Of a DNA stretch of 64,000 nucleotides, positions 1 to 64,000 are shown piece after piece. Under the pieces are notes generated by a model. It had not been told where the DNA came from. It made no database searches and saw only the letters and a program-made list of their open reading frames with translations. Origin of the DNA: Haloarcula sp. CBA1129. GTDB lineage: Archaea; Halobacteriota; Halobacteria; Halobacteriales; Haloarculaceae. Every line of letters begins with the position of its first letter. The stretch's first letter is position 1. The stretch lies in the NCBI RefSeq assembly GCF_008729015.1, contig NZ_RKSM01000001.1, positions 682,001 to 746,000 on the forward strand, given 5' to 3'. The translations under genes and the position numbers were made by a program.

Positions 1-203
1 CGAGCGACACGGAGACAGAGACAGACGACGGGCTACTGGGCGGCGAGGACACAGAAACGGACGACGGCCTACTGGACGGCAGCAAAACGGAGACTGCGAC
101 TGACACAGCTACGCCAACTCCGACTGAGTCTGTAGCTACGACTGAAACTGATACTGCCACGCCGACTGAAACAGAAACCGACGATGGCGGGCTTCTCGGG
201 TAG
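1..203 (+). CDS. C-terminal end of an unidentified Thr/Asp/Glu-rich protein (partial, left edge)
   Basis: An open frame enters from the left edge and ends at TAG 201-203. The visible ~66 residues are almost entirely Thr, Asp, Glu, Ala, Pro and Gly. A short unit, TETDDG(G)LLG or LLD, appears three times, the last copy being the C-terminus. The rest of the protein lies outside the window, so no family can be named. Low-complexity acidic/Thr tails of this kind are common on secreted or surface-anchored haloarchaeal proteins, but no membrane segment is visible here. Confidence 0.6.
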   Translation, partial: SDTETETDDGLLGGEDTETDDGLLDGSKTETATDTATPTPTESVATTETDTATPTETETDDGGLLG

Positions 204-241
204 GAGGCCGTAGCCAGTCGGCCACGTCCGACAGTACCGAG

Positions 242-1276
242 CTATTCGATGGTCGTGTGTTCGGACTCCTCGTTGAGTGCGAGGTTCGTCGCGATCTCGG
301 CGCTCCGGACCGCGAACTCGGCCGTCTGCTGGAGGCTGACCAGCACTTCACGGACTTCCAGCAGCGCCTCGTTGTCCATCTCCGGCAGGTCGTCGAGGAT
401 TTCGTGTTCCTTGTCGCCGATGTCCTTGTACAGCTCTCGGACCTGAATCGCGGTGTCGTAGTTGCGGTCGACGGCCGCCTGAACCGCCAGTTCGGTGATG
501 TCGTTGACTTGATCGGTGAATTCGCGGATGCGGCGCATCGTCGAGCTGTCGACGTTGAGCGAGTGGTCGTCGGTCTCCAGCGCAATCTCGGCGATGTCCT
601 CGGCGTTGTCGGCGGTCAGTTCGAGGTTCTTCGCGATGGAGCGGTAGCCGATGAGCGGGAAGCCGTCGTTGAGGCCGATAGCCCGTGCGAGGTTCGGGTT
701 CTGGTAGGCCGTGAAGATGAGCCGAAGCAAGAGGACGAATATCTTGTTGGCCTGTCGCTCGCGGTTGAGCGCCCGCTGGGCGAGGTCCGGGTTGCCGTGG
801 GCGAGTGACTTCACCGCCTCGTTTCGCATTGTCGAGCCGGTCGATTCCAGCCGTTCGAGGAGGTTGTTGAGCGTGAAGTCCTCCGGGTCGACAGAACAGC
901 GAATCGCGATCCGGTCGGGTGTCTCCTCGATGACGCCGAGGCCCATTAGCTGGGTTTCGGCGTTGTAGACGGCGTTGATGTGGGAGGATTCCAGCGTCTC
1001 GCCTTCAGGGGCTTCGACGTGGATGACGCGCCGGCCGAGGACGTACTGAGCGACGATGGCCCGCTCGACAGAAGCGGCATCGAGATTCTCCGCGTAGATG
1101 ATGGCCTCTGATTCCTCCGTCTGGACGGACTCCGGCATAACTGTCAGCGTGCCTTTACCGCCCATCCGTAGCGACACCTCGTCGCCCTTTTCGACATCGT
1201 GTTCACTAGCCCATTCCGCGGGCAACGTCATCGCGAGCGTCGACGGTCCCAATCGCTGGACTTTCCGGGTTTCCAT
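242..1276 (-). CDS. PhoU-domain regulator with N-terminal AbrB/SpoVT-like domain
   Basis: A 344-residue protein. Residues 1-48 (METRKVQRLGPSTLAMTLP, then an acidic loop) resemble a SpoVT/AbrB swapped-hairpin DNA-binding domain. The rest is helical and matches the two-repeat PhoU fold, with acidic helices near residues 190-330. This architecture is the haloarchaeal type of phosphate-uptake regulator, thought to couple phosphate transport to transcription. The ATG at 1276 is supported by a TATA-like CTTAATC (plus-strand 1302-1308) about 27 bp upstream, which suggests a leaderless transcript. No pst transporter gene is adjacent in this window, so the target is not shown. Confidence 0.8.
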   Translation of the reverse strand: METRKVQRLGPSTLAMTLPAEWASEHDVEKGDEVSLRMGGKGTLTVMPESVQTEESEAIIYAENLDAASVERAIVAQYVLGRRVIHVEAPEGETLESSHINAVYNAETQLMGLGVIEETPDRIAIRCSVDPEDFTLNNLLERLESTGSTMRNEAVKSLAHGNPDLAQRALNRERQANKIFVLLLRLIFTAYQNPNLARAIGLNDGFPLIGYRSIAKNLELTADNAEDIAEIALETDDHSLNVDSSTMRRIREFTDQVNDITELAVQAAVDRNYDTAIQVRELYKDIGDKEHEILDDLPEMDNEALLEVREVLVSLQQTAEFAVRSAEIATNLALNEESEHTTIE

Positions 1277-1374
1277 ATGTCCTTTGTGGGGCGGGAGATA
1301 CCTTAATCTTGACTATACATGATAAAATACCGCAGCCGATATATCATGGGTAGTGTCTCCCGGCTATGGCGGTC

Positions 1375-2445
1375 TCACACGACTTCGACCAGCCTGCGCT
1401 CGTGGCGGCCGACGCGAACCCGTATCCAGCCACGCAGTTTCGCATCCAGTTCCGAGTCGCCGGTGTCGACGCGAAGCGTGCCGATGCCGTCCAGTTTCCG
1501 CCGCGAGGCGACGACTTCGAGGTCACACTGCCTGATGACCGCCGGCGATAGCTGCTGGTTTCCTCGGCCAAACACGAACCCCTGTCCGCCGATTGGCGAA
1601 ACCACGATGACGTTTCGGTCGCCAAGGGCATCGAGGATGTCCGACTCGGCGGCGTCGCGGACCAGCACCGCACCGTCGCGCCACACGTCCACGCCGAGCG
1701 TAGTTCCGTCGAAGCCCAGTTGTTGCTTGATAGCGCCCACCGTGCTCCCCGGACCGAGGACGTACGTGACGCCCGGTTCAACAGCGTCAGCGACGCTCTC
1801 GGCGAGTGACTCGATGCTGCCGCCCCCCAACTGCTTGGCCGACTGGCGCTGGTCAGCGACGGGGACCGCTGCCACAGCCCGAAGCTCCGTGACGACCTCC
1901 CCGCCCCTGAAGGCATCTTCGTCGATGTCGTTGACCTCCGCACGCTCCGTCTCGGAGAAGCGAGCCACGATGCGCCCGGCCGCCCGCGGCGATACACCAA
2001 ATACAGAGGAGTACACCTTGACGCCAGCCGGAACGCCTAGAATCGGGACCGCAGCGTCCAGTTCATCGAGAGTCGTCGCTACGTCGACGGCCGTGCCGTC
2101 GCCACCGACGAACAGGATCGCGTCCACATCCGCCTCAACGAACGCCTGAACCGCATCTCGGGTGTCCTCATTCGTTGTCCCGTCAGCGCTCGCCGGAGCG
2201 CCAACGACCGTCGGATCGAACCCTGCCTCACGAGCGATACCTGCTCCCATCGGTTCGCCGTACGCGAGCAGTTCCACGTCCGTTCCCACTTCCGCGAGTG
2301 ATTCCAGCGCCGTCCGTGCGCGGTCCGGTGCGCGTTGCTCCGCGCCGCGGCGGCGTGCCTCCGCGACCTTCCCGTCAGTTCCCTTGAGGCCGACGCGGCC
2401 ACCCATGCCAGCGATGGGGTTGACCACGACACCGATTCGTCGCAT
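1375..2445 (-). CDS. ATP-NAD kinase family protein
   Basis: A 356-residue protein of the diacylglycerol-kinase/NAD-kinase superfamily, resembling the COG3199 group. It begins with an NPIAGMGGRVGLKGTDG nucleotide-binding segment (residues 9-25). The hallmark GGDGT motif lies near residue 136 and is followed by a GVPAGVKVYSSVF block typical of this branch. It probably phosphorylates NAD or a related dinucleotide. The exact substrate cannot be read from sequence, because haloarchaea also encode canonical NAD kinases. It reads away from the small membrane-protein gene at 2525, with an 80-bp gap between starts. Confidence 0.8.
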   Translation of the reverse strand: MRRIGVVVNPIAGMGGRVGLKGTDGKVAEARRRGAEQRAPDRARTALESLAEVGTDVELLAYGEPMGAGIAREAGFDPTVVGAPASADGTTNEDTRDAVQAFVEADVDAILFVGGDGTAVDVATTLDELDAAVPILGVPAGVKVYSSVFGVSPRAAGRIVARFSETERAEVNDIDEDAFRGGEVVTELRAVAAVPVADQRQSAKQLGGGSIESLAESVADAVEPGVTYVLGPGSTVGAIKQQLGFDGTTLGVDVWRDGAVLVRDAAESDILDALGDRNVIVVSPIGGQGFVFGRGNQQLSPAVIRQCDLEVVASRRKLDGIGTLRVDTGDSELDAKLRGWIRVRVGRHERRLVEVV

Positions 2446-2524
2446 TCGCCGTCACTACGCGACCCCGCGGCAAAAGAGGCCCGGGAGCGTGCCTTTCAAG
2501 CCACCCCGGGAAGAATCCACTGCT

Positions 2525-2641
2525 ATGTCAGTTGTACTTCAGAGCGGCGTTCAGACGGGAATTATCAACGCGTCCGGTGCGGCCATCACGCTTGGTGGCC
2601 TGCTCCTGACGTTTCTCTGGCTGAACCACCTCTACCGGTAG
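2525..2641 (+). CDS. Small single-helix membrane protein (38 aa)
   Basis: A short open frame from ATG 2525 to TAG 2641. The product has a polar N-terminus (MSVVLQSGVQTGIINAS) followed by one hydrophobic segment (about residues 19-33, AAITLGGLLLTFLWLN) and a short C-terminus HLYR. It ends exactly where the convergent CinA-like gene ends (stop codons back to back at 2641/2642). It lies opposite no other gene, and the composition is that of a real membrane peptide rather than a shadow frame. No function is recognised. Confidence 0.55.
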   Translation: MSVVLQSGVQTGIINASGAAITLGGLLLTFLWLNHLYR

Positions 2642-3337
2642 TCACTCAGCCGTCGGTGACTCGACGCGTTCGCTGAACCATGCGGCCGCCTCTTCGACTA
2701 GCTCCTCTTCTGTCCCCTCGAACCGGACGGTTACGTTGTCACCCGGATAGCTTCCGACTTTGACCGGGAACTGCTCCTGTACCTCCGCCAGTCGGTCCAG
2801 TAGTGCGCTCTCGGGCTCGGCGGCGTCGACAGTGCGAACGTACCGCTGCTCGCCAGCGAACTCCTCTGCGACCTCCTCGAACATCCGCTTCATCTCGGCC
2901 GGCACGCCCGGCAGGACATAACAGCTCTCGACGACACAGCCGGGCGCGACGCCCTCGTGGTTTGGCAAGACACGGGACCCCTCCGGTACTTCCCCCGTCC
3001 CGTCGGTCAGGTCGTCACGCGTGTACCCGCCGTGTTCCTCCAGCCACGCGATGGCGTCCTCGCTCTCGACGACATCCCGCCCGAACGCTGCGGCGACGGC
3101 CTCGATGGTTTTGTCGTCGTGCGTCGGCCCTAGACCGCCGGTGACGATGACGGCGTCGAACTCCGCGTGATACTCGTTGACCACGCGAGCGATGTCCGAT
3201 ATCTCGTCGGGGACGACCGTGGTCCGGCCGACAGTGACGCCACACTCTGCGAGCTGTTGTCCCAGCCACGCAGCGTTCGTGTTGACCGTCTCGCCACTGA
3301 GCAGTTCGTCTCCGACGGTGACTACCGCGACGCGCAT
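2642..3337 (-). CDS. CinA/MoeA-type molybdopterin-binding domain protein
   Basis: A 231-residue protein, about the length of a stand-alone MoCF/CinA N-terminal domain. It begins MRVAVVTVGDELLSGETVNTN and has the GGLGPTHDDKT nucleotide/pterin loop near residues 66-76 and the VLPGVPAEMKRMF block near 143-155, both diagnostic of CinA N-domains. The nicotinamide-nucleotide amidohydrolase domain of full CinA is absent. I place the start at the internal ATG 3337 rather than a codon 27 bp upstream, because conserved sequence begins there. Likely role: nucleotide-derivative hydrolysis (ADP-ribose pyrophosphatase-like) or molybdopterin binding. Confidence 0.8.
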   Translation of the reverse strand: MRVAVVTVGDELLSGETVNTNAAWLGQQLAECGVTVGRTTVVPDEISDIARVVNEYHAEFDAVIVTGGLGPTHDDKTIEAVAAAFGRDVVESEDAIAWLEEHGGYTRDDLTDGTGEVPEGSRVLPNHEGVAPGCVVESCYVLPGVPAEMKRMFEEVAEEFAGEQRYVRTVDAAEPESALLDRLAEVQEQFPVKVGSYPGDNVTVRFEGTEEELVEEAAAWFSERVESPTAE

Positions 3338-3416
3338 ACCGCCCGATTGGACTGGAAGACACAAATACTGTCGGTCACAGACAGCGGTAACTGTGTCTTC
3401 GCTGAATCGGAAGAAA

Positions 3417-3491
3417 TGCTCCGTCAGGGATTTGAACCCTAGTCATCACCGTGAGAGGGTGATATGATTGGCCGGACTACACCAACGGAGC
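3417..3491 (-). tRNA. tRNA-Glu(CTC)
   Basis: On the minus strand a 7-bp acceptor stem GCTCCGT/ACGGAGC is followed by discriminator A. The D-arm contains TGGTGTAGTCCGGCC. The anticodon stem TCACC/GGTGA encloses loop CTCTCAC, giving anticodon CTC. The T-loop TTCAAAT lies between GGG and CCC. CCA is not encoded. The gene stands alone between the CinA-like gene and the membrane wHTH gene. Confidence 0.93.
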
Positions 3492-3558
3492 GTACACATA
3501 TTCGTAGCGAGGAGATACGTATAATCATTGCGTTTCAGCCCCGCCCTGTGTTGGTTTC

Positions 3559-4746
3559 TCACTCGTCATCGAATGGCGACCCTGCGGCGTCGGGTTCCTG
3601 ACCGGCGAGACTGATGATGTTCTCGCGGCCGACTCTGAGCTTCGAGATGTCGCCGTCGTCTTCCATATCGGAGAGGAGCATGCTCACCTTCGATTTCGAC
3701 CAGTCGGTGCTATCGACGATGTCGACCTGCTTCATCCGGCCGCCGTTTTCCTCCAGCAGTTTGCGGACGCGGTCGCTGTCGGTAAGCAATTCCTCGTCGG
3801 GGACTGCCGGTTCGTCTTGCGTGTCGGTGTTCGCCGCCGTATCGGTCTGTGGAGCCGTCGACGGCTGCTCCGGCTCTGTAGCGGCCGACGGTGTCGAAGC
3901 GGGTGGGTCCTCACCGTCAGTTCCCCGCACCTGTCCCAGCGCGCCGGACCGCCACGCGGTCGCACCGCCAGCGACGATGATGAGCAAGACGACAGCGGCC
4001 GGGAGCATCCACGACGGGCCGCTGGCGGCTTCAGCCGGTGTGTCACCGCCCGCTGTGGTGCCCTGCTCCGTCCCAGCGCTCTGTCCGGTTTCGCGTGGCC
4101 GAAGTTCCACGTAGGGCCGACGGTCGTTGAACGACTGCTCGCCGTTCCACGTGACGCTCTCGCTGTTTTCGAGCGAATCAGGGGCGCTCTGTGAGTCGGG
4201 TGCCGGCTGGACGTCGGCGAATGCCAGTTCGGGGCCGCGCTCGAAGACGAACGACTGGCTCGGCCCGATGTAGAACCCGCCATCGAACACGTCGCTGACC
4301 ACGACGGAGTCACCCTCGACGACAGCAAAGTTATGCCAGCGGAACGACATCCGCACCGTTCCGGTGTTCTGTAGCGGGTCGACCGTTGCCGACCGGTCGT
4401 AGTCGGTTGCACTCATGTTCCGGCCGGTTACGTTCGTCCCGTACTGTGTCAGCAGCGTCGACTGCTCGACGAAATTTCGGTACAGTGGCTGCTCCGACTG
4501 CTCGAACTCCTCGGCGAACTCCTCGAACTGCTGTTGCTCGGAGTCGTTCGCAAGCGGCGTCCTGTGAACGATTGCCCACGTCGCCGACCCGTTCTGATAC
4601 AGCGTTATCTGGAACGTCGTTCGGTCGAACCTGTCGGGCGTCTGGACGCCGACGCTCTCCTCGGCCGGCTGTGACATCGCCAGTGGCGCGGCACCGCTTC
4701 CCAGCAGGAGAACCACGATGAGGCTGGCGACGACCAGGCGTACCAT
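3559..4746 (-). CDS. Membrane-anchored protein with extracytoplasmic domain and C-terminal winged helix
   Basis: A 395-residue protein. A signal-like hydrophobic N-terminus (residues 2-24) precedes an extracytoplasmic region (~25-245) rich in Gln, Ser and Thr. One transmembrane helix follows (~247-265, PAAVVLLIIVAGGATAW), then an acidic Pro/Thr linker and a C-terminal winged helix (~324-380, with DSTDWSKSKVSMLLSDME as recognition region). This is a haloarchaeal one-component architecture in which an outside domain is tied directly to a cytoplasmic DNA-binding domain. Start 4746 is preferred over upstream ATGs at 4773 and 4851 because a TTTTAT box lies 27-32 bp before it. Ligand and targets are unknown. 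Confidence 0.75.
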   Translation of the reverse strand: MVRLVVASLIVVLLLGSGAAPLAMSQPAEESVGVQTPDRFDRTTFQITLYQNGSATWAIVHRTPLANDSEQQQFEEFAEEFEQSEQPLYRNFVEQSTLLTQYGTNVTGRNMSATDYDRSATVDPLQNTGTVRMSFRWHNFAVVEGDSVVVSDVFDGGFYIGPSQSFVFERGPELAFADVQPAPDSQSAPDSLENSESVTWNGEQSFNDRRPYVELRPRETGQSAGTEQGTTAGGDTPAEAASGPSWMLPAAVVLLIIVAGGATAWRSGALGQVRGTDGEDPPASTPSAATEPEQPSTAPQTDTAANTDTQDEPAVPDEELLTDSDRVRKLLEENGGRMKQVDIVDSTDWSKSKVSMLLSDMEDDGDISKLRVGRENIISLAGQEPDAAGSPFDDE

Positions 4747-5092
4747 CTGTCGTATATCATCGATGGACCGCATAAAAGCGCTGTGAATAGTGCCGTTCTC
4801 AGTCAGTATCCGCCCGATATCCGGTGATTTATCGATACGCTGACGGCTCAAAGCGCTGGTAACCGAGACTGGTGTCGCGCGCTGTGCGGGCGCTCGGTCT
4901 TACGGCACTCACTGCGTTCGAAGTGGCTCCAATCACCTGTCCGTTTCGTGGTACCAATGGTCTCTTGCCCGACAGCTGACCATGGGAGGGGGCGATTCCT
5001 GTTTTGAAACCGGTAGCTTGGATTCTACACGGTTGTTTCGCACGATTTTCCGGTGGGTTATTTACAGAGGAGGGTCCAACGAACGGTAACCT
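4747..5092. other. Divergent intergenic region, about 350 bp
   Basis: The only long gap in the window. It holds the two divergent promoters: TTTTAT read on the minus strand just before the gene starting at 4746, and TTATTTAC at 5058-5065 for livH. No open frame with coding character, tRNA or strong long hairpin is visible in the middle. The span 4860-5050 shows no recognisable feature. Confidence 0.6.
5058..5065 (+). promoter_or_regulatory. TATA-like box for livHMGF
   Basis: TTATTTAC lies 28-35 bp before ATG 5093, the spacing seen for leaderless haloarchaeal genes. It selects this ATG as the livH start. Confidence 0.55.
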
Positions 5093-6208
5093 ATGGGAAT
5101 TGCTGAGTTCGCAAGAGACGGCCGCGTGGTGATAGGTGACCGGCCGGGGGCAGCAGTGGTAGCCGCGGTAAGTGGCTTCCTCTTGCTGGATTTAGTTGCA
5201 AAGCTTGCTGGGACAACCGTGTTCTTTCTCGGGACCAAGTTGCTGGGTGGGTCCCTCACCGTGGGCTCGTTGCTCTCGATGGTGGTGGACGGGCTGCTCG
5301 TCGGATTGGCAGTCGGACTCGCCGGGATCGGCCTGTCGATGACATACAGCATCCTTGATTTCGCCAACTTCGCACACGGTGACACGGTGACTGTCGGGGC
5401 GTTTCTGGGATGGGTCGCCGCGTACATCACTGCCGGCCTCGGGACCGGGGCCCCGATTGCAGAACTGTTCATGCTCAATTCGGGGCGGCAGTTGAGCACC
5501 GTTTCGACGTTCTTCCCGGTGCTTCTCGGGCTTGTCGTCGCCGGCGTCGGGTCAATCGGTATCGTGTTACTCATCGACCGTCTCACCTATCGTCCCATGC
5601 GCGATACGGACAACATCTCCTTACTGATCGCGTCAATCGGTGTTGCGCTCGCGTTGCGCTACCTCATCGCGTTCGTCTTCGGCACACAGACCAGCGGGGT
5701 CGCCAGCGGCGGGCTTCGAGTGACAGTGTTCTCGATGATATCAGTCACCGACAACGAAATTACGCTGCTGGTGGTTTCACTCCTGTTAATGCTCGGCGTC
5801 CACCTCCTGCTACAGCGGACGAAGCTCGGCAAAGCAATGCGGGCGATGGCCGATAACGAAGACCTCGCACGCGTGACTGGGATTCCGACCGAGCGCGTGA
5901 TTCGTCTCACATGGATTCTCGGCGGCGGTCTGGCGGGTATCGGCGGCTACCTGCTCGTGCTGGAAAGCGGGACGATCTCGTTCAACTTCGGCTGGATTCT
6001 GCTCCTGCTCATTTTCGCCGCCGTCATCGTCGGTGGCATCGGCTCGATATACGGGGCAATGGCCGGCGGGATTCTCATCGGGCTGGTCGATAGTCTGGCC
6101 CTGATCTGGCTGCCGTCCGGGCTGACGCGGGCCTCCGCGTTTCTGGTGCTCATCGTCGTCCTGTTGTTGCGCCCGTCCGGTATCTTCGGGGGGGTGTCGA
6201 CAGCATGA
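5093..6208 (+). CDS. livH: Branched-chain amino-acid-type ABC transporter permease LivH
   Basis: A 371-residue polytopic membrane protein, longer than typical LivH (~290-310 aa). The excess is an N-terminal extension with an extra hydrophobic segment (residues 20-45) and an inserted loop near 115-130. The conserved LivH core starts around residue 68 (GLLVGLAVGLAGIGLSMTYS) and includes DFANFAHGD and the cytoplasmic coupling region AMADNEDLARVTGIPTERV (about residues 252-270). First gene of a tight operon with livM, livG and livF. It forms the inner-membrane pore with LivM. The substrate is probably a branched-chain amino acid or a related amide; family members also carry urea and short amides. 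Confidence 0.88.
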   Translation: MGIAEFARDGRVVIGDRPGAAVVAAVSGFLLLDLVAKLAGTTVFFLGTKLLGGSLTVGSLLSMVVDGLLVGLAVGLAGIGLSMTYSILDFANFAHGDTVTVGAFLGWVAAYITAGLGTGAPIAELFMLNSGRQLSTVSTFFPVLLGLVVAGVGSIGIVLLIDRLTYRPMRDTDNISLLIASIGVALALRYLIAFVFGTQTSGVASGGLRVTVFSMISVTDNEITLLVVSLLLMLGVHLLLQRTKLGKAMRAMADNEDLARVTGIPTERVIRLTWILGGGLAGIGGYLLVLESGTISFNFGWILLLLIFAAVIVGGIGSIYGAMAGGILIGLVDSLALIWLPSGLTRASAFLVLIVVLLLRPSGIFGGVSTA

Positions 6209-7488
6209 GTACTGTTGACACTATCCGAGACCGTCTGGACGCACTCCCGGACGTAGGGCTGGTGGTCGGCTTCATCGGCGCGATCTGGGCCGTCATGCTC
6301 GTGCTGGCTATCGCTGTCGGCGGGGCGAACTGGGCGAACCTCGCCGCTGGCTTCGTCGGCAGCGTAACCGTGCTCATCGGCGGCTACGCGATTCTCGCGC
6401 TGGCACTGAATCTCCAGTGGGGGTACACCGGCCTGTTCAACATCGGTATTGCGGGATTCATGGCCGTCGGTGCGTACACGACAGCGATTCTGACCGCGCC
6501 AACGGACCCGGCTGCCGGAGCAGTTCCGGGGCTTGGACTCCCGCTGTGGGTCGGCCTCATCGGCGGCATGGCGATGGCCGCTATCATCGGCGGTCTCGCG
6601 GCGCTACCGGCGCTCCGGCTGAAGGCCGACTACCTCGCTATCGTGACAGTCGCGTTCTCGGAAATCATTCGACTGGTCGTCAACTGGAACGGCCTCGCCG
6701 AGGTGTCGCTGTTCGGGGTGCCGGTCGGAACCGGCGGCGCGACCGGCATCTCGTTCAAGTCCGCGAACGAAGTGGCGTCAACACTCATCAACGGCGTCGG
6801 GCAGCCGCTCGTAACTGCCGCGGAGGGCGTCGGTGTCTCCGGGCCAAATCTGGCAAACCTCACCTATGGGATACTCCTCCTGTTGGTCGTGGCTGCGAGC
6901 TACTGGGTGCTCGCCCGCATCACGAACTCGCCGTTCGGTCGCGTGCTGAAGGCGATCCGCGAGGACGAGACCGTGACCCAGTCACTCGGCAAAGACACCC
7001 GCCGGTTCAAGATAAAGACGTTCATGATCGGCTGTGCGCTGATGGGGATGGCCGGCGTCCTGTTCCGTGGGCAGGCGGGCTACGTCAGCCCACAGCAGTT
7101 CAGACCGACGATCACGTTCTACGTGTTCGCGGCGCTCATCATCGGCGGCTCCGGGTCTAACACCGGGAGCATCATCGGAGCGGCGACGTTCTCGGGACTG
7201 CTGTTCTATCTGCCGGCTCGGTTAGGGGAGAACATCTCGCTGGGCGGCACCCGCGCACCCGGCAACATCGTCGACGCGGTCGCCGGGTTCGCATCGCTGG
7301 ACCCGGTTCCACTCCTCGCATACACCATTAGTAACGTCAGCACGCTCCGGTTCGTCCTCATCGGCGTCGTGCTGATATACATCATCCAGAACCAGCCCGA
7401 CGGGCTGCTCGGCCACCGGAACGAACCCGCGACGAGCGTGAGTCTGGACAGACCACAGTCCGGGTCCGGAGGTGAGAGCGATGAGTGA
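6205..7488 (+). CDS. livM: Branched-chain amino-acid-type ABC transporter permease LivM
   Basis: A 427-residue polytopic permease of the LivM family, starting at an ATGA overlap with livH. The conserved stretch NLQWGYTGLFNIGIAGFMAVGAY (about residues 68-90) and the EAA-like coupling segment NSPFGRVLKAIREDE (about residues 241-255) are clear. A cytoplasmic acidic C-terminus ends the protein. Translational coupling to livH and to livG (8-bp overlap ATGAGTGA) indicates one transcript and stoichiometric assembly of the LivHM channel. Confidence 0.88.
   Translation: MSTVDTIRDRLDALPDVGLVVGFIGAIWAVMLVLAIAVGGANWANLAAGFVGSVTVLIGGYAILALALNLQWGYTGLFNIGIAGFMAVGAYTTAILTAPTDPAAGAVPGLGLPLWVGLIGGMAMAAIIGGLAALPALRLKADYLAIVTVAFSEIIRLVVNWNGLAEVSLFGVPVGTGGATGISFKSANEVASTLINGVGQPLVTAAEGVGVSGPNLANLTYGILLLLVVAASYWVLARITNSPFGRVLKAIREDETVTQSLGKDTRRFKIKTFMIGCALMGMAGVLFRGQAGYVSPQQFRPTITFYVFAALIIGGSGSNTGSIIGAATFSGLLFYLPARLGENISLGGTRAPGNIVDAVAGFASLDPVPLLAYTISNVSTLRFVLIGVVLIYIIQNQPDGLLGHRNEPATSVSLDRPQSGSGGESDE
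7468..7475 (+). promoter_or_regulatory. Shine-Dalgarno site deciding the livG start
   Basis: GGAGGTGA lies 5 nt before ATG 7481, inside the end of livM. It favours ATG 7481 over the in-frame GTG at 7472, which overlaps the site itself. Confidence 0.7.
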
Positions 7489-8311
7489 ACCCGACGCCAC
7501 AGAGCGACAGGAACCGGCCGTCACAAGTGACGCTATCGACTCGCCCCTACTGGAGGTCGACGGCCTCCGAAAGGAGTTCGGCGGTGTCGTCGCGGTCGAT
7601 GGGGCGACGTTCTCCGTGGCCGAGGGGTCGCTCACCGGCCTTATCGGTCCGAACGGGGCCGGGAAATCGACGACGTTCAACTGCATCACGGGCATTCACG
7701 AGCCGACCGGCGGTCGGGTCACCTTCGACGGGCAGGACATTACGGGGCTCGCATCGTACACTCTCGCGAACCGCGGGCTGGTTCGGACATTCCAGATCGC
7801 GCGTGAACTGTCGGACATGACCGTTCTGGAAAACGTGATGCTCGCGCCGGGCGGGCAGGTCGGGGAGTCGGTCGTCCGCTCGGTGATGCCGGGGCTTCGC
7901 GACGAGGTCATCAAAGCCGAAGCGGCTGTTCGGGACCGCGCGTGGGAGACGCTGGAGTTCTTCGAGATCGATCACCTCGCTCACGAGAACGCCGGCAATC
8001 TCTCTGGCGGCCAGCGGAAACTGCTGGAGATGGCGCGGGTCCTGATGACCGACCCCGAGATGATTCTACTGGACGAGCCGCTGGCCGGCGTCAACCCGAC
8101 GCTGGAGGAGAAACTGCTGGAACGGATCCACGAACTCCGCCGAGAGCAGGGGCTGACCTTCCTGCTCGTCGAACACGACATGGACGTCATCATGAACAAC
8201 TGCGAACACATCATCGTCATGCATCAAGGGGGCGTCCTCGCGGAAGGGGACGCGGAGACTATCACATCGGATGAGCGGGTACTCGAGGCGTATCTGGGAG
8301 GGGATGTATGA
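7481..8311 (+). CDS. livG: ABC transporter ATP-binding protein LivG
   Basis: A 276-residue ATPase. Walker A GPNGAGKST lies near residues 52-60, the signature LSGGQRKLLEMARVL near 172-186, Walker B MILLDEPLAGV near 193-203 and the H-loop EHD near 232. The FQIARELSDMTVLENVMLA block (about residues 102-120) is typical of LivG. It energises the LivHM permease from the cytoplasmic side as a heterodimer with LivF. It is coupled on both sides (ATGAGTGA with livM, ATGA with livF). Confidence 0.92.
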   Translation: MSEPDATERQEPAVTSDAIDSPLLEVDGLRKEFGGVVAVDGATFSVAEGSLTGLIGPNGAGKSTTFNCITGIHEPTGGRVTFDGQDITGLASYTLANRGLVRTFQIARELSDMTVLENVMLAPGGQVGESVVRSVMPGLRDEVIKAEAAVRDRAWETLEFFEIDHLAHENAGNLSGGQRKLLEMARVLMTDPEMILLDEPLAGVNPTLEEKLLERIHELRREQGLTFLLVEHDMDVIMNNCEHIIVMHQGGVLAEGDAETITSDERVLEAYLGGDV

Positions 8312-9063
8312 GCCAGCGCGCAACGGAGTCAGAGACCGTTACGCTCCCCGACCCGGCCGAGCGACTCCTCGCCATCCGAAACCTCGATGCAGGCTATGGC
8401 GACCTGCAGGTGCTCAGCGACGTCCACATGGACGTTGCCGACGGCGAGTACGTCGTCATCGTCGGCCCGAACGGAGCCGGCAAGTCGACGGTGATGAAGT
8501 CCGTCTTCGGCCTGACGACGTACATGGGCGGAGAGGTCATTTTCGACGAGACCGACATCAGCCAGCGCAACCCCGACGAAATTATTTACGAGGGTATCAG
8601 CTACGTTCCGCAGACTGGCAACGTCTTCGGCTCACTGAGTGTACGCGAGAACCTCGAAATGGGCGCGTACATCCTCGACGAGGTGCCGGAAGACCGGATC
8701 GAGGACGTGTACGACCGGTTCCCCATTCTCCGTGAGCGGTCCGAACAGTCCGCCGGGACGCTGTCGGGCGGCCAACAGCAGATGCTCGCGATGGGACGGG
8801 CGCTGATGCTCGACCCTGACCTGCTGTTGCTCGACGAGCCCTCCGCCGGACTCGCCCCGGACCTCGTCGAGGATATGTTCGATCGCATCGACCGCATCAA
8901 CGACGACGGGACAGCGATTCTGATGGTCGAACAGAACGCCAAGGAAGCGCTCCGGCGGTGTGACCGCGGCTACGTACTCGTGCAGGGCCAGAACCGGTAC
9001 GAGGACGACGGAACGGTCCTCCTCGACGACGAGCAGGTCCGTCAGGACTTCCTCGGCGGATAG
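8308..9063 (+). CDS. livF: ABC transporter ATP-binding protein LivF
   Basis: A 251-residue ATPase. Walker A is GPNGAGKST near residues 53-61, the Q-loop region VPQTGNVFGSLSV follows near 95-107, the signature LSGGQQQMLAMGRAL near 152-166 and Walker B LLLLDEPSAGLAP near 172-184. ATG 8308 overlaps the livG stop, with GGGAGGGG at 8296-8303 as a strong ribosome-binding site. Last gene of the operon. It pairs with LivG. A convergent binding-protein gene lies immediately downstream. Confidence 0.92.
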   Translation: MSQRATESETVTLPDPAERLLAIRNLDAGYGDLQVLSDVHMDVADGEYVVIVGPNGAGKSTVMKSVFGLTTYMGGEVIFDETDISQRNPDEIIYEGISYVPQTGNVFGSLSVRENLEMGAYILDEVPEDRIEDVYDRFPILRERSEQSAGTLSGGQQQMLAMGRALMLDPDLLLLDEPSAGLAPDLVEDMFDRIDRINDDGTAILMVEQNAKEALRRCDRGYVLVQGQNRYEDDGTVLLDDEQVRQDFLGG

Positions 9064-9067
9064 CTCC

Positions 9068-9074
9068 AAAAAAA
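9068..9074 (-). terminator. Oligo-T terminator tract after the binding-protein gene
   Basis: Seven consecutive A on the plus strand read as T7 on the minus strand, about 20 bp past the stop of the binding-protein gene. Archaeal terminators are typically short U-tracts without an obligatory hairpin. Confidence 0.5.
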
Positions 9075-9093
9075 GGCGGCGCTGACAGCCCAG

Positions 9094-10461
9094 TTACTGG
9101 TTCATCGCGCTGTTGATTTCAGACGTGTAGGATGACTGCTGTTGCTCGAAGCCGACCTGATTGACGATGGTCCCGCCTTCCGCTTCAAATGCGCCAGCGA
9201 ATGCCTCCTGTAGCGCCTGACCGTAGCTGTTGTTCACATACAGCGTTGATGCGGTTGATGCACCGAGCTCGTCAACGCCGACTTGCGCCAGAACCTGCCC
9301 CTGCAGGGCGTCGCTGGGCGGGGTGCGGAACATGTAGTCGTTGTCTTCGAGGTCGGTGATCGTCGGCGACGTGGACGCTGGTGAACAGCCGACGACGCTG
9401 CTATCAATCAGCACGTTGCGTGCGACCTGTATCGAGGTTTCGGAGCTGGCCGCCCCGGTGATCGACGGATAGCCCGCACTGACGAGGGAGTTGGCCGCGT
9501 CGATGCCCGCCTGTGCCTGCGTCTGGGTGTCACCGACTTGGTAATCGAACTCGAAATCGACTTCGCCTTCGAGTTGCAGAGCCGGAAGTATCGCGCCGTC
9601 GCGGATCGGCCTGCCGAGCGGCCCGAGGTCGCCGGTTTCGGGCATCAACACACCGAACTTGATCGTCCGTCCGGAGTCGCTTCCGGAGCCGTTCGGTTCT
9701 GGCTGCGGGATGTCGTCGCCAGCGCTGAAGTCCACGGTGCTGAGCGTATCGACGCCCCCACCGTCCTGGAAGCCAAAGACCTGATACTGGGCCGAGGCCA
9801 TGTCCCCGTTTTCGTCGAAGTCGACCGCACTCGAGGCCCCCTCGTACTGGATGTTTTCGCCCGCGGCGGCCGCTTCGACGGCCGCTGGCAACTCGGAAGG
9901 GCCGTACGACTCGCCGCCCGGATTGGCGACGACGCGCATATGGTCCCGGACGGCCTGCCCGTCGTTTTCTCCGGCCAGCAGGTTTGCGAGAATCTGGACC
10001 GCCGTCGCGTCGTAGGCCTGTGAGGTGAACACACCGGCCTCGTCGTAATCGAACTCGGAGGTGAACTGCTCTGTGAACGTATCGACACCGGGGCCGGCCG
10101 CAGACGGGGCCGTGCCGCGGACGTTCGACATGTCGTCGCCGACGTTGCTCGGCAGTTCGCCGTCCTGAAGCCCGTCGGTGACGAGGATGTCGGCGGCGTC
10201 GTCACCGTAGTCGGCGTAGAAGTCCTTGAACAGTTGCACACCGCTCTGGGGATAGCCGACGACCATCAGCACATCCGGCGATTCTGGGCCGCTGTCGCCA
10301 CCGGACTCGGTCCCGGTGCCGGTCATACTGCCGTCGCCGCCGTCGCCGCCGTCTCCGCCGGTCTGTTCAGTCGAACAGCCTGCTAACCCGCCAAGCAGAC
10401 CGACAGTGCTTACCGCCCCGGTGCGCTTCAGGAACGCTCGTCGATTGGTATCGCGACTCAT
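9094..10461 (-). CDS. Extracellular amino-acid-type substrate-binding lipoprotein of the Liv system
   Basis: A 455-residue protein with a twin-arginine signal (SRDTNRRAFLKRTGAVSTVG) and a lipobox LGGLAGC near residue 29. It is exported folded and lipid-anchored outside the membrane. A Gly/Asp linker (GGDGGDGGDGS, from a GCC/GTC repeat) separates the anchor from two periplasmic-binding-type I lobes. Residues around 200-300 (IKFGVLMPETGDLGPLG) match the start of a LivJ/LivK-type module, so the family block appears after an N-terminal lobe-like region, suggesting duplication or circular permutation. Start ATG 10461 has TTTATA about 27 bp upstream. It faces livHMGF convergently and almost certainly supplies it. 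Confidence 0.85.
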   Translation of the reverse strand: MSRDTNRRAFLKRTGAVSTVGLLGGLAGCSTEQTGGDGGDGGDGSMTGTGTESGGDSGPESPDVLMVVGYPQSGVQLFKDFYADYGDDAADILVTDGLQDGELPSNVGDDMSNVRGTAPSAAGPGVDTFTEQFTSEFDYDEAGVFTSQAYDATAVQILANLLAGENDGQAVRDHMRVVANPGGESYGPSELPAAVEAAAAGENIQYEGASSAVDFDENGDMASAQYQVFGFQDGGGVDTLSTVDFSAGDDIPQPEPNGSGSDSGRTIKFGVLMPETGDLGPLGRPIRDGAILPALQLEGEVDFEFDYQVGDTQTQAQAGIDAANSLVSAGYPSITGAASSETSIQVARNVLIDSSVVGCSPASTSPTITDLEDNDYMFRTPPSDALQGQVLAQVGVDELGASTASTLYVNNSYGQALQEAFAGAFEAEGGTIVNQVGFEQQQSSYTSEINSAMNQ

Positions 10462-10483
10462 AATAGTCATCACTGATGCGCTT

Positions 10484-10493
10484 CTTATAAAAC
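10484..10493 (-). promoter_or_regulatory. TATA box of the binding-protein gene
   Basis: Plus-strand CTTATAAAAC reads GTTTTATAAG on the minus strand, centred about 27 bp before ATG 10461. The spacing supports a leaderless transcript and selects this ATG over two upstream in-frame ones. Confidence 0.65.
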
Positions 10494-10625
10494 TATATCC
10501 TCCCGTAACCCTGCTGTTCCGTAGTCTGCTCCTGTCCCATCGATATTTTTTGTCGTTGTCGTTAGAGATTAACGCCGGAGAAACCGCTATCGGGTCAGAC
10601 AGCGCTCAACTCTCGGTACGTCCGC

Positions 10626-10632
10626 AAAAAAA
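10626..10632 (-). terminator. Oligo-T terminator tract after sod
   Basis: A run of seven A on the plus strand (T7 on the minus strand) begins 17 bp past the sod stop codon. Confidence 0.5.
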
Positions 10633-10648
10633 CGTCGAGTGTCGCCCC

Positions 10649-11260
10649 TTATTCGACGCGGCCGACGACCTTGTCGTACTCTTCAGCAGCCTTGTCCCAG
10701 TCGACAACCTCGAAGAAGGCGTCGATGAAGTCACCGCGGGCGGGGCCGTAGTCGTAGTAGTATGAGTGCTCCCAGACGTCGAGTGCGAGGATGGGATGGG
10801 AGCCCCAGAGCGCGCCCTGATCGTGCTTGTCGACCGGCACGTTGCGCAGTTGCTTGGCAACGGGGTCGTACACGAGCAGCGCCCAGCCGCCGGCGGCTGA
10901 TGCGGCGGCCTCGAACTCGCCCTTCCAGCCTTCGTAGGAGCCGAAGTCCTCTTCGATGCGGTCGAGGAGTTCGCCTTCCGGCTCGCCGCCGCCGTTGGGG
11001 TCCATGTTCTCCCAGAACAGCGTGTGGAGATAGTGTCCACTGCCGTTGTGGGTGACGTTGCCCATCGCGCTGGCGCTCGAGCCGAAGTCACCGGCGTCGC
11101 GGTTCTCGGCGAGTGTCTCCTCGGCCGATTCGAGGCCGTTTACGTACCCCTGATGGTGGGTATCGTGATGCCAGGTGAGCACCTGCTCGGAGATGTGTGG
11201 CTCCAGTGCGTCGTAGTCGTACGGGAGCGGTGGCAGTTCGGGATTGGAATGTTCGGGCAT
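10649..11260 (-). CDS. sod: Superoxide dismutase (Mn/Fe family)
   Basis: A 203-residue protein of the Fe/Mn SOD family, full length. The N-terminal metal-ligand and gateway region LTWHHDTHHQGYVNGL lies near residues 28-43, a second ligand His in SGHYLHTLFWENM near 73-85, and the last two ligands in LALDVWEHSYYYDYG near 157-171. It dismutes superoxide in the cytoplasm. Haloarchaeal members are usually manganese-dependent, which I infer rather than see. The gene is monocistronic, with its own T-tract terminator and a 180-bp upstream gap. Confidence 0.95.
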   Translation of the reverse strand: MPEHSNPELPPLPYDYDALEPHISEQVLTWHHDTHHQGYVNGLESAEETLAENRDAGDFGSSASAMGNVTHNGSGHYLHTLFWENMDPNGGGEPEGELLDRIEEDFGSYEGWKGEFEAAASAAGGWALLVYDPVAKQLRNVPVDKHDQGALWGSHPILALDVWEHSYYYDYGPARGDFIDAFFEVVDWDKAAEEYDKVVGRVE

Positions 11261-11442
11261 ATGAAAACGCCTCCATCAATATGTGTCGCGCGGCTGCCTG
11301 TTAAACGTTTAGGAGCCATTTGGTACCACGCTACATGGATAGCGGGACGTAGACAGGACTGCCCGCTGTTGGGCCGACACATAGCAGCTCCAGCGCTGGT
11401 GTAAGAATTCAGGAGAGTACAGCGTCGCGGAATGGTGCCGCT

Positions 11443-12840
11443 CTAGTCGTCGCCCCGCGCCCGCTCGAACATCGAGAGCGCGTCCTCGCGGCGCTTGCTG
11501 TGTTTCACGACCGGGTCGGGATACTCCGGCGCGGCGTTGCGCCGCTGTGTGAGCGAGCAGTCGTTCCACTCGTGGATGATCTCCGGGTCAGCGTCCCGAA
11601 GTTCCGGGACGTACTTCTTGATATACTCTGCGTCGGGGTCGTAGTCTTCGCCCTGCGTCATCGGATTGAAGATGCGGAAGTAGGGCTGTGCGTCGGTCCC
11701 CGTCGAAGCCGCCCACTGCCAGCCGCCGTTGTCGTTGGCCGTGTCGTGGTCGACCAGTTTCTCCCGGAACCACTCGTACCCGTGTCGCCAGTCGATGAGC
11801 AGGTCCTTCGTGAGGAAGGAGGCGACGATCATCCGAACGCGGTTGTGCATATACGCCTCCGCGCGGAGCTGTCGCATCCCGGCATCGACAATGGGATACC
11901 CGGTTTCGCCGTCCTTCCAAGCCTGCAGCAGTTCCTCGTCGTTTTCCCACTCAATGGGGTTCTCGTAGGATTTGTAGTTCGAACTGACGACGTGTGGATG
12001 GGCGAACAGCACCTGCGTGTAGAACTCCCGCCAAGCTAACTGCGACTGGAACTCCCGGACGGACTCGCGGCGGTCGCCGCCAATCCCCTCTTTGGCAGCC
12101 TCGGTGCGGTCGTACACCTCTCGAATGCCGATGGTCCCGAACTTCAGGTGGGCCGAGAGCCGAGAGGTGCATTCGTCTGCCGGGAAGTCCCGGCGCTGTT
12201 CGTACTCGTAGACGTTCTCGTCGAGGAAGTCATCGAGCAGCGCACGTGCTTCGTCGGTCCCTGCGGCTGGCACGGCAGCTTCCGGCTCCTCGAAGCCGAG
12301 GTCCGGCAGCGTTGGGAGCGCGTCGCCGTCGACATCGGCCAGTTCGTCAGCCCCCGGCGGCTCGTAGGGGCCTGCCTTCTCACGGTCGTGCCACTTTCGG
12401 CCGAAGTAGGTGAACACGCTGTAGGGGTCGCCGTCGTTCGTCGTAATCTCGCCGGGTTCGTGCAACACGGCGTTCTGGACGGCCTCACGGGCCACATCTG
12501 CGTCATCCAGCGCCTGCCGAACAGCGGCGTCACGTTCCCGTGCGAGCCCGGAGTAGTCTTTGCCCCAAGTGACTTTCTCCGCGCCGTGCTCAGCTGCCAG
12601 TTCCGGCAGAACAGCTGTGGGGTCACCCTCAGCAATGACAAGGTCACTGCCGCGGTCGCGGTACCACGAGCGCAAACTGTCGAGAGCGTCCAGCATGAAC
12701 GCGACCCGGGGCGGGCCGGCGTGGTCGAGAACGGCCCTGTCGAAGAGGAACACCGGAACAACGGGGTCTGACGGAGAGGCCGCGGCGAGGCCGGCGTTGT
12801 CCGTCGCCCGGAGGTCGCGGCGATGCCAATGCAAGCGCAT
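11443..12840 (-). CDS. phr: Deoxyribodipyrimidine photolyase (class I cryptochrome/photolyase family)
   Basis: A 465-residue flavoprotein. The N-terminal alpha/beta antenna domain begins MRLHWHRRDLRATDNAGLAA. The C-terminal FAD-binding domain carries the hallmark stretch WQWAASTGTDAQPYFRIFNP (about residues 377-396), followed by YDPDAEYIKKYVPEL. It repairs UV-induced cyclobutane pyrimidine dimers using light, in keeping with a surface-brine lifestyle. Start ATG 12840 is chosen over an ATG 27 bp upstream because family similarity begins at MRLHWHRRDLR. The gene stands alone and diverges from the enoyl-CoA hydratase gene. Confidence 0.92.
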   Translation of the reverse strand: MRLHWHRRDLRATDNAGLAAASPSDPVVPVFLFDRAVLDHAGPPRVAFMLDALDSLRSWYRDRGSDLVIAEGDPTAVLPELAAEHGAEKVTWGKDYSGLARERDAAVRQALDDADVAREAVQNAVLHEPGEITTNDGDPYSVFTYFGRKWHDREKAGPYEPPGADELADVDGDALPTLPDLGFEEPEAAVPAAGTDEARALLDDFLDENVYEYEQRRDFPADECTSRLSAHLKFGTIGIREVYDRTEAAKEGIGGDRRESVREFQSQLAWREFYTQVLFAHPHVVSSNYKSYENPIEWENDEELLQAWKDGETGYPIVDAGMRQLRAEAYMHNRVRMIVASFLTKDLLIDWRHGYEWFREKLVDHDTANDNGGWQWAASTGTDAQPYFRIFNPMTQGEDYDPDAEYIKKYVPELRDADPEIIHEWNDCSLTQRRNAAPEYPDPVVKHSKRREDALSMFERARGDD

Positions 12841-12946
12841 ACCTAGTACACGGACCAGCCCGGTCAAAAGGTACTGCCCAACGATGTTGGTCTGTCAGGC
12901 GCTGACGGACACCACTGTTATCTTTCCGCCGGTCAAGGGCCCACAT

Positions 12947-13741
12947 ATGGAAGACGCGACAGTGACGCTATCTGTTGACGAGGGGATTGCCACAGTGACA
13001 CTGAACCAGCCGGAGTCGCGAAACGCCCTGTCAGCGGAGTTGGCCGACGCACTCACTGCCCAGTTCGAATCGGTGGCTGACAGCGACGCCCGGTGTGTCG
13101 TGCTGGAGGGCGCAGGTCCAGCGTTCTGCGCCGGCGGCGACATCAACGCAATGCTACAGGGAGTGAAACACGACCGACCGCCAGCGACACAGGTCGAACT
13201 GGTGGTCTCGGCACTCCACGAAGCGATCCGGACCGTCCATAGCTGCCCCCTTCCGGTCGTCGCGAAGATCGACGGCCCCGCCTTCGGTGCCGGTGCCGGA
13301 CTCGCGCTTGCCTGTGATATTCAGGTCGCAAGCAGTGCCGGCCAGATCGGCTTCGGCTTTCGTCAGGTCGGACTGGCATGTGACTCCGGCGTCTCCTACT
13401 TCCTACCGCGACTCGTCGGCCCGAACAAGGCAAAAGAACTCCTGTTTACCGGCGAGTTGCTGGACGCCGAGGCGGCCGGGGAGCTCGGGCTGTTTACCCG
13501 AGTGTTCGACGCGGAGACGTTCGAGGCGGAGTTTTCGGCGCTCGTCGCGGACATCGCCACCGGACCGACAGTCGCACTCGGCCACGCCAAGCGACTGGTC
13601 AACCGGAGTCTGGACAGTTCGCTGGAGCAGGCGCTCGAAAGCGAAGCCACCGCGCAAGGTGTCGCCTTCACGACTGACGACCACGAAGAGGGTACAACCG
13701 CGTTCGTCGAGAAACGTGACCCGGAGTTCACGGGTCAGTAA
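12947..13741 (+). CDS. Enoyl-CoA hydratase/isomerase family protein
   Basis: A 264-residue crotonase-fold protein. The oxyanion-hole and catalytic blocks are visible: LNQPESRNALSAELADAL (~16-33), FCAGGDINAM (~60-69) and KIDGPAFGAGAGLALACDI (~106-124), followed by FRQVGLACDSGVSYFLPRLVG. It probably hydrates or isomerises acyl-CoA substrates in beta-oxidation; the exact substrate is not determinable. The open frame extends far upstream but that part lies antisense to the photolyase, so the start is ATG 12947. Confidence 0.9.
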   Translation: MEDATVTLSVDEGIATVTLNQPESRNALSAELADALTAQFESVADSDARCVVLEGAGPAFCAGGDINAMLQGVKHDRPPATQVELVVSALHEAIRTVHSCPLPVVAKIDGPAFGAGAGLALACDIQVASSAGQIGFGFRQVGLACDSGVSYFLPRLVGPNKAKELLFTGELLDAEAAGELGLFTRVFDAETFEAEFSALVADIATGPTVALGHAKRLVNRSLDSSLEQALESEATAQGVAFTTDDHEEGTTAFVEKRDPEFTGQ

Positions 13742-13893
13742 ACTGCGTACCGTAGCCGACACCACCACTGATTCAGCAACCCTCCGATAGTAGACACACA
13801 GATGACACCTACGAGTTTCCCAGCACTGACTCGACCGGCCAGCGATATCGAGACCGACCGCGCCTATACTTCCGGTCGGAGGGCAGCAACAGC

Positions 13894-14412
13894 ATGACCG
13901 ACGATCCCCCGGACTGGGAGTTCAGCGAGCGGGATATGTACATTTTGCGCGAGCTCTCGGCGGACCCACAGCGGTCGTCTCGCGAGCTTGCGGACTTGCT
14001 GGAGTCCGAGTACAGCATCGACGTGTCCCATGTAACGGTCAGCGAATCGATTCGGGAGATGCGCGACGCGGGCGTTTTCCGGGAGACTATCGTCCCTAAC
14101 GAGGAACTGTTCAATTTCGCGCTGTTCGAGTTCAAATTCAACCCCGAGCATTTCGCCGACTCGTGGCACGACGCGATGGTGTCTATCCGCGACGACCGAC
14201 ACACGCTGTTTTACTTCCTCTCCGACGGCGAATACCAGTGGAAGTCAGTGATGATGTTCCCGAGTCGGACAGCCGAATCCCGCTGGATACACGACTTCTA
14301 CAAGGACCACGGCGATGTAATTCAGAACGTCCGGAACTCAGTCGTCCACAACGTCCTGAAGTTCAAGACCGACCCGGAGCTGTTCACCGAACTCGACGGA
14401 GAGAGGTCGTAG
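13894..14412 (+). CDS. Winged-helix regulator, AsnC-like N-terminus
   Basis: A 172-residue protein. Residues 8-60 form an AsnC/Lrp-like winged helix (ERDMYILRELSADPQRSSRE, then the recognition helix in HVTVSESIREMRDAGVF). The C-terminal ~100 residues (aromatic-rich, with HDAMVSIRDDRHTLFYFLSD) do not show a clear RAM ligand domain and may be a specialised sensor. A CCTATACTT box at 13862-13870 lies about 27 bp before ATG 13894. It follows the enoyl-CoA hydratase gene after a 150-bp gap, so fatty-acid metabolism is a possible but unproven target. Confidence 0.75.
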   Translation: MTDDPPDWEFSERDMYILRELSADPQRSSRELADLLESEYSIDVSHVTVSESIREMRDAGVFRETIVPNEELFNFALFEFKFNPEHFADSWHDAMVSIRDDRHTLFYFLSDGEYQWKSVMMFPSRTAESRWIHDFYKDHGDVIQNVRNSVVHNVLKFKTDPELFTELDGERS

Positions 14413-14467
14413 CCAAGAGGGGAGACAGGTCGAAATAAAGACGAGAGAGCGACTTAGAACCGTCCGT

Positions 14468-14749
14468 TTACAGTTTCCGCTCGGCGTCCTCGGCCAGTTC
14501 CTTCATCCGCTTGCTGACTCGGCCCGCATCCGAGAACTCGTCTTCGCTCATCGCCGTCGCCAGCGAGTTCCCGAGCACGAACACGGCGTGTTTGTGCTCG
14601 CTTTTCGACTTGTGCACGTCGGAGGGCCGCACGTCGAGTTCCTGATAGGCGTCGAAGAGGTCGGGGTCGACCGAGTCCATGTCGTCGCGGAAGTACTCCA
14701 TAATCGTCACCATCTGCTCGTGTAGTTCGAGAAGCTCGTCTTTGTGCAT
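14468..14749 (-). CDS. UPF0058 family protein
   Basis: A 93-residue, helical, charged protein beginning MHKDELLELHEQMVTIMEYF, with VHKSKSEHKHAVFVLGNSLA in the middle. This matches the archaeal UPF0058 family, whose function is unknown. ATG 14749 is chosen over an upstream in-frame codon because TTCTTATAG (plus-strand 14772-14780) sits about 27 bp before it. The gene is followed by a convergent regulator and preceded by a ribbon-helix-helix gene in the same direction. Confidence 0.8.
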   Translation of the reverse strand: MHKDELLELHEQMVTIMEYFRDDMDSVDPDLFDAYQELDVRPSDVHKSKSEHKHAVFVLGNSLATAMSEDEFSDAGRVSKRMKELAEDAERKL

Positions 14750-14820
14750 GGCTACAGTATACGGTGGCACGTCTATAAGAATTGCTTGAGAAGGGATACC
14801 AGACGCTCACGCCTGTATTT

Positions 14821-15036
14821 TCAGAAGACGTACTCGTCGTCGTGGCCCATCATGCCGTCTTCTTCGAACCCTGGCTCCTCGTCTTCGTCCTGTGGTCCGG
14901 AGGTTTTGTACGCCTTGAGCCCGGTCGATAGGAGGTCCTCGATGGCTTCCTCGCGGTTGAGGAACTCGCCTTTCTCGACGAGCTGCGCGATCTGCATCTC
15001 CAGATGTTCCGGGATATTGATCTCTACCTTAGGCAT
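14821..15036 (-). CDS. Small ribbon-helix-helix DNA-binding protein
   Basis: A 71-residue protein. Residues 1-45 match a CopG/RHH fold: the beta strand PKVEINIPEHLEMQIAQLVE followed by helices with EFLNREEAIEDLLSTGLKAY. The C-terminus is acidic (QDEDEEPGFEEDGMMGHDDE). It likely binds DNA as a dimer. TTTAAATA on the minus strand (plus 15066-15073) lies about 30 bp before the ATG. No toxin partner is adjacent, so it looks like a lone regulator rather than an antitoxin. Confidence 0.75.
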   Translation of the reverse strand: MPKVEINIPEHLEMQIAQLVEKGEFLNREEAIEDLLSTGLKAYKTSGPQDEDEEPGFEEDGMMGHDDEYVF

Positions 15037-15104
15037 CGCAACATAGGGGGCTTCGACTATGCCCTATTTAAACCTGACGGGGGTGTGTTCGCAGATTGCA
15101 GAAT

Positions 15105-15114
15105 TACAATTGTA
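15105..15114. repeat. Perfect 10-bp palindrome TACAATTGTA in the divergent intergenic region
   Basis: TACAATTGTA, with imperfect flanks GAAT and GAAC, lies between the ribbon-helix-helix gene and menF. It has the size of an operator but no partner regulator is known. Confidence 0.35.
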
Positions 15115-15172
15115 GAACCGTGAGAGGAAATTTGTGAAGGCAGAGATTAATTTCTGTGAATAAGAATCACGT

Positions 15173-15193
15173 CCCGTCACGTTGCGTGGCGGG
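15173..15193. repeat. Short inverted repeat upstream of menF
   Basis: CCCGTCAC, a 5-nt spacer, then GTGGCGGG: eight positions pair with one G-U wobble. It lies about 110 bp before the menF start, ahead of the TATA-like TATAGTTA at 15263-15270. It may be a small hairpin or an operator. Confidence 0.3.
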
Positions 15194-15303
15194 CAGAACG
15201 GCGCGAAATCGGCGGCTCCACGACGGCGTTCCAGTCGAACGGCCACTGTGCAGAATCGAGCGTATAGTTAGGCTCAAAGGTGCGCAATCCTAAGGCATGG
15301 CTG

Positions 15304-16644
15304 ATGGAACCACTGCGTGGTGACGAGACGACGGTTGGTGAGACAACGGTCGTCGCACGCGGGTGTCGCCTCGACGATGCACCGGTGCGGGCGGTACTGG
15401 AAACGGACGCTCGCCCTCGGTTCTTCTGGGCGGCCGGTACAGAGTCAATCGCGGCCCGCGGGAGCGCGGCGGCTGTGACTGCCGACGGGCAGTCGCGGTT
15501 CGACGACGTGCGGACAGCGGTCGAAGCGCTGTTCGATGACTGCTCAGTCCCCGACACTCTCCCGAGCGTCGCTCGACCGCGAGCGTTCGGAGGATTCGCG
15601 TTCCACAACGGAACGCACGAGGAAGAGGACTCCCCTTGGGACGGGTTTCCCAGTGCAGCGTTTTTCGTCCCCGAGATACAGGTAACCAAGCGGGACGACG
15701 ACGCTTGGCTCACAACGGTCGCGACAGGTCCCGAAGCCGCGACCGAAGCGGAGACGCTACTGGAGGAGTGGCGCGACCGGCTGGTCGCACACTCCGGGTG
15801 CGAACCGGGCACCCCGCCGGGAATTTCACACCGGGAGCGCACGCCAACACAGGACGGCTGGCGCGAGCAGGTGGCGGCCGCTGTCGCAAGCGTCGACCGC
15901 GGTGAGCTTCAGAAGGTCGTTCTCGCTCAGAGTCTTAACGCCACGCTGAACGCGGAGCTATCGGTCCCCGACGTGATGGCCCGATTGTCCACGACGTACC
16001 CGGACTGCTATCGGTTTATGTTGTCGCCAGCCTCCGGCGAGGGGACGTTCTTCGGAGCCACGCCGGAGCGACTGGTCTCGGTCCGCGGCCGGACGGTCCG
16101 CACGGAGGCGCTGGCCGGCTCGACGGGGCGGGGCGATACGCCCGCCGAGGACGAGTGGCTCGCAGCGGAACTCCTCGACAGCGAGAAGGACCGCCACGAG
16201 CAGAAGCTCGTCGCTGACGCGATACGGGACCAGCTGGAGCCCTTCGCCTCGACGGTCCGCATCGGCGACCGGACGATCCGCCGGCTCGCCACAGTCCAGC
16301 ACCTCCGCACGTCGATAACGGCCGAGCTCGACGACGACGAGCACGTCCTTTCGCTGGTCGAGGCGCTGCACCCGACGCCGGCCGTCGGCGGGCTGCCGCC
16401 GGACGCGGCGCTGCGGACCATCCGCGAGACAGAGGCGTTCGACCGCGGCTGGTACGCCGCCCCGATTGGCTGGGTCGACGCCGCCGGCAACGGGACCTTC
16501 GCCGTCGGCATCCGCTCGGCCGTCGCCACGGAGCGTGAGGCGACGCTGTTTGCGGGCGCAGGCATCGTTGCGGACAGCGATCCCGACCGCGAGTGGGACG
16601 AAGTCCAGCTCAAATACCGGCCGATTCTCGACGAACTGGAATGA
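15304..16644 (+). CDS. menF: Isochorismate synthase MenF
   Basis: A 446-residue chorismate-binding enzyme, converting chorismate to isochorismate, the entry step to menaquinone. The C-terminal half carries family blocks LQKVVLAQSLNA (near residue 204), FFGATPERLVSVRGRTVRTE (near 249-268), LAGSTGRG, ELLDSEKDRHEQKLV and HLHPTPAVGGLP-type sequence (EALHPTPAVGG). The following menD overlaps its stop by ATGA, fixing the pathway assignment over salicylate or anthranilate synthases. An in-frame GTG at 15280 is the alternative start. Confidence 0.9.
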   Translation: MEPLRGDETTVGETTVVARGCRLDDAPVRAVLETDARPRFFWAAGTESIAARGSAAAVTADGQSRFDDVRTAVEALFDDCSVPDTLPSVARPRAFGGFAFHNGTHEEEDSPWDGFPSAAFFVPEIQVTKRDDDAWLTTVATGPEAATEAETLLEEWRDRLVAHSGCEPGTPPGISHRERTPTQDGWREQVAAAVASVDRGELQKVVLAQSLNATLNAELSVPDVMARLSTTYPDCYRFMLSPASGEGTFFGATPERLVSVRGRTVRTEALAGSTGRGDTPAEDEWLAAELLDSEKDRHEQKLVADAIRDQLEPFASTVRIGDRTIRRLATVQHLRTSITAELDDDEHVLSLVEALHPTPAVGGLPPDAALRTIRETEAFDRGWYAAPIGWVDAAGNGTFAVGIRSAVATEREATLFAGAGIVADSDPDREWDEVQLKYRPILDELE

Positions 16645-18419
16645 CTGCACCGAACGTCAACACGCTGTGGGCGGAGACGCTCGTAGCCGAACTCGCCGCG
16701 GGCGGCGTTGACGCAGTCTGCCTCTCGCCGGGCAGTCGCTCGACGCCGCTAACGGTGGCTTTCGCCGAACACCCCGAAATCAAGGTGTTTTCCCATCTCG
16801 ACGAGCGGTCGGCGGCCTTCTTTGCGCTGGGACGCGCCCGCCGGACCGGCAAGCCGACGCCGCTGGTCTGCACGTCGGGGACGGCGGCAGCGAACTATCA
16901 CCCGGCGGTCATCGAAGCGAACCAGTCGGGCGTTCCGCTGCTCGTGCTGACGGCGGACCGACCGCCCGAGCTCATCGACAGCGGGGCGAACCAGACTGTC
17001 GACCAAGAGAAGCTGTACGGCGACGCCGTCCGCTGGTATCGAGATATGCCCGAGCCCGAGGCTGAGCCACGGAAGATACGAATGCTGCGAACCACCGCGG
17101 CCCGCGCCCTCGCAGAGAGTACCGGAGCCGACCCGGGCCCGGTCCACCTGAACTGTCGGTTCCGGAAGCCGCTGGAGCCGACGCCGGTGCCCGAGGACGA
17201 CCCGGCGGGCGTTTCGGCCGACTGGGCGGGCGGCGACGATGCGGCCGAGGCTGGCCGAGACGGACCGTTCGTCACGACGAGTGAGGGCGTGGTCACGCCG
17301 GACGAACAGACAGTGCACCGTGTTCGAGAGTCGCTTCGGGCCGCTGAACGGGGACTCATCGTCACTGGGCCGGCCGACCGGGGGCTCGGTGCCGAGTCGC
17401 TGGAGCGGCTGGCGTCGAAGACTGGCTTTCCCGTCCTCGCGGACCCGCTCTCTGACATGCGGTTCGGCCCGCACGTCGACAGCCTCGACGTGCCGGTCTG
17501 TGGCGGCTACGACGGCTATCTCGGACGCGAGAGCGTCGACGAGTGGGGTGACCCCGATGTCGTCGTCCGATTCGGCGCGTCGCCGACCTCGAAGCCGCTG
17601 CGGCGCTACCTCCGGGACGCCGACTGCCAGCAGTTCCTCGTCGACCCGGCCGGCGGCTGGTCGGAGGCCGAGTTCACGGCAACAGACCTACTCGTTGCCG
17701 ACCCCGACGCCACTGCCGACGCGCTCGCTGCGGAGCCGCTGGACGGTATCGCGGCGTCGTGGCGCGAGCAGTTCGCCACGGCGGAGCAGGCGCACTGGGA
17801 CGCCGTTGCCGAAACCGTCGCCGACACTTACTGGGAGGGCGGCGTTCTCGCGGACGTGGCGGCGCTGGCCCCCGATCCAGCCACGCTGTTTGTCTCGAAC
17901 AGCATGCCGATACGGGACATGGACCGGTTCGGCCGACCCCGCGACGCCGATCTGACCGTGCTGGGTAACCGCGGAGCCAGCGGCATCGATGGCATCACCT
18001 CGACGGCGCTCGGGGCCGGCAGCGCGACGACGGACCCGCTCGTGCTCGTCACCGGTGACTTGGCGTACTACCATGACATGAACGGCCTGCTCGCCCTCGG
18101 TCGCTGTGCCGTGGACGCGACGGTCGTCCTACTCAACAACGACGGCGGCGGCATCTTCCACATGCTGCCCATCGAGGATCACCCCACCTTCGAGGACCAG
18201 TTCCGGACGCCACACGGGCTCGACTTCGAGCCGACCGAGGCGCTCTATTCGCTGGAGTTCGAGCGGGTAGCCGACCGTCGGCAGTTCCGCGAGCGGTTCG
18301 CCGAGTCAGTCCGGACCGATGGGACGCAGGTCATCGAGGTCCGGTTCGACGCGGGCGACAGCCACGCGGTCAGAGAGCGGCTTGCCGAACAGGTCGCGGC
18401 ATCCCTCGCCGGCGACTGA
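16641..18419 (+). CDS. menD: MenD, SEPHCHC synthase (thiamine diphosphate enzyme)
   Basis: A 592-residue TPP-dependent enzyme that condenses 2-oxoglutarate with isochorismate. N-terminal CLSPGSRSTPLTVAFAEHP (~28-46) is the MenD signature. SHLDERSAAFFALG and CTSGTAAANYHPAVIEA follow. The TPP-binding region runs from GNRGASGIDG through VTGDLAYYHDMNGLL to LLNNDGGGIFHMLP (~443-512). Translationally coupled to menF (ATGA). Full length, no anomalies. Confidence 0.95.
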   Translation: MTAPNVNTLWAETLVAELAAGGVDAVCLSPGSRSTPLTVAFAEHPEIKVFSHLDERSAAFFALGRARRTGKPTPLVCTSGTAAANYHPAVIEANQSGVPLLVLTADRPPELIDSGANQTVDQEKLYGDAVRWYRDMPEPEAEPRKIRMLRTTAARALAESTGADPGPVHLNCRFRKPLEPTPVPEDDPAGVSADWAGGDDAAEAGRDGPFVTTSEGVVTPDEQTVHRVRESLRAAERGLIVTGPADRGLGAESLERLASKTGFPVLADPLSDMRFGPHVDSLDVPVCGGYDGYLGRESVDEWGDPDVVVRFGASPTSKPLRRYLRDADCQQFLVDPAGGWSEAEFTATDLLVADPDATADALAAEPLDGIAASWREQFATAEQAHWDAVAETVADTYWEGGVLADVAALAPDPATLFVSNSMPIRDMDRFGRPRDADLTVLGNRGASGIDGITSTALGAGSATTDPLVLVTGDLAYYHDMNGLLALGRCAVDATVVLLNNDGGGIFHMLPIEDHPTFEDQFRTPHGLDFEPTEALYSLEFERVADRRQFRERFAESVRTDGTQVIEVRFDAGDSHAVRERLAEQVAASLAGD

Positions 18420-18422
18420 TTT

Positions 18423-19376
18423 TCAGAGCCGCAACACGGACGCTGTCAGCAGCGACAGTCCGAACGGGAGCCACGTCCCTGACAGTGCCAGCGCCCCGAT
18501 GAGCGAGAACGCACTGATATTCAGCGTGACCAGTAGCACCGTTGTTGTCAGGCTCCAGCTCCCGAACACCATAATCGCGATAGTGGGCTCGGACTGGAGG
18601 TAACCGACCATGAAGAGCGTACAGACACCGATTGTCAGGTTGACCCACAACGGGAACGCCGGCAGCAGCGCGCTGAACAGCATCACCGGGTAGAGGGCGA
18701 ACGTGATGGCAAACAGCGTCAGCCCCCGGTTGGTCGGCATCTCCAAGAGCGGCCCGCGGGATGGGGTGTCGGTCTGGCGGACGGAGTACGTGGACGACGA
18801 ACTCCAAGTGGCCCCGCTGCCGGCGGTGTCGCTGAAGCCGCTGGTCGCGGTGGTGTCCGAGTGCCGGGTCGACGCTGATTTTGACGCAGTTGCCGTCCCG
18901 CTGGTCGCGCCGGCCGACTGACCGGTGCTCGAAGAGGTATCGGCGTCGGCAGTCGAGCGCTGCTGTCTGTCCTCGGTGACGCGCTCTCTGGCGGCCCGTT
19001 CGCGTCGCGCTCGTTCCCGGGCGTTGGTCTGAGATGTGCGGGAGTCAGCGCTCGATTCGGTCCGGTCGGTAGCCGAAGCAGACTCCTCATAGCCTGCGCG
19101 CCGCGCCGCTTCGGCCGCGTCACTGTCGCCGTCGTCCGCTATATTACTCCCGCTCGCGACGTAGGCGTCGTGTCCCACCCGGTCGTACCGCGCCCGCTCG
19201 GCCTCGTCGGTGAGTACGTCGCGGGCCTCGATGAGTCGCTGTGTGGCCTCGCCGGCGTCGGCCGCGTCGCTCACGTCTGGATGGGTCTCTTTCAGTTGCT
19301 CCCGATAGGCCGCCTCGATTGCCGCCGTCGAAGCGTCGGTTGAAACGCCCAGTACATCGTAGAAGGTCTCTGTCAT
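18423..19376 (-). CDS. J-domain membrane protein
   Basis: A 317-residue protein with an N-terminal DnaJ domain (residues 3-65; MTETFYDVLGVSTDASTAAI, then the HPD motif in ETHPDVSD). A long Ser/Thr/Ala/Asp-rich linker (~80-200) follows, then about four hydrophobic segments (~218-317). The HPD tripeptide implies it can stimulate an Hsp70 (DnaK). The membrane anchor suggests recruitment of the chaperone to the membrane. It is a membrane J-protein rather than classical DnaJ: Gly/Phe and zinc-finger regions are absent. Its stop codon abuts the end of menD (convergent). Confidence 0.82.
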   Translation of the reverse strand: MTETFYDVLGVSTDASTAAIEAAYREQLKETHPDVSDAADAGEATQRLIEARDVLTDEAERARYDRVGHDAYVASGSNIADDGDSDAAEAARRAGYEESASATDRTESSADSRTSQTNARERARRERAARERVTEDRQQRSTADADTSSSTGQSAGATSGTATASKSASTRHSDTTATSGFSDTAGSGATWSSSSTYSVRQTDTPSRGPLLEMPTNRGLTLFAITFALYPVMLFSALLPAFPLWVNLTIGVCTLFMVGYLQSEPTIAIMVFGSWSLTTTVLLVTLNISAFSLIGALALSGTWLPFGLSLLTASVLRL

Positions 19377-19430
19377 CCGAGACGTAACACCCGTCTCCCA
19401 GTCGGTCCGGCACTGTTCGACCGTCCGTCC

Positions 19431-19751
19431 TCACTCACTCCGACTCGACGCCTCCTCCCCTGTGCCGCGGGGCCGCTGGTGGTCGCCTGCATGGCTATCC
19501 TCGCCGACAGGCGGCCGTGCCTGCCGACGGTCCATCTCTGCACGCTGTTCCATTGCCGTCGCGATGCGCTCTAACGCCCAGAGCAGGCGCAGGAACAGGT
19601 AGAGAATCCAGGGGACCACGCCGACGAGAATTCCTAGGAGGACCTGTTGCACGATAATCAGACTGTACAGCACGATAGCGACCGAGAGGACCGCGAGGGC
19701 CGCCTTCGCCGCGCGGCGGGTCTGCGTGGAGGGCATCGCTAGTCGGTTCAT
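19431..19751 (-). CDS. Small membrane protein, unknown function
   Basis: A 106-residue protein with one long or two short hydrophobic segments (~17-60, AALAVLSVAIVLYSLIIVQQ and a following GILVGVVPWILYLFLRLLW) and a polar, charged C-terminus (Arg/Pro/Glu-rich). It lies 54 bp upstream of, and in the same direction as, the J-domain gene, so the two may be co-transcribed. The frame is open far upstream but that part is antisense to menB; ATG 19751 is the natural start. Confidence 0.65.
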   Translation of the reverse strand: MNRLAMPSTQTRRAAKAALAVLSVAIVLYSLIIVQQVLLGILVGVVPWILYLFLRLLWALERIATAMEQRAEMDRRQARPPVGEDSHAGDHQRPRGTGEEASSRSE

Positions 19752-19829
19752 GTGCGCGTCACCAAAGCGTTTGCTCTGAAGTGAGCGCGTACGAGGAATC
19801 TTTTTGCGAGGGCCGTCCCGAGCCACGGT

Positions 19830-20783
19830 ATGGTCTCTGAAATATTCGACCCGGAGCGATGGACGGTCATCGACCGGTTCGACTTCGCCGATATCACCTA
19901 TCACCGCTCGACTGACACGGGCGCGGTCCGCATCGCCTTCGACCGACCGGAGAAGCGCAACGCCTTCCGGCCGGAGACAGTCGACGAGCTCGCAACAGCG
20001 CTTGACCACGCCAAGCGACAGACCGATGTGGGCTGTGTCATCCTGACTGGGAACGGCCCGTCGCCGAAAGACGGCGGCTGGGCCTTCTGTTCCGGCGGGG
20101 ATCAGAGCATCCGCGGCGAGAGCGGGTACGAGTACAGCGAGTCGCCCCGCGACTCGGACACAGCGAGCGGGGAGCAGAGCGACCCGCGAGAAACGAGTGA
20201 CGGCGTGACCGACGACGCTCCCGAGAACGTCGGCCGGCTTCACATTCTCGAAGTCCAGCGCCAGATTCGCCACATCCCAAAGCCCGTCGTCGCGGTCGTC
20301 CCGGGGTGGGCCGTCGGCGGCGGCCACTCGCTGCACGTCGTCTGTGACCTCACGCTCGCCAGCGAGGAACACGCGAAATTCCTCCAGACGGACCCCGACG
20401 TGGGAAGTTTCGACGGCGGCTTCGGCTCGGCGTATCTCGCGCGTCAGGTCGGCCAGAAGAAGGCCCGCGAGGTGTTCTTCCTCGGGAAGACCTACGACGC
20501 CGAGGAAGCCGCGGACATGGGGATGGTCAACGACGTGGTGCCCCACGAAGACTTGGAGGACACCGCTATCGAATGGGCCAAACGGATGAATGAGAAGTCA
20601 CCGACGGCGATGCGGATGCTCAAGTACGCGTTCAACCTCGATTCCGACGGGATGGTCGGCCAGCAGGTGTTCGCCGGCGAGGCGACGCGGCTGGCGTACA
20701 TGACCGACGAGGCACAGGAGGGGCGGGACGCGTTCAACGAGGGCCGCAAGCCGGATTTCGACGACGTGCCGTGGCACTACTAA
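19830..20783 (+). CDS. menB: 1,4-dihydroxy-2-naphthoyl-CoA synthase MenB
   Basis: A 317-residue crotonase-superfamily enzyme that cyclises o-succinylbenzoyl-CoA. Family blocks include AFDRPEKRNAFRPETVDEL (~36-54), the MenB-specific FCSGGDQSIRGESGY (~87-101), VPGWAVGGGHSLHVVCDLTL (~157-176) and FDGGFGSAYLARQVGQKKAREVFF. An acidic Ser/Asp/Glu insertion (~103-133) is typical of halophilic homologues. It lies between menF-menD and menE-menC-menA. CTTTTTGCG at about 19801 may be the promoter element. Confidence 0.93.
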   Translation: MVSEIFDPERWTVIDRFDFADITYHRSTDTGAVRIAFDRPEKRNAFRPETVDELATALDHAKRQTDVGCVILTGNGPSPKDGGWAFCSGGDQSIRGESGYEYSESPRDSDTASGEQSDPRETSDGVTDDAPENVGRLHILEVQRQIRHIPKPVVAVVPGWAVGGGHSLHVVCDLTLASEEHAKFLQTDPDVGSFDGGFGSAYLARQVGQKKAREVFFLGKTYDAEEAADMGMVNDVVPHEDLEDTAIEWAKRMNEKSPTAMRMLKYAFNLDSDGMVGQQVFAGEATRLAYMTDEAQEGRDAFNEGRKPDFDDVPWHY

Positions 20784-20868
20784 GCGGGCAGAGCAGTACC
20801 ATCGCGTGTTGCCCACGGTCCTACCGGCTGACCATGTCGGAGCGACCAAGCGCAGCTCAGCGCCGGCC

Positions 20869-22140
20869 GTGAAAGCGAAGTGTTTTAAATTATTAGGCCA
20901 ACCTAAAACCGCGTCCAACGACGAAACGACACGCAAGGGCCCGACGCGGCGCGAGGCGATTACGTACGGCGGCGCGGTCATCGGCGGGGGTCTGTTCGCG
21001 GGCTGTTCAGGCCAGTCGACCGACGATTCGACGCCGACGGGCGAGACAGCGACAGACGCGGAACAGACGGAGCCGGTGACTTCGACGCCGGCGTCCGACT
21101 ACACGACGGACCTGTTGCCGGTCGGGACGGTTCGTCTCGACGACTCGCCTGAGAACGTCCTCACGCACTTCCCGTGGTTTGCAGACATGGCGAGCGCACT
21201 CGGTCGCGGGGAGAGCATCAACAACGTCTGGTGGGACGGAACTGCGTCAACGCTCGAGTACTTCACCGCCGGGATGGACGGCTTCGATATCGCGTGGGCG
21301 GACAGGACGGCGTCGTACGGCTTCTCGAAGGAGCAACTGTACGAACTCGACAGCGACCTACATCTCGTCGATCCGGCGTGGCTGTCGACACAAGACAACT
21401 GGAACCAGAGCGACATCAACGAGGTCGCGGACAACATCAGCCCGTGGCTCGGTAATTACTACAGCAGTTTCCACGCGACGCCGCCGGAGGGGTGGGCCGA
21501 CACGTACCAGTACTACACCCTCTGGGAACTGTTCGACCGTGTCGCGTCGCTGTACGGTGAACGGTCCCGCTACGAGATGCTGGCGTCGGTCCACGACGAC
21601 CTGCTCGGGACTATCGAGGCCGAACTCCCGCCGGAGTCGGAGCGACCGACGGTAGCTTTCCTCTCCATTTCGACCGACCTGTCCTCGATATACCTGCTCC
21701 GACTGAACGCGCCCGGGTACTTCAATTCCCACACCCGACCGCTCGGTGCCGTCGACGCCTTCGGCGGCGAGAAGTGGGAGGGCGCGTTCAAACAGGTCGA
21801 CATGGAGGCGCTGCTAGAGGCCGACCCGGATGCGATACTCGCGCTCTGGACCGTCACGGACGCCGTCGACTTCGAGCAGATGACACAGAACCTCAAAGAC
21901 GACCCCGTCGGCGGCGACCTGTCGGCAGTCCGGAATGACCGCGTGTACGCGCAGGGAACCCGCTGGCAGGGGCCGCTAATGAACCTCTTCCAGCTTGAGA
22001 TGACAGCCAAGCAGTTGTATCCCGAGCAGTTCGGCGCGTGGCCGGGCTACGAGAACGGCGATTCCTACCCCGAGTTCGAGCCGGCGGACCAGCTGTTCGA
22101 CCACCGGCGAGTGGCTGAGACCATCCGGACCGACGGGTAG
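20869..22140 (+). CDS. Iron-type ABC transporter substrate-binding lipoprotein (start codon uncertain)
   Basis: A binding protein of the FepB/BtuF (PBP type III) kind. It has a twin-arginine motif TRREAITYGG, lipobox GLFAGC, a Thr-rich linker, then a binding domain with VGTVRLDDSPENVLTHFPWF. The listed start (GTG 20869) is the first standard in-frame start codon before the signal. However, a TATA-like TTTTAAAT (20883-20890) and a DtxR-like palindrome (20893-20906) lie inside this frame. The spacing points to a leaderless start at 20911, where the codon is GCG (GCG TCC AAC GAC). No ATG, GTG or TTG occurs between the operator and the signal peptide. Function as an iron or corrinoid binding protein is inferred. 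No permease is adjacent. Confidence 0.75.
   Translation: MKAKCFKLLGQPKTASNDETTRKGPTRREAITYGGAVIGGGLFAGCSGQSTDDSTPTGETATDAEQTEPVTSTPASDYTTDLLPVGTVRLDDSPENVLTHFPWFADMASALGRGESINNVWWDGTASTLEYFTAGMDGFDIAWADRTASYGFSKEQLYELDSDLHLVDPAWLSTQDNWNQSDINEVADNISPWLGNYYSSFHATPPEGWADTYQYYTLWELFDRVASLYGERSRYEMLASVHDDLLGTIEAELPPESERPTVAFLSISTDLSSIYLLRLNAPGYFNSHTRPLGAVDAFGGEKWEGAFKQVDMEALLEADPDAILALWTVTDAVDFEQMTQNLKDDPVGGDLSAVRNDRVYAQGTRWQGPLMNLFQLEMTAKQLYPEQFGAWPGYENGDSYPEFEPADQLFDHRRVAETIRTDG
20883..20890 (+). promoter_or_regulatory. TATA-like box before the iron-type binding protein
   Basis: TTTTAAAT lies immediately upstream of the DtxR-like palindrome. A start 26-28 bp downstream would fall at about 20911. 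Confidence 0.55.
20893..20906 (+). promoter_or_regulatory. DtxR/IdeR-like operator
   Basis: TTAGGCCAACCTAA is a perfect inverted repeat of TTAGG and CCTAA around a 4-bp centre. These half-sites match the known metal-dependent DtxR-family operators. It sits directly after the TATA-like box, where a repressor would block TFB/polymerase entry. The position before an iron-type binding protein supports iron-dependent repression. Confidence 0.65.
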
Positions 22141-22230
22141 TGACCAGTTACGACGAAACTCCGCTGTGCTTCCACTGCCAGCTTTGACCCATCCGGCGAG
22201 GGTGCTGTGGGCGGACAGGTCGCCGGGTGC

Positions 22231-22581
22231 TCAGTCCTCGTACGCCAGCGTCATGACCCACTGCGAGAAGGTGTCGTCGTGGGGGTCGACCTCTTCGTCG
22301 CCGATAAAGGGCGAGAGCTGGTCACCGGCCATCAGGAGTGAGAAGTCGAGGTCGCGGGCCGCAGGCGTCAGGTAGTACGTGTTGTGCCCCTCGTACACCG
22401 TCTCCTCACGCTGGATGAGGTCCTTCTCGAACAGAGACTCGACGATGCGACTCCCCTTTCGCGAGGAGACGTCGAGTTCTTTCCAGAAGTCGCTCTGGTG
22501 GATGCCACCGGACTCACGAATCAGTTCGAGCCCGGCCCGCTCGCCGTCAGAAAGGTCCGCCTCCGACGCTGCTGAACTCAT
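22231..22581 (-). CDS. Winged-helix transcriptional regulator
   Basis: A 116-residue protein. Residues 10-72 form a winged helix (LSDGERAGLELIRESGGIHQ, recognition region ELDVSSRKGSRIVESLFEKD, wing YEGHNTYYL). The C-terminal half (DQLSPFIGDEEVDPHDD) is acidic. ATTTAAG on the minus strand (plus 22610-22616) lies about 30 bp before ATG 22581, a leaderless arrangement. It sits between the iron-type binding protein (convergent) and the NRDE gene. No target is evident. Confidence 0.75.
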   Translation of the reverse strand: MSSAASEADLSDGERAGLELIRESGGIHQSDFWKELDVSSRKGSRIVESLFEKDLIQREETVYEGHNTYYLTPAARDLDFSLLMAGDQLSPFIGDEEVDPHDDTFSQWVMTLAYED

Positions 22582-22608
22582 GTATTGTGTACACCGTGAG
22601 ACGGCCGC

Positions 22609-23346
22609 TTAAATCTGACCTTCGACCGGGCGGTAGGGCGTCCGGCATGGCGGCCCGTCCGCGTACTGATACTCGTGGTCAGCACCCAGCGTGATGAGCG
22701 ATGACGACCGCGTGCCGAAGCCGTTGCCGTGGACGCAGACGCCGTACTCGTGATCGCTGATGGTATCGCCAGCGCGGTCGATCCACTCGTCGGCGGCTTC
22801 GCCGGGCTCCGGAGCAAGTACCTCGTGTAGCCGTGTCGCGTTTGTCGCTTGCTCCTCGCCGGCATCGGGCCGATGGGCGGGAATCCGATAGTCGCCGTCC
22901 GCACCGACGTTGACGACGACGTGAACGCCGGGCTTGAAGTTCTGGACCGCGAGCTGACCGTCCCATTCCAGCAGGACGGCGGCGTTTTCGTCGGCCAGCA
23001 GGAGATTGAACCCCTCGTACTCGGCCGCTCTAGTTGCTTGCTCGACGGCGCGAGCGGCGGACTCCGCGCTCTCGTGACTCAACGCGTCCCGGACGAGCAA
23101 GCCGCGCGAGCGGTCGCCGGCCAGTTCGGCGTCGACCCAGCGGTTCGTCACCGCCGCCAGCAGGCCGTGCTCGTTGTAGCCGATCCACGTCCCGTCGGCC
23201 TCCTCGTCTGCCGGTGCCACGACGCGACTCCCCCAGTGGCGCTGTTGTGGCGACTGCGACGGCCGGTCGAGTCGCTCGTCACGGTTCGCCGCGACCGCGA
23301 CCGGCGTGCCGTCGAAGACCTGCCACGCGAGGACGATTGTACACAC
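22609..23346 (-). CDS. NRDE (TANGO2-like) family protein
   Basis: A 245-residue protein starting MCTIVLAWQVFDGTPVAVAA and carrying NRDERLDRP (~22-30), the Asn-Arg-Asp-Glu signature that names the family. The initial Met-Cys places a potentially N-terminal nucleophile cysteine at position 2, as in Ntn hydrolases. The GTG start at 23346 is forced by the MC start. Biochemical role is unsettled; the eukaryotic homologue is linked to lipid or heme handling. Confidence 0.85.
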   Translation of the reverse strand: MCTIVLAWQVFDGTPVAVAANRDERLDRPSQSPQQRHWGSRVVAPADEEADGTWIGYNEHGLLAAVTNRWVDAELAGDRSRGLLVRDALSHESAESAARAVEQATRAAEYEGFNLLLADENAAVLLEWDGQLAVQNFKPGVHVVVNVGADGDYRIPAHRPDAGEEQATNATRLHEVLAPEPGEAADEWIDRAGDTISDHEYGVCVHGNGFGTRSSSLITLGADHEYQYADGPPCRTPYRPVEGQI

Positions 23347-23397
23347 GGGTCCCAGTACGCTGCGGACGTAGAAAACCGCTTGGCTCCGCTCGTTGCG

Positions 23398-24966
23398 CTA
23401 TCGGGTCGCTTCGCTCGACCTGCCATCGCCCGTTCCGGTATCGGCAGCGAGTAGCGACCGGACGGCGGTTCGGTCGACGGTTCCGGAGGCCGTCCGCGGC
23501 AGCGCGTCGGCGACCTGAACCGTTTTCGGGACCTCGTAGGCGGCGAGCCGTTCGGCACAGTGGTCTCGAACCGTTCCGGGCAAGACCTCACCAACGACCA
23601 GTGCCGCGACGCGCTGCCCCCACTCCGGGTCCTGCACTCCGACTACGGCCGCGTCAGCAACGTCTGGATGGTCGCGAATCGCCGCTGTGACTGTACTCGC
23701 GTCGACGTTTTCCCCGCCGGTCACAATCTGGTCGTCGACGCGGCCCTCCACCCAGAGGTGACCATCCGCGTCCCGATAGCCCACGTCACCGGTCCTGAAC
23801 CCGTGGTCGCCGAACGCGTCACCGTCTCCGGTCAGATACCCCGGTGTCACCGTGGGGCCATCGACGACGATCTCGCCGTGTTCGCCGGGGTCGCACGGCT
23901 CACCGTCAGCGACGACCGTTACGTCGGTAAACACGAGCGGCTGGCCGACGGTGCCGGACCGCTCAAACGCGGTCTCGGGTCGCGCCGTCGCTATCTGTGA
24001 CGCCGTCTCGGTCATTCCATAGGTAGGACACACTGGCACACCGTGCTCCTGACACCGCTCGACGAGCGACTCGCTGGCCGGGCCGCCACCGAGCAGGACG
24101 AAGCGAAGCGAGGCTGGCGGTTCCCAGCCCGCATCCAGCAGCCGCGAGAGCATCGTCGGCACCAGTGAGACGCCCGTCACCGACCGGTCGGCGATGACTT
24201 GTTGTGTTGTCTCGGCGTCGAACGACCGCTGGACGACGACTGCGGTGCCGTACAGCGCGCTCCGGACGAACGGGGCCAGCCCGCCCATGTGATACGTGGG
24301 TAGACACACCAGCCAGCGATCCGTAGGAAGGACGCCGAGGCGGTAGGAGGACGCGATGGCGCTGGCGACGAGATTGCCGACGGTTAGCTGGACGCCCTTC
24401 GGCTCGCTGGTCGTCCCCGAGGTGAAGATAACGAGCTGTGTGTCCGTCCGGGAGAGGGTCGCTGGAGTCACATCTGTGGCTGTCTCGTCGGCCGGCACGT
24501 CCGTCGCTGCCTCGTCGGCCGTAACGTTCGCGGCTGCCTCGTCAGCTACACCGGTGCCGGGCAAGTCCCCGTCGACAGAAACGACGGGACAGCCGTCGAG
24601 GTCCGCTGCCAGTGACGCAGTGCCGTCGCCACAGACGAGGAGGTCGGCGTCGAGCGACGACAGCTGTGTTTGGATCGTCTCCGCGTCGAGTTCGACGTTC
24701 AGCGGTGCCAGCGTCGCTCCCTGTCGCATCGCCGCGAACAGGAGCGTCCCGACCGCCGGCCGAGTCGGCAGGAGCGTCGCGATGGTGGCGTCCGGGGCGT
24801 CGGTCCGCCGGTCGAGTTCGGCAGCCACCGCGTCGACAGCGGTATCGAGTTCGCGGTACGTCACTTCTGTCCCCGAATCCGCCGCGACCATCGCCGTTCG
24901 GTCTGGCGTCGTGGCGGCACGGTGGGTGACGAGGTCCGTTGTCGGCCAGTCGACGGGGTCACGCAT
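23398..24966 (-). CDS. menE: o-Succinylbenzoate-CoA ligase MenE
   Basis: A 522-residue ANL-superfamily adenylate-forming enzyme. The AMP-binding P-loop IFTSGTTSEPKG lies near residues 180-191, PTYGMTETASQIA near 313-325 and FRTGDVGYRDADGHLWVEGR near 392-411, with a conserved C-terminal hinge and Lys region (PRTASGTVDR). It activates o-succinylbenzoate with ATP and CoA. It overlaps the end of menC by 8 bp, so menA-menC-menE is one transcription unit. An unusual acidic tandem repeat (~141-167) is inserted before the P-loop. Confidence 0.92.
   Translation of the reverse strand: MRDPVDWPTTDLVTHRAATTPDRTAMVAADSGTEVTYRELDTAVDAVAAELDRRTDAPDATIATLLPTRPAVGTLLFAAMRQGATLAPLNVELDAETIQTQLSSLDADLLVCGDGTASLAADLDGCPVVSVDGDLPGTGVADEAAANVTADEAATDVPADETATDVTPATLSRTDTQLVIFTSGTTSEPKGVQLTVGNLVASAIASSYRLGVLPTDRWLVCLPTYHMGGLAPFVRSALYGTAVVVQRSFDAETTQQVIADRSVTGVSLVPTMLSRLLDAGWEPPASLRFVLLGGGPASESLVERCQEHGVPVCPTYGMTETASQIATARPETAFERSGTVGQPLVFTDVTVVADGEPCDPGEHGEIVVDGPTVTPGYLTGDGDAFGDHGFRTGDVGYRDADGHLWVEGRVDDQIVTGGENVDASTVTAAIRDHPDVADAAVVGVQDPEWGQRVAALVVGEVLPGTVRDHCAERLAAYEVPKTVQVADALPRTASGTVDRTAVRSLLAADTGTGDGRSSEATR
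24466..24546 (-). repeat. Three tandem 27-bp repeats inside menE
   Basis: Three in-frame copies encode ADEAAANVT, ADEAATDVP and ADETATDVT. The units diverge by a few substitutions only. The position is a surface linker before the ATP-binding loop, so the expansion is likely tolerated. Confidence 0.7.
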
Positions 24967-26005
24967 CGGGGTTCACCTCTGCCGGGTCGATACCGAGGCC
25001 AGTCTCTTGGGGGACCGACATCGTTCCGTCGGTCACCGTCGTCGGGTCCGGAGCGAGGTCGGCCGCCAGTCTGTCACCGGTCGCCAGACCGCAGGCTCGG
25101 ACGTCGGGAATTGCGGCGGCGACGTGCAGCGCCGCGAGGCGGGCGACGACGGCGTCGATAGTCGTCGTGATAACGGGTTCGATCCCCTGCTCACGAGCGC
25201 GGAGCGCCAGCGTGTGGGCGTTGCCCGGACCGCCGAGTACCATCGGTTTCAGTATCAGCACGTCGGCCGCGTCGGCGTCGAGTACGCTATCGACCCGGCG
25301 GTCGACGAGCGACTCGTCAAGCGCGACGCCGACGCCAGTGCCCCGAAGGGCTGCGTGGCCGGCGAGGTCGTCGGCCGGGAGCGGCTGTTCGACGTAGGCC
25401 ACGGAAAGCGGCGCGAGCCGGTCGAAGGCGTCCGCAGCCTGCTCGCGGGACCACGCGCCGTTTGCGTCGGCCCGGAGCGTCACGTCGTCGCCCACGCGCT
25501 CGCGGACGGTCCGAACGCGCTCTACGTCCTCGTCAACGGATCGCTTCCCGACTTTGAGCTTACAGCAGTCGTAGCCGGCCTCGACCGCCTGTGAAACGGC
25601 GTCGGCTGTCTCGGCTGGCGACCCGTCCCCGACCGTCGCGTTGACCGGAACCCGGTCGCATCGCCTGTCAGCATCGAACCACTGGTACAGCGGCACGCCG
25701 TCGGCTTTGGCATCGGCGTCCAGCAACGCGGTCGCGAAGCCGTGGCGGGCAGCGGGGACGGACGCGGCGTCCAGTGAAAGGAGAATATCAGTATGCCCGC
25801 CGCCAGCAGCGACCTCGGCCGCGTCGTCGAGCCCGCGTTGGCAGTCATCAACGGACTCAGTCCAGCCCGGAAGCGGTGTGGCTTCGCCGACGCCGGTCTC
25901 GCCGCGGTGGTCGTAGCGGACGACGAACCCGGAGCGCTGGCTGATGGTTTCGCGGGCGGTGGCAAGTGGACTCGAAAGCGGGAGCGAGAACGGGTCGACC
26001 TTCAT
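24959..26005 (-). CDS. menC: o-Succinylbenzoate synthase MenC
   Basis: A 348-residue enolase-superfamily dehydratase. The general base lysine motif CCKLKVGKRS is followed by metal ligands in LRADANGAW, YVEQPLPADDL and GVALDESLVD, in canonical order. It dehydrates SHCHC to o-succinylbenzoate. The start ATG 26005 overlaps the menA stop (26002-26004), and the end overlaps menE, showing tight coupling. The longer upstream open frame is antisense or out of family and is not used. Confidence 0.9.
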   Translation of the reverse strand: MKVDPFSLPLSSPLATARETISQRSGFVVRYDHRGETGVGEATPLPGWTESVDDCQRGLDDAAEVAAGGGHTDILLSLDAASVPAARHGFATALLDADAKADGVPLYQWFDADRRCDRVPVNATVGDGSPAETADAVSQAVEAGYDCCKLKVGKRSVDEDVERVRTVRERVGDDVTLRADANGAWSREQAADAFDRLAPLSVAYVEQPLPADDLAGHAALRGTGVGVALDESLVDRRVDSVLDADAADVLILKPMVLGGPGNAHTLALRAREQGIEPVITTTIDAVVARLAALHVAAAIPDVRACGLATGDRLAADLAPDPTTVTDGTMSVPQETGLGIDPAEVNPDA

Positions 26006-26961
26006 AGTAGCTGTGGGGCGGCGAGTCCCAGCGCGAACAGGACGGAGTGGGCGAACAACGTCTGTCCGACCCGTTCGAGCGTCGGGTTCAGCGCATCGCC
26101 GCCGGTCTGTGTGAGGACCGTCTTGGAGACGGTGGCTGCCAGCGGCAGCGTTAGTAGCGGAGCCAGCGCGGGCAGTCCGTACTGACTGTCGAGAGCGAAC
26201 ACGACCGGGACGACGTAGGCCATCCCGACCATCAACAGGAACTCGACGCGGCTCCATCCATAGCCCAGATAGACGGCTAGCGTCTTCTTGCCCGTGGCGC
26301 GGTCTGTCTCGCGGTCTCGGATGTTGTTGACGACGAGAATCGCGGTTGACAGGCCGGCTGCCGGGAGGCTCGCCGTGACGGCGGCAGCAGTAACCGATCC
26401 CGGCGGAAGCGTCATCGGGAACGTGCCGACGCCGCTGGCGCTCGCCACGGCCTGTACGTAGTAGGTCCCGGTAACCGCGACAAGGCCGAAGTAGACGAAC
26501 ACGAACAGGTCCCCGAGGCCGCGGTAGCCGTATGGGAACGGACCGCCGGTGTAGAGAACCCCGGCGGCGATACCCGAGAGGCCAACAATGACAATGGGAA
26601 GGCCGCCGACGGCGACGAGATAGACGCCGATGACAACGGCGAGCCCATACGTCGCTATCATCGCTCGTTTGACCTCGTCAGCGTCGATGAGGCCGCCAGC
26701 GGTTACCCGGGTGAACCCCTCGCGTTCGTCGGTATCGGCCCCTTTCACCGCGTCGTAGTAGTCATTCGCGAAGTTCGTTCCGATCTGGATAAGCAGCGCG
26801 CCCAGCAGCGCCGCGACTGCCGGCAGTGGAGCGAAGACCCCGGCGTGGACTGCCAGCCCCATCCCGGCGATGACTGGCGCGGCCCCGGCAGGCAGTGTCT
26901 GTGGCCGCGCGGCCATCACCCACGCCTGTCGCTTCGAAACGTCCGCCGTCGCTGTACTCAT
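26002..26961 (-). CDS. menA: 1,4-Dihydroxy-2-naphthoate polyprenyltransferase MenA
   Basis: A 319-residue UbiA-superfamily membrane prenyltransferase. The first Asp-rich motif NFANDYYDAVKGAD lies near residues 64-77 and the second, NNIRDRETDRATGKKTLA, near 206-223. About eight or nine hydrophobic helices surround them. It attaches the isoprenoid tail to the naphthoate ring in the membrane. First gene of the menA-menC-menE unit. Confidence 0.93.
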   Translation of the reverse strand: MSTATADVSKRQAWVMAARPQTLPAGAAPVIAGMGLAVHAGVFAPLPAVAALLGALLIQIGTNFANDYYDAVKGADTDEREGFTRVTAGGLIDADEVKRAMIATYGLAVVIGVYLVAVGGLPIVIVGLSGIAAGVLYTGGPFPYGYRGLGDLFVFVYFGLVAVTGTYYVQAVASASGVGTFPMTLPPGSVTAAAVTASLPAAGLSTAILVVNNIRDRETDRATGKKTLAVYLGYGWSRVEFLLMVGMAYVVPVVFALDSQYGLPALAPLLTLPLAATVSKTVLTQTGGDALNPTLERVGQTLFAHSVLFALGLAAPQLL

Positions 26962-27096
26962 TGGTCGAAACTGGGGACGCTATCCCCAAAGCGGCTGTGG
27001 TTCGACGGACACCCAAAATATGACCCGTTCGCGTGACAGCAAGATCAGGGGAGTATCACAACCACTTTATCATGATTAACCATACGATAGGCTGAG

Positions 27097-28716
27097 ATGC
27101 ATAAGCCACTGCTTACCACGGATTTTCTCGACCGTGCGCGGGAGTACTACGGGGACAAAGAGGCTATCGTCGCCACGACCGGTGAGCGGTTTACCTACGA
27201 GGAGTTCGGCGAGCGGGCCGACGGGTTTTCGGCGGCGCTGGCTGCCCGTGGCATCGAGAAGGGGGACCGGGTGGCCGTGCTGGACCCGAACACGCACTAC
27301 CAGCTCGAAGCGGCCTACGGGATCATGCAACTGGGGGCGGCCCACACACCACTGAACTACCGGCTCGTGCCGGACGATTTCGAATACATCCTCTCGGACG
27401 CCGAGGTCGATGCGGTCTACGCGGACTACGAGTACGCAGAGAAGATCGAGCCGATCCGCGACGAGGTCCCCACTGAAACCTTCGTCACCAACGACACGGA
27501 CGCTGTCGACGGCGACTGGGAATCATTCGACGAGATTATCGAGGCGGCGGGGACCGACTATGAGCGCCCGGAGATGGACGAAGACGACGATATCACTATC
27601 AACTACACATCCGGGACGACCGGCGACCCGAAGGGCGTCGTCCGGACCCACCGGACGGAGACGCTCCATGCCTACTTGGTCGCGCTGCATCAGGAGCTCT
27701 CGGACGACGACGTCTACCTCTGGACGCTGCCGATGTTCCACGTCAACGGCTGGGGTCACATCTTCTCGGTCACCGGTATGGGCGCGAAACACGTCTGTAC
27801 CCGCGGTGTTGACGCCGAAGGAATCTTCGACGCCGTCAGGACAGAGGACGTGTCCTATCTCTGTGGCGCGCCGACAGTGCTGAACATCTTGGCGGACCGC
27901 TACGCGGACCACGACGGGGAGATTGAGACGAACGGTGCCAACGATGTTCGCATCGCAACGGCCGGCAGCGCGCCGCCGGAAGCCGTCATCCGAACCGTCG
28001 AAGACGACTTCGGCTGGTACCTGAAACACGTCTACGGCGCGACCGAAACCGGCCCGCTCGTCACGACATCGGACGCTCGCCGCTTCTTCGAGGACGGCAG
28101 CGACGCCCGGTTCAGCGTCAAGAAGCGTCAGGGCATCGGCTACCTCGGGACGGATGTCCGGGTCGTCGACGAAGACGGCAACGACGTGCCACACGACGAC
28201 GAGACACTCGGGGAAGTCGTTGTCCGCGGTAATCAGGTGATGGACCGCTACTGGAACAAGCCCGAACAGACGGAAGAGGCCTTCTCCGACCGCGTCGAAG
28301 GCTACTACCACATGGGCGACTTGGCGACAGTCGACGAGGACGGCATGGTCGCCATCCGCGACCGCAAGAAGGACATCATCATCTCCGGCGGCGAAAACAT
28401 CTCCAGCATCGAACTGGAGGACACGCTCTACGACCACGACGCCGTCAGCGATGTTGCGGTCATCCCTGCACCGAGCGACGAATGGGGCGAGACGCCGAAG
28501 GCATTCGTCGTCCCGAACTCCGGTGACCCTGACAATCCGGGCGTGACAGCCGAAGACCTCCGGAACTTCACCCGAGAACAACTGGCGACCTACAAAGTCG
28601 TCCGCCGCGTGGAGTTCGTCGAGCAACTGCCCACGACAGCGACCGGGAAGGTTCAGAAGTACGAACTCCGCGAACAGGAGTGGGAAGACGAAGACGAGAT
28701 GGTCGGTCAGGGGTAG
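27097..28716 (+). CDS. Acyl-CoA synthetase (AMP-forming)
   Basis: A 539-residue ANL-superfamily enzyme of the medium/long-chain fatty acyl-CoA ligase type. The P-loop YTSGTTGDPKGVVRTHR lies near residues 169-185, YGATETGPLVTTSD near 312-325, YYHMGDLATVDEDGMVAIRDR near 406-426 and KKDIIISGGENI near 427-438, with the catalytic Lys context PTTATGKVQKYEL near the C-terminus. TTTATCAT at 27066-27073 lies about 28 bp before ATG 27097. Full length. The acyl specificity is not readable. Confidence 0.9.
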   Translation: MHKPLLTTDFLDRAREYYGDKEAIVATTGERFTYEEFGERADGFSAALAARGIEKGDRVAVLDPNTHYQLEAAYGIMQLGAAHTPLNYRLVPDDFEYILSDAEVDAVYADYEYAEKIEPIRDEVPTETFVTNDTDAVDGDWESFDEIIEAAGTDYERPEMDEDDDITINYTSGTTGDPKGVVRTHRTETLHAYLVALHQELSDDDVYLWTLPMFHVNGWGHIFSVTGMGAKHVCTRGVDAEGIFDAVRTEDVSYLCGAPTVLNILADRYADHDGEIETNGANDVRIATAGSAPPEAVIRTVEDDFGWYLKHVYGATETGPLVTTSDARRFFEDGSDARFSVKKRQGIGYLGTDVRVVDEDGNDVPHDDETLGEVVVRGNQVMDRYWNKPEQTEEAFSDRVEGYYHMGDLATVDEDGMVAIRDRKKDIIISGGENISSIELEDTLYDHDAVSDVAVIPAPSDEWGETPKAFVVPNSGDPDNPGVTAEDLRNFTREQLATYKVVRRVEFVEQLPTTATGKVQKYELREQEWEDEDEMVGQG

Positions 28717-28875
28717 AAACACACAACGGCGAACACGAAACATCAGCTAGATATAAGGTTTTTGCGACGCAAGAGGGCACAGACTGACCACTAATAACCC
28801 CAATGTATCAGTTCTCAATTACGGAGACGGTCTTTTAACTCACCAACCTGTAGTGTAGGACTACTAAGCAGATCT

Positions 28876-31122
28876 ATGACTGATACCGATGAGACGATGC
28901 GTATTCTCCACGTCGACGACGAGCCGGGGTTTGCCGACATGGCGACGTCGTTTCTCGAACGCGAGGACGGCCGGTTAGAGGTTCAGACTGCAACAAGCGC
29001 CGCGGCGGGACTGACTATCTTGGCCGACGACGACATCGACTGTGTCGTCTCCGACTACGACATGCCCGACCGGAACGGCATCCAGTTTCTCGAAGCCGTC
29101 CGCGAGGAGTACGATGCTCTCCCCTTCATTCTCTTCACCGGCAAAGGCTCCGAAGAGATCGCCAGCGACGCGATTTCGGCCGGCGTCACCGACTATCTGC
29201 AGAAAGGGAGCGGCACCGACCAGTACGCGGTGCTCGCGAACAGGATCACGAACGCTGTGGAGTCCCAGCGTGTCAAACGCGAGCGCAACCGCCAACTCGA
29301 CGCCATCGAAACCGCACAGGAAGGGATCAGCATCCTCGACGAAGACGGGCAGTTCATTTTCGTCAACGAAGCCTACGCGGACCTCTATGGCTACGATCCG
29401 GACGAGATGGTGGGAGAACACTGGGAACTCCTGTATCAAGAGGAAGACATTCCACGGATCTACGAAGAGATCATCCCGACTGTCGAGGAGAACGGGTACT
29501 GGACCGGAACGACGACCGGGCTCCGTGCCGACGGCAGTACGTTCACCGAAGACCACGTTCTCGCGCTGACCGACCGTGGTGAACTGGTCTGTACAGTCCG
29601 TGATATCTCCAACCAGCGCGACGGCGAACAGGAACTCACCCGAATCAAGCGTGCCATGGACGAGGCACCCATTGGAATCACGATCACTGGCCTCGGGCAG
29701 GAGGACACACCGATCACTTATGCCAACAGTCGGTTTCTGGAACTGACCGGCTACGCGGAGTCGGAGGTGTGCGGCCGAAACTGCCGGTTCCTGCAAGGCG
29801 AAGGGACCGAGTCCGAACCGGTCGACGCGATGCGGGCGGCCATCGATGCGGACGAACCCGTGTCAGTCGAACTCCGGAACTACCGCAAGGACGGAACCAT
29901 GTTCTGGAGTCAGGTATCTATCGCCCCGGTCCGCGATGATGACGGAACGGTCGACAGCTACGTCGGGTTCCAGCAGGACATCACCGAGCGGAAGGAACAC
30001 GAACGCCGCCTCAGAGCGCTCAGCGAATCGGTGCAGAATCTGATTCGGGCGGACACGCGCAAGGAAGTCGCCGAGATCGGCGTCGAGACAGCGCGCACTG
30101 TGCTCGGACTCGAAGCGAGCACGATCCACCTCTACAACGAGACGGAACAGACCCTCGAACCGGTCGCCGCATCCGACGCGATCTATGACTTGGTACCGGA
30201 CCTACCGACCTTCACACCCGGAGACAGCATCGCGTGGCGCGTCTACGAGTCCGGCGATGCACTCGCCGTCGATGATGTCCATGCCGACCCGGATATCTAC
30301 AACCCGGACACGCGGATCAAAAGCGAGCTATATCTCCCGCTCGACGAGCACGGAATCCTGCTGGCCGGCTCGAAGAGGACCGCGGCGTTCGACCAGCGGG
30401 ACATCGTCCTCGGTGAGATTCTGGCCGGACACGTCACCAGTGCACTCAAGCAGGTCGAAGGAACCGAACAGTTACGCGACCGCGAGCAAGACCTCAAACA
30501 GCACAACGACCGGCTCGAAGCGTTTACCAGCATCGTCTCCCACGACTTGCGGAATCCGCTGAACGTCGCCCAAGGACGACTGCAACTGGCACGCGAGCAG
30601 TGCGAGAGTGAGCATCTGGCCGCTGTCGAGCGGGCACACGAGCGGATGGACACGCTGATAGCCGATCTGCTCACACTGGCACGCGACGGTGAGACCGTGA
30701 CCGACCGCGAACCGGTCGCACTTGCGTCGCTCGTGGATAGTTGCTGGACGACTGTCGAGACGGCCGATGCGACACTCACCACTGATATCGACCGGACCGT
30801 TCTGGCAAACGAGAGTCGCCTGAAGCAGTTGTTCGAGAACCTCGTTCGGAACGCCATCGAGCACGCCGGGTCGGACGTGACCGTGACAGTCGGGGCGTTG
30901 GACGACGGGTTCTACGTCGCAGACGACGGCCCCGGTATCCCCGAAGCCGACCGGGAGACTGTGTTCGAAGTCGGGTACTCGACGAACACGGATGGGACTG
31001 GGTTCGGGCTGTGTATCGCCAAGCAGGTCGCGGAGGCACACGGCTGGGAGATACGCGTTCGCGACAGTGCCGACGGTGGCGCACGGTTCGAAGTTACCGG
31101 CGTCTCGTTTCGCGATGCGTAG
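28876..31122 (+). CDS. REC-PAS-LOV-GAF histidine kinase (putative blue-light sensor)
   Basis: A 748-residue cytoplasmic multi-domain kinase without transmembrane segments. A receiver domain (~8-125) has phosphoacceptor Asp60 (VVSDYDMPD) and Lys110. A PAS domain follows (~140-250). A second PAS (~255-372) carries GRNCRFLQ with Cys303, the flavin-adduct cysteine motif of LOV domains, plus NYRKDG and VGFQQDIT with the flavin-proximal Gln366. A GAF-like domain lies at ~385-525. HisKA has VSHDLRNPL with His556. HATPase has NLVRNAIEH, DDGPGIP and GTGFGLCI. It probably senses blue light and passes phosphate to an unlinked regulator. The usual FWN Asn of LOV is Ser here (FWSQ). Confidence 0.88.
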   Translation: MTDTDETMRILHVDDEPGFADMATSFLEREDGRLEVQTATSAAAGLTILADDDIDCVVSDYDMPDRNGIQFLEAVREEYDALPFILFTGKGSEEIASDAISAGVTDYLQKGSGTDQYAVLANRITNAVESQRVKRERNRQLDAIETAQEGISILDEDGQFIFVNEAYADLYGYDPDEMVGEHWELLYQEEDIPRIYEEIIPTVEENGYWTGTTTGLRADGSTFTEDHVLALTDRGELVCTVRDISNQRDGEQELTRIKRAMDEAPIGITITGLGQEDTPITYANSRFLELTGYAESEVCGRNCRFLQGEGTESEPVDAMRAAIDADEPVSVELRNYRKDGTMFWSQVSIAPVRDDDGTVDSYVGFQQDITERKEHERRLRALSESVQNLIRADTRKEVAEIGVETARTVLGLEASTIHLYNETEQTLEPVAASDAIYDLVPDLPTFTPGDSIAWRVYESGDALAVDDVHADPDIYNPDTRIKSELYLPLDEHGILLAGSKRTAAFDQRDIVLGEILAGHVTSALKQVEGTEQLRDREQDLKQHNDRLEAFTSIVSHDLRNPLNVAQGRLQLAREQCESEHLAAVERAHERMDTLIADLLTLARDGETVTDREPVALASLVDSCWTTVETADATLTTDIDRTVLANESRLKQLFENLVRNAIEHAGSDVTVTVGALDDGFYVADDGPGIPEADRETVFEVGYSTNTDGTGFGLCIAKQVAEAHGWEIRVRDSADGGARFEVTGVSFRDA

Positions 31123-31174
31123 CGACTTCGGAGAGAGCCGTTCGTCCGCAGAAACGTCAGCAAGCCGCGTTCCG

Positions 31175-31609
31175 TTAGTCTTCGAGCGCGTCAGCGATAC
31201 GGTCGAGCGAGCGTCGCATGTCGTGGACCTCGTCTCGGAGCTTTCGCATCTCGCGCGTGAGTTCCTCGTTGTCGCTGCCGCCTTCCTCCTCCGGTCGGCT
31301 TGGCGGGCCGCCGCCCATGCCGCCGGGGCCGCCCGGACCGGGACCACCGGGGCCGCCGCCCATCATGCCGCCCATCATCTGTGCGAAGGGGTTGCCTCCG
31401 CCCATACCGCCGGGGCCGCCACCGCCGCCCATCATCTCTTCCATGCGCTCTTCGCGGCTCATCTCTTCGCCGTCACCCTCGCCTTCTTCGCGCTCCTCGG
31501 CGCGCTGCTGTCGGATCTCCTCGACCCGCTCGCGGAAGGACTTCTCCTCGCCGCCTTCCTCGGTCGCGTCCGCAGATTCGTCAGCGTTGTCAGGTTCATC
31601 GTCTGCCAT
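31175..31609 (-). CDS. Uncharacterised Gly/Met/Pro-rich protein with charged helices
   Basis: A 144-residue protein in three parts. An acidic N-terminus leads into a charged helix (~24-58, FRERVEEIRQQRAEEREE). A central low-complexity block (~59-105) is built of Gly, Met and Pro with short units like MMGGG and GGPGG. A C-terminal predicted coiled coil (~112-144, ELTREMRKLRDEVHDMRRSL) ends the protein. The coiled coil suggests oligomerisation. No family is recognised, but the composition is unlike a shadow frame. Confidence 0.6.
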   Translation of the reverse strand: MADDEPDNADESADATEEGGEEKSFRERVEEIRQQRAEEREEGEGDGEEMSREERMEEMMGGGGGPGGMGGGNPFAQMMGGMMGGGPGGPGPGGPGGMGGGPPSRPEEEGGSDNEELTREMRKLRDEVHDMRRSLDRIADALED

Positions 31610-31796
31610 ACGCCCGGTTTTGGTTGGGCCGCTGAAAAGGGTTGTCGTCCCGAGATAGTCCGTGTATACGGTCGGTCAGCGAGCAACGCCAATCCGGAGA
31701 ATCGCGCCGTCGTCGGGTGACTGGGTCGCGAAGTTTCGGACTTGGATTACTGAAACGTCGACTGTGGGTGCCTGATACGGCTGGTGACAGTCCGTC

Positions 31797-32102
31797 TCAG
31801 GCGAGCCGTCGGACCAGCACCGAGAGGCCCAGCCCACAGGCGAGCACCACGGCGAGGTTGAACGCCGCGTTGAACAGCGGCCGGTACCTGTCGGTGACGA
31901 ACGTATCAATCGCCGACGAGGCGGAGAAGTAGAACTGCAGTGTCGCGATGAGCGCGACGAGCGTCAGGATGGCGAACACCGCCCACTGGGCGTAGAGGGC
32001 TATCGCCGGACCCGAGTCCTCGTCATCGGCATCGTCGACAGCGCTGCCGGTCTCCGTGTCGATGTCCTGTGCCACTGCGTCGGTGTTGGAGGTGTCACTC
32101 AT
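31797..32102 (-). CDS. Small two-helix membrane protein
   Basis: A 101-residue protein: a Ser/Asp/Thr-rich acidic N-terminus (1-32), then two hydrophobic helices (~35-58, YAQWAVFAILTLVALIATLQ, and ~78-97). Its ATG overlaps the stop of the upstream PGF-CTERM protein gene as ATGAGTGA, showing translational coupling. It is therefore probably a membrane partner of that surface protein. Confidence 0.7.
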   Translation of the reverse strand: MSDTSNTDAVAQDIDTETGSAVDDADDEDSGPAIALYAQWAVFAILTLVALIATLQFYFSASSAIDTFVTDRYRPLFNAAFNLAVVLACGLGLSVLVRRLA

Positions 32103-33111
32103 TGGTCTGTCTCCGTGCGATGAGGAGGGCGCTTGCGAGGACGGCAATCAGGCCGAGTAGCGCCGTGAAGCCGGGACCTTCCCCGGCCGCGGTCTGCTGT
32201 GGTCCGTCCATCTCTCGTTCTTCGGGCCGGTCCTGTTCGAAGTCGCTGGACTGGAAGCCGACTTCCTGCCGTGTTTCGTTCTCTTGTAGACGCTCCGTCG
32301 GATGGAGGTTCGCCGGCGAACTCTCCGTCCCGACGATGACGCCATCGGAGAGGAGCATGCCGTCGAGCCAGTAGTTGTAGCCGTCAGGTACCGTCAGTTG
32401 GGTTCTGACGATCTCCGTCCGTCCGGGGCGAATCTGGCCGACCCGCACAGTCGACTCGTCGGCGATGACGTTCGAATCAGCCTGCCGCGCTCGAAGCCGG
32501 AGCGAAAGGTCATCAGACGGAGTGTTGCCGGCGTTTGTGACGTACACTGAGACGTTCAGCGTCGTCTGGTTGTCCGAGACGCTGTCGATCCGATAGGTGA
32601 TGGAGTCCAGCGGGACGCCGGCGTTCTCGAATCGCTGGAAGGTCACGGTACTCCGAGCGTACGCCGGTGTGAGGGCGTCGACGTTCTGGACCGACTGCTG
32701 TCCGGTCTCGACGCGGTTCCCGTCCTCGTAGACGATTGTGTCGATCCGATAGCCGCCTGCTCGCTCGACCGTGATATTCGACCGCACCGATACCTCTCGT
32801 TCCCCGTCTATGTCTCCGACCGACTGCCGCGTCGTCGTCGCGACGAGGCCGGTGTCCGCGTCGATGGCTCGCGTCTCGACGGTGACGTTCTCGGCGGGAC
32901 CGCCGCGGTGCGAGAGCCGCGCGTCGATGGCGAGCGTCACCGTCTGGCCGTCGACGGCGGCCGGCTCGATGGTCGTCTCGCGGAGGTCGAGATAGCTCTC
33001 CCGAACGTCGTCCTGCGGTTCGGAGAGCGCGCCGGGGACCGCTGTTGCACCGATGAGCATGGTCAGGACGACCACGACCACACCACCGGTAAGGAGGATT
33101 TCACGTCGCAC
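32095..33111 (-). CDS. PGF-CTERM surface protein
   Basis: A 338-residue secreted protein. An N-terminal hydrophobic signal or anchor (~6-28) is followed by an Ig-like, beta-rich, Asn-X-Ser/Thr-containing extracellular region. At the C-terminus, GEGPGFTALLGLIAVLASAL plus IARR forms a PGF-CTERM signal, normally cleaved and lipid-modified by archaeosortase A. GTG 33111 is preferred over GTG 33135 because an ACATTTAG box (plus 33135-33142) sits about 27 bp before it. Coupled downstream to the small membrane-protein gene. Confidence 0.75.
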   Translation of the reverse strand: MRREILLTGGVVVVVLTMLIGATAVPGALSEPQDDVRESYLDLRETTIEPAAVDGQTVTLAIDARLSHRGGPAENVTVETRAIDADTGLVATTTRQSVGDIDGEREVSVRSNITVERAGGYRIDTIVYEDGNRVETGQQSVQNVDALTPAYARSTVTFQRFENAGVPLDSITYRIDSVSDNQTTLNVSVYVTNAGNTPSDDLSLRLRARQADSNVIADESTVRVGQIRPGRTEIVRTQLTVPDGYNYWLDGMLLSDGVIVGTESSPANLHPTERLQENETRQEVGFQSSDFEQDRPEEREMDGPQQTAAGEGPGFTALLGLIAVLASALLIARRQTNE

Positions 33112-33188
33112 ACGAGGATGGCCAACAGCCGCCACTAAATGTCTTCTGCACAGACAAGTGTGGATTACAGCGTCGGCAGTCTCCGGTG

Positions 33189-33944
33189 TTACCCGAACGC
33201 CCCGAGGCTCGACTGGAGGTCGCGGTCGGTCCCGCCGTCTGTGAGTTCGTAGCCCACGAGCTGTCGGAGGTCGACGGCGTAGACGCTGCCGTTGTTCGCA
33301 ATCACGGCGACTCGCCCCTTCGTCCCGCGGACGGTGCCCGTCGCCAGTGTTTCTCCCATCGGACGGTCCGAGAGGGACAGATCGTACGCGAAGTTGTAGG
33401 TTGCTATCGGGTCATAGCGCTCACACAGCGACGCCCACCAGTCGGTGTCGACGGACTGATCGAATCCAGATATTTTTGTCGGGACTCTGACCCGGTCACC
33501 CAACTCAGTGGCGATGTCAGCCTCGACCTGCCGGGCGATACGGCCGTCGGCGACAGTCCGGAGGTGGGCAGCTCTGTCAGCCCCCTGCTCGCGGAGCCGC
33601 GTCTCCAGCCGCCAAGAGCGAGTGACGCCGACCTTGATGACATCCGGCGCGAACGCCGCCAGATACACCGCGTGTTCCTCGTCGCAGGTGTCAAGTGGCT
33701 TGTTGCAGTCCCCGGTACAGCGGGCACACGGCCAGATGTCGGTGTGTTCCGGGCAGTACGGGGCGGACTCGTTGTCGCAGTGAAAATGCCGGTCCCCGTC
33801 GACCGCGCCGGCGCAGTGGCGCTCGCCGAGCGTGTAGGAGAGTTCAGTTCCCGGCTCCAGTCGCTCAGTGGTGACGCGCCCGTCCTCGGCCAACAGGAGC
33901 GCGGCGTGTTCGTCGACCCGTGCGCGGTAGCCCACGACCTGCAC
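33189..33944 (-). CDS. DUF2797 family protein
   Basis: A 251-residue protein. A cysteine/histidine cluster (HFHCDNE, YCPEHTDIWPCARCTGDCNK; about residues 54-82) looks like a zinc-binding site. It is followed by HAVYLAAFAPDVIKVGVTRS and RLETRLREQGA, which resemble the GIY-YIG nuclease core. This combination matches DUF2797. The GTG start at 33944 is preferred over TTG 33971, because a TATA-like CATTTGC lies about 27 bp upstream. Function unknown; a nucleic-acid role is inferred from the fold resemblance. Confidence 0.75.
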   Translation of the reverse strand: MQVVGYRARVDEHAALLLAEDGRVTTERLEPGTELSYTLGERHCAGAVDGDRHFHCDNESAPYCPEHTDIWPCARCTGDCNKPLDTCDEEHAVYLAAFAPDVIKVGVTRSWRLETRLREQGADRAAHLRTVADGRIARQVEADIATELGDRVRVPTKISGFDQSVDTDWWASLCERYDPIATYNFAYDLSLSDRPMGETLATGTVRGTKGRVAVIANNGSVYAVDLRQLVGYELTDGGTDRDLQSSLGAFG

Positions 33945-34018
33945 GTCCGGCGGTTCGGCGCGGAGCCGCAAATGGCTGCCGGGACGACGTTTTGTGTTCG
34001 TCTGTCATATATTTGCAC

Positions 34019-34474
34019 ATGGCAGACCTACAGCTCCGAAGCCCGGCCTTCAGCGACGGCGACCGTATCCCCGAGGAACACGGCTACTCGGCAGCGAACA
34101 CGAACCCCCCGCTGGAGGTGGAGAACGTCCCGTCAGATGCGTCGTCACTTCTCCTCATCGTTGACGACCCGGACGCCGAAGAGCCGGCCGGGAAGGTGTG
34201 GGACCACTGGATTATCTGGAACATCCCGGCCGACATCGGGCAAATTCCGGAGGGCTGGGAGCCCGATGCGGCCACAGAGGGACAAAACGACTTCGGCGAG
34301 GTCGGCTGGGGCGGTCCGAACCCACCGGACCGGGAGCACACGTACCGGTTCCTGCTGTACGCGCTAGATACAACGCTCGACCTCTCCGCGGCAGCAGACA
34401 AGGACGACGTGTACGACGCGGCTAGCGGTCACGTCGTGGAAAAAGCGCAATTAAACGGTACGTATCCAGCGTAA
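34019..34474 (+). CDS. YbhB/YbcL (Raf-kinase-inhibitor-like, PEBP) family protein
   Basis: A 151-residue phosphatidylethanolamine-binding-protein fold. Key blocks are SPAFSDGDRIPEEHGYSAAN (~8-27), SLLLIVDDPDA (~43-53), VWDHWIIWNIPADIG (~60-74) and GWGGPNPPDREHTYRFLLYA (~96-115) with the ligand-pocket residues. Cytoplasmic; the ligand is unknown. Monocistronic, with its start close to the start of the divergent DUF2797 gene. Confidence 0.88.
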   Translation: MADLQLRSPAFSDGDRIPEEHGYSAANTNPPLEVENVPSDASSLLLIVDDPDAEEPAGKVWDHWIIWNIPADIGQIPEGWEPDAATEGQNDFGEVGWGGPNPPDREHTYRFLLYALDTTLDLSAAADKDDVYDAASGHVVEKAQLNGTYPA

Positions 34475-34482
34475 TCCCGCCC

Positions 34483-35409
34483 TCAGAGTTCTTCGAGCAG
34501 TTCGCGGGTCGACTGTCGTACGGCGTCGTCGCTCGACTGTTCTGGCTCCCAGCCCAGCGCCGAGAGCTTGTCGACGGAGAGGCGCATCCGGGGCACGTCG
34601 CCGGTCCAGCCGCGGTCGCCGCCGGTGTACTCGTACTCGGGGTCGATGCCCATCTCGTCGGCGACGATACTGGCGATGCGGTCGACTGATGTGGTCGTCC
34701 GCGTCCCGAGATTGAACACGTTGTGGTCTTTGTCGGCGTGCTCGACAGCGAACAGCATCGCGTCGATGCATTCGGAACTGTGCATGTAGGACTTCTCCTG
34801 ACGGCCGTCGCCGAGAATCGTCAGCGTCGACGGGTCCTCGGTGAGCTTCTCGATGAAGTCCGGAATCACCGCGCCGCGCAGGCGCGGGCCGACGATGTTC
34901 GCAAACCGGAACACCCACGATTGGATGTCGTGGCTGTGGGCGTACGTCGAGACAAGCGACTCCTCGGCGAGTTTCGTCGCGCCGTAGACGCTGATCGGCT
35001 CAAGCGGCGCGTAGTCCTCCGGCGTCGGCCGCGGTGCTTCGCCGTATACCGTGGACGACGACGTAAACACGAGATTTTCGACGCCGACTTCCTGCAGTCG
35101 TTCGAGGATGTTGTACGTGATATCGCTGTTGTCCTCGAACTGGCGACGGGGCGTGTCCGTGTCGACCAGTTTCGACGCCGCTAGATGGACGACGAGGTCG
35201 ACATCGCTCGTGATTGCTTCGGCGACCACATCCGGGTCAGTGAGGTCGCCGTCGAGGTACGTGGCGTCCTCGTGAACCCATTCAGACTGCCCGTTAGATT
35301 CGTTGTCGACGACAGTAACGTCGTTGTTCGAAACGAGGCGTTCGACCAGATGTGACCCGATAAAGCCCGCCCCACCGGTGACGACTATTCGCTTCTCTGA
35401 TACGTCCAT
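34483..35409 (-). CDS. NAD-dependent epimerase/dehydratase (UDP-sugar 4-epimerase-like)
   Basis: A 308-residue extended SDR enzyme. The Rossmann motif VVTGGAGFIGSHL lies at ~9-21, HLAASK near 76-81 and the Ser/Thr-YxxxK catalytic set in VFTSSSTVYGEAP and SVYGATKLAEE (~108-145). It probably epimerises or modifies UDP-hexoses for glycoprotein or exopolysaccharide. The start ATG 35409 is where the Rossmann fold begins; the frame runs further upstream but shows no homology there. It converges on the PEBP gene. Confidence 0.87.
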   Translation of the reverse strand: MDVSEKRIVVTGGAGFIGSHLVERLVSNNDVTVVDNESNGQSEWVHEDATYLDGDLTDPDVVAEAITSDVDLVVHLAASKLVDTDTPRRQFEDNSDITYNILERLQEVGVENLVFTSSSTVYGEAPRPTPEDYAPLEPISVYGATKLAEESLVSTYAHSHDIQSWVFRFANIVGPRLRGAVIPDFIEKLTEDPSTLTILGDGRQEKSYMHSSECIDAMLFAVEHADKDHNVFNLGTRTTTSVDRIASIVADEMGIDPEYEYTGGDRGWTGDVPRMRLSVDKLSALGWEPEQSSDDAVRQSTRELLEEL

Positions 35410-35489
35410 GGTTGCGATGCTTCCCAGTCGAGAAAAAACGTTGTGGTCGCGGCCGATTCCAGTGGAACCCGTACCGGATGACAACGTCG

Positions 35490-35496
35490 TTTTATA
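35490..35496 (+). promoter_or_regulatory. TATA box of the DsbA-like lipoprotein gene
   Basis: TTTTATA is centred about 27 bp before ATG 35519, indicating a leaderless transcript. Confidence 0.65.
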
Positions 35497-35518
35497 GCTT
35501 CCCCTGTGAGAGACGGCT

Positions 35519-36181
35519 ATGACTCGATTCACTCGCCGTGGCGTTCTTTCGGCGACGACTGTTGCCCTCGGCGCGATAGCCGGTTGTTCCGGCGGCAGTT
35601 CGGAAGGGGAGCCGACTGGGAGCGCGGAGACGCCGACCCCTATCCCGGGCCAACCGCTCTCGACGCCAGTGGCTGGCGACCCCGAGGCTGACGTGACGGT
35701 CACGGTGTACGAGGATTACGCCTGTCCACACTGTGCGACCTACTCGGAGTCCGTCTATCCGCAGATTCGCGACGACTACCTCACTGATGGAACCGTTCGC
35801 TACGAGTTCCACGACTTCCCCATTCCGGTCGACGAGACCGCTTCCTGGCAGGCCGCGAGTGCCGCACGCGCCGTTCAGGACAACGCCGGCGACGAAGCCT
35901 ACTTCACCTACTCCGAGCGCCTGTTCGCGAACCAGAATCAACTGGGCCCGGACACCTACGCCGACCTCACCGAGGGACTGGATGTCGACGGCGAGACAGT
36001 CCGTGCGGCCGCGACGGGGGAGCTGTACCGCCCGACAGTGTCCGGGGACCGCGATGCCGGTATGGACCGCGGCGTCTCGGGGACGCCGACCGTGTTCGTC
36101 AACGACGAGCCCGTCGAGTGGAGCGAGATCGCCTACGAGCCGGTTCGGTCGGCTATCGAGGACGCACGGAGCGACGGATGA
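35519..36181 (+). CDS. DsbA-family thioredoxin-fold lipoprotein
   Basis: A 220-residue protein with a Tat signal (TRFTRRGVLSATTVALG), lipobox AIAGC near residue 23, a Ser/Gly/Pro linker, then a thioredoxin fold. The active site is CPHC (EDYACPHCATYSE, ~69-81), and the cis-Pro loop is GVSGTPTVFVNDE near 184-196. It likely forms or isomerises disulphides in exported proteins on the cell surface. Its stop overlaps the start of the aTrm56 gene (ATGA), though the two are functionally unrelated. Confidence 0.9.
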   Translation: MTRFTRRGVLSATTVALGAIAGCSGGSSEGEPTGSAETPTPIPGQPLSTPVAGDPEADVTVTVYEDYACPHCATYSESVYPQIRDDYLTDGTVRYEFHDFPIPVDETASWQAASAARAVQDNAGDEAYFTYSERLFANQNQLGPDTYADLTEGLDVDGETVRAAATGELYRPTVSGDRDAGMDRGVSGTPTVFVNDEPVEWSEIAYEPVRSAIEDARSDG

Positions 36182-36720
36182 AGGACTCGCCGCGGGTAAC
36201 GGTGCTCCGACTGGGCCACCGGCCCGGCCGGGACGAGCGGATGACGACTCACGTTGGCCTGACCGCACGCGCGCTCGGTGCCGACAAGGTCGTGCTTGCA
36301 AACGCCGCCCGGAATCAGGCTGACACCGTTATCGACATCACCGAAAGGTTCGGCGGCCCCTTCGACGTGGCCGCCACCGAGGAGCCAAAGCGGCTCATCC
36401 GCGATTTCGAGGGGCACGTCGTTCACCTGACGATGTACGGCGAACCGGTCCAAGACGTCGAAGACGACGTTCGCGAGGCCCACGCCGAAGACCCGCTGCT
36501 GGTCGTCGTCGGCGCGGAAAAGGTCCCCTTCGAAGTGTACGAACACGCCGACTGGAACGTCGGCGTCACCAACCAGCCACACTCAGAGGTCGCCTCGCTG
36601 GCCGTCTTCCTCGACCGCCTGTTCGAGGGCCGGGAACTCGACCGCGAATGGGAGAACCCCGACAGGGTAGTCGTTCCACAGGAGACCGGCAAGCGAGTCG
36701 TCGACCCCGACGAGGAGTGA
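36178..36720 (+). CDS. tRNA (cytidine(56)-2'-O)-methyltransferase aTrm56
   Basis: A 180-residue SPOUT-class methyltransferase. Conserved blocks are VTVLRLGHRPGRDERMTTHV (~7-26), LTARALGADKVVLAN (~28-42), VVHLTMYGEPV (~81-91), LLVVVGAEKVPFEVYEHADW (~104-123) and the knot loop VTNQPHSEVASLAVFLDRL (~127-145). It methylates C56 ribose in the tRNA T-loop, an archaea-specific modification. Start ATG 36178 overlaps the previous stop. Confidence 0.9.
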   Translation: MKDSPRVTVLRLGHRPGRDERMTTHVGLTARALGADKVVLANAARNQADTVIDITERFGGPFDVAATEEPKRLIRDFEGHVVHLTMYGEPVQDVEDDVREAHAEDPLLVVVGAEKVPFEVYEHADWNVGVTNQPHSEVASLAVFLDRLFEGRELDREWENPDRVVVPQETGKRVVDPDEE

Positions 36721-36745
36721 TACCCACGCAGTTGTGCCGCGGACC

Positions 36746-36751
36746 TTTTAT
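36746..36751 (+). promoter_or_regulatory. TATA box of the sulfatase-fold gene
   Basis: TTTTAT lies 25-30 bp before ATG 36776 and selects that ATG over an upstream in-frame codon at 36734. Confidence 0.6.
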
Positions 36752-36775
36752 CCCTCGACGCTAACTGTGGCGCAG

Positions 36776-38128
36776 ATGTCGCGTCACAACGTGTTGGTCG
36801 TCGTCGCTGACAGTCTCCGCGCCCGGAACACCTCCGTCTTGGGCTATCGGCGGGAGACCACGCCTTTCCTCGACGCCTTCGCCGAGGAGGCGACGGTGTA
36901 CACGCAGGCCCGCAGCCCGAGCAACTGGACCGTCCCCAGCCACGTCAGCATGTTCACAGGTCACGAGGTCCACGAACACGGCGTCGACCACACCGCCAGA
37001 CTCGACGCCGGCCATAGCATCTTCGAGGAGTTGGCTGAAGCGGGCTACGACACGGGATTGTTCTCCGACAATCCGTTCCTGACCGACCACGAATCTGGGC
37101 TCGACGAGGTGTTTCAGACGGCCGTCGGCTCGCCCGAGCAGTACGACTCGGAATACGAGACGAACGGCTCGCTGGGCGACTGGCCCAACGGCTTCTGGTA
37201 CGCCGACCGAACGCTACAGTGGATCGACGAGCGTGAGAGCGAGTGGGCCGCCTGCATCAACCTGATGGACACCCACCGCCCGTACGAACCACTCGCCGAG
37301 TACGATGAATGGAGCGACAAGCGCTCCCGCGAACTACAGGAGTCGATGGGGTTCAAGTGGCACTGGGAGTTCCTTTCGGGGAATCTGTCGCTTGGCTTTG
37401 CGAGCATTCTCGAACAGATATACGACGGCGCGGTCCGGCAGGCCGACGCCATCTTCGAGACCCTGATCCGCGGACTGGACGAGCAGGGCGTCCTCGACGA
37501 TACGCTGGTCGTCTTCGCCGGCGACCACGGCGAGGGGTTCGGCGAACCGACAGCGATCCCGGCAGAGCCGCCGGCCGTCAGCCACCGGATCGGAACCCAC
37601 GACACCATGTACCACGTCCCGCTCGTCGTCCGTGCCCCCGGCCAGCGGCACGGTCACCGCGTCATGGACTTGGCGACGCTCAGCCGGTTCCCCGACGCAG
37701 TCCGCGAAATTGCACTGGGCGAAGGCCACACGGACGGCCCGGCGTTTGCTTCGCCAGACGGGACCGTCGTCGCGTCTCAGGCCCCCATCGGTCCGGCAAT
37801 GCGCGAGGAAGCCGAACGGATCTGTGGTGACGCTGAACCGTTTGCAAAGCACGCCCGACTGGTCTACCATGATCGGCCCGGCGACGAGGTTCGAAAACGG
37901 GCGGCGTGGGGCGATAGCGCCCGCGAGTCGGTCATCAAGGGCTGTGGCGGGACGGCCGAAGACCACGATATCGACGCGGCAGCCATCCGGAACCACTTCG
38001 ACAGCGACCGGTACGCCGACGTGGATATCGCGACGCCGCTTGAGGGCTACACTGAGTTCGAGAACGCGTCCGACACACAGTTCGCTGACGATCTCGACGA
38101 GCGACTGGAGGCGCTAGGCTACAAATGA
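36776..38128 (+). CDS. Sulfatase-fold (alkaline-phosphatase superfamily) protein
   Basis: A 450-residue protein. The N-terminal metal-ligand block VLVVVADSLRARNTSVLGYR is followed by SNWTVPSHVSMFTGHEVHEHG. The position of the formylglycine precursor in true sulfatases (Cys/Ser-x-Pro) is Thr here (T-V-P-S), as in many haloarchaeal paralogues. A second metal block FAGDHGEGFGE lies near residue 244. It may act as a phosphotransferase or phosphodiesterase rather than a sulfatase. No signal peptide is visible, so the active site is probably cytoplasmic. DHFR follows with an ATGA overlap. Confidence 0.82.
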   Translation: MSRHNVLVVVADSLRARNTSVLGYRRETTPFLDAFAEEATVYTQARSPSNWTVPSHVSMFTGHEVHEHGVDHTARLDAGHSIFEELAEAGYDTGLFSDNPFLTDHESGLDEVFQTAVGSPEQYDSEYETNGSLGDWPNGFWYADRTLQWIDERESEWAACINLMDTHRPYEPLAEYDEWSDKRSRELQESMGFKWHWEFLSGNLSLGFASILEQIYDGAVRQADAIFETLIRGLDEQGVLDDTLVVFAGDHGEGFGEPTAIPAEPPAVSHRIGTHDTMYHVPLVVRAPGQRHGHRVMDLATLSRFPDAVREIALGEGHTDGPAFASPDGTVVASQAPIGPAMREEAERICGDAEPFAKHARLVYHDRPGDEVRKRAAWGDSARESVIKGCGGTAEDHDIDAAAIRNHFDSDRYADVDIATPLEGYTEFENASDTQFADDLDERLEALGYK

Positions 38129-38682
38129 CAACGATACCCGACACCGAACTGGTCCTCGTGGTCGCCGCCGACGAAAACAACGTCATCGGTCTGGACGGCG
38201 GCGTCCCATGGCACTACCCAGAGGACGTTCGACAGTACAAGCACCGCATCGCAGGGCACCCTGTCATCCTCGGTCGACGGACGTTCGATTCGATGGACCC
38301 GCTCACGGACTGTTATACCGTCGTCCTGACGAGCGACGACAGCCGAAGCGCCGAGTCAGAGACTGTCGAGTACGCCACAAATCCCCGGATAGCGGTCGAC
38401 GCCGCCGCCCGCGCCGGCGCGACCGAGGCCGTTGCCGGCGACGGCACTGGAGCGAATGACTCGCCGCCCGTCACCTACGTCATCGGCGGCGAGGCGGTGT
38501 ACGACCTGTTCCTCCCGTTTGCCGGCCGGGTGTTCCTCAGCCGTATCCACGAACGCAACGAGGGGGACCGATACTTCCCGGATCTGGGTGCGGAGTGGAC
38601 GGAGCTGTCCCGGGAGTCGTACGAGGGGTTCGACGTCATCGAATACGAGCAGGCGTCGCCACGGCCGCTCGATGACCTCTGA
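38125..38682 (+). CDS. folA: Dihydrofolate reductase
   Basis: A 185-residue DHFR, slightly longer than the usual ~160. Conserved features are LVVAADENNVIGLDGGVPWH (~11-30), the active-site acid region YPEDVRQYKH, HPVILGRRTFDSM (NADPH loop), and YVIGGEAVYDLFLPF (~114-128). The insertion near 85-110 is Ala/Asp/Gly-rich and typically halophilic. It makes tetrahydrofolate with NADPH. Coupled to the preceding gene by ATGA overlap. Confidence 0.93.
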   Translation: MTTIPDTELVLVVAADENNVIGLDGGVPWHYPEDVRQYKHRIAGHPVILGRRTFDSMDPLTDCYTVVLTSDDSRSAESETVEYATNPRIAVDAAARAGATEAVAGDGTGANDSPPVTYVIGGEAVYDLFLPFAGRVFLSRIHERNEGDRYFPDLGAEWTELSRESYEGFDVIEYEQASPRPLDDL

Positions 38683-38780
38683 CCGTCCGTCAGCGAGGGC
38701 GATCCTCTGTAACTGTCTGTGGCCTGAAAACCACAGCTGTTAAAGTAATTCAAATGACTACTATCCTGCAACAGCTCGCG

Positions 38781-39032
38781 ATGCTAGACAAAATCAAAGA
38801 ATCCGTCTCGGATGTACTCTCGGGTGGGAAGCGGCAGTCTGACAACGGACCACGGAACGGAACAGTGACCGAGAACCGCGTTCAGGCTGGCTCTGTCGGC
38901 GACGACGGCGCGGACGCAGCCGACGAACCTGAATCGAATCTCTACGAGTGCCCCTCCTGTGACGCTGTTTTCGTCGCTATCGACAAAGAGACCTGCGCCT
39001 CCTGTCGGACCCCAGTCGAGCGAATCGAATAG
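38781..39032 (+). CDS. Small zinc-ribbon protein
   Basis: An 83-residue protein: an N-terminal helix (MLDKIKESVSDVLSGG), an acidic flexible middle, and a C-terminal four-cysteine zinc ribbon (YECPSCDAVFVAIDKE followed by TCASCRTPVE). An in-frame ATG at 38754 is an alternative start; the internal ATG gives the more natural start. Function unknown; small single zinc-ribbon proteins are abundant in haloarchaea. Confidence 0.65.
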   Translation: MLDKIKESVSDVLSGGKRQSDNGPRNGTVTENRVQAGSVGDDGADAADEPESNLYECPSCDAVFVAIDKETCASCRTPVERIE

Positions 39033-39204
39033 CCGGGTCTGTGGCGGTGCAGTCAGCGTTTCCGGTACTGGAAGCAGGTCCGAACGGGACAGCTACTTGC
39101 CGTGGGTAGCCGCTGCGGGCAGGCAAGGCGGGGTTCCACAGCCTTATCGGCACGATCATGCCTGCGGCCCCAGCGTCACTGTTCGAGGGAGGACGACCCG
39201 ATGG

Positions 39205-39210
39205 TTTTAA
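39205..39210 (+). promoter_or_regulatory. TATA box of tfe
   Basis: TTTTAA lies 27-32 bp before ATG 39237, supporting a leaderless tfe transcript and excluding an upstream GTG at 39228. Confidence 0.6.
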
Positions 39211-39236
39211 CCACGTGACTCCCGGATGTGCGGGTA

Positions 39237-39767
39237 ATGGCTTTTGAGGAACTCTTGGAGGACCCCGTCATACAGAAGTACCTCCACGAGCTGGTCGGAC
39301 CGAAAGGGATGCCGGTCGCCGCCGCGCCGCCGGACGGCGAAGTGACCGACGAGGAACTGGCCGAGGAGCTCGGACTCGAACTGAACGACGTACGCAGAGC
39401 GCTGTTTATCCTCTACGAGAACGACCTCGCGACCTATCGTCGGCTCCGCGACGAGGACTCCGGATGGCTCACGTACCTCTGGACGTTCCAGTACGAGAAA
39501 ATCCCCGAACAACTGCAAGAGGAGATGCACCGCCTGCTTGATGGCCTCGAAGAGCGCCGCGAGTACGAGCGTGAAAACGAGTTCTACCTCTGTGAACACT
39601 GCGGCATCCGCTTCGAGTTCGGCGAGGCGATGGAGTTCGGCTTCGACTGCCCCGAATGTGGTAATCAGGTCGAAACAATGGAGAACACCCGTCTCGTCAC
39701 CGCGATGGAGAATCGCCTCGAAGAACTCAGAGACGAACTGAACGCTGACGTGGACGTGGAAGCCTGA
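39237..39767 (+). CDS. tfe: Transcription initiation factor TFE (TFIIE-alpha homologue)
   Basis: A 176-residue basal transcription factor. An N-terminal extended winged helix (~1-85; [34 protein letters not shown]) is followed by a coiled linker and a C-terminal zinc ribbon (YLCEHCGIRF and FDCPECGNQ; two CxxC pairs). It stabilises the open promoter complex with TBP, TFB and RNA polymerase. The next gene (DUF2110) starts on the last base of the tfe stop codon. Confidence 0.95.
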   Translation: MAFEELLEDPVIQKYLHELVGPKGMPVAAAPPDGEVTDEELAEELGLELNDVRRALFILYENDLATYRRLRDEDSGWLTYLWTFQYEKIPEQLQEEMHRLLDGLEERREYERENEFYLCEHCGIRFEFGEAMEFGFDCPECGNQVETMENTRLVTAMENRLEELRDELNADVDVEA

Positions 39768-40438
39768 TGGTCGTTCTCGGTACAAAAGTGTACGTCGCCG
39801 GCGACGCCCGGGACCGTACGCTCGACGGACTGCGCTCGATGGTCGGCAACGAACTCGGCGACCTCGACGTAGAGTACGATATCAGTCTTCGGGACGACGA
39901 GTTCCCGTCAGTGACCATCGACGGCCCCGACGAGACCGTCGCGAGGAACCTCCTCCGTGAGGAGTTCGGCGAGATGGTCGCCGACCACGAGGACGGCGAG
40001 ACGTACGTCGGGACTCTCGATAGCTGGGACGAGGACGGGTTCGTCCTCGATGTCGGCTTCGGGCAGACGGTCCGGATTCCGGCCGACCAGCTCGGTCTCG
40101 GACAGGGGACACCCAGCCAGATCCGCAAACGGTTCGGACTGGTCCAGCATCTCCCGCTCCGTTTCGTCGCTGGTGACCCTGCAAGCCTCGCTGAGGTCGA
40201 GCAGGACCGCCTCTACGAGTGGACCCGTGGCAACGGCCGTATCAACGCAAACAGCGTCACACGCTCCGAGGCGCGGGCGACAGTCAACCGCGCCGGCCAC
40301 GCACAGGACATCGTCACCGTCGAACGCATCGGCCTGTTAGAACAGAGCATCATCTGCAACCCGGACACCGATCCGCCGGGGCTGCTCGCCGACATCGGGC
40401 AGTACATGCCGTCGGAGCTGCTGGCAATCGTGCCCTGA
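39767..40438 (+). CDS. DUF2110 family protein
   Basis: A 223-residue protein beginning VVLGTKVYVAGDARDRTLDG and ending in IICNPDTDPPGLLADIGQYM. This matches DUF2110, an archaeal family with a conserved link to tfe. It is coupled to tfe by a 1-bp overlap (TGATG). A central segment, GFVLDVGFGQTVRIPADQLG, looks like an S1/OB-type beta strand region. A role in transcription or RNA metabolism is inferred from this context only. Confidence 0.85.
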   Translation: MVVLGTKVYVAGDARDRTLDGLRSMVGNELGDLDVEYDISLRDDEFPSVTIDGPDETVARNLLREEFGEMVADHEDGETYVGTLDSWDEDGFVLDVGFGQTVRIPADQLGLGQGTPSQIRKRFGLVQHLPLRFVAGDPASLAEVEQDRLYEWTRGNGRINANSVTRSEARATVNRAGHAQDIVTVERIGLLEQSIICNPDTDPPGLLADIGQYMPSELLAIVP

Positions 40439-40448
40439 CTTTCGAGCT

Positions 40449-41231
40449 ATGAAACGCCGCCACCTCCTGTTGGTCGCCGTTCTCGCACTGGTCGCCCTCT
40501 CGGGCTGTACCGGCTTCTTCGGCTCCGAAGAGGTCGACCCGGAGCGGCTGAACGAGAACGCGAGCTACGACTGGAACACTTCGACCGACGGGACAATCGT
40601 CATCGAGGAGTCGAAATACACTGCCGTCTACGCCATCGAAAACGAGACGGCGTTCGACGTGTACACCGTTGACGGCCTCGGGCGCGAGCGGAGCGTTCCC
40701 ATCAGTGCGCTTCGGTTCAGATACGACAACGGGACGGTCGTTAGCGCCGCCAACTCTTCGCTGAGTGCTTCGGAGAGCCGCCAGCGGACCACCGTTAATT
40801 TCTCGGGGAACGTCTCCGGACAGGTGGGGTACTCGGTCGCTCGGACCGGCAAGCGATTTGGCTCCCCGACGCTGGTTGAGGACAGCTCGTACACAGTCGT
40901 GCTCCCGCCTAACACCGGGGCCGGTATCCCCTTCCTCTCGCGAATCAGCCCGGGCGGGTACGAGTCCGAAACCGTCGACGGCCAGCAGGTCATCCGCTGG
41001 GACGAGGTGACCTCCGACCAGATCGTTGTCCGGTACTACCTCGACCGCGACCTGTGGCTGTTCGGCGGCCTATCGGCCATCGGCGTCGTCATCGGCGTTG
41101 TGGGGACGCTGTACTACTACCGACAGCTACAGGCGGTCATTCGCCGGCGCAAGGAGGCCGGTATCGACCTCGAAGAGGACGACGGTGACGACGACCCGCG
41201 GGACCGCGGCCCGCCACCGGGGATGCGCTGA
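40449..41231 (+). CDS. DUF5803-like membrane lipoprotein
   Basis: A 260-residue protein. A Sec-type signal (KRRHLLLVAVLALVALSGC) contains a lipobox with Cys20. An extracellular domain with several N-glycosylation sequons (NAS, NTS, NSS, NFS, NVS) follows. One transmembrane helix lies near the C-terminus (~198-221, LWLFGGLSAIGVVIGVVGTL) and a charged cytoplasmic tail (EEDDGDDDPRDRG) ends it. It follows DUF2110 by 10 bp and may be co-transcribed with tfe. Function unknown. Confidence 0.75.
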   Translation: MKRRHLLLVAVLALVALSGCTGFFGSEEVDPERLNENASYDWNTSTDGTIVIEESKYTAVYAIENETAFDVYTVDGLGRERSVPISALRFRYDNGTVVSAANSSLSASESRQRTTVNFSGNVSGQVGYSVARTGKRFGSPTLVEDSSYTVVLPPNTGAGIPFLSRISPGGYESETVDGQQVIRWDEVTSDQIVVRYYLDRDLWLFGGLSAIGVVIGVVGTLYYYRQLQAVIRRRKEAGIDLEEDDGDDDPRDRGPPPGMR

Positions 41232-41312
41232 GGCCGGTTCGAAAGCGAATTCGGGCCCGTTTCGCAGACGCTAACCGGGTCACTTTTTCGGGTCGGGCGT
41301 GCACACACGGCT

Positions 41313-42152
41313 ATGAGCAACGGGTGGTTCGCCGGGCTGGACCCGGACGACGATGCGGCCGCTGTCGAACAGATAGAGGCCGGGCGAGCCGACACACCGG
41401 AGGACTGGCCACAGCAGGCCGTCGAGGCGGGGTTCGCTGACGACGAAGCGGCCTACTACGACCGCCTCCACGAGGTGACGATGGCGGCCACCAGCGCGGC
41501 GGTCGCCGAACAGGAGGGCGCTGACGACCAGCAGCTCGTGCATGCGGTGCGGGCGATGGCCGACTGCGAGCGGACGGCGAACGAGCTCGCCGAGCGGGTC
41601 GCCGAATGGGGCGGAAGCCGACACGGTGACAGTGGAAGCGGCGTCGAGTACGCCCGCTCGCTGGTCGACCGGGACGACGAGGACGAGGGGGACACCGCTC
41701 TCCGGTCGCTCGCAGAGCAGACGGCCGAACTGGCCGATGAAGCGGACTCGCTTCGGGCATACATCGAACGGACTGCGCCTGCTGTCGCGCCGAACCTCTC
41801 GATGCTGGCCGGGCCAGTGCTTGCAGCCCGCCTGATTTCGCTGGCCGGCGGCCTCGAAGCCTTGGCGAAGAAACCGAGCGGGACGGTGCAGGTGCTGGGG
41901 GCCGAGGACGCGCTATTCGCCCACCTCAAAGGGAATGCGCCGTCGCCGAAACACGGCGTCATCTTCACCCACGCGTACGTCCGTGGGACCCGCCGAGAGG
42001 ACCGCGGATCGGCTGCGCGAGCGTTCGCCGGCAAGCTCTCTATCGCCGCGCGCGTCGACCACTACAGCGGCGACCGCCGGCCGGAACTGCAGGCGGAGCT
42101 CGACGAACGCATCGAACGAATTCAGGCACGGGCCGAGGAGGGCGACGAATGA
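41313..42152 (+). CDS. nop5: Nop5/Nop56-family C/D box RNP protein
   Basis: A 279-residue protein, shorter than typical archaeal Nop5 (~380 aa). The C-terminal NOP domain is clear: VAPNLSMLAGPVLAARLISL (~152-171), GGLEALAKKPSGTVQVLGAE and HGVIFTHAYV (~214-223), the signature that binds L7Ae-kink-turn RNA. The middle is a helical coiled-coil region. It scaffolds fibrillarin on guide RNAs for 2'-O-methylation of rRNA and tRNA. Its stop overlaps the fibrillarin start (ATGA). Confidence 0.93.
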   Translation: MSNGWFAGLDPDDDAAAVEQIEAGRADTPEDWPQQAVEAGFADDEAAYYDRLHEVTMAATSAAVAEQEGADDQQLVHAVRAMADCERTANELAERVAEWGGSRHGDSGSGVEYARSLVDRDDEDEGDTALRSLAEQTAELADEADSLRAYIERTAPAVAPNLSMLAGPVLAARLISLAGGLEALAKKPSGTVQVLGAEDALFAHLKGNAPSPKHGVIFTHAYVRGTRREDRGSAARAFAGKLSIAARVDHYSGDRRPELQAELDERIERIQARAEEGDE

Positions 42153-42781
42153 CGCTCCCGACTGGCGTCGAGCGCCACGACTTCGGCGGCGAGACAAGCC
42201 TCGCTACGCAGGGACAACCAGTGTACGGCGAGCGGACGGACGATGACTGGCGGCGGTGGGACCCCCATCGCTCGAAGCTCGGCGCGATGCTTGAACAGGG
42301 AATGGAGACCGGCCTTGACGGTGGCGAGACCGTGTTGTACCTCGGTGCGGCGGCCGGAACGACTGTGAGTCACGTTGCTGATTTCGGCGGCCCGACCTAC
42401 GCCGTCGAGTTCGCGCCCCGCCCGGTCCGGGAACTGCTGGACGCGGCGGAGAGCCGGCAGAACCTCTTCCCACTGCTCAAGGACGCGCGCAAGCCCGAGA
42501 GCTATGCCCACGTCGTCGAACCGGTCGATGTCGTCGTGCAGGACGTGGCGACCAGAGGTCAGGCCCGAGTCGCAGCGCTCAACAAGCAGTTCCTGACCGA
42601 TGACGGGCGGCTTCTCGCAGCTATCAAAGCCAGAAGCGAGGACGTGACCGCCGAACCCGACGACGTGTTTGACAGCGTGCGCGAGGAACTCAGTTCGACG
42701 TACGAACTGCTTGAGACGGCGCGGCTGGACCCGTTCCACGAGGACCATCTCGGTATCGTTGCCCGGCCCCGTGAAGACTGA
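42149..42781 (+). CDS. flpA: Fibrillarin-like rRNA/tRNA 2'-O-methyltransferase
   Basis: A 210-residue SAM-dependent methyltransferase. WRRWDPHRSKLGAMLEQG (~34-51), the SAM-binding loop VLYLGAAAGTTVSHVADF (~62-79), YAVEFAPRPVRELL and PVDVVVQDVA (~125-134) are diagnostic of fibrillarin. It is the catalytic subunit of the C/D box RNP, coupled to nop5 by translational overlap. Start ATG 42149. Confidence 0.95.
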   Translation: MTLPTGVERHDFGGETSLATQGQPVYGERTDDDWRRWDPHRSKLGAMLEQGMETGLDGGETVLYLGAAAGTTVSHVADFGGPTYAVEFAPRPVRELLDAAESRQNLFPLLKDARKPESYAHVVEPVDVVVQDVATRGQARVAALNKQFLTDDGRLLAAIKARSEDVTAEPDDVFDSVREELSSTYELLETARLDPFHEDHLGIVARPRED

Positions 42782-42888
42782 CTGGGGACGCCCTGTTCAC
42801 ACGACTGACACCAGATTGGAATCCAGTTGTGTGGGCCGAGCGGGCGGGGACGGAAGGCTTTAGCGGGTCGATTCCGATGTGCTGATTA

Positions 42889-43968
42889 ATGGACGCGACG
42901 GGTTCTGCCGAGCATTTCACCCGGATGGGGACGCTCGGCATCGAAGAAGAGTTCTACGTCGTCGACGAGTTCGGTCGCCCGACGTCCGGGACGGACGAAC
43001 TCGTTTACGAGACAGAGCCGCCGGAGGTTCTCGACGGCCGGCTCGACCACGAACTGTTCAAATGCGTTATCGAGACACAGACGCCGCGTATCGACGACCC
43101 GGGGAACGCCGGTGAGCACCTCCGCTCAGTCCGGGATGCGCTGGTGGCCCACGCCGAGGCGAACGGGTTCGGTATCGCCGCTGCGGGCCTGCATCCGCTG
43201 GCAAAGTGGCGCGAACTCGAACACGCCGAAAAGCCCCGTTATAGGTCCCAGCTGGACCGCATTCAGTACCCACAGCACCGCAACACGACCGCGGGGCTGC
43301 ACGTCCACGTCGGTGTCGACGACGCCGACAAGGCCGTCTGGGTAGCGAACGAACTCCGCTGGCATCTCCCGCTGATGCTTGCGCTGTCAGCCAACTCACC
43401 GTACTGGAACGGCTTCGACACCGGGCTACAGTCCGCCCGCGGAAAGATATTCGAGGCCCTACCCAACACCGGGATGCCAACAGTGTTCGACGATTACGAC
43501 GCCTTCGAGACCTACGAACAGCGGATGCTCGAAACGGGCAGCATCGACGACCGCGGCGAACTCTGGTTCGACGTTCGGCCACACTCCGGCCACGGCACTG
43601 TCGAGGTACGCGCGCCGGACGGGCAGGCCGATCCGGACCGGGTGCTGGCCTTCGTCGAATATGTCCACGAGCTCGTGGTCGACCTCGCCGAGCGCTACGA
43701 GGACGGGGAGTCCGGTCGGCGGCTCCGCCGGGAGTTCCTCGACGAGAACAAGTGGCGTGCGATCCGCCACGGTCAGTCTGCGAAACTCCTCTCCCGTGAC
43801 CTCTCGACGACGCGCTCCGTCGAGGAACTGGTCGAGAGAGAAAGCGACCGTCTGGGTACCGACGGGCTTTGGGAGCTGTACAACCGGGAAAGCGGTGCCG
43901 AGCGACAGCGCCGGCTTCGTTCGGAGGAGGGCGTCATGGCGCTTGCTGACTCGCTGCGACTGTCCTGA
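42889..43968 (+). CDS. gshA: Glutamate-cysteine ligase GshA (haloarchaeal type)
   Basis: A 359-residue enzyme of the GCS2 carboxylate-amine ligase family. The signature [19 protein letters not shown] lies at ~13-31, [12 protein letters not shown] near 57-68, [18 protein letters not shown] near 138-155 and the C-terminal [11 protein letters not shown] near 235-245. It joins glutamate and cysteine. Haloarchaea use gamma-glutamylcysteine itself as the main low-molecular-weight thiol, with no glutathione step. CTTTAGC at 42858-42864 lies about 27 bp before ATG 42889. Confidence 0.92.
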
Positions 43969-44051
43969 TTTAGGCTGTCGTCTGGAACTGAAACTGATTG
44001 GTTTTATCCCGCACAGGACTGGAGAGTCAGGGCCAAGGGTTTTTATCCAGC

Positions 44052-44057
44052 TATAGC
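44052..44057 (+). promoter_or_regulatory. TATA box of the wHTH gene at 44081
   Basis: TATAGC lies 24-29 bp before ATG 44081, favouring this ATG over an upstream in-frame codon at 44060. Confidence 0.55.
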
Positions 44058-44080
44058 TTTTGTCCTCACAGAGACAACGC

Positions 44081-44635
44081 ATGTCTGCAGACGACAACGA
44101 CCACGACGACCCCGAGGACACAGGCGATGTCCGGGACCGAATCGAGCAGGAGGCAGACCGCGCAGTCGAGCAGTTCGACGAAGGAATCGTCGACTTGCTG
44201 GCGTGGGTACTCGACACGGAGACGCGGGCGCGGATCTACGTCCACCTACGACAGCATCCGGAGAGCACGAGCGAGGAGATAGCTGAGGGGACCGGCCTGT
44301 ATCCAAGTACCGTCCGCGAGGCCCTAGCCGCACTCACTGAGGAGGAAGTAGTAACCCGCCAGAAGCGTGAGAGCGACGGCGCTGGCAACAACCCCTACGA
44401 GTACAGCGCCATCCCGCCGAGCGACCTCGTCAACACCATCGTCGGTGACATCCAGTCGGAGCTGAACACGGTGTTCAACCTCGACGATCACATCGGCGGC
44501 GAGACGACACTGGAACCCGACAACGAGCCGGTGACCATCTCGGTCGAAGATGCGGACGACGACGCAACCGACGCAGACAAGCAGACTGACGACGAAGCGG
44601 ACGGAGCCGACAGCGGAGACGACGACGACGTGTAG
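44081..44635 (+). CDS. Winged-helix transcriptional regulator (ArsR/TrmB-like)
   Basis: A 184-residue protein with acidic ends and a central winged helix (~46-104; DTETRARIYVHLRQHPESTS, then the recognition helix region GLYPSTVREALAALTEEEVV and wing YEYSAIPP). Ser/Thr/Asp/Glu-rich tail of about 45 residues. The arrangement resembles a stand-alone archaeal TrmB/ArsR-type DNA-binding protein without a ligand domain. It lies between gshA and coaD, with its own promoter. Confidence 0.8.
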   Translation: MSADDNDHDDPEDTGDVRDRIEQEADRAVEQFDEGIVDLLAWVLDTETRARIYVHLRQHPESTSEEIAEGTGLYPSTVREALAALTEEEVVTRQKRESDGAGNNPYEYSAIPPSDLVNTIVGDIQSELNTVFNLDDHIGGETTLEPDNEPVTISVEDADDDATDADKQTDDEADGADSGDDDDV

Positions 44636-44705
44636 TCAAACCCGGCTCCAGAAGGCTGTTTCGTGAGTCGATATTACTAAACCTACCCGTGCCGTTGCCC
44701 GGGAT

Positions 44706-45194
44706 ATGAATGTCGCGCTGGGGGGAACGTTCGACCCGATTCACGACGGACACCGCGCGCTGTTCGAACGCGCATTCCAACTCGGGGACGTGACAGTTGG
44801 CCTCACCAGCGACGACCTCGCGCCGAAGACACGCCACGACCAGCGCCACGTTCGGCCGTTCAGCGAGCGGAAAGCCGCACTCGCCGACGAACTCGCGACG
44901 CTCGCCGCCGACCAAGACCGCGAGTGGGAGGTCAGGAAGCTCACCGAGCCGACCGGTATCGCCACAGAACAGCAGTTCGACACGCTCGTGGTCTCACCCG
45001 AGACCGAGACCGGCGGCCGCCGCATCAACGAAATCCGCGAGGAGCGGGGCCACGACCCGCTCGAAATCGAAGTCGTCCCGCACGTCCGCGCTGAAGACGG
45101 CGATATCATTTCTTCGACCCGAATCGTCGAGGGCGAAATCGACGAACACGGGAATCGCACGCCGAACCGCACCGGCCGCGAAAACCCCTCGTAG
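44706..45194 (+). CDS. coaD: Phosphopantetheine adenylyltransferase (archaeal type)
   Basis: A 162-residue nucleotidyltransferase. The N-terminal LGGTFDPIHDGHRALFERAF contains the HxGH motif (HDGH), SERKAAL the substrate loop, and ISSTRIVEGEID near the end the second ATP-binding motif. It adenylates 4'-phosphopantetheine to dephospho-CoA. Archaeal enzymes of this group are often called CoaD/PPAT and are distantly related to the bacterial enzyme. The stop abuts the end of the convergent TFB-like gene. Confidence 0.9.
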   Translation: MNVALGGTFDPIHDGHRALFERAFQLGDVTVGLTSDDLAPKTRHDQRHVRPFSERKAALADELATLAADQDREWEVRKLTEPTGIATEQQFDTLVVSPETETGGRRINEIREERGHDPLEIEVVPHVRAEDGDIISSTRIVEGEIDEHGNRTPNRTGRENPS

Positions 45195-45503
45195 CTACCA
45201 GCCCGGTGCTTCCAGTCCAGCCGTCTCCAGCAGATCCTTCCAGCGCTGTTGAATCGTCAACCGGGAGACGTCCGTCGCCTCTGCGACTGCTGACTGGGAT
45301 CGCTCCTCACCAGCGACCAGCGCAGCGACGTACACACTGGCTGCCATCGTTGCCTGTTTCGACCGATCTTCCTCCGGAACTGTCGAAAGGAACAGGTCGA
45401 CCGCGTGGGACCGCGCCGCCGTCCCGAGGTTGAGCCTGTCCGCCGCCGCCTCGATATCGGACAGCCACTCGTCGTGCTCGATTCGGTCACTGGCGCGGTA
45501 CAT
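45195..45503 (-). CDS. Short TFB-like protein with a single cyclin repeat
   Basis: A 102-residue protein with the second cyclin-like fold of TFB/TFIIB: LSDIEAAADRLNLGTAARSH, then AVDLFLSTVPEEDRS, ATMAASVYVAALVAGEERSQ and VAEATDVSRLTIQQRWKDLL, the last containing the helix-turn-helix that contacts the BRE. Full TFB has about 300 residues with a zinc ribbon, B-reader and two cyclin folds; all but one fold are missing. It could be an intact small DNA-binding protein or a decayed TFB. The conserved helices argue for an intact gene. Confidence 0.8.
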   Translation of the reverse strand: MYRASDRIEHDEWLSDIEAAADRLNLGTAARSHAVDLFLSTVPEEDRSKQATMAASVYVAALVAGEERSQSAVAEATDVSRLTIQQRWKDLLETAGLEAPGW

Positions 45504-45589
45504 ACAGCGCTGTTGGGCCCCATCCCACCTAAACCTTCGTCGCCCGCAAGCGAAGGGTTCTTGATGCCAACGCGGATATCGACTGGTGC

Positions 45590-45674
45590 GCGCGGGTTGC
45601 CGAGCCAGGCCAAAGGCGTAGCGCTTAGGACGCTATCCCGTAGGGGTCCGCCGGTTCGAATCCGGTCCCGCGCA
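45590..45674 (+). tRNA. tRNA-Leu(TAG), integration site of the genomic element
   Basis: An 85-nt class II tRNA. The acceptor stem GCGCGGG pairs with CCCGCGC and discriminator A follows. The anticodon stem TAGCG/CGCTA encloses loop CTTAGGA, giving anticodon TAG. A long variable arm (TCCCGTAGGGGTCCG) and T-loop TTCGAAT follow. The last 24 bases are the left attachment repeat of the element at 45675-51457, which leaves the tRNA intact. Confidence 0.95.
45651..45674 (+). repeat. Left attachment site (attL) within tRNA-Leu
   Basis: A 24-bp sequence from CCGGTTCGAA to CCCGCGCA, equal to the tRNA T-arm and 3' acceptor strand, is repeated exactly at 51434-51457. This is the usual footprint of tyrosine-recombinase integration into a tRNA 3' end. 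Confidence 0.9.
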
Positions 45675-45721
45675 CTCGCTACCGCTCGTTTTCGGCTTGT
45701 CCAACAACGACAAGACCCCAA

Positions 45722-46816
45722 ATGAACCTCGAAAAGCCGAATACGCTGGAACGCTGTCCCGGTTTTGATTCGGATATGATGGAACCGAATAGAACGATTA
45801 CAATTGTCCGCAAGAACCAGCGCGACTTCTTATCCGATAAGGCCGTTGTGGACTACTACGAGTACCGCAAACCCTACCTCACGTACCTGCTTCGGATGGG
45901 GAAAGACCCGCAGAAAGCGAAAGGATACTCTCCGTACACCGTCTGTCAGACGGGACATCGAACTGCACGATTCGACCTTTGGGTGTGGGAGAACCGTGGT
46001 GGGTACAAAGCCCCGCCCGACCAAGACGACGCCCGCGCCTACATGGAAGAAGTCGCGTTCCGTGATGTGACCGAATCTACGAAAGGGAAGACCCTCGGTT
46101 CGCTCGGACGCTACTCGAAGTGGCTTCAGCACAAGTACAATCGTGATGAGTGGGAGTTCAGTTGGAACTTCCAGTCGGGTGGGGGTAACAACGGCCCGCG
46201 TGATTTCCTGACGAAGCCGGAACGTCGCAAGATACGACAGGCCGCGCTTGGGAAAGACGGTACTCCCAACTACGGAACCAACAGCGACCTTCTCGAAGCC
46301 GACCCCGACAGTTGGAAATTTACCTCTCTTGTCTGGACGAGTCTCGACGCTGGGCTTCGTCCGGTGGAAGTCGGGAACGCTCGGGTGGGCTGGTGTGAAC
46401 CCGAGAACGGACTGTTACGTATCCCGAGAGAGGATTCAGCCAAGAACGAGGGGAACTGGACCGTGGGCATCACCGACCGCACAGCGACCGCATTAGAGCG
46501 GTGGATAGACGAACGTGCAGACCACCCGAGATATGACGATACCGACAAACTGTGGCTCACTCGTCACGGGAATCGATACGGTTCCAATGAATTGAGTCGG
46601 ATTTTGAAAGACCTGTGCGACCGGGTAGACATTAGCCACAAGAATCGTCAGATGTCGTGGTATGCAATCCGTCACTCCGTTGGGACGCACATGACTAAAG
46701 AGCGTGACCTTGCCGCCACGCAGGCACAGTTGCGTCACGAGTCGGTGAAGACTACACTCAAGTACGACAATGTTCCCGTTGAAGACCGTCGTGATGCGCT
46801 TGATAACATGGGCTGA
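45722..46816 (+). CDS. Tyrosine recombinase (integrase)
   Basis: A 364-residue phage-type integrase. The N-terminal SAM-like core-binding domain lies at ~33-150. The catalytic domain has Arg213 in SLDAGLRPVEVGNA, a Lys near 241 (REDSAKNEGNW), YAIRHSVGTHM with Arg317, His339 in QAQLRHESVKTT and the nucleophile Tyr348 in LKYDNV. The first His of the usual HxxR box is Tyr314. It sits 48 bp from attL, oriented away from the tRNA, and presumably inserted and can excise this element. Confidence 0.9.
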   Translation: MNLEKPNTLERCPGFDSDMMEPNRTITIVRKNQRDFLSDKAVVDYYEYRKPYLTYLLRMGKDPQKAKGYSPYTVCQTGHRTARFDLWVWENRGGYKAPPDQDDARAYMEEVAFRDVTESTKGKTLGSLGRYSKWLQHKYNRDEWEFSWNFQSGGGNNGPRDFLTKPERRKIRQAALGKDGTPNYGTNSDLLEADPDSWKFTSLVWTSLDAGLRPVEVGNARVGWCEPENGLLRIPREDSAKNEGNWTVGITDRTATALERWIDERADHPRYDDTDKLWLTRHGNRYGSNELSRILKDLCDRVDISHKNRQMSWYAIRHSVGTHMTKERDLAATQAQLRHESVKTTLKYDNVPVEDRRDALDNMG

Positions 46817-46830
46817 CAGTATTCAACTAA

Positions 46831-46983
46831 GGCTGTGTCACCGAGGCGTTGAACGCCGGCCAGCCGAAGGAGGTGACTGCGGATAGAGTCGATATGACTC
46901 ACGACATAATGGAGAAACACTACGACAAGGCCACCAAGAACGAGCAGATGGAGCGGCGGGAGGAGTATCTTAAGGACATCTGA
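46831..46983 (+). pseudogene. C-terminal remnant of a second haloarchaeal integrase
   Basis: Directly after the intact integrase, one frame reads GCVTEALNAGQPKEVTADRV followed by DMTHDIMEKHYDKATKNEQM and ERREEYLKDI, then TGA at 46981-46983. The order EALNAGQP, then H-Y with the nucleophile Tyr in DIMEKHYDKATK, then a charged MERREEYL tail is the end of the common haloarchaeal phage-type integrase. No N-terminal part precedes it; upstream the frame is closed at 46828. It is a fragment of an older or replaced recombinase. Confidence 0.7.
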
Positions 46984-47058
46984 ACTTTCGACAATCACAG
47001 GAGCGATTCGCACTTTTGCGGTACGCATATTAATTTCACTTTCATGTGTACCAGTTGT

Positions 47059-47583
47059 ATGGGATTGCCCGACGATTCTGTGGAGACATACCGCGACTTG
47101 GTGTACTATCAATATGCGCGACTCATTGCAGAAGCGGCAGGGGTAGAACAAGAGGGGTTCATCTGGAAGAAATTCTGGAGTCTCAAGAAAGGTGAAATTG
47201 AGATGAGTTCAATCACCAAGGAAGACAAATACCAGTTACAGGAAGGCTTTGGCGAGTGCATTTATTGTGGTGAGGAAGGTGAAACGACATTTGACCATTT
47301 AGTCCCCCTTAGCGAAGGAGGGTCCGATACGATTAGCAATCAGGTTCCAGCCTGTAAGTCCTGTAATTCCTCTAAAGGAAGTCGTGATGTGATTGAGTGG
47401 TTTGGAGAGCGGGACAAACCGATGCCACGTATTGTCTGGGGGAAGTATCTCAAATTGCTGCATGAGACTAAAAAGGAAGATGGAACATTAGATGACCCAC
47501 TCTCTGAAGAAACTGAAAAGAAGTGGAGTGGTATGGAAGTTACGCGGGACGTCTCAAAGCGAATCCGTAAGCGGTACAGATAG
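47059..47583 (+). CDS. HNH endonuclease
   Basis: A 174-residue protein with an HNH/beta-beta-alpha-metal domain in the centre: zinc pair CIYCGEEGETTF, catalytic DHLVPLSEGGSDTISN, and second zinc pair ACKSCNSSKGSRD. An alpha-helical N-terminal region (~1-60) and a Lys/Glu-rich C-terminal region flank it. ATG 47059 is preferred over 47044 because a TATTAATT box (47028-47035) lies about 27 bp before it. It may be a restriction-type or homing-type nuclease; no cognate methyltransferase is present. Confidence 0.82.
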   Translation: MGLPDDSVETYRDLVYYQYARLIAEAAGVEQEGFIWKKFWSLKKGEIEMSSITKEDKYQLQEGFGECIYCGEEGETTFDHLVPLSEGGSDTISNQVPACKSCNSSKGSRDVIEWFGERDKPMPRIVWGKYLKLLHETKKEDGTLDDPLSEETEKKWSGMEVTRDVSKRIRKRYR

Positions 47584-47666
47584 CCGATTTCGGACGTTCG
47601 AACCGGTTATGGAATATACAGGAGACTGCCACAGTTCATTGAAAATACAATAAGTATTTGAGTGAA

Positions 47667-47891
47667 GTGGCAATTGTTAGTGTCAACTTGAACAATTCAG
47701 TATCGTCAATTGCGACAGGTGTCTTTCTATTATTTTCCTCCTTTACCGTCTTGTGCATACTAAGCCATTACTCACCAGATGCAAATACAGCAGAGATGGT
47801 AAACGATTGTCTCGCACCGGCTGTAGGTAGCGTATTTTCTCTTGGGGTTACTATTTTAGTAGGGTTGGCCGAGAAAGAGGCCCAGAGATGA
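47667..47891 (+). CDS. Small two-helix membrane protein of the element
   Basis: About 74 residues with two hydrophobic segments (near SSIATGVFLLFSSFTVLCIL and CLAPAVGSVFSLGVTILVGL) separated by an acidic loop, and a short charged tail ending AEKEAQR. GTG 47667 is the listed start; TTG 47658 is an alternative. It follows the HNH gene by 80 bp in the same direction. Small membrane proteins beside nucleases can be defence effectors, but no family is recognised and no function is claimed. Confidence 0.5.
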   Translation: MAIVSVNLNNSVSSIATGVFLLFSSFTVLCILSHYSPDANTAEMVNDCLAPAVGSVFSLGVTILVGLAEKEAQR

Positions 47892-48049
47892 ATCATCAAG
47901 GCTAACGGCCTCAATTCGTTGGAAGTTCGCACCGCCCTCAGGTGTAAAGTTAGAGTGAGCAATCTCCAACAACCTCACTCTATTAAATTGAACTCCGCAG
48001 TGGCCAATAGGCCCAAATATTACGCTTACGGCGGTGGAGAAAGTAGAGT

Positions 48050-48124
48050 ATGGCCCAGTTTGGGGAAGAATACATAGTCAATCACACATATCGTAGTTCC
48101 AGTGATTCAGATATTGATGAGTTT
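48050..48124 (+). pseudogene. 5' fragment (codons 1-25) of an AspBHI/MspJI-like restriction gene, cut by an IS
   Basis: ATG 48050 begins MAQFGEEYIVNHTYRSSSDS followed by DIDEF, with AAATATTA about 30 bp upstream as a promoter-like element. The frame is cut after codon 25 by the insertion sequence and runs into a stop 39 bp inside it. If the IS and one copy of its 8-bp target are removed, codon 25 (TTT) joins in frame to CAA AAA TGG at 49071, giving DIDEFQKWLNGP and the rest of the gene. Confidence 0.85.
48117..48124 (+). repeat. Left target-site duplication ATGAGTTT
   Basis: An 8-bp direct repeat identical to 49063-49070, flanking the insertion sequence. It encodes part of codons 23-25 of the interrupted gene. 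Confidence 0.85.
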
Positions 48125-49062
48125 GGCTCTGGTGAATCGCTGGAAAGCGTCGACTTCGACCGTTAGAACTAGTGGAATGAAGCGGGAAACCGCCGATGGT
48201 TCATGTCGAAAATTTCCCGCTTCACGAGCAATGTCGTTCAGTTAGCTAAAAATGCTGTTGGTGAGCGAGGCGAAGTCGCCGCCCCCGAAGGGGGTGGCGG
48301 CTTCGCCGAGTATGCGGTGGTGTCGCTGCACTGTCTGCGGGTTTACCTAGGAAAGTCCTACCGAGAAGCACTTGATTTGCTGAGCGAGATGCCACAAATA
48401 CTTGGGAAGATCGGCCTTGACGCGGCCGATCTCCCCGATCACTCCACGCTAGTCAAGTGGTTTGACAGAATCAAAACCGAACTCTGGCGAGTGCTGCTGC
48501 GCCTGTCGGCGCAGCTGCACGAGCCAAGCGATCACGCCGCTATCGATGCGACGTTTTTCGACCGCGAAAACGCTAGCAAACACTACTGTCGGCGGACGAA
48601 TTACCGGGTTCAGACGCTCAAAGCGACAGCTCTCGTCGACACAGAAAGCCAAGCGATTCTAGACGTTCACTGTACGACTGAGAAACGCCACGACACACAG
48701 CTCGGCTGGCAGGTCGCCCGACGCAACGCGGGCGACCTCGCCAGCCTCGCTGCGGACAAAGGCTATGACTGGATGGATTTACGCGAAAAACTCCGCGAAG
48801 AGGGCGTAAGACCGTTGATCAAACATCGTGAGTTCCAGCCCATCGATCACGCGCATAACGCGCGGATCGATGGACCTCAATACCGCCAACGAGCGATGTG
48901 TGAGACCGTTTTCTCCACGATTAAGCGCACGCTCGGCGACACCGTGCGTGCGCGAACTTGGTACGGCGAATTTCGTGAACTCGTCTTGATGTGTGTCGTT
49001 CACAACATCAAGCAGTCTCTGAAACCGTGAAATCAAGCTACGTCTGCTGATTCACCACGGCC
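48125..49062 (+). mobile_element. ISH1/IS5-type insertion sequence (938 bp)
   Basis: The ends are GGCTCTGGTGAATC (left) and, read inward from the right, GGCCGTGGTGAATC: 12 of 14 terminal bases match. Further partial similarity continues inward. The element is flanked by perfect 8-bp direct repeats ATGAGTTT at 48117-48124 and 49063-49070, the expected duplication for the ISH1 group. It carries one DDE transposase gene. The perfect target repeats suggest a fairly recent insertion. Confidence 0.9.
48203..49030 (+). CDS. IS5-family (ISH1 group) transposase
   Basis: A 275-residue DDE transposase. Catalytic residues are in the expected order: Asp115 in AIDATFFDRENASKHY, Asp185 in SLAADKGYDWMDL and Glu234 in RQRAMCETVFSTIKRTLGD, the last matching the Y-(2)-R-(3)-E signature (YRQRAMCE). 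N-terminal helix-turn-helix region near 40-90 with HSTLVKWFDRIK. Complete, and likely active given intact termini and target duplication. It drives nothing else in the element. Confidence 0.93.
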   Translation: MSKISRFTSNVVQLAKNAVGERGEVAAPEGGGGFAEYAVVSLHCLRVYLGKSYREALDLLSEMPQILGKIGLDAADLPDHSTLVKWFDRIKTELWRVLLRLSAQLHEPSDHAAIDATFFDRENASKHYCRRTNYRVQTLKATALVDTESQAILDVHCTTEKRHDTQLGWQVARRNAGDLASLAADKGYDWMDLREKLREEGVRPLIKHREFQPIDHAHNARIDGPQYRQRAMCETVFSTIKRTLGDTVRARTWYGEFRELVLMCVVHNIKQSLKP

Positions 49063-49070
49063 ATGAGTTT
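49063..49070 (+). repeat. Right target-site duplication ATGAGTTT
   Basis: An 8-bp repeat matching 48117-48124, directly outside the right inverted repeat of the insertion sequence. Confidence 0.85.
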
Positions 49071-50150
49071 CAAAAATGGCTAAACGGACCAGTTGATGGA
49101 GGTATCCGCAACAGCGGAGGTATCCGTGCGATTAAAAATCAGACAAACGGTGAAAGGGAATTTTTTGTCTTTGTCTCTGACAGCAGTGCGAGCCAGAACC
49201 AGAATCCGTGGGAAGACATTATCAATTTGGAGGAGGGGATTGCGCGATATTGGGGAGATTCGAAGGCCAAACATAGTCCGAACCCAGACGCCGCTATGGG
49301 AAATCTGTGGGTGAAGACTGATTACTGCCATACATATGCCCAAGACAATCGGTCCGATGCCCCTCCAGTATTACTTTTTGAGATGCCTGAATCGGGCAAA
49401 GTCACCTTCAAAGGGCTATGTATCTTGAACGACCTTCGAGTAGAGCGTCATAAGGATGAGGGTAAAACAGTAGTTAATTATCTATTTGACCTCGCAGTTC
49501 TTGACACTGATTCTGTATCACTTGAGTGGATACATCGAAAGGCAAGAACCGGAATAGACGCCGGAGGTCCAGAAGTATGGGACAAGTGGGTAGAAGATGG
49601 CCGAGTTCGGCGTTATTCCATCTGGAAGGATAATATTAGGACTATATCCTCACAACAGCCAACTGGGCGGTATCAGGAGTTGTTGGAAGATGTCAGGAGG
49701 AAACTCGATAATCCAAGCAAGGGGAAGAAGTTAGAGATTTTAGTCAAATTCCTAATGGAAGGTATGGAGAACTTCTCTGAAGTAGAACTCACCCCATCCA
49801 CAGGTGACCGGGGAGTAGACCTAACGGGCAGAATCGAACTATTCACCGACCCAATGCTCGGAGAGGTAGATACTCGAATAGATTTCAAAGCACAGGTCAA
49901 GAACCGCGGAGACTCCATCTCTGGTGTCGAATTAAGCCGTTTAGCATCTCGTGTGGACGATGGTGAAATCGGACTATTCTTTACGACCTCGCACTATACC
50001 AGACAAGCGCAAGAAGAGAATCTTTCGACGTATCCCGTTCGGTTATTTTCTGGTATGGACCTTGTCGAGATGCTTGCCCAGAGCGACTTGACCGATGGAT
50101 ATCGTCTCTCTGATTCAGTAGTCACCGAGATACAGAAGAGTCTCTCGTAA
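49071..50150 (+). pseudogene. 3' part of the AspBHI/MspJI-like modification-dependent restriction endonuclease
   Basis: This frame carries codons 26-384 of the gene split by the IS. The N-terminal recognition region (GGIRNSGGIRAIKN; GIARYWGDSKAKH; MGNLWV; APPVLLFEMPESGKVTFKGL) resembles the SRA-like AspBHI/MspJI N-domain that reads 5-methylcytosine. The C-terminal Mrr-type PD-(D/E)xK core has TGDRGVDLTG (Asp275 in the rebuilt protein) and DFKAQVKN (Gln-Val-Lys, 300-302). The fragment could be translated only from a weak in-frame TTG at 49227, which would lack the N-domain start. Predicted loss of function. Confidence 0.82.
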
Positions 50151-50283
50151 TGTGCAATGAGACAGTGGAATAAATAGCAGGTCCACAGGCGGAACAGATG
50201 GCCTTATTGGTATATTGGCCGACTCAATACCAATGAAGTTCGCTCGATTTGTCCCATTTTAAAGATGGTTCGTCACTGACGGT

Positions 50284-51399
50284 ATGACAATGGACAGGGA
50301 CGGGATTGATGAGTACGTTCAGCGGTGTCAGCAACTTATTGAAGCCTCACCGCAGATGGACGAGGAGAACACGAAGGTCAAACTCGTCCAGCCGTTTCTT
50401 GAACTGCTCGGCTGGGACCTCTACTCTACCGAAGTGGCGCTTGAATACACGATCCCGATGGCGTCGGGAAGCACGCACGTTGATTATGCCCTCCTCGTGG
50501 GAGATTCGCCTGTCGTGTTCGTTGAAGCCAAGCCCGTACGGTCTATCCTCACCGACAGCGAAGTTCAGCAGCTACGAAGCTACATGAGACAGGAACTCGA
50601 CGTGGACTGGGGAATTCTGACCAACGGGAAGTCCTTCGAGGTACTGACGAAGAATCACCGCGGTAACGGTGGCGAAGAGGTATCTGTTGTTCAGTTCAAT
50701 CTGGACGACCTCGCCGATAACCCGAGTGTACTGGAACTACTTACAAAAGAGTCGATACGCTCGGGCAAGTCTGACGAGGTCGCCGAGCAAGTCGCAGAAA
50801 CGAACCGCGCAATCCGGTATCTACAGGACAACGAAGACAGCGTCACTGAGGCCGTGAGCGGGGCGGTCGAAGACGAGGTCGGTGAACTTACGCTTGATCT
50901 TGAAGAGCAGTCGCGGGAGTTTACGCAGAATCTCGTCTCCGTTCTCCAAGAACAGCGACAGTTCGTCAATGAAGAGCCAGCGTCAGATAGTGATAAGTGT
51001 GGGCAAGCGTCAGGGAATACGGATAGTGAATCAACAGACAGCGATGGAACGGAGGAAGGGTACGTAGTATGCTTTTCAGACGGCAAAGAGATTCCAGAGG
51101 CCGAAGATAGGCCACAACCGCGACAGAAACTGACTATGGGGGCAGCAATCGACTATTTGATAGAAGAATACAATCTGACTGAGAAGGTAGACGTACCTCA
51201 CTTTCCTCCACAGGCCCGAAAGAACTGTTCGATTAACACCGAGCCGGTTCATCCAAACGGAGAGGATATGCGGCTACCATATGAATTGACAAACGGTTAC
51301 TACCTCCACACATCACTCAATGTCCGAGGGAAGCAAGGTCGAATTCGTGACCTCGCGGAGCAAGTCGGACTCTCAGTTGAATTCTTAGGCGACTGGTGA
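50284..51399 (+). CDS. Orphan HsdR-N-like nuclease domain protein
   Basis: A 371-residue protein. The N-terminal ~150 residues match the PD-(D/E)xK fold of type I restriction subunit R N-domains: ENTKVKLVQPFLELLGWDLY, then VDYALLVGDSPVVFVEAKPV with the catalytic D...ExK (EAK), then ILTNGKSFEVLTKN. A helical region (~165-225) and an acidic Ser/Asp linker follow, then an unrecognised C-terminal domain (~275-371). No helicase, HsdM or HsdS is present, so it is not a type I system. TTTTAAAG at 50257-50264 lies about 27 bp before ATG 50284. Confidence 0.8.
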   Translation: MTMDRDGIDEYVQRCQQLIEASPQMDEENTKVKLVQPFLELLGWDLYSTEVALEYTIPMASGSTHVDYALLVGDSPVVFVEAKPVRSILTDSEVQQLRSYMRQELDVDWGILTNGKSFEVLTKNHRGNGGEEVSVVQFNLDDLADNPSVLELLTKESIRSGKSDEVAEQVAETNRAIRYLQDNEDSVTEAVSGAVEDEVGELTLDLEEQSREFTQNLVSVLQEQRQFVNEEPASDSDKCGQASGNTDSESTDSDGTEEGYVVCFSDGKEIPEAEDRPQPRQKLTMGAAIDYLIEEYNLTEKVDVPHFPPQARKNCSINTEPVHPNGEDMRLPYELTNGYYLHTSLNVRGKQGRIRDLAEQVGLSVEFLGDW

Positions 51400-51433
51400 A
51401 AGAGGCCCTACTCTGCCGGCACCGTAGCGACAT

Positions 51434-51457
51434 CCGGTTCGAATCCGGTCCCGCGCA
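51434..51457 (+). repeat. Right attachment site (attR)
   Basis: An exact 24-bp copy of the tRNA-Leu 3' end at 45651-45674. It marks the right end of the element; the rest of a tRNA is not present here. Confidence 0.9.
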
Positions 51458-51575
51458 GTCGTACTGCAAACGCAAGCGATAGCAGCATTGCCTCTACCGA
51501 TTGATTCCCACAGGGCAAGAATCACAACTGCCGCTTATGATGAGGAGCCCCGACGTATGAGATGAGGGACTGACG

Positions 51576-51764
51576 ATGTCGGTGTATGACCCACTCCGTG
51601 ATTCGTCTGCTCGCCCCGCAGGATCGGCTCGCTTCGACTATGCGGTTGACGATGCGGACGATCCGACAGAGCTCACCGTCTTCAGCGATCAGGACGATGA
51701 GCTCCCGACCCACTGGATTTCGGTCGACGTCGAGCACGCCGTCGCCCTCGATGAGATGCGGTGA
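51576..51764 (+). CDS. Small DUF7511-like protein
   Basis: A 62-residue protein: SVYDPLRDSSARP, then DDPTELTVFSDQDDELPTHW and ISVDVEHAVALDEMR. The block (D/E)LTVF...W(I)...D...A..LDEMR at the C-terminus is characteristic of a small haloarchaeal family (I believe DUF7511). It lies outside the element, between attR and tRNA-Leu(GAG). Function unknown. Confidence 0.65.
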   Translation: MSVYDPLRDSSARPAGSARFDYAVDDADDPTELTVFSDQDDELPTHWISVDVEHAVALDEMR

Positions 51765-51896
51765 GCGAGGAGTGGGCTCGCTCAGGCTCTTATCTATTTG
51801 TGACGAGAGAACGGACAGAGAACGCTCTGGAAGCGTTGTGTCCGAAGTAAGTTTGCGTGGGTGCAGTCCCAAGGGAATGCACCTGCACTCTGAGAG

Positions 51897-51981
<85 letters not shown>

Positions 51982-52112
51982 GCGCTCTTGCTGAGTGCAT
52001 TCAATCGTACCCGGTGGGTCAATAAAAGCGCTTTCGTTTAGACCCGCCCCGAGAGGGTGTGTCACTCTCTCGAACCGGACGTTTGAAATAGCACGAAACC
52101 GCTACGGGGGGC

Positions 52113-52613
52113 ATGGCCAAATACTCGACCGGCAGTGGTGGCGACAGCGCCGGCGGGAGCTGTGAGCTCTGCGGTAGCGACGGCGACCTTCAGACCGCGA
52201 ACGTCGCTGGTGCGACCCTCCAAGTGTGTGACAGCTGTGCGCGTGACCACGGGGAAAACGAGCGAACGACGGGCAGTGACAGCTCGCGCGATGAGCAGAA
52301 CCGGAAGCGCAAAGCCGCACAGAACGCGGCGAAGATGCAGGACGCACAGAAAGCTGACACGTCCCACTGGGAGGACGGCGCTGATTACGACGATGACCAG
52401 CTCCCGTATCTGGTCAGCAAGTACGGCGAGCGGGTGACGGAGACGCGTCAGGACGAGGGACTCCAGACGGGCGAACTGGCCGAGGAACTCGGGCTTGACG
52501 AAGCGGACATCCTCGCTGTCGAGCAGGGGCGCGCGACGCAGGCGAACGTCGGCGGGTCGACGATCAGGGCGCTCGAACAGTATCTCGACATCGACCTCGT
52601 CGAGTCCAACTGA
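52113..52613 (+). CDS. mbf1: Multiprotein bridging factor 1 (MBF1)
   Basis: A 166-residue protein. An N-terminal zinc ribbon ([12 protein letters not shown] and [12 protein letters not shown], two CxxC pairs) is followed by a charged linker and a C-terminal Cro/C1-type helix-turn-helix (~105-160; [27 protein letters not shown] and [10 protein letters not shown]). Archaeal MBF1 is a conserved factor that binds ribosomes and may act in transcription. GAAATAGC near 52085 provides a promoter-like element about 28 bp before ATG 52113. Confidence 0.92.
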
Positions 52614-52651
52614 CCCCCGAATATTTTCCTGACTCCGGTGTAACGGTCGGT

Positions 52652-53779
52652 ATGGATCTCTCCGCTGAACAGCGAGCCATCCGCGACACCGTTCGAGAGT
52701 TCGCCGTCGAAGACATCCGTCCGAAAGCCGCCGATGCCGACCGCGAGCAGTCCTTTCCCGAGGAGTGCTGGGACGGGCTCGCGGATATCGATATCACTGG
52801 GCTGACGACGCCGGTCGAATACGGCGGCTTCGGCGCGGATAAACCGACCTACGCGCTGGTCAACGAGGAGCTCGCGTACGGCTCGCTCGCAGTCGCGACG
52901 GCGCTGTCAGTCCACTGCCTCGCGACCTCGTGTATCGCACAGTTCGGCTCCGAGGAAGTGCGGGACGAGTGGCTCCCGAGGATGGCCGACGGCCGGCCTG
53001 TCGGCGCGTTCGCGCTGTCGGAGCCACAGGCCGGGTCGAACCCGCGTGAGATGTCGACTACTGCTCGGCGCGACGGCGACGAGTACGTCATCGACGGCGA
53101 GAAGCAGTGGATTACCAACGGTAAACGGTCGGGCGTCGTCATCGTCTTCGCAAAGACCGACCCCGACGACCCGGATTCGATAACACAGTTCCTCGTTCCG
53201 AAAGACACCGACGGGCTCACCGTCGGCGAGAAAGAAGACAAACTCGGGCTCCGTGCGAGTGACACGACTCCGTTGCAGTTCGACGGCGTCCGTGTGCCCG
53301 AGCGCTACCAACTGACCGAGGAAGGGAAGGGACTGGCCGCAGCCCTGTCGATTCTGACGACCGGCCGGGTCGCTATCGCCGCTCAAGCGGTGGGGCTCGC
53401 CCAGTCCGCTCTCGACGAAGCCCTCGATTACGCTCAGGAGCGCGAGCAGTTCGACCAGCCGATCAGCGAGTTCCAGTCGATTCAGCACAAACTCGCGGAT
53501 ATGGCGACGAACGTGCAGGCGGCGCGGCTGTTGACGTGGAACGCCGCACAGCAACTGGAACGCGGCGAGCGGGCGAGAGCCACGGCGAGCATGGCGAAGT
53601 ACTTCGCGAGCGAGACGGCGGTCGACGTGACCAACGAGGCCGTCCAGATTCACGGCGGCTACGGCTACACGACTGACTACCCTGTCGAGCGGTTCTACCG
53701 CGATGCGAAGGTGACGACCATCTACGAGGGGACCAGCGAAATCCAGCAGAACATCATCGCACAGGACTTGCTGGAGTAG
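52652..53779 (+). CDS. Acyl-CoA dehydrogenase
   Basis: A 375-residue FAD enzyme of usual length. [20 protein letters not shown] (~125-144), the FAD-binding [11 protein letters not shown] (~148-158) and the catalytic-base region [14 protein letters not shown] (Glu in YEGTSE, ~357-370) are present, as is [20 protein letters not shown]. It oxidises acyl-CoA to enoyl-CoA in beta-oxidation or amino-acid catabolism, passing electrons to ETF. Chain length is not assignable. Confidence 0.93.
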
Positions 53780-53824
53780 GTCGGAGGGGAAGCGGTTTTG
53801 CAGGCGTCGGCCCTAGCAGTGGGT

Positions 53825-54367
53825 GTGACACACGACGCCGTCATTTACGACCTCGACGGGACGCTCGTCAGGCTGGCTGTCGACTGGGACATAGTGACTA
53901 GCGACGTTGCGACAGTGCTGCGCGAACGCAACGTCGACCCTGAGAACCGCGACCTCTGGGAGATGCTGACGCTGTCTTCGGAGACTGGCCACCGTGACGC
54001 CGTCGAAACGGCGATCACCGACCACGAGCGGACCGGGGCGCACGATTCGGAGCGACTGGCGCTCGCCGACGGCCTCCCACACAGCGTCCCCGTCGGCGTT
54101 TGCTCGCTCAACGCCGAGGCGGCGTGTCGGGCCGCGCTGGATGTGCATGACCTCGACAGTCACGTTGGACCGGTCGTCGGTCGTGACACCGTCGAGTCAC
54201 CGAAACCGGACCCAGAGGGCTTGTTGACGATTACCGAAGAGATCGGCGTCGACCCCGAAGCGACCGTGTTCGTCGGCGATTCAGAGAGCGACGCGACGGC
54301 CGCCCAGCGGGCCGGGATGACGTTCGAGTGGGCGAGTGAGTTCGATCAGGCCCGGTATCGCGCGTAG
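53825..54367 (+). CDS. HAD-superfamily hydrolase
   Basis: A 180-residue phosphatase-like protein. Motif I DAVIYDLDGTLVRL has nucleophile Asp and DGT; motif II is VGVCSLNAEA; motif III has Lys in ESPKPDPEGLL; motif IV is FVGDSESDATAAQRAG. Phosphoglycolate phosphatase-like, substrate unknown. GTG 53825 is preferred over upstream TTG 53798 because GGTTTTGC lies about 27-30 bp before it. Its 3' end overlaps the convergent membrane-protein gene by 22 bp. Confidence 0.85.
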   Translation: MTHDAVIYDLDGTLVRLAVDWDIVTSDVATVLRERNVDPENRDLWEMLTLSSETGHRDAVETAITDHERTGAHDSERLALADGLPHSVPVGVCSLNAEAACRAALDVHDLDSHVGPVVGRDTVESPKPDPEGLLTITEEIGVDPEATVFVGDSESDATAAQRAGMTFEWASEFDQARYRA

Positions 54368-54573
54368 AGGTAGACACAGACGGCCGTCAGGAACCAGATG
54401 AGCGCCCCGACGCGGACCGCGAACATCGCCCGCGCGGTCCAGGTCTGGAGCGTGACCACGGTCGATGCGAGCACGACGAGCGGCGAGCCGATCAGGATCG
54501 TCGTCACGAACGTGACCTGCATCACCCACCCGAAGTCCACGCCGTCCGGGTCCGTCTTCTCGACTGTTGGCAC
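54346..54573 (-). CDS. DUF5822-like small membrane protein
   Basis: A 75-residue protein starting with GTG (MPTVEKTDPDGVDFGWVMQV). Two hydrophobic helices lie at ~17-38 and ~50-70 (VGALIWFLTAVCVYLYARYR). The sequence matches a small conserved haloarchaeal family (DUF5822). Its stop lies within the 3' end of the HAD gene (22-bp tail-to-tail overlap). Function unknown. Confidence 0.7.
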   Translation of the reverse strand: MPTVEKTDPDGVDFGWVMQVTFVTTILIGSPLVVLASTVVTLQTWTARAMFAVRVGALIWFLTAVCVYLYARYRA

Positions 54574-54670
54574 GTCCGATAGTACAGCTAGGTGCGGCAA
54601 GCACCTTGCGGTTTCCCGAGCGAACTGCGCAACCCGAACAGGTAAGGCGCAGGCGCGCCCCCGCTCGGAT

Positions 54671-55480
54671 ATGCCAACTGTCCGGGATCTGCAGGCGATG
54701 GCTGGTGAGGAGCCGATCACGATGCTGACAGCGTACGACGCTGTTACCGCGAGCATCGTCGACGACACGGGTGTCGATGTCATTCTCGTCGGCGACAGCA
54801 TGGGGAACGCCGTCCTCGGCCACGACGACACGCTCCCGGTGACGCTCGACGAGATGGCGTCTCGGGTCGGGGCGGTCGCACGCGGCGCAGACGACGCGCT
54901 GGTCGTGGCCGATATGCCGTTTCTCTCCTTCGGCGCGGACGAGGGCGAGAGCATTCAGAACTGTGGACGAATGCTGAAAGAGGAGGGCGCAAACGCGGTC
55001 AAACTCGAATCCGGGCCACACACGGTCGAACTGACCGAGCGGCTGACTGATCTGGGAATCCCGACAATGGCCCACCTCGGACTTACACCACAGAGCGTGA
55101 ACCAGACCGGCTACACGAGACAGGCAACCGGCCGCGAGGAGGCAGAGGAAATCCTCGACCTCGCACGCGAACACGAGGCGGCCGGCGCGTTCGCGCTAGT
55201 GCTCGAACACATTCCGGCCAATCTCGCCGCTCAGGTAACTGAAACCGTCGATATCCCGACAATCGGTATCGGTGCCGGCGGCGATTGCGACGGGCAAGTA
55301 CTTGTGTTCACCGACGTAGTCGGCCTCTCCGAATCCAGCCCGCCGTTCGCCGAGCAGTTCGGCGACGTTCGTGGCGAGGTCGCAGACGCTGTCGACGAGT
55401 ACATCGACGCCGTCGAATCCGGGGATTTTCCGGGCGAGCCCCACAGCCATACCGAGGACGAGCTTGACGAGCTGTACTGA
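54671..55480 (+). CDS. panB: 3-Methyl-2-oxobutanoate hydroxymethyltransferase PanB
   Basis: A 269-residue TIM-barrel enzyme of normal length. MLTAYDAVTASIVDDTGVDV (~19-38), the Mg-binding ILVGDSMGNAVLGHDDTLPV, KLESG, AHLGLTPQSVNQTGY and IGIGAGGDCDGQVLV with FTDVVGL are conserved PanB blocks. It makes ketopantoate for pantothenate and CoA. The C-terminus is acidic (HTEDELDELY). No other pan genes are adjacent. Confidence 0.95.
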   Translation: MPTVRDLQAMAGEEPITMLTAYDAVTASIVDDTGVDVILVGDSMGNAVLGHDDTLPVTLDEMASRVGAVARGADDALVVADMPFLSFGADEGESIQNCGRMLKEEGANAVKLESGPHTVELTERLTDLGIPTMAHLGLTPQSVNQTGYTRQATGREEAEEILDLAREHEAAGAFALVLEHIPANLAAQVTETVDIPTIGIGAGGDCDGQVLVFTDVVGLSESSPPFAEQFGDVRGEVADAVDEYIDAVESGDFPGEPHSHTEDELDELY

Positions 55481-55507
55481 CGCATCTCACACCAACTCAG
55501 CCGTCCG

Positions 55508-56230
55508 CTATTCGGCTGCAGCCGTCTGATTCTCCATCCAGTCGTCGTACGCTGACCGGTTCTTGACGACGACGGTGGCGTCCATCTTGCTGTGGCCGGC
55601 CCCGCACATCTCGGCGCAGTACAGCCGGTACTCGCCGGGTTCGGTCGCACGCGTTCGGGCCGTCATCGTTCGGCCGGGGAAGATGTCCTGTTTGACGCCC
55701 AGTTGTGGGATGTAAATGGCGTGAATCACGTCCGTCGTCTGCAGCCTGAACGTGACGTTCTTGTCCGCCGGAAGGACGAGCCGTTCTGCCGTCGTGACGT
55801 TGGCCTCGCTGTAGGAGAATTCCCACCCCCACTGGTAGGCGAGCACGTCGATCTCCGTATCCTCCGCGAAGGCGTCGCCCCCGTTGGCGGTCGCCTCGGC
55901 CGCTGCAGGGGTGATGTAGGGGTTGGCCATCACCACGAACGCCGACACGCCGACGAAGACGAGTATCGCACCTGTCGCGGCCGTCCACGTCACCTCTAGC
56001 GCCGGGTCGTCGACCGTCGGCTGCGGGTCGTCGTTGTTCCGGAACCGGTAGATTACGTACACGAGCGTCAGTTCCACGAATAACGTCAGTGGCAGGGCGA
56101 CGTACAGGAGTTGTTCGTTGAGGTCGTCGATAGCCGCCCTGTTGACAGACTGCGCTGCGGCCGGGGCAGCAAGTAGTGAGAGCCCGACCACGACGAGGCC
56201 CGCCCGAATCACGCGTCGTCGGAGACGCAT
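55508..56230 (-). CDS. coxB: Cytochrome c oxidase subunit II
   Basis: A 240-residue protein: signal peptide (~1-22), two transmembrane helices (~38-60, ~78-100), then a cupredoxin domain with the complete CuA site (HAIYIPQ..., and EYRLYCAEMCGAGHSKM with Cys, Cys, His, Met ligands). It accepts electrons for subunit I, probably from a membrane blue-copper protein (halocyanin). Start ATG 56230 is fixed by a GTTATTTG box (plus 56256-56263) about 27-30 bp upstream. Divergent from coxA. Confidence 0.93.
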   Translation of the reverse strand: MRLRRRVIRAGLVVVGLSLLAAPAAAQSVNRAAIDDLNEQLLYVALPLTLFVELTLVYVIYRFRNNDDPQPTVDDPALEVTWTAATGAILVFVGVSAFVVMANPYITPAAAEATANGGDAFAEDTEIDVLAYQWGWEFSYSEANVTTAERLVLPADKNVTFRLQTTDVIHAIYIPQLGVKQDIFPGRTMTARTRATEPGEYRLYCAEMCGAGHSKMDATVVVKNRSAYDDWMENQTAAAE

Positions 56231-56255
56231 TGTCACACTGTACCAACCGCCATGT

Positions 56256-56263
56256 CAAATAAC
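56256..56263 (-). promoter_or_regulatory. TATA box of coxB
   Basis: Plus-strand CAAATAAC, minus GTTATTTG, lies 26-33 bp before ATG 56230. It indicates a leaderless coxB transcript. Confidence 0.55.
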
Positions 56264-56407
56264 TTGCCCAAAATTGCGTTACCCGAGAGGTGACCGCCAC
56301 CGGACCCGGGTTCCCAGCGTAGTTTTATCACGGTGGGCGTGTCAGGGAATGGTAACGTGTAGCATGTCGACACGAGCAACTGTTCCGGGACGACCGACAG
56401 CGCACAG

Positions 56408-58684
56408 ATGCTAAACAGGGCTATCGTCGAGGGCACTGCTCTGGCCGCGCTGGCGGTCTCAGTGCTTTTCCTGTGGGTCCGGGAGCGGCGGAAGGCGCGA
56501 CCCGAGAGCGACGGCGGGTACACGACGCGGGAGGAGATCGAATTCGAAATCGGCCGCATTCAGTCCGAAGTGTACCGTTGGCTGACGACGACGGACCACC
56601 GGGATATCGGTCTGCTCTACATCGCATTCGGTACCGCCGCCGGCCTGTGGGGCGGTGTCGACGCGATGATGCTACGGACGGAGTTGCTGACGCCGCCGGC
56701 CGATATCTGGACGCCGGAGACGTACAACGCGCTGTTTACCACTCACGGCCTGACGATGCTGATATTCTTTGTCCTGCCCGTGTTCTTCGGCATCGGGAAC
56801 TACGTCCTGCCGCTGCTCATCGGAGCCGACGACATGGCGTTCCCGCGGGTCAACGCCATCGGCTTCTGGCTCCTGCCGCCGGCGCTGATTCTGGTCCGGA
56901 TGGGACTCATGATTCAGGTGCTCGGCCAGCTTCTGAATCTGGTGCTCCCGGCGGAGGCCATCCGGTTTTTCCTCACGATGCGCGAGGTGAGTGTCGGCTG
57001 GACGCTGTACGCCCCGCTGTCCGTCCAGCAACCGAACCCGCAGATAGACCTGCTGTTGCTCGGCCTGCACCTCTCCGGCATCGCCACGACGGTCGGTGCT
57101 ATCAACTTCATCACCACGATTGTCTACGAGCGCGGCAAGGGCGTCTCTTGGGCGAATCTGGATATCTTCTCGTGGAACATGCTCGTCACGAGCGGGATTG
57201 CGCTGTTCGCGTTCCCGCTGTTAGGGAGCGCACTCGTAATGCTCCTGCTAGACCGGAACCTCGGGACGGCGTTCTTTGCGACGGAGGGCGGTGGGGCTAT
57301 CCTCTGGCAGCACCTGTTCTGGTTCTGGGGCCACCCCGAAGTCTACATCCTCTTCCTCCCAGCGACAGGGCTGATGAGTCTTATTTTACCGAAATTCGTC
57401 GGCCGCAAGCTCTTTGGCTATCAGTTCATCGTCTACTCGACGCTGGGCCTTGGCGTCCTCTCCTTTGGCGTCTGGGCGCATCACATGTTCACGACGAGTG
57501 CGGACCCGCGGGTCAAACTCTCTTTCATGGCCGTTTCCATCGCCATCGCCGTCCCGAGCGCCATCAAGGTGTTCAACTGGATCACGACGATGTGGGAAGG
57601 GGACATCCGCCTAACTGCGCCGTTTATCCTCTGTGCCGGCGGCATCGGGACGTTCATCATCGGCGGTGTCACCGGCGTGTTCCTCGCCGTCATCCCCGTC
57701 GACATCCTCTATCACGGGACCTACTACGTCGTGGGCCACTTCCACCTCATCGTCGTCGGCATCATCCCGTTCCTGATGATCGCCGCGAGCTACTACTGGT
57801 ATCCGCTCATCACCGGCCGGTGGTACGACACGCGGATGGCGAGGTTTCAGGCGCTGCTGATCGTCTTTGGGTCGTTCGTGACGTTCATGACGTTGCTGAT
57901 CATCGGCGGGCTGGGGCTCCCGCGACGACAGGCGATCTACCCGCCGGAGTACCAGCTCGCCCAGCAGATCGCGACCGTGGGCGGCTACATCATCGGCCTG
58001 AGTGCCCTGCTGTGGCTGTACAACATGCTCGTCTCCTACTGGCGCGGCACCCCCGTCACAACAACGGACCCGTGGGGGCTGAAAGCGACGAGCCAGTTCA
58101 CCCGCGAGTGGCAGTGGTTTGAACAGCGCATGGTAGACAAATACGACATCGAACCGACCGAACCCGAGACCACCCGGCGGTCCTATGCCCCTGAAGCCGA
58201 GCCGACTGGGCTGGCCGGCGGCGTCGGTACCGTCGCACAGACAGTCTCCCGGAACGCTTGGATGGCTGCTGTGGGCGGGTTTGTCGGAACCGTCCTGATG
58301 AGCGGCGGGCTCATCACGGCGATACTCATCGGCGTCCTCGACCCGGTTTCCTTCGGTGAAATCGCCGAACTGGTCGGCCTGCCCGCGAGTCCGGCCATCG
58401 GGGCTGGCCTGTTTCTCGTCGGCGGAACCGTCACATGGCCGCTCCTGTTCCTTGCCTTCTCTGACTACCTCCCCGGTCGCCTGCTGTTCGAGACCGGGCT
58501 GGTGTTCGCGACGCTGATATCCAGTGGCTTCGCCATCGCGTTCTACACCGGGCAGAGCGGGCTCGCGTTCGTCGGATACCTCACATTCGTACTCGTCTCT
58601 CACTGGGCGTACGGCATCGGGCTGACCGTGACCTTCCAGTACCTCAAATCAGACGAGGCGCTCCGAAGTCGGGGAGGCGGCTAA
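56408..58684 (+). CDS. coxA: Cytochrome c oxidase subunit I with C-terminal membrane extension
   Basis: A 758-residue heme-copper oxidase subunit I. Heme and CuB ligands are in THGLTMLIFFVLPVFFGIGN, HLFWFWGHPEVYILFLP (with the Glu and cross-linked Tyr of the GHPEVY motif), AHHMFTT (His-His of CuB) and YVVGHFHLIVVG. The core ends near residue 560. About 200 extra residues follow, with an acidic linker (YDIEPTEPETTRRSY) and four additional hydrophobic helices resembling a DUF6789-type membrane domain, so the protein is a fusion. It pumps protons while reducing O2. The small membrane gene at 58688 follows immediately. Confidence 0.92.
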   Translation: MLNRAIVEGTALAALAVSVLFLWVRERRKARPESDGGYTTREEIEFEIGRIQSEVYRWLTTTDHRDIGLLYIAFGTAAGLWGGVDAMMLRTELLTPPADIWTPETYNALFTTHGLTMLIFFVLPVFFGIGNYVLPLLIGADDMAFPRVNAIGFWLLPPALILVRMGLMIQVLGQLLNLVLPAEAIRFFLTMREVSVGWTLYAPLSVQQPNPQIDLLLLGLHLSGIATTVGAINFITTIVYERGKGVSWANLDIFSWNMLVTSGIALFAFPLLGSALVMLLLDRNLGTAFFATEGGGAILWQHLFWFWGHPEVYILFLPATGLMSLILPKFVGRKLFGYQFIVYSTLGLGVLSFGVWAHHMFTTSADPRVKLSFMAVSIAIAVPSAIKVFNWITTMWEGDIRLTAPFILCAGGIGTFIIGGVTGVFLAVIPVDILYHGTYYVVGHFHLIVVGIIPFLMIAASYYWYPLITGRWYDTRMARFQALLIVFGSFVTFMTLLIIGGLGLPRRQAIYPPEYQLAQQIATVGGYIIGLSALLWLYNMLVSYWRGTPVTTTDPWGLKATSQFTREWQWFEQRMVDKYDIEPTEPETTRRSYAPEAEPTGLAGGVGTVAQTVSRNAWMAAVGGFVGTVLMSGGLITAILIGVLDPVSFGEIAELVGLPASPAIGAGLFLVGGTVTWPLLFLAFSDYLPGRLLFETGLVFATLISSGFAIAFYTGQSGLAFVGYLTFVLVSHWAYGIGLTVTFQYLKSDEALRSRGGG

Positions 58685-58687
58685 CAG

Positions 58688-59212
58688 ATGAGCAACGGCG
58701 CTGATTCGTTCGTTTTCCAGTACCTCGCTCCCTTCGTCGGCGTCCTCCTCATCGCGGTCGGCATCGCCGGAGCCGTGCCCGGCGGGTACGCGCTCGTCGA
58801 GCCAGAGTTGGAGAACTGCGGAAACCCGACCATCGGCGTCGAATCGCCTGCGGAAACGGCCGAGCGGTTCGGCGGGGACGAACCGGGACCGCAGCTTCCA
58901 CAGCTCGCCTTCGAGGAACTCTCTTCGGCCGAACAGACGGCGTTCCTGACGGCCGTCGACGACCCGGTCGGCGAGGAGCAGGTCGTTGGTGACGTGCCCA
59001 ACGCCGATAGCTTCCGTCGCGGGGCGCTCGTCGCCTACGAGGGCGACCGGTACTACGTGACCATCGTCGCCGAAAACACCTGCTTTGCGGCCGCGCCGCT
59101 ACAGTTCCCGCTCGGGGTGTTCGCCATCGCGCTCGGGTTCCTCGGCGTTCTGGCCCCGCCGCTGTACCGGCGGCTGGTGCGGCTGGAGCAGCGGGCCGGG
59201 CGGTCGGAGTGA
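58688..59212 (+). CDS. Small two-helix membrane protein downstream of coxA
   Basis: A 174-residue protein with a transmembrane helix at each end (~12-34, APFVGVLLIAVGIAGAVPGG, and ~136-156, FPLGVFAIALGFLGVLAPPL) around an extracytoplasmic domain containing two Cys (CGNPT, NTCFAA). It starts 3 bp after the coxA stop, so it is almost certainly co-transcribed and may be an oxidase accessory subunit. No family is recognised. Confidence 0.7.
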   Translation: MSNGADSFVFQYLAPFVGVLLIAVGIAGAVPGGYALVEPELENCGNPTIGVESPAETAERFGGDEPGPQLPQLAFEELSSAEQTAFLTAVDDPVGEEQVVGDVPNADSFRRGALVAYEGDRYYVTIVAENTCFAAAPLQFPLGVFAIALGFLGVLAPPLYRRLVRLEQRAGRSE

Positions 59213-59236
59213 CAGTTTCGTGTGCTCAGCGTGGTG

Positions 59237-60052
59237 TCAGAGCGCAGTGCCAACGTACAGCACGATGACGAGGAACACCCACACCAGATCGACGAAGTGC
59301 CAGTACAGCGACGTGGTCCGGATAGCCGTGTCGCGTTCGGACGTGTAATGGCCCCTGAGAGCGCGGCCGAACGCGATAGCGAGCAGCACCACGCCGAGCG
59401 CGACGTGGAGGCCGTGGAGCCCGGTCAGGCCGTAAAACGCACTCCCGAACGCACCGGAGCCGATGCCGAATCCTTCCACGGCGACGAACTCGTAGTACTC
59501 GTACACCTGTCCGGCGAGGAAGACGACGCCGAGCGCGAGCGTCGTCCCGAGCAGGCCAAGGAACCGCCGCCGGTTTCCGCCTTCCAGCGCCTCGTGGCCG
59601 TAGTGGAGCGTGACGCTGCTGGCAAGCAGCAACGCTGTGTTGATGGCTACGAGCGAGCCGAGCAACGGCGGGCGGTGGGCCGGCGGCCACGCGCCAGCCC
59701 GGATGAAGGCGTAGTAGACGAACCCCGCGGAGAACGTTGCCACGTCGGAGACGAGAAACAGGACCATGGTCGTGGCGTACAACTCTGAATCGCTGTCCCC
59801 GCGGCCTCGGACGTAATCAGCGACGAACGCCTCGTTGGCCCACCCGGCAAGTCCGGTCAACAGGCCAATTGCACCAGCGCCGCCGAGGACAATCGGGACC
59901 ACAGACGGGACCAGATCGAGTCCGACAAACACCAGTCCGACACCCAGATACAGCGACGCAGCGCCGATTGCAGCTATCAGGGGCCACTGACTCCGGTGTT
60001 CGTGACCGTCTTCGGCGGCGTGTTCGGTTGCCGTCTCCGTCGAACCAGCCAT
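59237..60052 (-). CDS. coxC: Cytochrome c oxidase subunit III
   Basis: A 271-residue protein with seven predicted helices after an acidic N-terminus. Conserved sequence is visible in LFLVSDVATFSAGFVYYAFI (~98-117), FYGLTGLHGLHVALGVVLLA (~206-225) and SLYWHFVDLVWVFLVIVLYV (~248-267), diagnostic of subunit III. It stabilises the oxidase and its oxygen-side access. It converges on the small coxA-linked gene (24 bp between stops). Confidence 0.92.
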   Translation of the reverse strand: MAGSTETATEHAAEDGHEHRSQWPLIAAIGAASLYLGVGLVFVGLDLVPSVVPIVLGGAGAIGLLTGLAGWANEAFVADYVRGRGDSDSELYATTMVLFLVSDVATFSAGFVYYAFIRAGAWPPAHRPPLLGSLVAINTALLLASSVTLHYGHEALEGGNRRRFLGLLGTTLALGVVFLAGQVYEYYEFVAVEGFGIGSGAFGSAFYGLTGLHGLHVALGVVLLAIAFGRALRGHYTSERDTAIRTTSLYWHFVDLVWVFLVIVLYVGTAL

Positions 60053-60126
60053 GTGAACGCGTAGCAGTGGGTCCGGTAAAACGGTACCCCCGCGCTCTAC
60101 GGATCGGTTGTGGGACTCACCCGAAT

Positions 60127-60133
60127 CTTTATC
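60127..60133 (+). promoter_or_regulatory. TATA box of the biotin operon
   Basis: CTTTATC lies 25-31 bp before GTG 60158, deciding that start over an upstream in-frame GTG at 60110. Confidence 0.6.
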
Positions 60134-60157
60134 AGACCGTCAACCGACAGCGAGAAT

Positions 60158-61273
60158 GTGGTTTACGAGACGGGCAACCAAACGGTAGACGACGCCGTCA
60201 CGCGCGTGCTGGACGGCGAGCGCCTCGACCGACGAGACGGATTGGCTCTCATCGCACAGCCGGTCGACGACTTGGCGGCCGGGGCCGACTACGTGCGCAC
60301 GCAACTGGGTGACGACACCGTCGACGCGTGTTCGATCGTAAACGCCAAAGCCGGGAGCTGCGCGGAGGACTGTGGCTTCTGTGCCCAGTCGGTCCACTTC
60401 GACACCGGCATCGACAACTACGGCTTCCTCGGTCCGGAGAAGATACTGGAGGCCGCAAAGCGTGCCGAGCGGGACGGCGCACAGCGGTTCGGTATCGTCG
60501 TCGCCGAGAAGGGCGTCTCGAAGGAGAATCGCCCCGAGGAGTGGCAAGAGGTCCTCGAATCGATCCGCCTTGTCCGCGACGAGACGGACGTGGAGGTCGA
60601 CGCCAGCCTCGGTATTCTGACAGAGGAGGAGGCTGCAATTCTGGCCGACGAGGGACTCAATCACTACAATCACAACATCGAGACCTCCCCTCAATACTTC
60701 CCGGAAGTCGTGCAAACCCACACGTTCGACAAGCGGGTCGAGACGCTCCGGGTTGCCAAAGAGGCCGGCATGGACCTCTGTGCCGGCGTCATACTGGGGA
60801 TGGGCGAGTCGCCGACCGACAGGGTCGATGCGGCGATGGCCCTACAGGATATCGGCATCTCCTCGCTCCCGGTCAACATCCTGAACCCGGTCGCTGGCAC
60901 CCCCATGGCCGAACAGGGGCTGCCCGACATCACGACCGAGGAAGTCATCAAGACCATCGCGGTGTACCGCCTGCTACATCCCGAGTCCCGCGTGCGCCTG
61001 ACCGGCGGGCGCGAGGTCAACCTCGACACGGATGGACAGGTGGCCGCGCTGGAGGCCGGCGCAGACGGCATCCTCACCGGTGATTATCTCACCACCGAGG
61101 GACAGACGGCGGCCGACGACCTCGAAATCATGGAGGAGGCCGGGCTCGAACCGAACACCGAGGCTAACGAGTTCGACCCCGAGGCGGTCAAAGAACGCGC
61201 AGTCGAGGAGACAGAGACCGAGACGGCGGCAGGGACAGCACAGACCAAATCAGAACTCAAATCCGACGACTGA
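60158..61273 (+). CDS. bioB: Biotin synthase BioB
   Basis: A 371-residue radical-SAM enzyme. The [4Fe-4S] motif is SCAEDCGFCAQS (CxxxCxxC), preceded by SIVNAKAG. NHYNHNIETSPQYFPEV, DLCAGVILGMGES and LPVNILNPVAGTP are family blocks. It inserts sulphur into dethiobiotin. GTG 60158 gives MVYETGNQTVDDAVTRVLDG, the usual haloarchaeal N-terminus. The C-terminal ~35 residues are an acidic Thr/Glu tail. First gene of a tight operon (2 bp to the next gene). Confidence 0.93.
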   Translation: MVYETGNQTVDDAVTRVLDGERLDRRDGLALIAQPVDDLAAGADYVRTQLGDDTVDACSIVNAKAGSCAEDCGFCAQSVHFDTGIDNYGFLGPEKILEAAKRAERDGAQRFGIVVAEKGVSKENRPEEWQEVLESIRLVRDETDVEVDASLGILTEEEAAILADEGLNHYNHNIETSPQYFPEVVQTHTFDKRVETLRVAKEAGMDLCAGVILGMGESPTDRVDAAMALQDIGISSLPVNILNPVAGTPMAEQGLPDITTEEVIKTIAVYRLLHPESRVRLTGGREVNLDTDGQVAALEAGADGILTGDYLTTEGQTAADDLEIMEEAGLEPNTEANEFDPEAVKERAVEETETETAAGTAQTKSELKSDD

Positions 61274-61275
61274 CA

Positions 61276-62343
61276 ATGGACGACATACGCTTTGCAGTGC
61301 TTGGAACCGGTGGTATCGGACGGCGGACGCTCGAAGTCTCACAGCACAAGGACGGTCTTACTGCCGTTGCAGCCTGTGACCGCAACGGCGTGGCTATCGA
61401 CCACGACGGCCTCGACGTGGCGGAACTGCTGGAGGCGACGGAAGGCAACATCGCAAGCGGGCCGGCTGAAGACGTTGCGACAGACGGCGGTGCGGCCGCA
61501 GCCAAAACGGCGGGCGTCAAACAGCACGGCGAGCAGGCTGGCATCGTCGCAAGCGAGCAGGGCGAACCCACGGAGACACCCATCGACGACATCATCGCCG
61601 AGAGCGACGCCATCGACGCCGTCCTGCTGGCGCTGCCGAACCTCGAACACGACTTCATCCCACGCGTGGCCGAGCGCTTCGCGGAAGCTGACTACGAGGG
61701 CGTCATGATCGACGTGCTCAAGCGCTCACGCGTCATCGGCATGCTCGACGACCGCGAGGACAAACTGAAAGAGTCCGGCATCACATTCGTCTGCGGAGCC
61801 GGCGCGACACCGGGCTTCCTGACCGGCGCGGCCGCGCTGGCCGCACAGTCCTTCGTCGAGGTCGAGGAGGTCGAGATCTGGTGGGGTGTCGGCCTCAAGT
61901 CCGGCTACGAGGACAACCGCGGCACCGTCCGGGAGGACATCGCCCATCTCGACGGGTACGACATCGAACAGGCCCGCGAGATGAGCGAGGACGAAATCGA
62001 GGCACTCATCGACGAGCACGACGGCGTACTGGAGTTCCACGATATGGAGCACGCCGACGACGTGCTACTGGAGCGCGCGGGCATCTGCGACGCCGAGGAC
62101 GTCCACGTCGGCGGCGTCCTTGACGTGCGCTCGGACGAGAAACCGACCACCACGACAGTCAGCGTGACTGGCACGACCTTCGACGGGGAGACGGGAACGA
62201 ACACCTTCGAACTGGACGACGTGACGAGCATGGAGGCCAACGTCAACGGGCCTGCGCTGGGCTACCTGAAAGCCGGCGTCCGGAACAACCGCGCCGGCCA
62301 CTACGGCGTGTTCGGTCCCGCCGACCTCATGCCCGGCTTCTGA
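61276..62343 (+). CDS. GAPDH/saccharopine-dehydrogenase-like oxidoreductase, candidate BioU-type DAPA synthase
   Basis: A 355-residue NAD(P)-dependent protein. The N-terminal Rossmann motif FAVLGTGGIGRRTLEVSQ is followed by an Ala-rich loop, FVCGAGATPGFLTGAAALAA near 171-190, and VGLKSGYEDNRGTVREDI near 205-222. It is embedded in the biotin operon, 2 bp after bioB and 21 bp before bioF, exactly where a DAPA synthase (bioA) would be expected. Cyanobacteria have BioU, a dehydrogenase-fold DAPA synthase that replaces BioA. The fold, the synteny and the absence of bioA from the visible cluster make the same role plausible; it is not proven from sequence. Confidence 0.6.
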   Translation: MDDIRFAVLGTGGIGRRTLEVSQHKDGLTAVAACDRNGVAIDHDGLDVAELLEATEGNIASGPAEDVATDGGAAAAKTAGVKQHGEQAGIVASEQGEPTETPIDDIIAESDAIDAVLLALPNLEHDFIPRVAERFAEADYEGVMIDVLKRSRVIGMLDDREDKLKESGITFVCGAGATPGFLTGAAALAAQSFVEVEEVEIWWGVGLKSGYEDNRGTVREDIAHLDGYDIEQAREMSEDEIEALIDEHDGVLEFHDMEHADDVLLERAGICDAEDVHVGGVLDVRSDEKPTTTTVSVTGTTFDGETGTNTFELDDVTSMEANVNGPALGYLKAGVRNNRAGHYGVFGPADLMPGF

Positions 62344-62364
62344 GACGATCTGGTTCTGCATTTC

Positions 62365-63567
62365 ATGACTCACGGCTTTGCTCTCGACGACCGACTCGAA
62401 CAGCGCGACGCACAGAACCTCCGCCGACAGCTGGAAGTCGCCGAGTCCGTCTCGGCGCGGACTCGCTTCGCCGACGACCCGAACGGCGAACCACCGGAGT
62501 TCGGCGATGAGGCGGTCGTCTTCGCCTCGAACAACTATCTCGGGCTGGCTGACGACGGCCGGGTCCAACGAGCGGCCGAACTGGGCGCACGGACCGTCGG
62601 GACCGGTGCAGGAGCCTCGCGGCTGGTCACCGGCGACACGCGAATACACCGAGCGCTGGAGCGCGACCTCGCGGCCTCGAAAGGGACAGAGCGAGCGCTG
62701 GTGTTCTCGTCGGGCTATGCGGCCAACATCGGAACCATCGACGCGCTGGCTCCGGACGTCGTCTTCTCGGACGAACTGAACCACGCCTCGATTATCGACG
62801 GCTGTCGGGTCGGGGCGAGCGAGACAGTGGTGTACGATCACTGCGACCCCGACGACCTTCGAACGAAAATGGAGTCGCGAGCGGTCGATGTTGACGAGGA
62901 CGAACAGTGGCTCGTGGTCACCGACTCCGTGTTTTCGATGGACGGGGACATCGCACCGTTGGGGGCCATCTGTGACGTAGTCGAGCAGTACGGCGCGTGG
63001 CTGATGGTCGACGAAGCACACGCAACAGGACTGTTCGGCGACAGCGGCGGGGGCGTCGTCCAGCGCGAGGGTCTGAGTGACCGCGTCGACGTGCAGCTGG
63101 GCACCCTCTCGAAGGCGCTGGCGAGTCAGGGCGGCTACATCGCCGGCGACGAAGTGCTTATCGAGTATCTACTGAACGCCGCGCGGTCGTTCGTCTTCTC
63201 GACTGGGCTGTCGCCACCGAACGCCGCGGCGGCCCGCGAAGCGCTACGAATCGCCCGCGAGACCGACCGCTCGGCGGAGCTCTGGGACACTGTCGCCACC
63301 CTCCGGGACGGTCTGGAGACGATGGGCTACGAGGTGCTCGGTGAGACGCAGATACTCCCTGTCGTCGTCGGCGACCGCGGCGACGCGCTAGAACTGGCCG
63401 ACCGCCTGCGCGACCACGGCATTGTCGCGCCCGCGATTCGGCCACCGACCGTTCCGGAGGGAACGTCTCGCATCCGGGTCGCACCCATGGCAACACACAC
63501 CGCCGACGACATCGCGCAGTGTCTCGACGCCTTCCGGACAGCCGGCAGGGAGGTGGATGTCCTGTGA
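62365..63567 (+). CDS. bioF: 8-Amino-7-oxononanoate synthase BioF
   Basis: A 400-residue PLP enzyme. VVFASNNYLGLADDGRV (~51-67), GTGAGASRLVTGDTRIHR (~84-101), SDELNHASIIDGCR, MVDEAHATGLFGDSGGGV (~213-230) and the PLP-lysine context LGTLSKALASQGGYIAG are characteristic. It condenses pimeloyl-CoA (or pimeloyl thioester) with alanine. The stop overlaps the bioD start (GTGA). Confidence 0.93.
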   Translation: MTHGFALDDRLEQRDAQNLRRQLEVAESVSARTRFADDPNGEPPEFGDEAVVFASNNYLGLADDGRVQRAAELGARTVGTGAGASRLVTGDTRIHRALERDLAASKGTERALVFSSGYAANIGTIDALAPDVVFSDELNHASIIDGCRVGASETVVYDHCDPDDLRTKMESRAVDVDEDEQWLVVTDSVFSMDGDIAPLGAICDVVEQYGAWLMVDEAHATGLFGDSGGGVVQREGLSDRVDVQLGTLSKALASQGGYIAGDEVLIEYLLNAARSFVFSTGLSPPNAAAAREALRIARETDRSAELWDTVATLRDGLETMGYEVLGETQILPVVVGDRGDALELADRLRDHGIVAPAIRPPTVPEGTSRIRVAPMATHTADDIAQCLDAFRTAGREVDVL

Positions 63568-64000
63568 GCAATACGACGGCGGAGTCGAAACGGGAAAGCG
63601 GGACCGGTCACATCGCGGAGGACGGTGTCTTCGTCGTCGGGACCGACACCGGCGTGGGTAAGACGGTTGTGACAGCCGGGTTGACGGGCTGGCTACGGGA
63701 TATGGGGACGGACGCGGTCGCCGTCAAGCCCTGCCAGACCGGGTATCCGCCGGACGACGACGCGGCGTTCGTCGAGTCGATCTGTGACACACCGGACGCC
63801 GCGGTCTGTCTGGAGCGGCTGTCGCCACCGCTGGCACCGGAAGTGGCCGCGAGAGAGGCAGACGACGATATCACGCTGTCCTACGAGTCGATCCGCGACG
63901 GCGTTACCGATGTCGTGGCAGAAAGCGAGACGGCTGTCGTCGAGGGTATCGGCGGCCTGCGTGTCCCGCTGGCAGACGGTCGAGAAGTCATCGACCTCGT
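63564..64000 (+). CDS. bioD: Dethiobiotin synthetase BioD (partial, right edge)
   Basis: The frame runs off the right edge after about 145 codons. GTG 63564 overlaps the bioF stop. The P-loop is FVVGTDTGVGKTVVTAGLTG (~24-43), followed by VKPCQTGYPPDD and VVEGIGGLRVPLADG (~127-141), all diagnostic of BioD. It closes the ureido ring of dethiobiotin with ATP and CO2. Its 3' end, and any further genes of the operon such as bioA, lie outside the window. Confidence 0.92.
   Translation, partial: MSNTTAESKRESGTGHIAEDGVFVVGTDTGVGKTVVTAGLTGWLRDMGTDAVAVKPCQTGYPPDDDAAFVESICDTPDAAVCLERLSPPLAPEVAAREADDDITLSYESIRDGVTDVVAESETAVVEGIGGLRVPLADGREVIDL

Follow-up and report, generated by a model that had tools for sequence, protein, structure and literature searches.

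Kinases with LOV domains have already been described in haloarchaea. A survey published in 2014 lists 167 archaeal LOV proteins and describes those without an HTH domain as kinases with RR, GAF, and PAS modules (PMC4844311). In a later study (Valle et al. 2025, PMC12202551), most of the 28 LOV sequences from Lake Diamante belong to proteins that have receiver, PAS, and GAF modules together with a C-terminal kinase. The same study showed that ALovD-1, a haloarchaeal LOV domain from Halonotius, binds FMN, forms a light state, and photocycles in salt concentrations of up to 3 M. As described, such kinases resemble the one analyzed here in having a cysteine-bearing LOV motif within a multi-domain kinase that also contains receiver, PAS, and GAF modules, and they come from the same archaeal class (PMC4844311, PMC12202551). 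In ALovD-1 the motif Phe is replaced by Tyr, and the full-length homologue of that domain has three PAS domains (PMC12202551); the kinase analyzed here instead has Ser in place of the Asn of FWN. The cysteine-less BAT-LOV proteins of halobacteria likewise combine a haloarchaeal LOV fold with a receiver and a GAF domain in one protein, but they lack the adduct cysteine and have an HTH output (Yee et al. 2015, PMC4682037); their cysteine-less counterpart in this genome is a paralogue, L011, rather than this kinase. A review on motility mentions both the LOV domain and haloarchaea (PMC5812497).

The closest proteins of solved structure are bacterial. YtvA of Bacillus subtilis (PDB 2mwg, 2pr5) and the YtvA-FixL fusion 4gcz, which we take to be YF1, are closest in sequence and share the adduct cysteine, the first Asn, and the Gln with the LOV domain studied here. 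They differ from this kinase in output, which is STAS in YtvA and a fused FixL kinase in 4gcz, and in having Asn (N104) where it has Ser345. Presumably neither YtvA nor the fusion has a REC or GAF domain. The best match in fold is the LOV-HK of Brucella abortus (PDB 6ph2-6ph4, 6pps), a LOV-PAS-kinase protein. It is bacterial and its LOV domain precedes its PAS domain, whereas the order is reversed in the haloarchaeal kinase; we also assume that it is a kinase of another type without an N-terminal receiver.

The window analyzed here is a stretch of 64,000 nucleotides from Haloarcula sp. CBA1129, whose genome is 4.05 Mb in 5 contigs and 99.99% complete. Its LOV kinase extends the known catalogue of archaeal LOV kinases by one member with one small variation in the flavin pocket, and it is not a new class. 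The literature on archaeal, haloarchaeal, and Haloarcula LOV domains, judged by titles or the beginnings of abstracts, contained nothing on this protein or on a natural Ser at this site, though the protein or an orthologue may be among the 167 proteins of the 2014 list.

Domain organization of the kinase

The kinase gene encodes a protein of 748 amino acids with six domains. The open reading frame runs from 28876 to 31122 on the plus strand and starts with ATG. A Pfam profile search gives the order REC-PAS-LOV-GAF-HisKA-HATPase, and the protein aligns over its full length with orthologues from 12 other Haloarcula genomes. The receiver occupies residues 10-115 (28903-29220, plus strand; Response_reg, E 3.1e-21). 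Five PAS families each match two stretches of the protein. The first PAS domain, at about residues 142-250 (29299-29625, plus strand), lacks the LOV motif; the best stretch of PAS_8 covers residues 142-188, and the end of the domain is taken from the structural model. The second is the LOV domain, residues 256-372 (29641-29991, plus strand), where the best stretch of PAS_9 is 276-371 (whole-protein E 6.1e-35). It is followed by a GAF domain at residues 394-524 (30055-30447, plus strand; GAF_2, E 3.4e-15), a HisKA (DHp) domain at residues 547-604 (30514-30687, plus strand; E 7.2e-13), and a HATPase_c domain at residues 645-741 (30808-31098, plus strand; E 4.8e-22).

The protein is a sensor histidine kinase, but strictly it does not count as a hybrid kinase. 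The HisKA domain has its phospho-acceptor histidine, His556 (30541-30543), and HATPase_c has intact N and G boxes, as in two-component sensor histidine kinases. The preliminary description of this DNA had called the protein a haloarchaeal hybrid histidine kinase with its receiver at the N-terminus. The kinase assignment and the receiver position stand, while the term hybrid does not, since the only Response_reg stretch is the N-terminal one and the protein ends 7 residues past HATPase_c, leaving no C-terminal receiver. Asp60 (29053-29055) is probably the phospho-acceptor of the receiver, judging from its family. No Response_reg partner was found with Pfam in the 20 other ORFs scanned, which lie within the first 38.2 kb of the window.

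A receiver is common among the LOV proteins of the genus. Response_reg was found in 37 of 67 Haloarcula LOV proteins scanned, although this count includes 13 that are the window gene and its orthologues, and the other 24 were counted whatever the position of the receiver. HATPase_c was found in 53, GAF_2 in 29, and HTH_10 in 2; the 67 were taken from 85 distinct proteins by omitting the 18 with the lowest scores, and seven of them end at the edge of their locus. The suggestion that the receiver architecture is special was therefore dropped.

A model of the full-length protein has a mean pLDDT of 74.9 and a pTM of 0.40, and its GAF part is poor, so the modelled placement of the domains and the path of transmission are not trustworthy. 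Inter-domain helices are predicted at residues 115-145, 245-263, 370-391, and 507-575, the last two of which are continuous. Since the GAF domain lies between the LOV domain and the kinase core, any light signal must pass it.

Identification of the LOV domain

The second PAS domain has the sequence features of a LOV domain, as originally proposed. GRNCRFLQ is found at residues 300-307 (29773-29796, plus strand), with the codon of the adduct cysteine, Cys303, at 29782-29784, and it is identical in 13 of 13 orthologues. NYRKDG is at residues 335-340, and Gln366 (29971-29973, plus strand), placed by alignment to YtvA, is within VGFQQDIT at 363-370. The expected FWN is FWS at residues 343-345, the codon of Ser345 being AGT (29908-29910, plus strand). 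The residues named in the preliminary description, including the Ser, are thus all where it placed them in the translation.

Searches against known structures and protein families point to YtvA. In a phmmer search of the PDB the closest sequence to the LOV domain is YtvA (2mwg, E 1.7e-35). The YtvA-FixL fusion 4gcz comes next, and the matches further down include LOV histidine kinases, aureochromes, and phototropins. Ten of the eleven motif and pocket positions (300, 302-307, 320, 335, 345, and 366) have the same residue as YtvA, and position 345 is the only difference. N335 and Q366 correspond to two of the three residues that bond flavin in YtvA (N94, N104, and Q123), and Ser345 takes the place of N104. 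Arg304 and Arg320 are both present, and we assume from LOV structures that these face the flavin phosphate. Gln366 is the equivalent of YtvA Q123 and of AsLOV2 Q513, in the numbering of PMC10949197. The search pattern for LOV domains given in the 2014 survey (PMC4844311) fits residues 284-303. Among NCBIfam models, that of the YtvA family ranks first (E 2.5e-49). Its score of 168 bits is below the cut-off of 250 for the YtvA equivalog (NF052652), and the 149.6 bits for the blue-light-activated histidine kinase equivalog (NF052306) are below its cut-off of 450; these are whole-protein cut-offs, and only the LOV domain is shared. A degenerate DNA pattern for GxNCR(F/Y)LQ matches once in the 4.05 Mb genome, at this kinase, and the reversed pattern does not match. 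With the E value for YtvA, this shows that the resemblance to LOV is no accident of chance.

The predicted structure agrees with a LOV fold, although the fold alone is no proof of flavin. A model of the domain made from 76 aligned domains has a mean pLDDT of 91.5. In the fold comparison, it aligns with the Brucella LOV-HK at a Z score of 22.3 (123 residues, rmsd 1.1), and the Z score for 4gcz is 20.4. The LOV-like PAS domain of the mouse EAG1 channel (4hoi), which we understand to bind no flavin, is also among the fold matches (Z 19.7), and the residues must therefore carry the claim. Together, residues, model, and conservation support the view that this haloarchaeal histidine kinase has a flavin domain of the LOV type, equipped with the adduct cysteine.

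Conservation in Haloarcula

The kinase is conserved in part of the genus and is, by sequence comparison, under purifying selection. Orthologues, defined by at least 77% identity over the LOV domain, are found in 13 of 32 Haloarcula genomes, including that of the window, and the nearest named relatives of the LOV domain are those of Haloarcula vallismortis, H. sebkhae, and H. mannanilytica. Cys303, Asp60 with its acidic pair, His556, Asn659, Asp683, and GTGFGL are kept in all 13. The dN/dS of the LOV domain is about 0.10-0.19 between the window protein and the six of the 12 other orthologues that were compared. At sites that are invariant in the other 12, the window protein has changed at 2 of 72 in the LOV domain (T294A and N345S), 1 of 81 in REC, 0 of 84 in the first PAS domain, and 3 of 86 in GAF. 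In the kinase, 4 of 141 such sites differ. The same scoring gives zero to five LOV changes for any one of the other 12 orthologues. No relaxation of the LOV domain was seen in the window lineage by invariant-site changes and dN/dS. With LOV changes and dN/dS values of this size, the domain with Ser345 does not look like one in decay.

The surroundings of the gene are also conserved. In the three named orthologue loci examined (L063, L064, and L065) the gene has the same neighbors. UbiA and an AMP-ligase lie upstream, and the downstream genes encode a short acidic protein, a small hypothetical protein, and one with DUF7490. At about 31676-31730 on the minus strand, the window has what appears to be left of the C-terminal end of a lipoprotein-like ORF of 346 amino acids. 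This ORF is whole in H. vallismortis (L063:6058-7098, minus strand), where it lies between the same neighbors, and the spacing in L064 and L065 points to its presence there as well. The remnant is probably the result of a lineage-specific deletion beside the LOV kinase.

The change from Asn to Ser at residue 345

Ser345 is the one pocket residue that sets the window protein apart. The other 12 orthologues have FWN, with Asn encoded by AAT or AAC, and only the window protein has FWS, through a single A-to-G change. Among 160 distinct related domains, the site is Asn in 156, Ser in 3, and Ala in 1. These domains come from 196 loci that were fetched by similarity to the LOV domain of the window, and the set leans towards LOV for that reason; from 202 distinct matches, those with fewer than 105 bits, more than three internal gaps, or fewer than 105 columns were dropped.

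The three Ser domains require three changes on the tree of the 160 domains, and each of them sits among Asn domains. The domain of the window protein is in the clade of Haloarcula orthologues (support 100/99), L106 is beside L096 (98/90), and L187 is in a clade of ten (98/81). The count of three is a recount over all 160 rows, as the group test had set the Ser rows against the cysteine-less rows only; the bootstrap of this tree was unsettled, and the recount matched names by order, with 120 of 160 matched by sequence.

A strict pattern for NCRFLQ...FWS with AGY codons is found in frame in two of 391 genomes of the class, the genome of the window and G068, while the corresponding FWN pattern has at least one match in 197. 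The FWN pattern is strict as well, and one or more orthologues known to have FWN escaped it (G031 gives 0). The domain in G068, L198, was found by pattern and lies outside the 160; it has FWS with GVNCRFLQ, and the domains nearest to it, L107, L126, and L100 at 76-78%, have FWN. FWS with TCN codons matches in one genome of the 391, G140, but this was not counted because the match is 128 bases long and 129 would be in frame. That sequence, L199 (G140:C6:106356-106483, minus strand), could be a LOV gene with a frameshift, or the pattern may match here by chance. With FWN in the other 12 orthologues, three Ser among 160 domains, three changes on the tree, and FWS in 2 of 391 genomes, the substitution is, as judged from these alignments, recent in the window lineage, rare, and repeated.

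Published work on YtvA suggests what the substitution may do. FWN is termed hyperconserved in PMC12202551, and PMC10949197 describes a bond from N104 of YtvA to flavin C4=O. When a fluorescent protein derived from YtvA and lacking the adduct cysteine was put through deep mutational scanning, N104S remained functional, with significantly reduced fluorescence, and N94S did not (PMC4041573). Since that protein lacks the cysteine, it informs on flavin retention and not on the photocycle. Another study gives dark recovery times in wet E. coli cells of 1100 s for YtvA N104D, 620 s for N104A, and 2100 s for the wild type, and its authors considered the effect of N104 mutations in YtvA to be moderate and not destabilizing; point mutants of these Asn residues in AsLOV2 were poorly expressed and unstable (PMC4161478). 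The loss of an Asn that is kept in all 12 other orthologues could hurt the protein. By analogy with the N104 variants of YtvA and its derivative, however, Ser345 should let the photocycle run and reset somewhat faster.

Proposed function

The window protein is likely to belong to the known type of haloarchaeal LOV kinases, as a soluble histidine kinase that senses blue light, with Ser345 probably weakening one flavin bond. We infer a mechanism in which the LOV domain would hold FMN, and blue light would produce an adduct between Cys303 and flavin C4a. Gln366 would read the protonated N5 of the flavin. The signal would then leave the LOV domain through its C-terminal J-alpha helix and reach the HisKA/HATPase core by way of the GAF domain and a long signalling helix. 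There, autophosphorylation at His556 would be altered and the phosphoryl group passed to a response regulator. Asp60 of the N-terminal receiver would probably be phosphorylated by another kinase or by its own, and the receiver may act as a second input or a brake. Ser345, replacing the Asn that bonds flavin C4=O, would leave one weaker hydrogen bond, and this would be expected to speed dark recovery and perhaps weaken flavin retention without abolishing the photocycle.

Other explanations differ in what they say about the cysteine and about Ser345. The flavin-binding domain could be mainly a sensor of redox state or oxygen, like NifL, Aer, and the cysteine-less haloarchaeal BAT-LOV, with light as a side effect. 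NifL is among the NCBIfam matches (E 7e-39; 133.7 bits, under its cut-off of 242.45), although both the YtvA and the blue-light-kinase models outscore it. The same genome has a cysteine-less LOV domain (GQNIRFLQ in L011), and the BAT-LOV study reports that LOV proteins can signal without the cysteine and that a halobacterial BAT LOV domain changes conformation upon flavin reduction (PMC4682037). In the window protein and all 12 orthologues, however, Cys303 has been kept, although a sensor of redox state alone is not known to require it, and we regard a mainly redox function as unlikely. It is less probable still that Ser345 belongs to a decaying LOV domain that has lost flavin affinity or signalling, so that the kinase answers other inputs only. 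Just two of the 72 invariant LOV sites have changed, inside the range of the other 12 orthologues, the LOV dN/dS values are those given above, and YtvA N104A and N104D still photocycle (PMC4161478). These points outweigh the rarity of Ser at the site, both in the 160 domains and relative to FWN in the 391 genomes, and the dimmer fluorescence of the N104S protein in the mutational scan (PMC4041573).

A sequencing or assembly error, with FWN in the true protein, is very improbable. The codon AGT is one base from AAT, which encodes this Asn in most of the other 12 orthologues. The change is nevertheless a clean transition, the ORF is uninterrupted, the genome is 99.99% complete with 5 contigs, and Ser is found at the same site in other LOV domains (L106, L187, and L198). 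It is unlikely that the substitution is an adaptive tuning of the photocycle, in which a natural change of the hydrogen bond to flavin C4=O made a slow haloarchaeal LOV kinase reset fast in this species and arose separately in other haloarchaeal LOV lineages (L106, L187, and, by similarity, L198). If it were, the window protein and its H. vallismortis orthologue, whose LOV domains are 88% identical, would be a natural experiment on LOV timing. The reading that we prefer, from residues and models, is that of a kinase that probably works as a blue-light sensor and resets faster. If so, it would provide a soluble flavin-based blue-light input to two-component signalling besides the three rhodopsin genes of the same genome. 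The change from Asn to Ser is in addition a ready-made natural variant with which to probe the second pocket Asn in a LOV kinase.

Other light-related and LOV genes

The photolyase of the window says little about the function of the kinase. Its presence, which had been brought forward together with the kinase, was borne out by two Pfam families at 11443-12867 on the minus strand (FAD_binding_7, E 3.3e-81; DNA_photolyase, E 1.6e-42). It lies about 16 kb away on the opposite strand, with no light gene in the 10 ORFs scanned between the two, and a link between photolyase and kinase was dropped. Six of these 10 ORFs look like menaquinone-type biosynthesis genes. At 15280-26961 there are a chorismate-binding enzyme, a TPP enzyme, an enoyl-CoA hydratase, an AMP-ligase, a MenC-like enolase, and a UbiA prenyltransferase.

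Three other LOV-like domains stand out in the genome of the window. L010 (C1:2156613-2156996, minus strand) has GKNCRVLQ and FWN. With L143-L146, L148-L151, and L154 it makes up a sister clade (support 100/99) of LOV kinases in Haloarcula, comprising 10 distinct domains. The clade has kept the cysteine but has Ile, Val, or Met in place of the Phe of GxNCRFLQ; this conserved replacement could tune the photocycle. The adduct cysteine is absent from 11 of the 160 related domains. L011 (C1:930191-930568, minus strand) and L156 have Ile or Thr in its place with the other motif residues kept, and are natural cysteine-less LOV domains within the genus. The third, L012 (C3:489373-489702, plus strand), is in a LOV-like protein of 198 amino acids on contig 3 with GENLRLLQ and FKN. 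DNA matching L012 is found on Haloarcula plasmids; in H. marismortui and H. sinaiiensis its annotation is PAS domain-containing protein. Another genome of the genus has an open frame of 2318 amino acids with two LOV-like domains (L163, G014:C9:143000-146500), one with GRNCRFLQ and FWN and the other with GRNPRFLQ and YWA, in which Pro replaces the cysteine.
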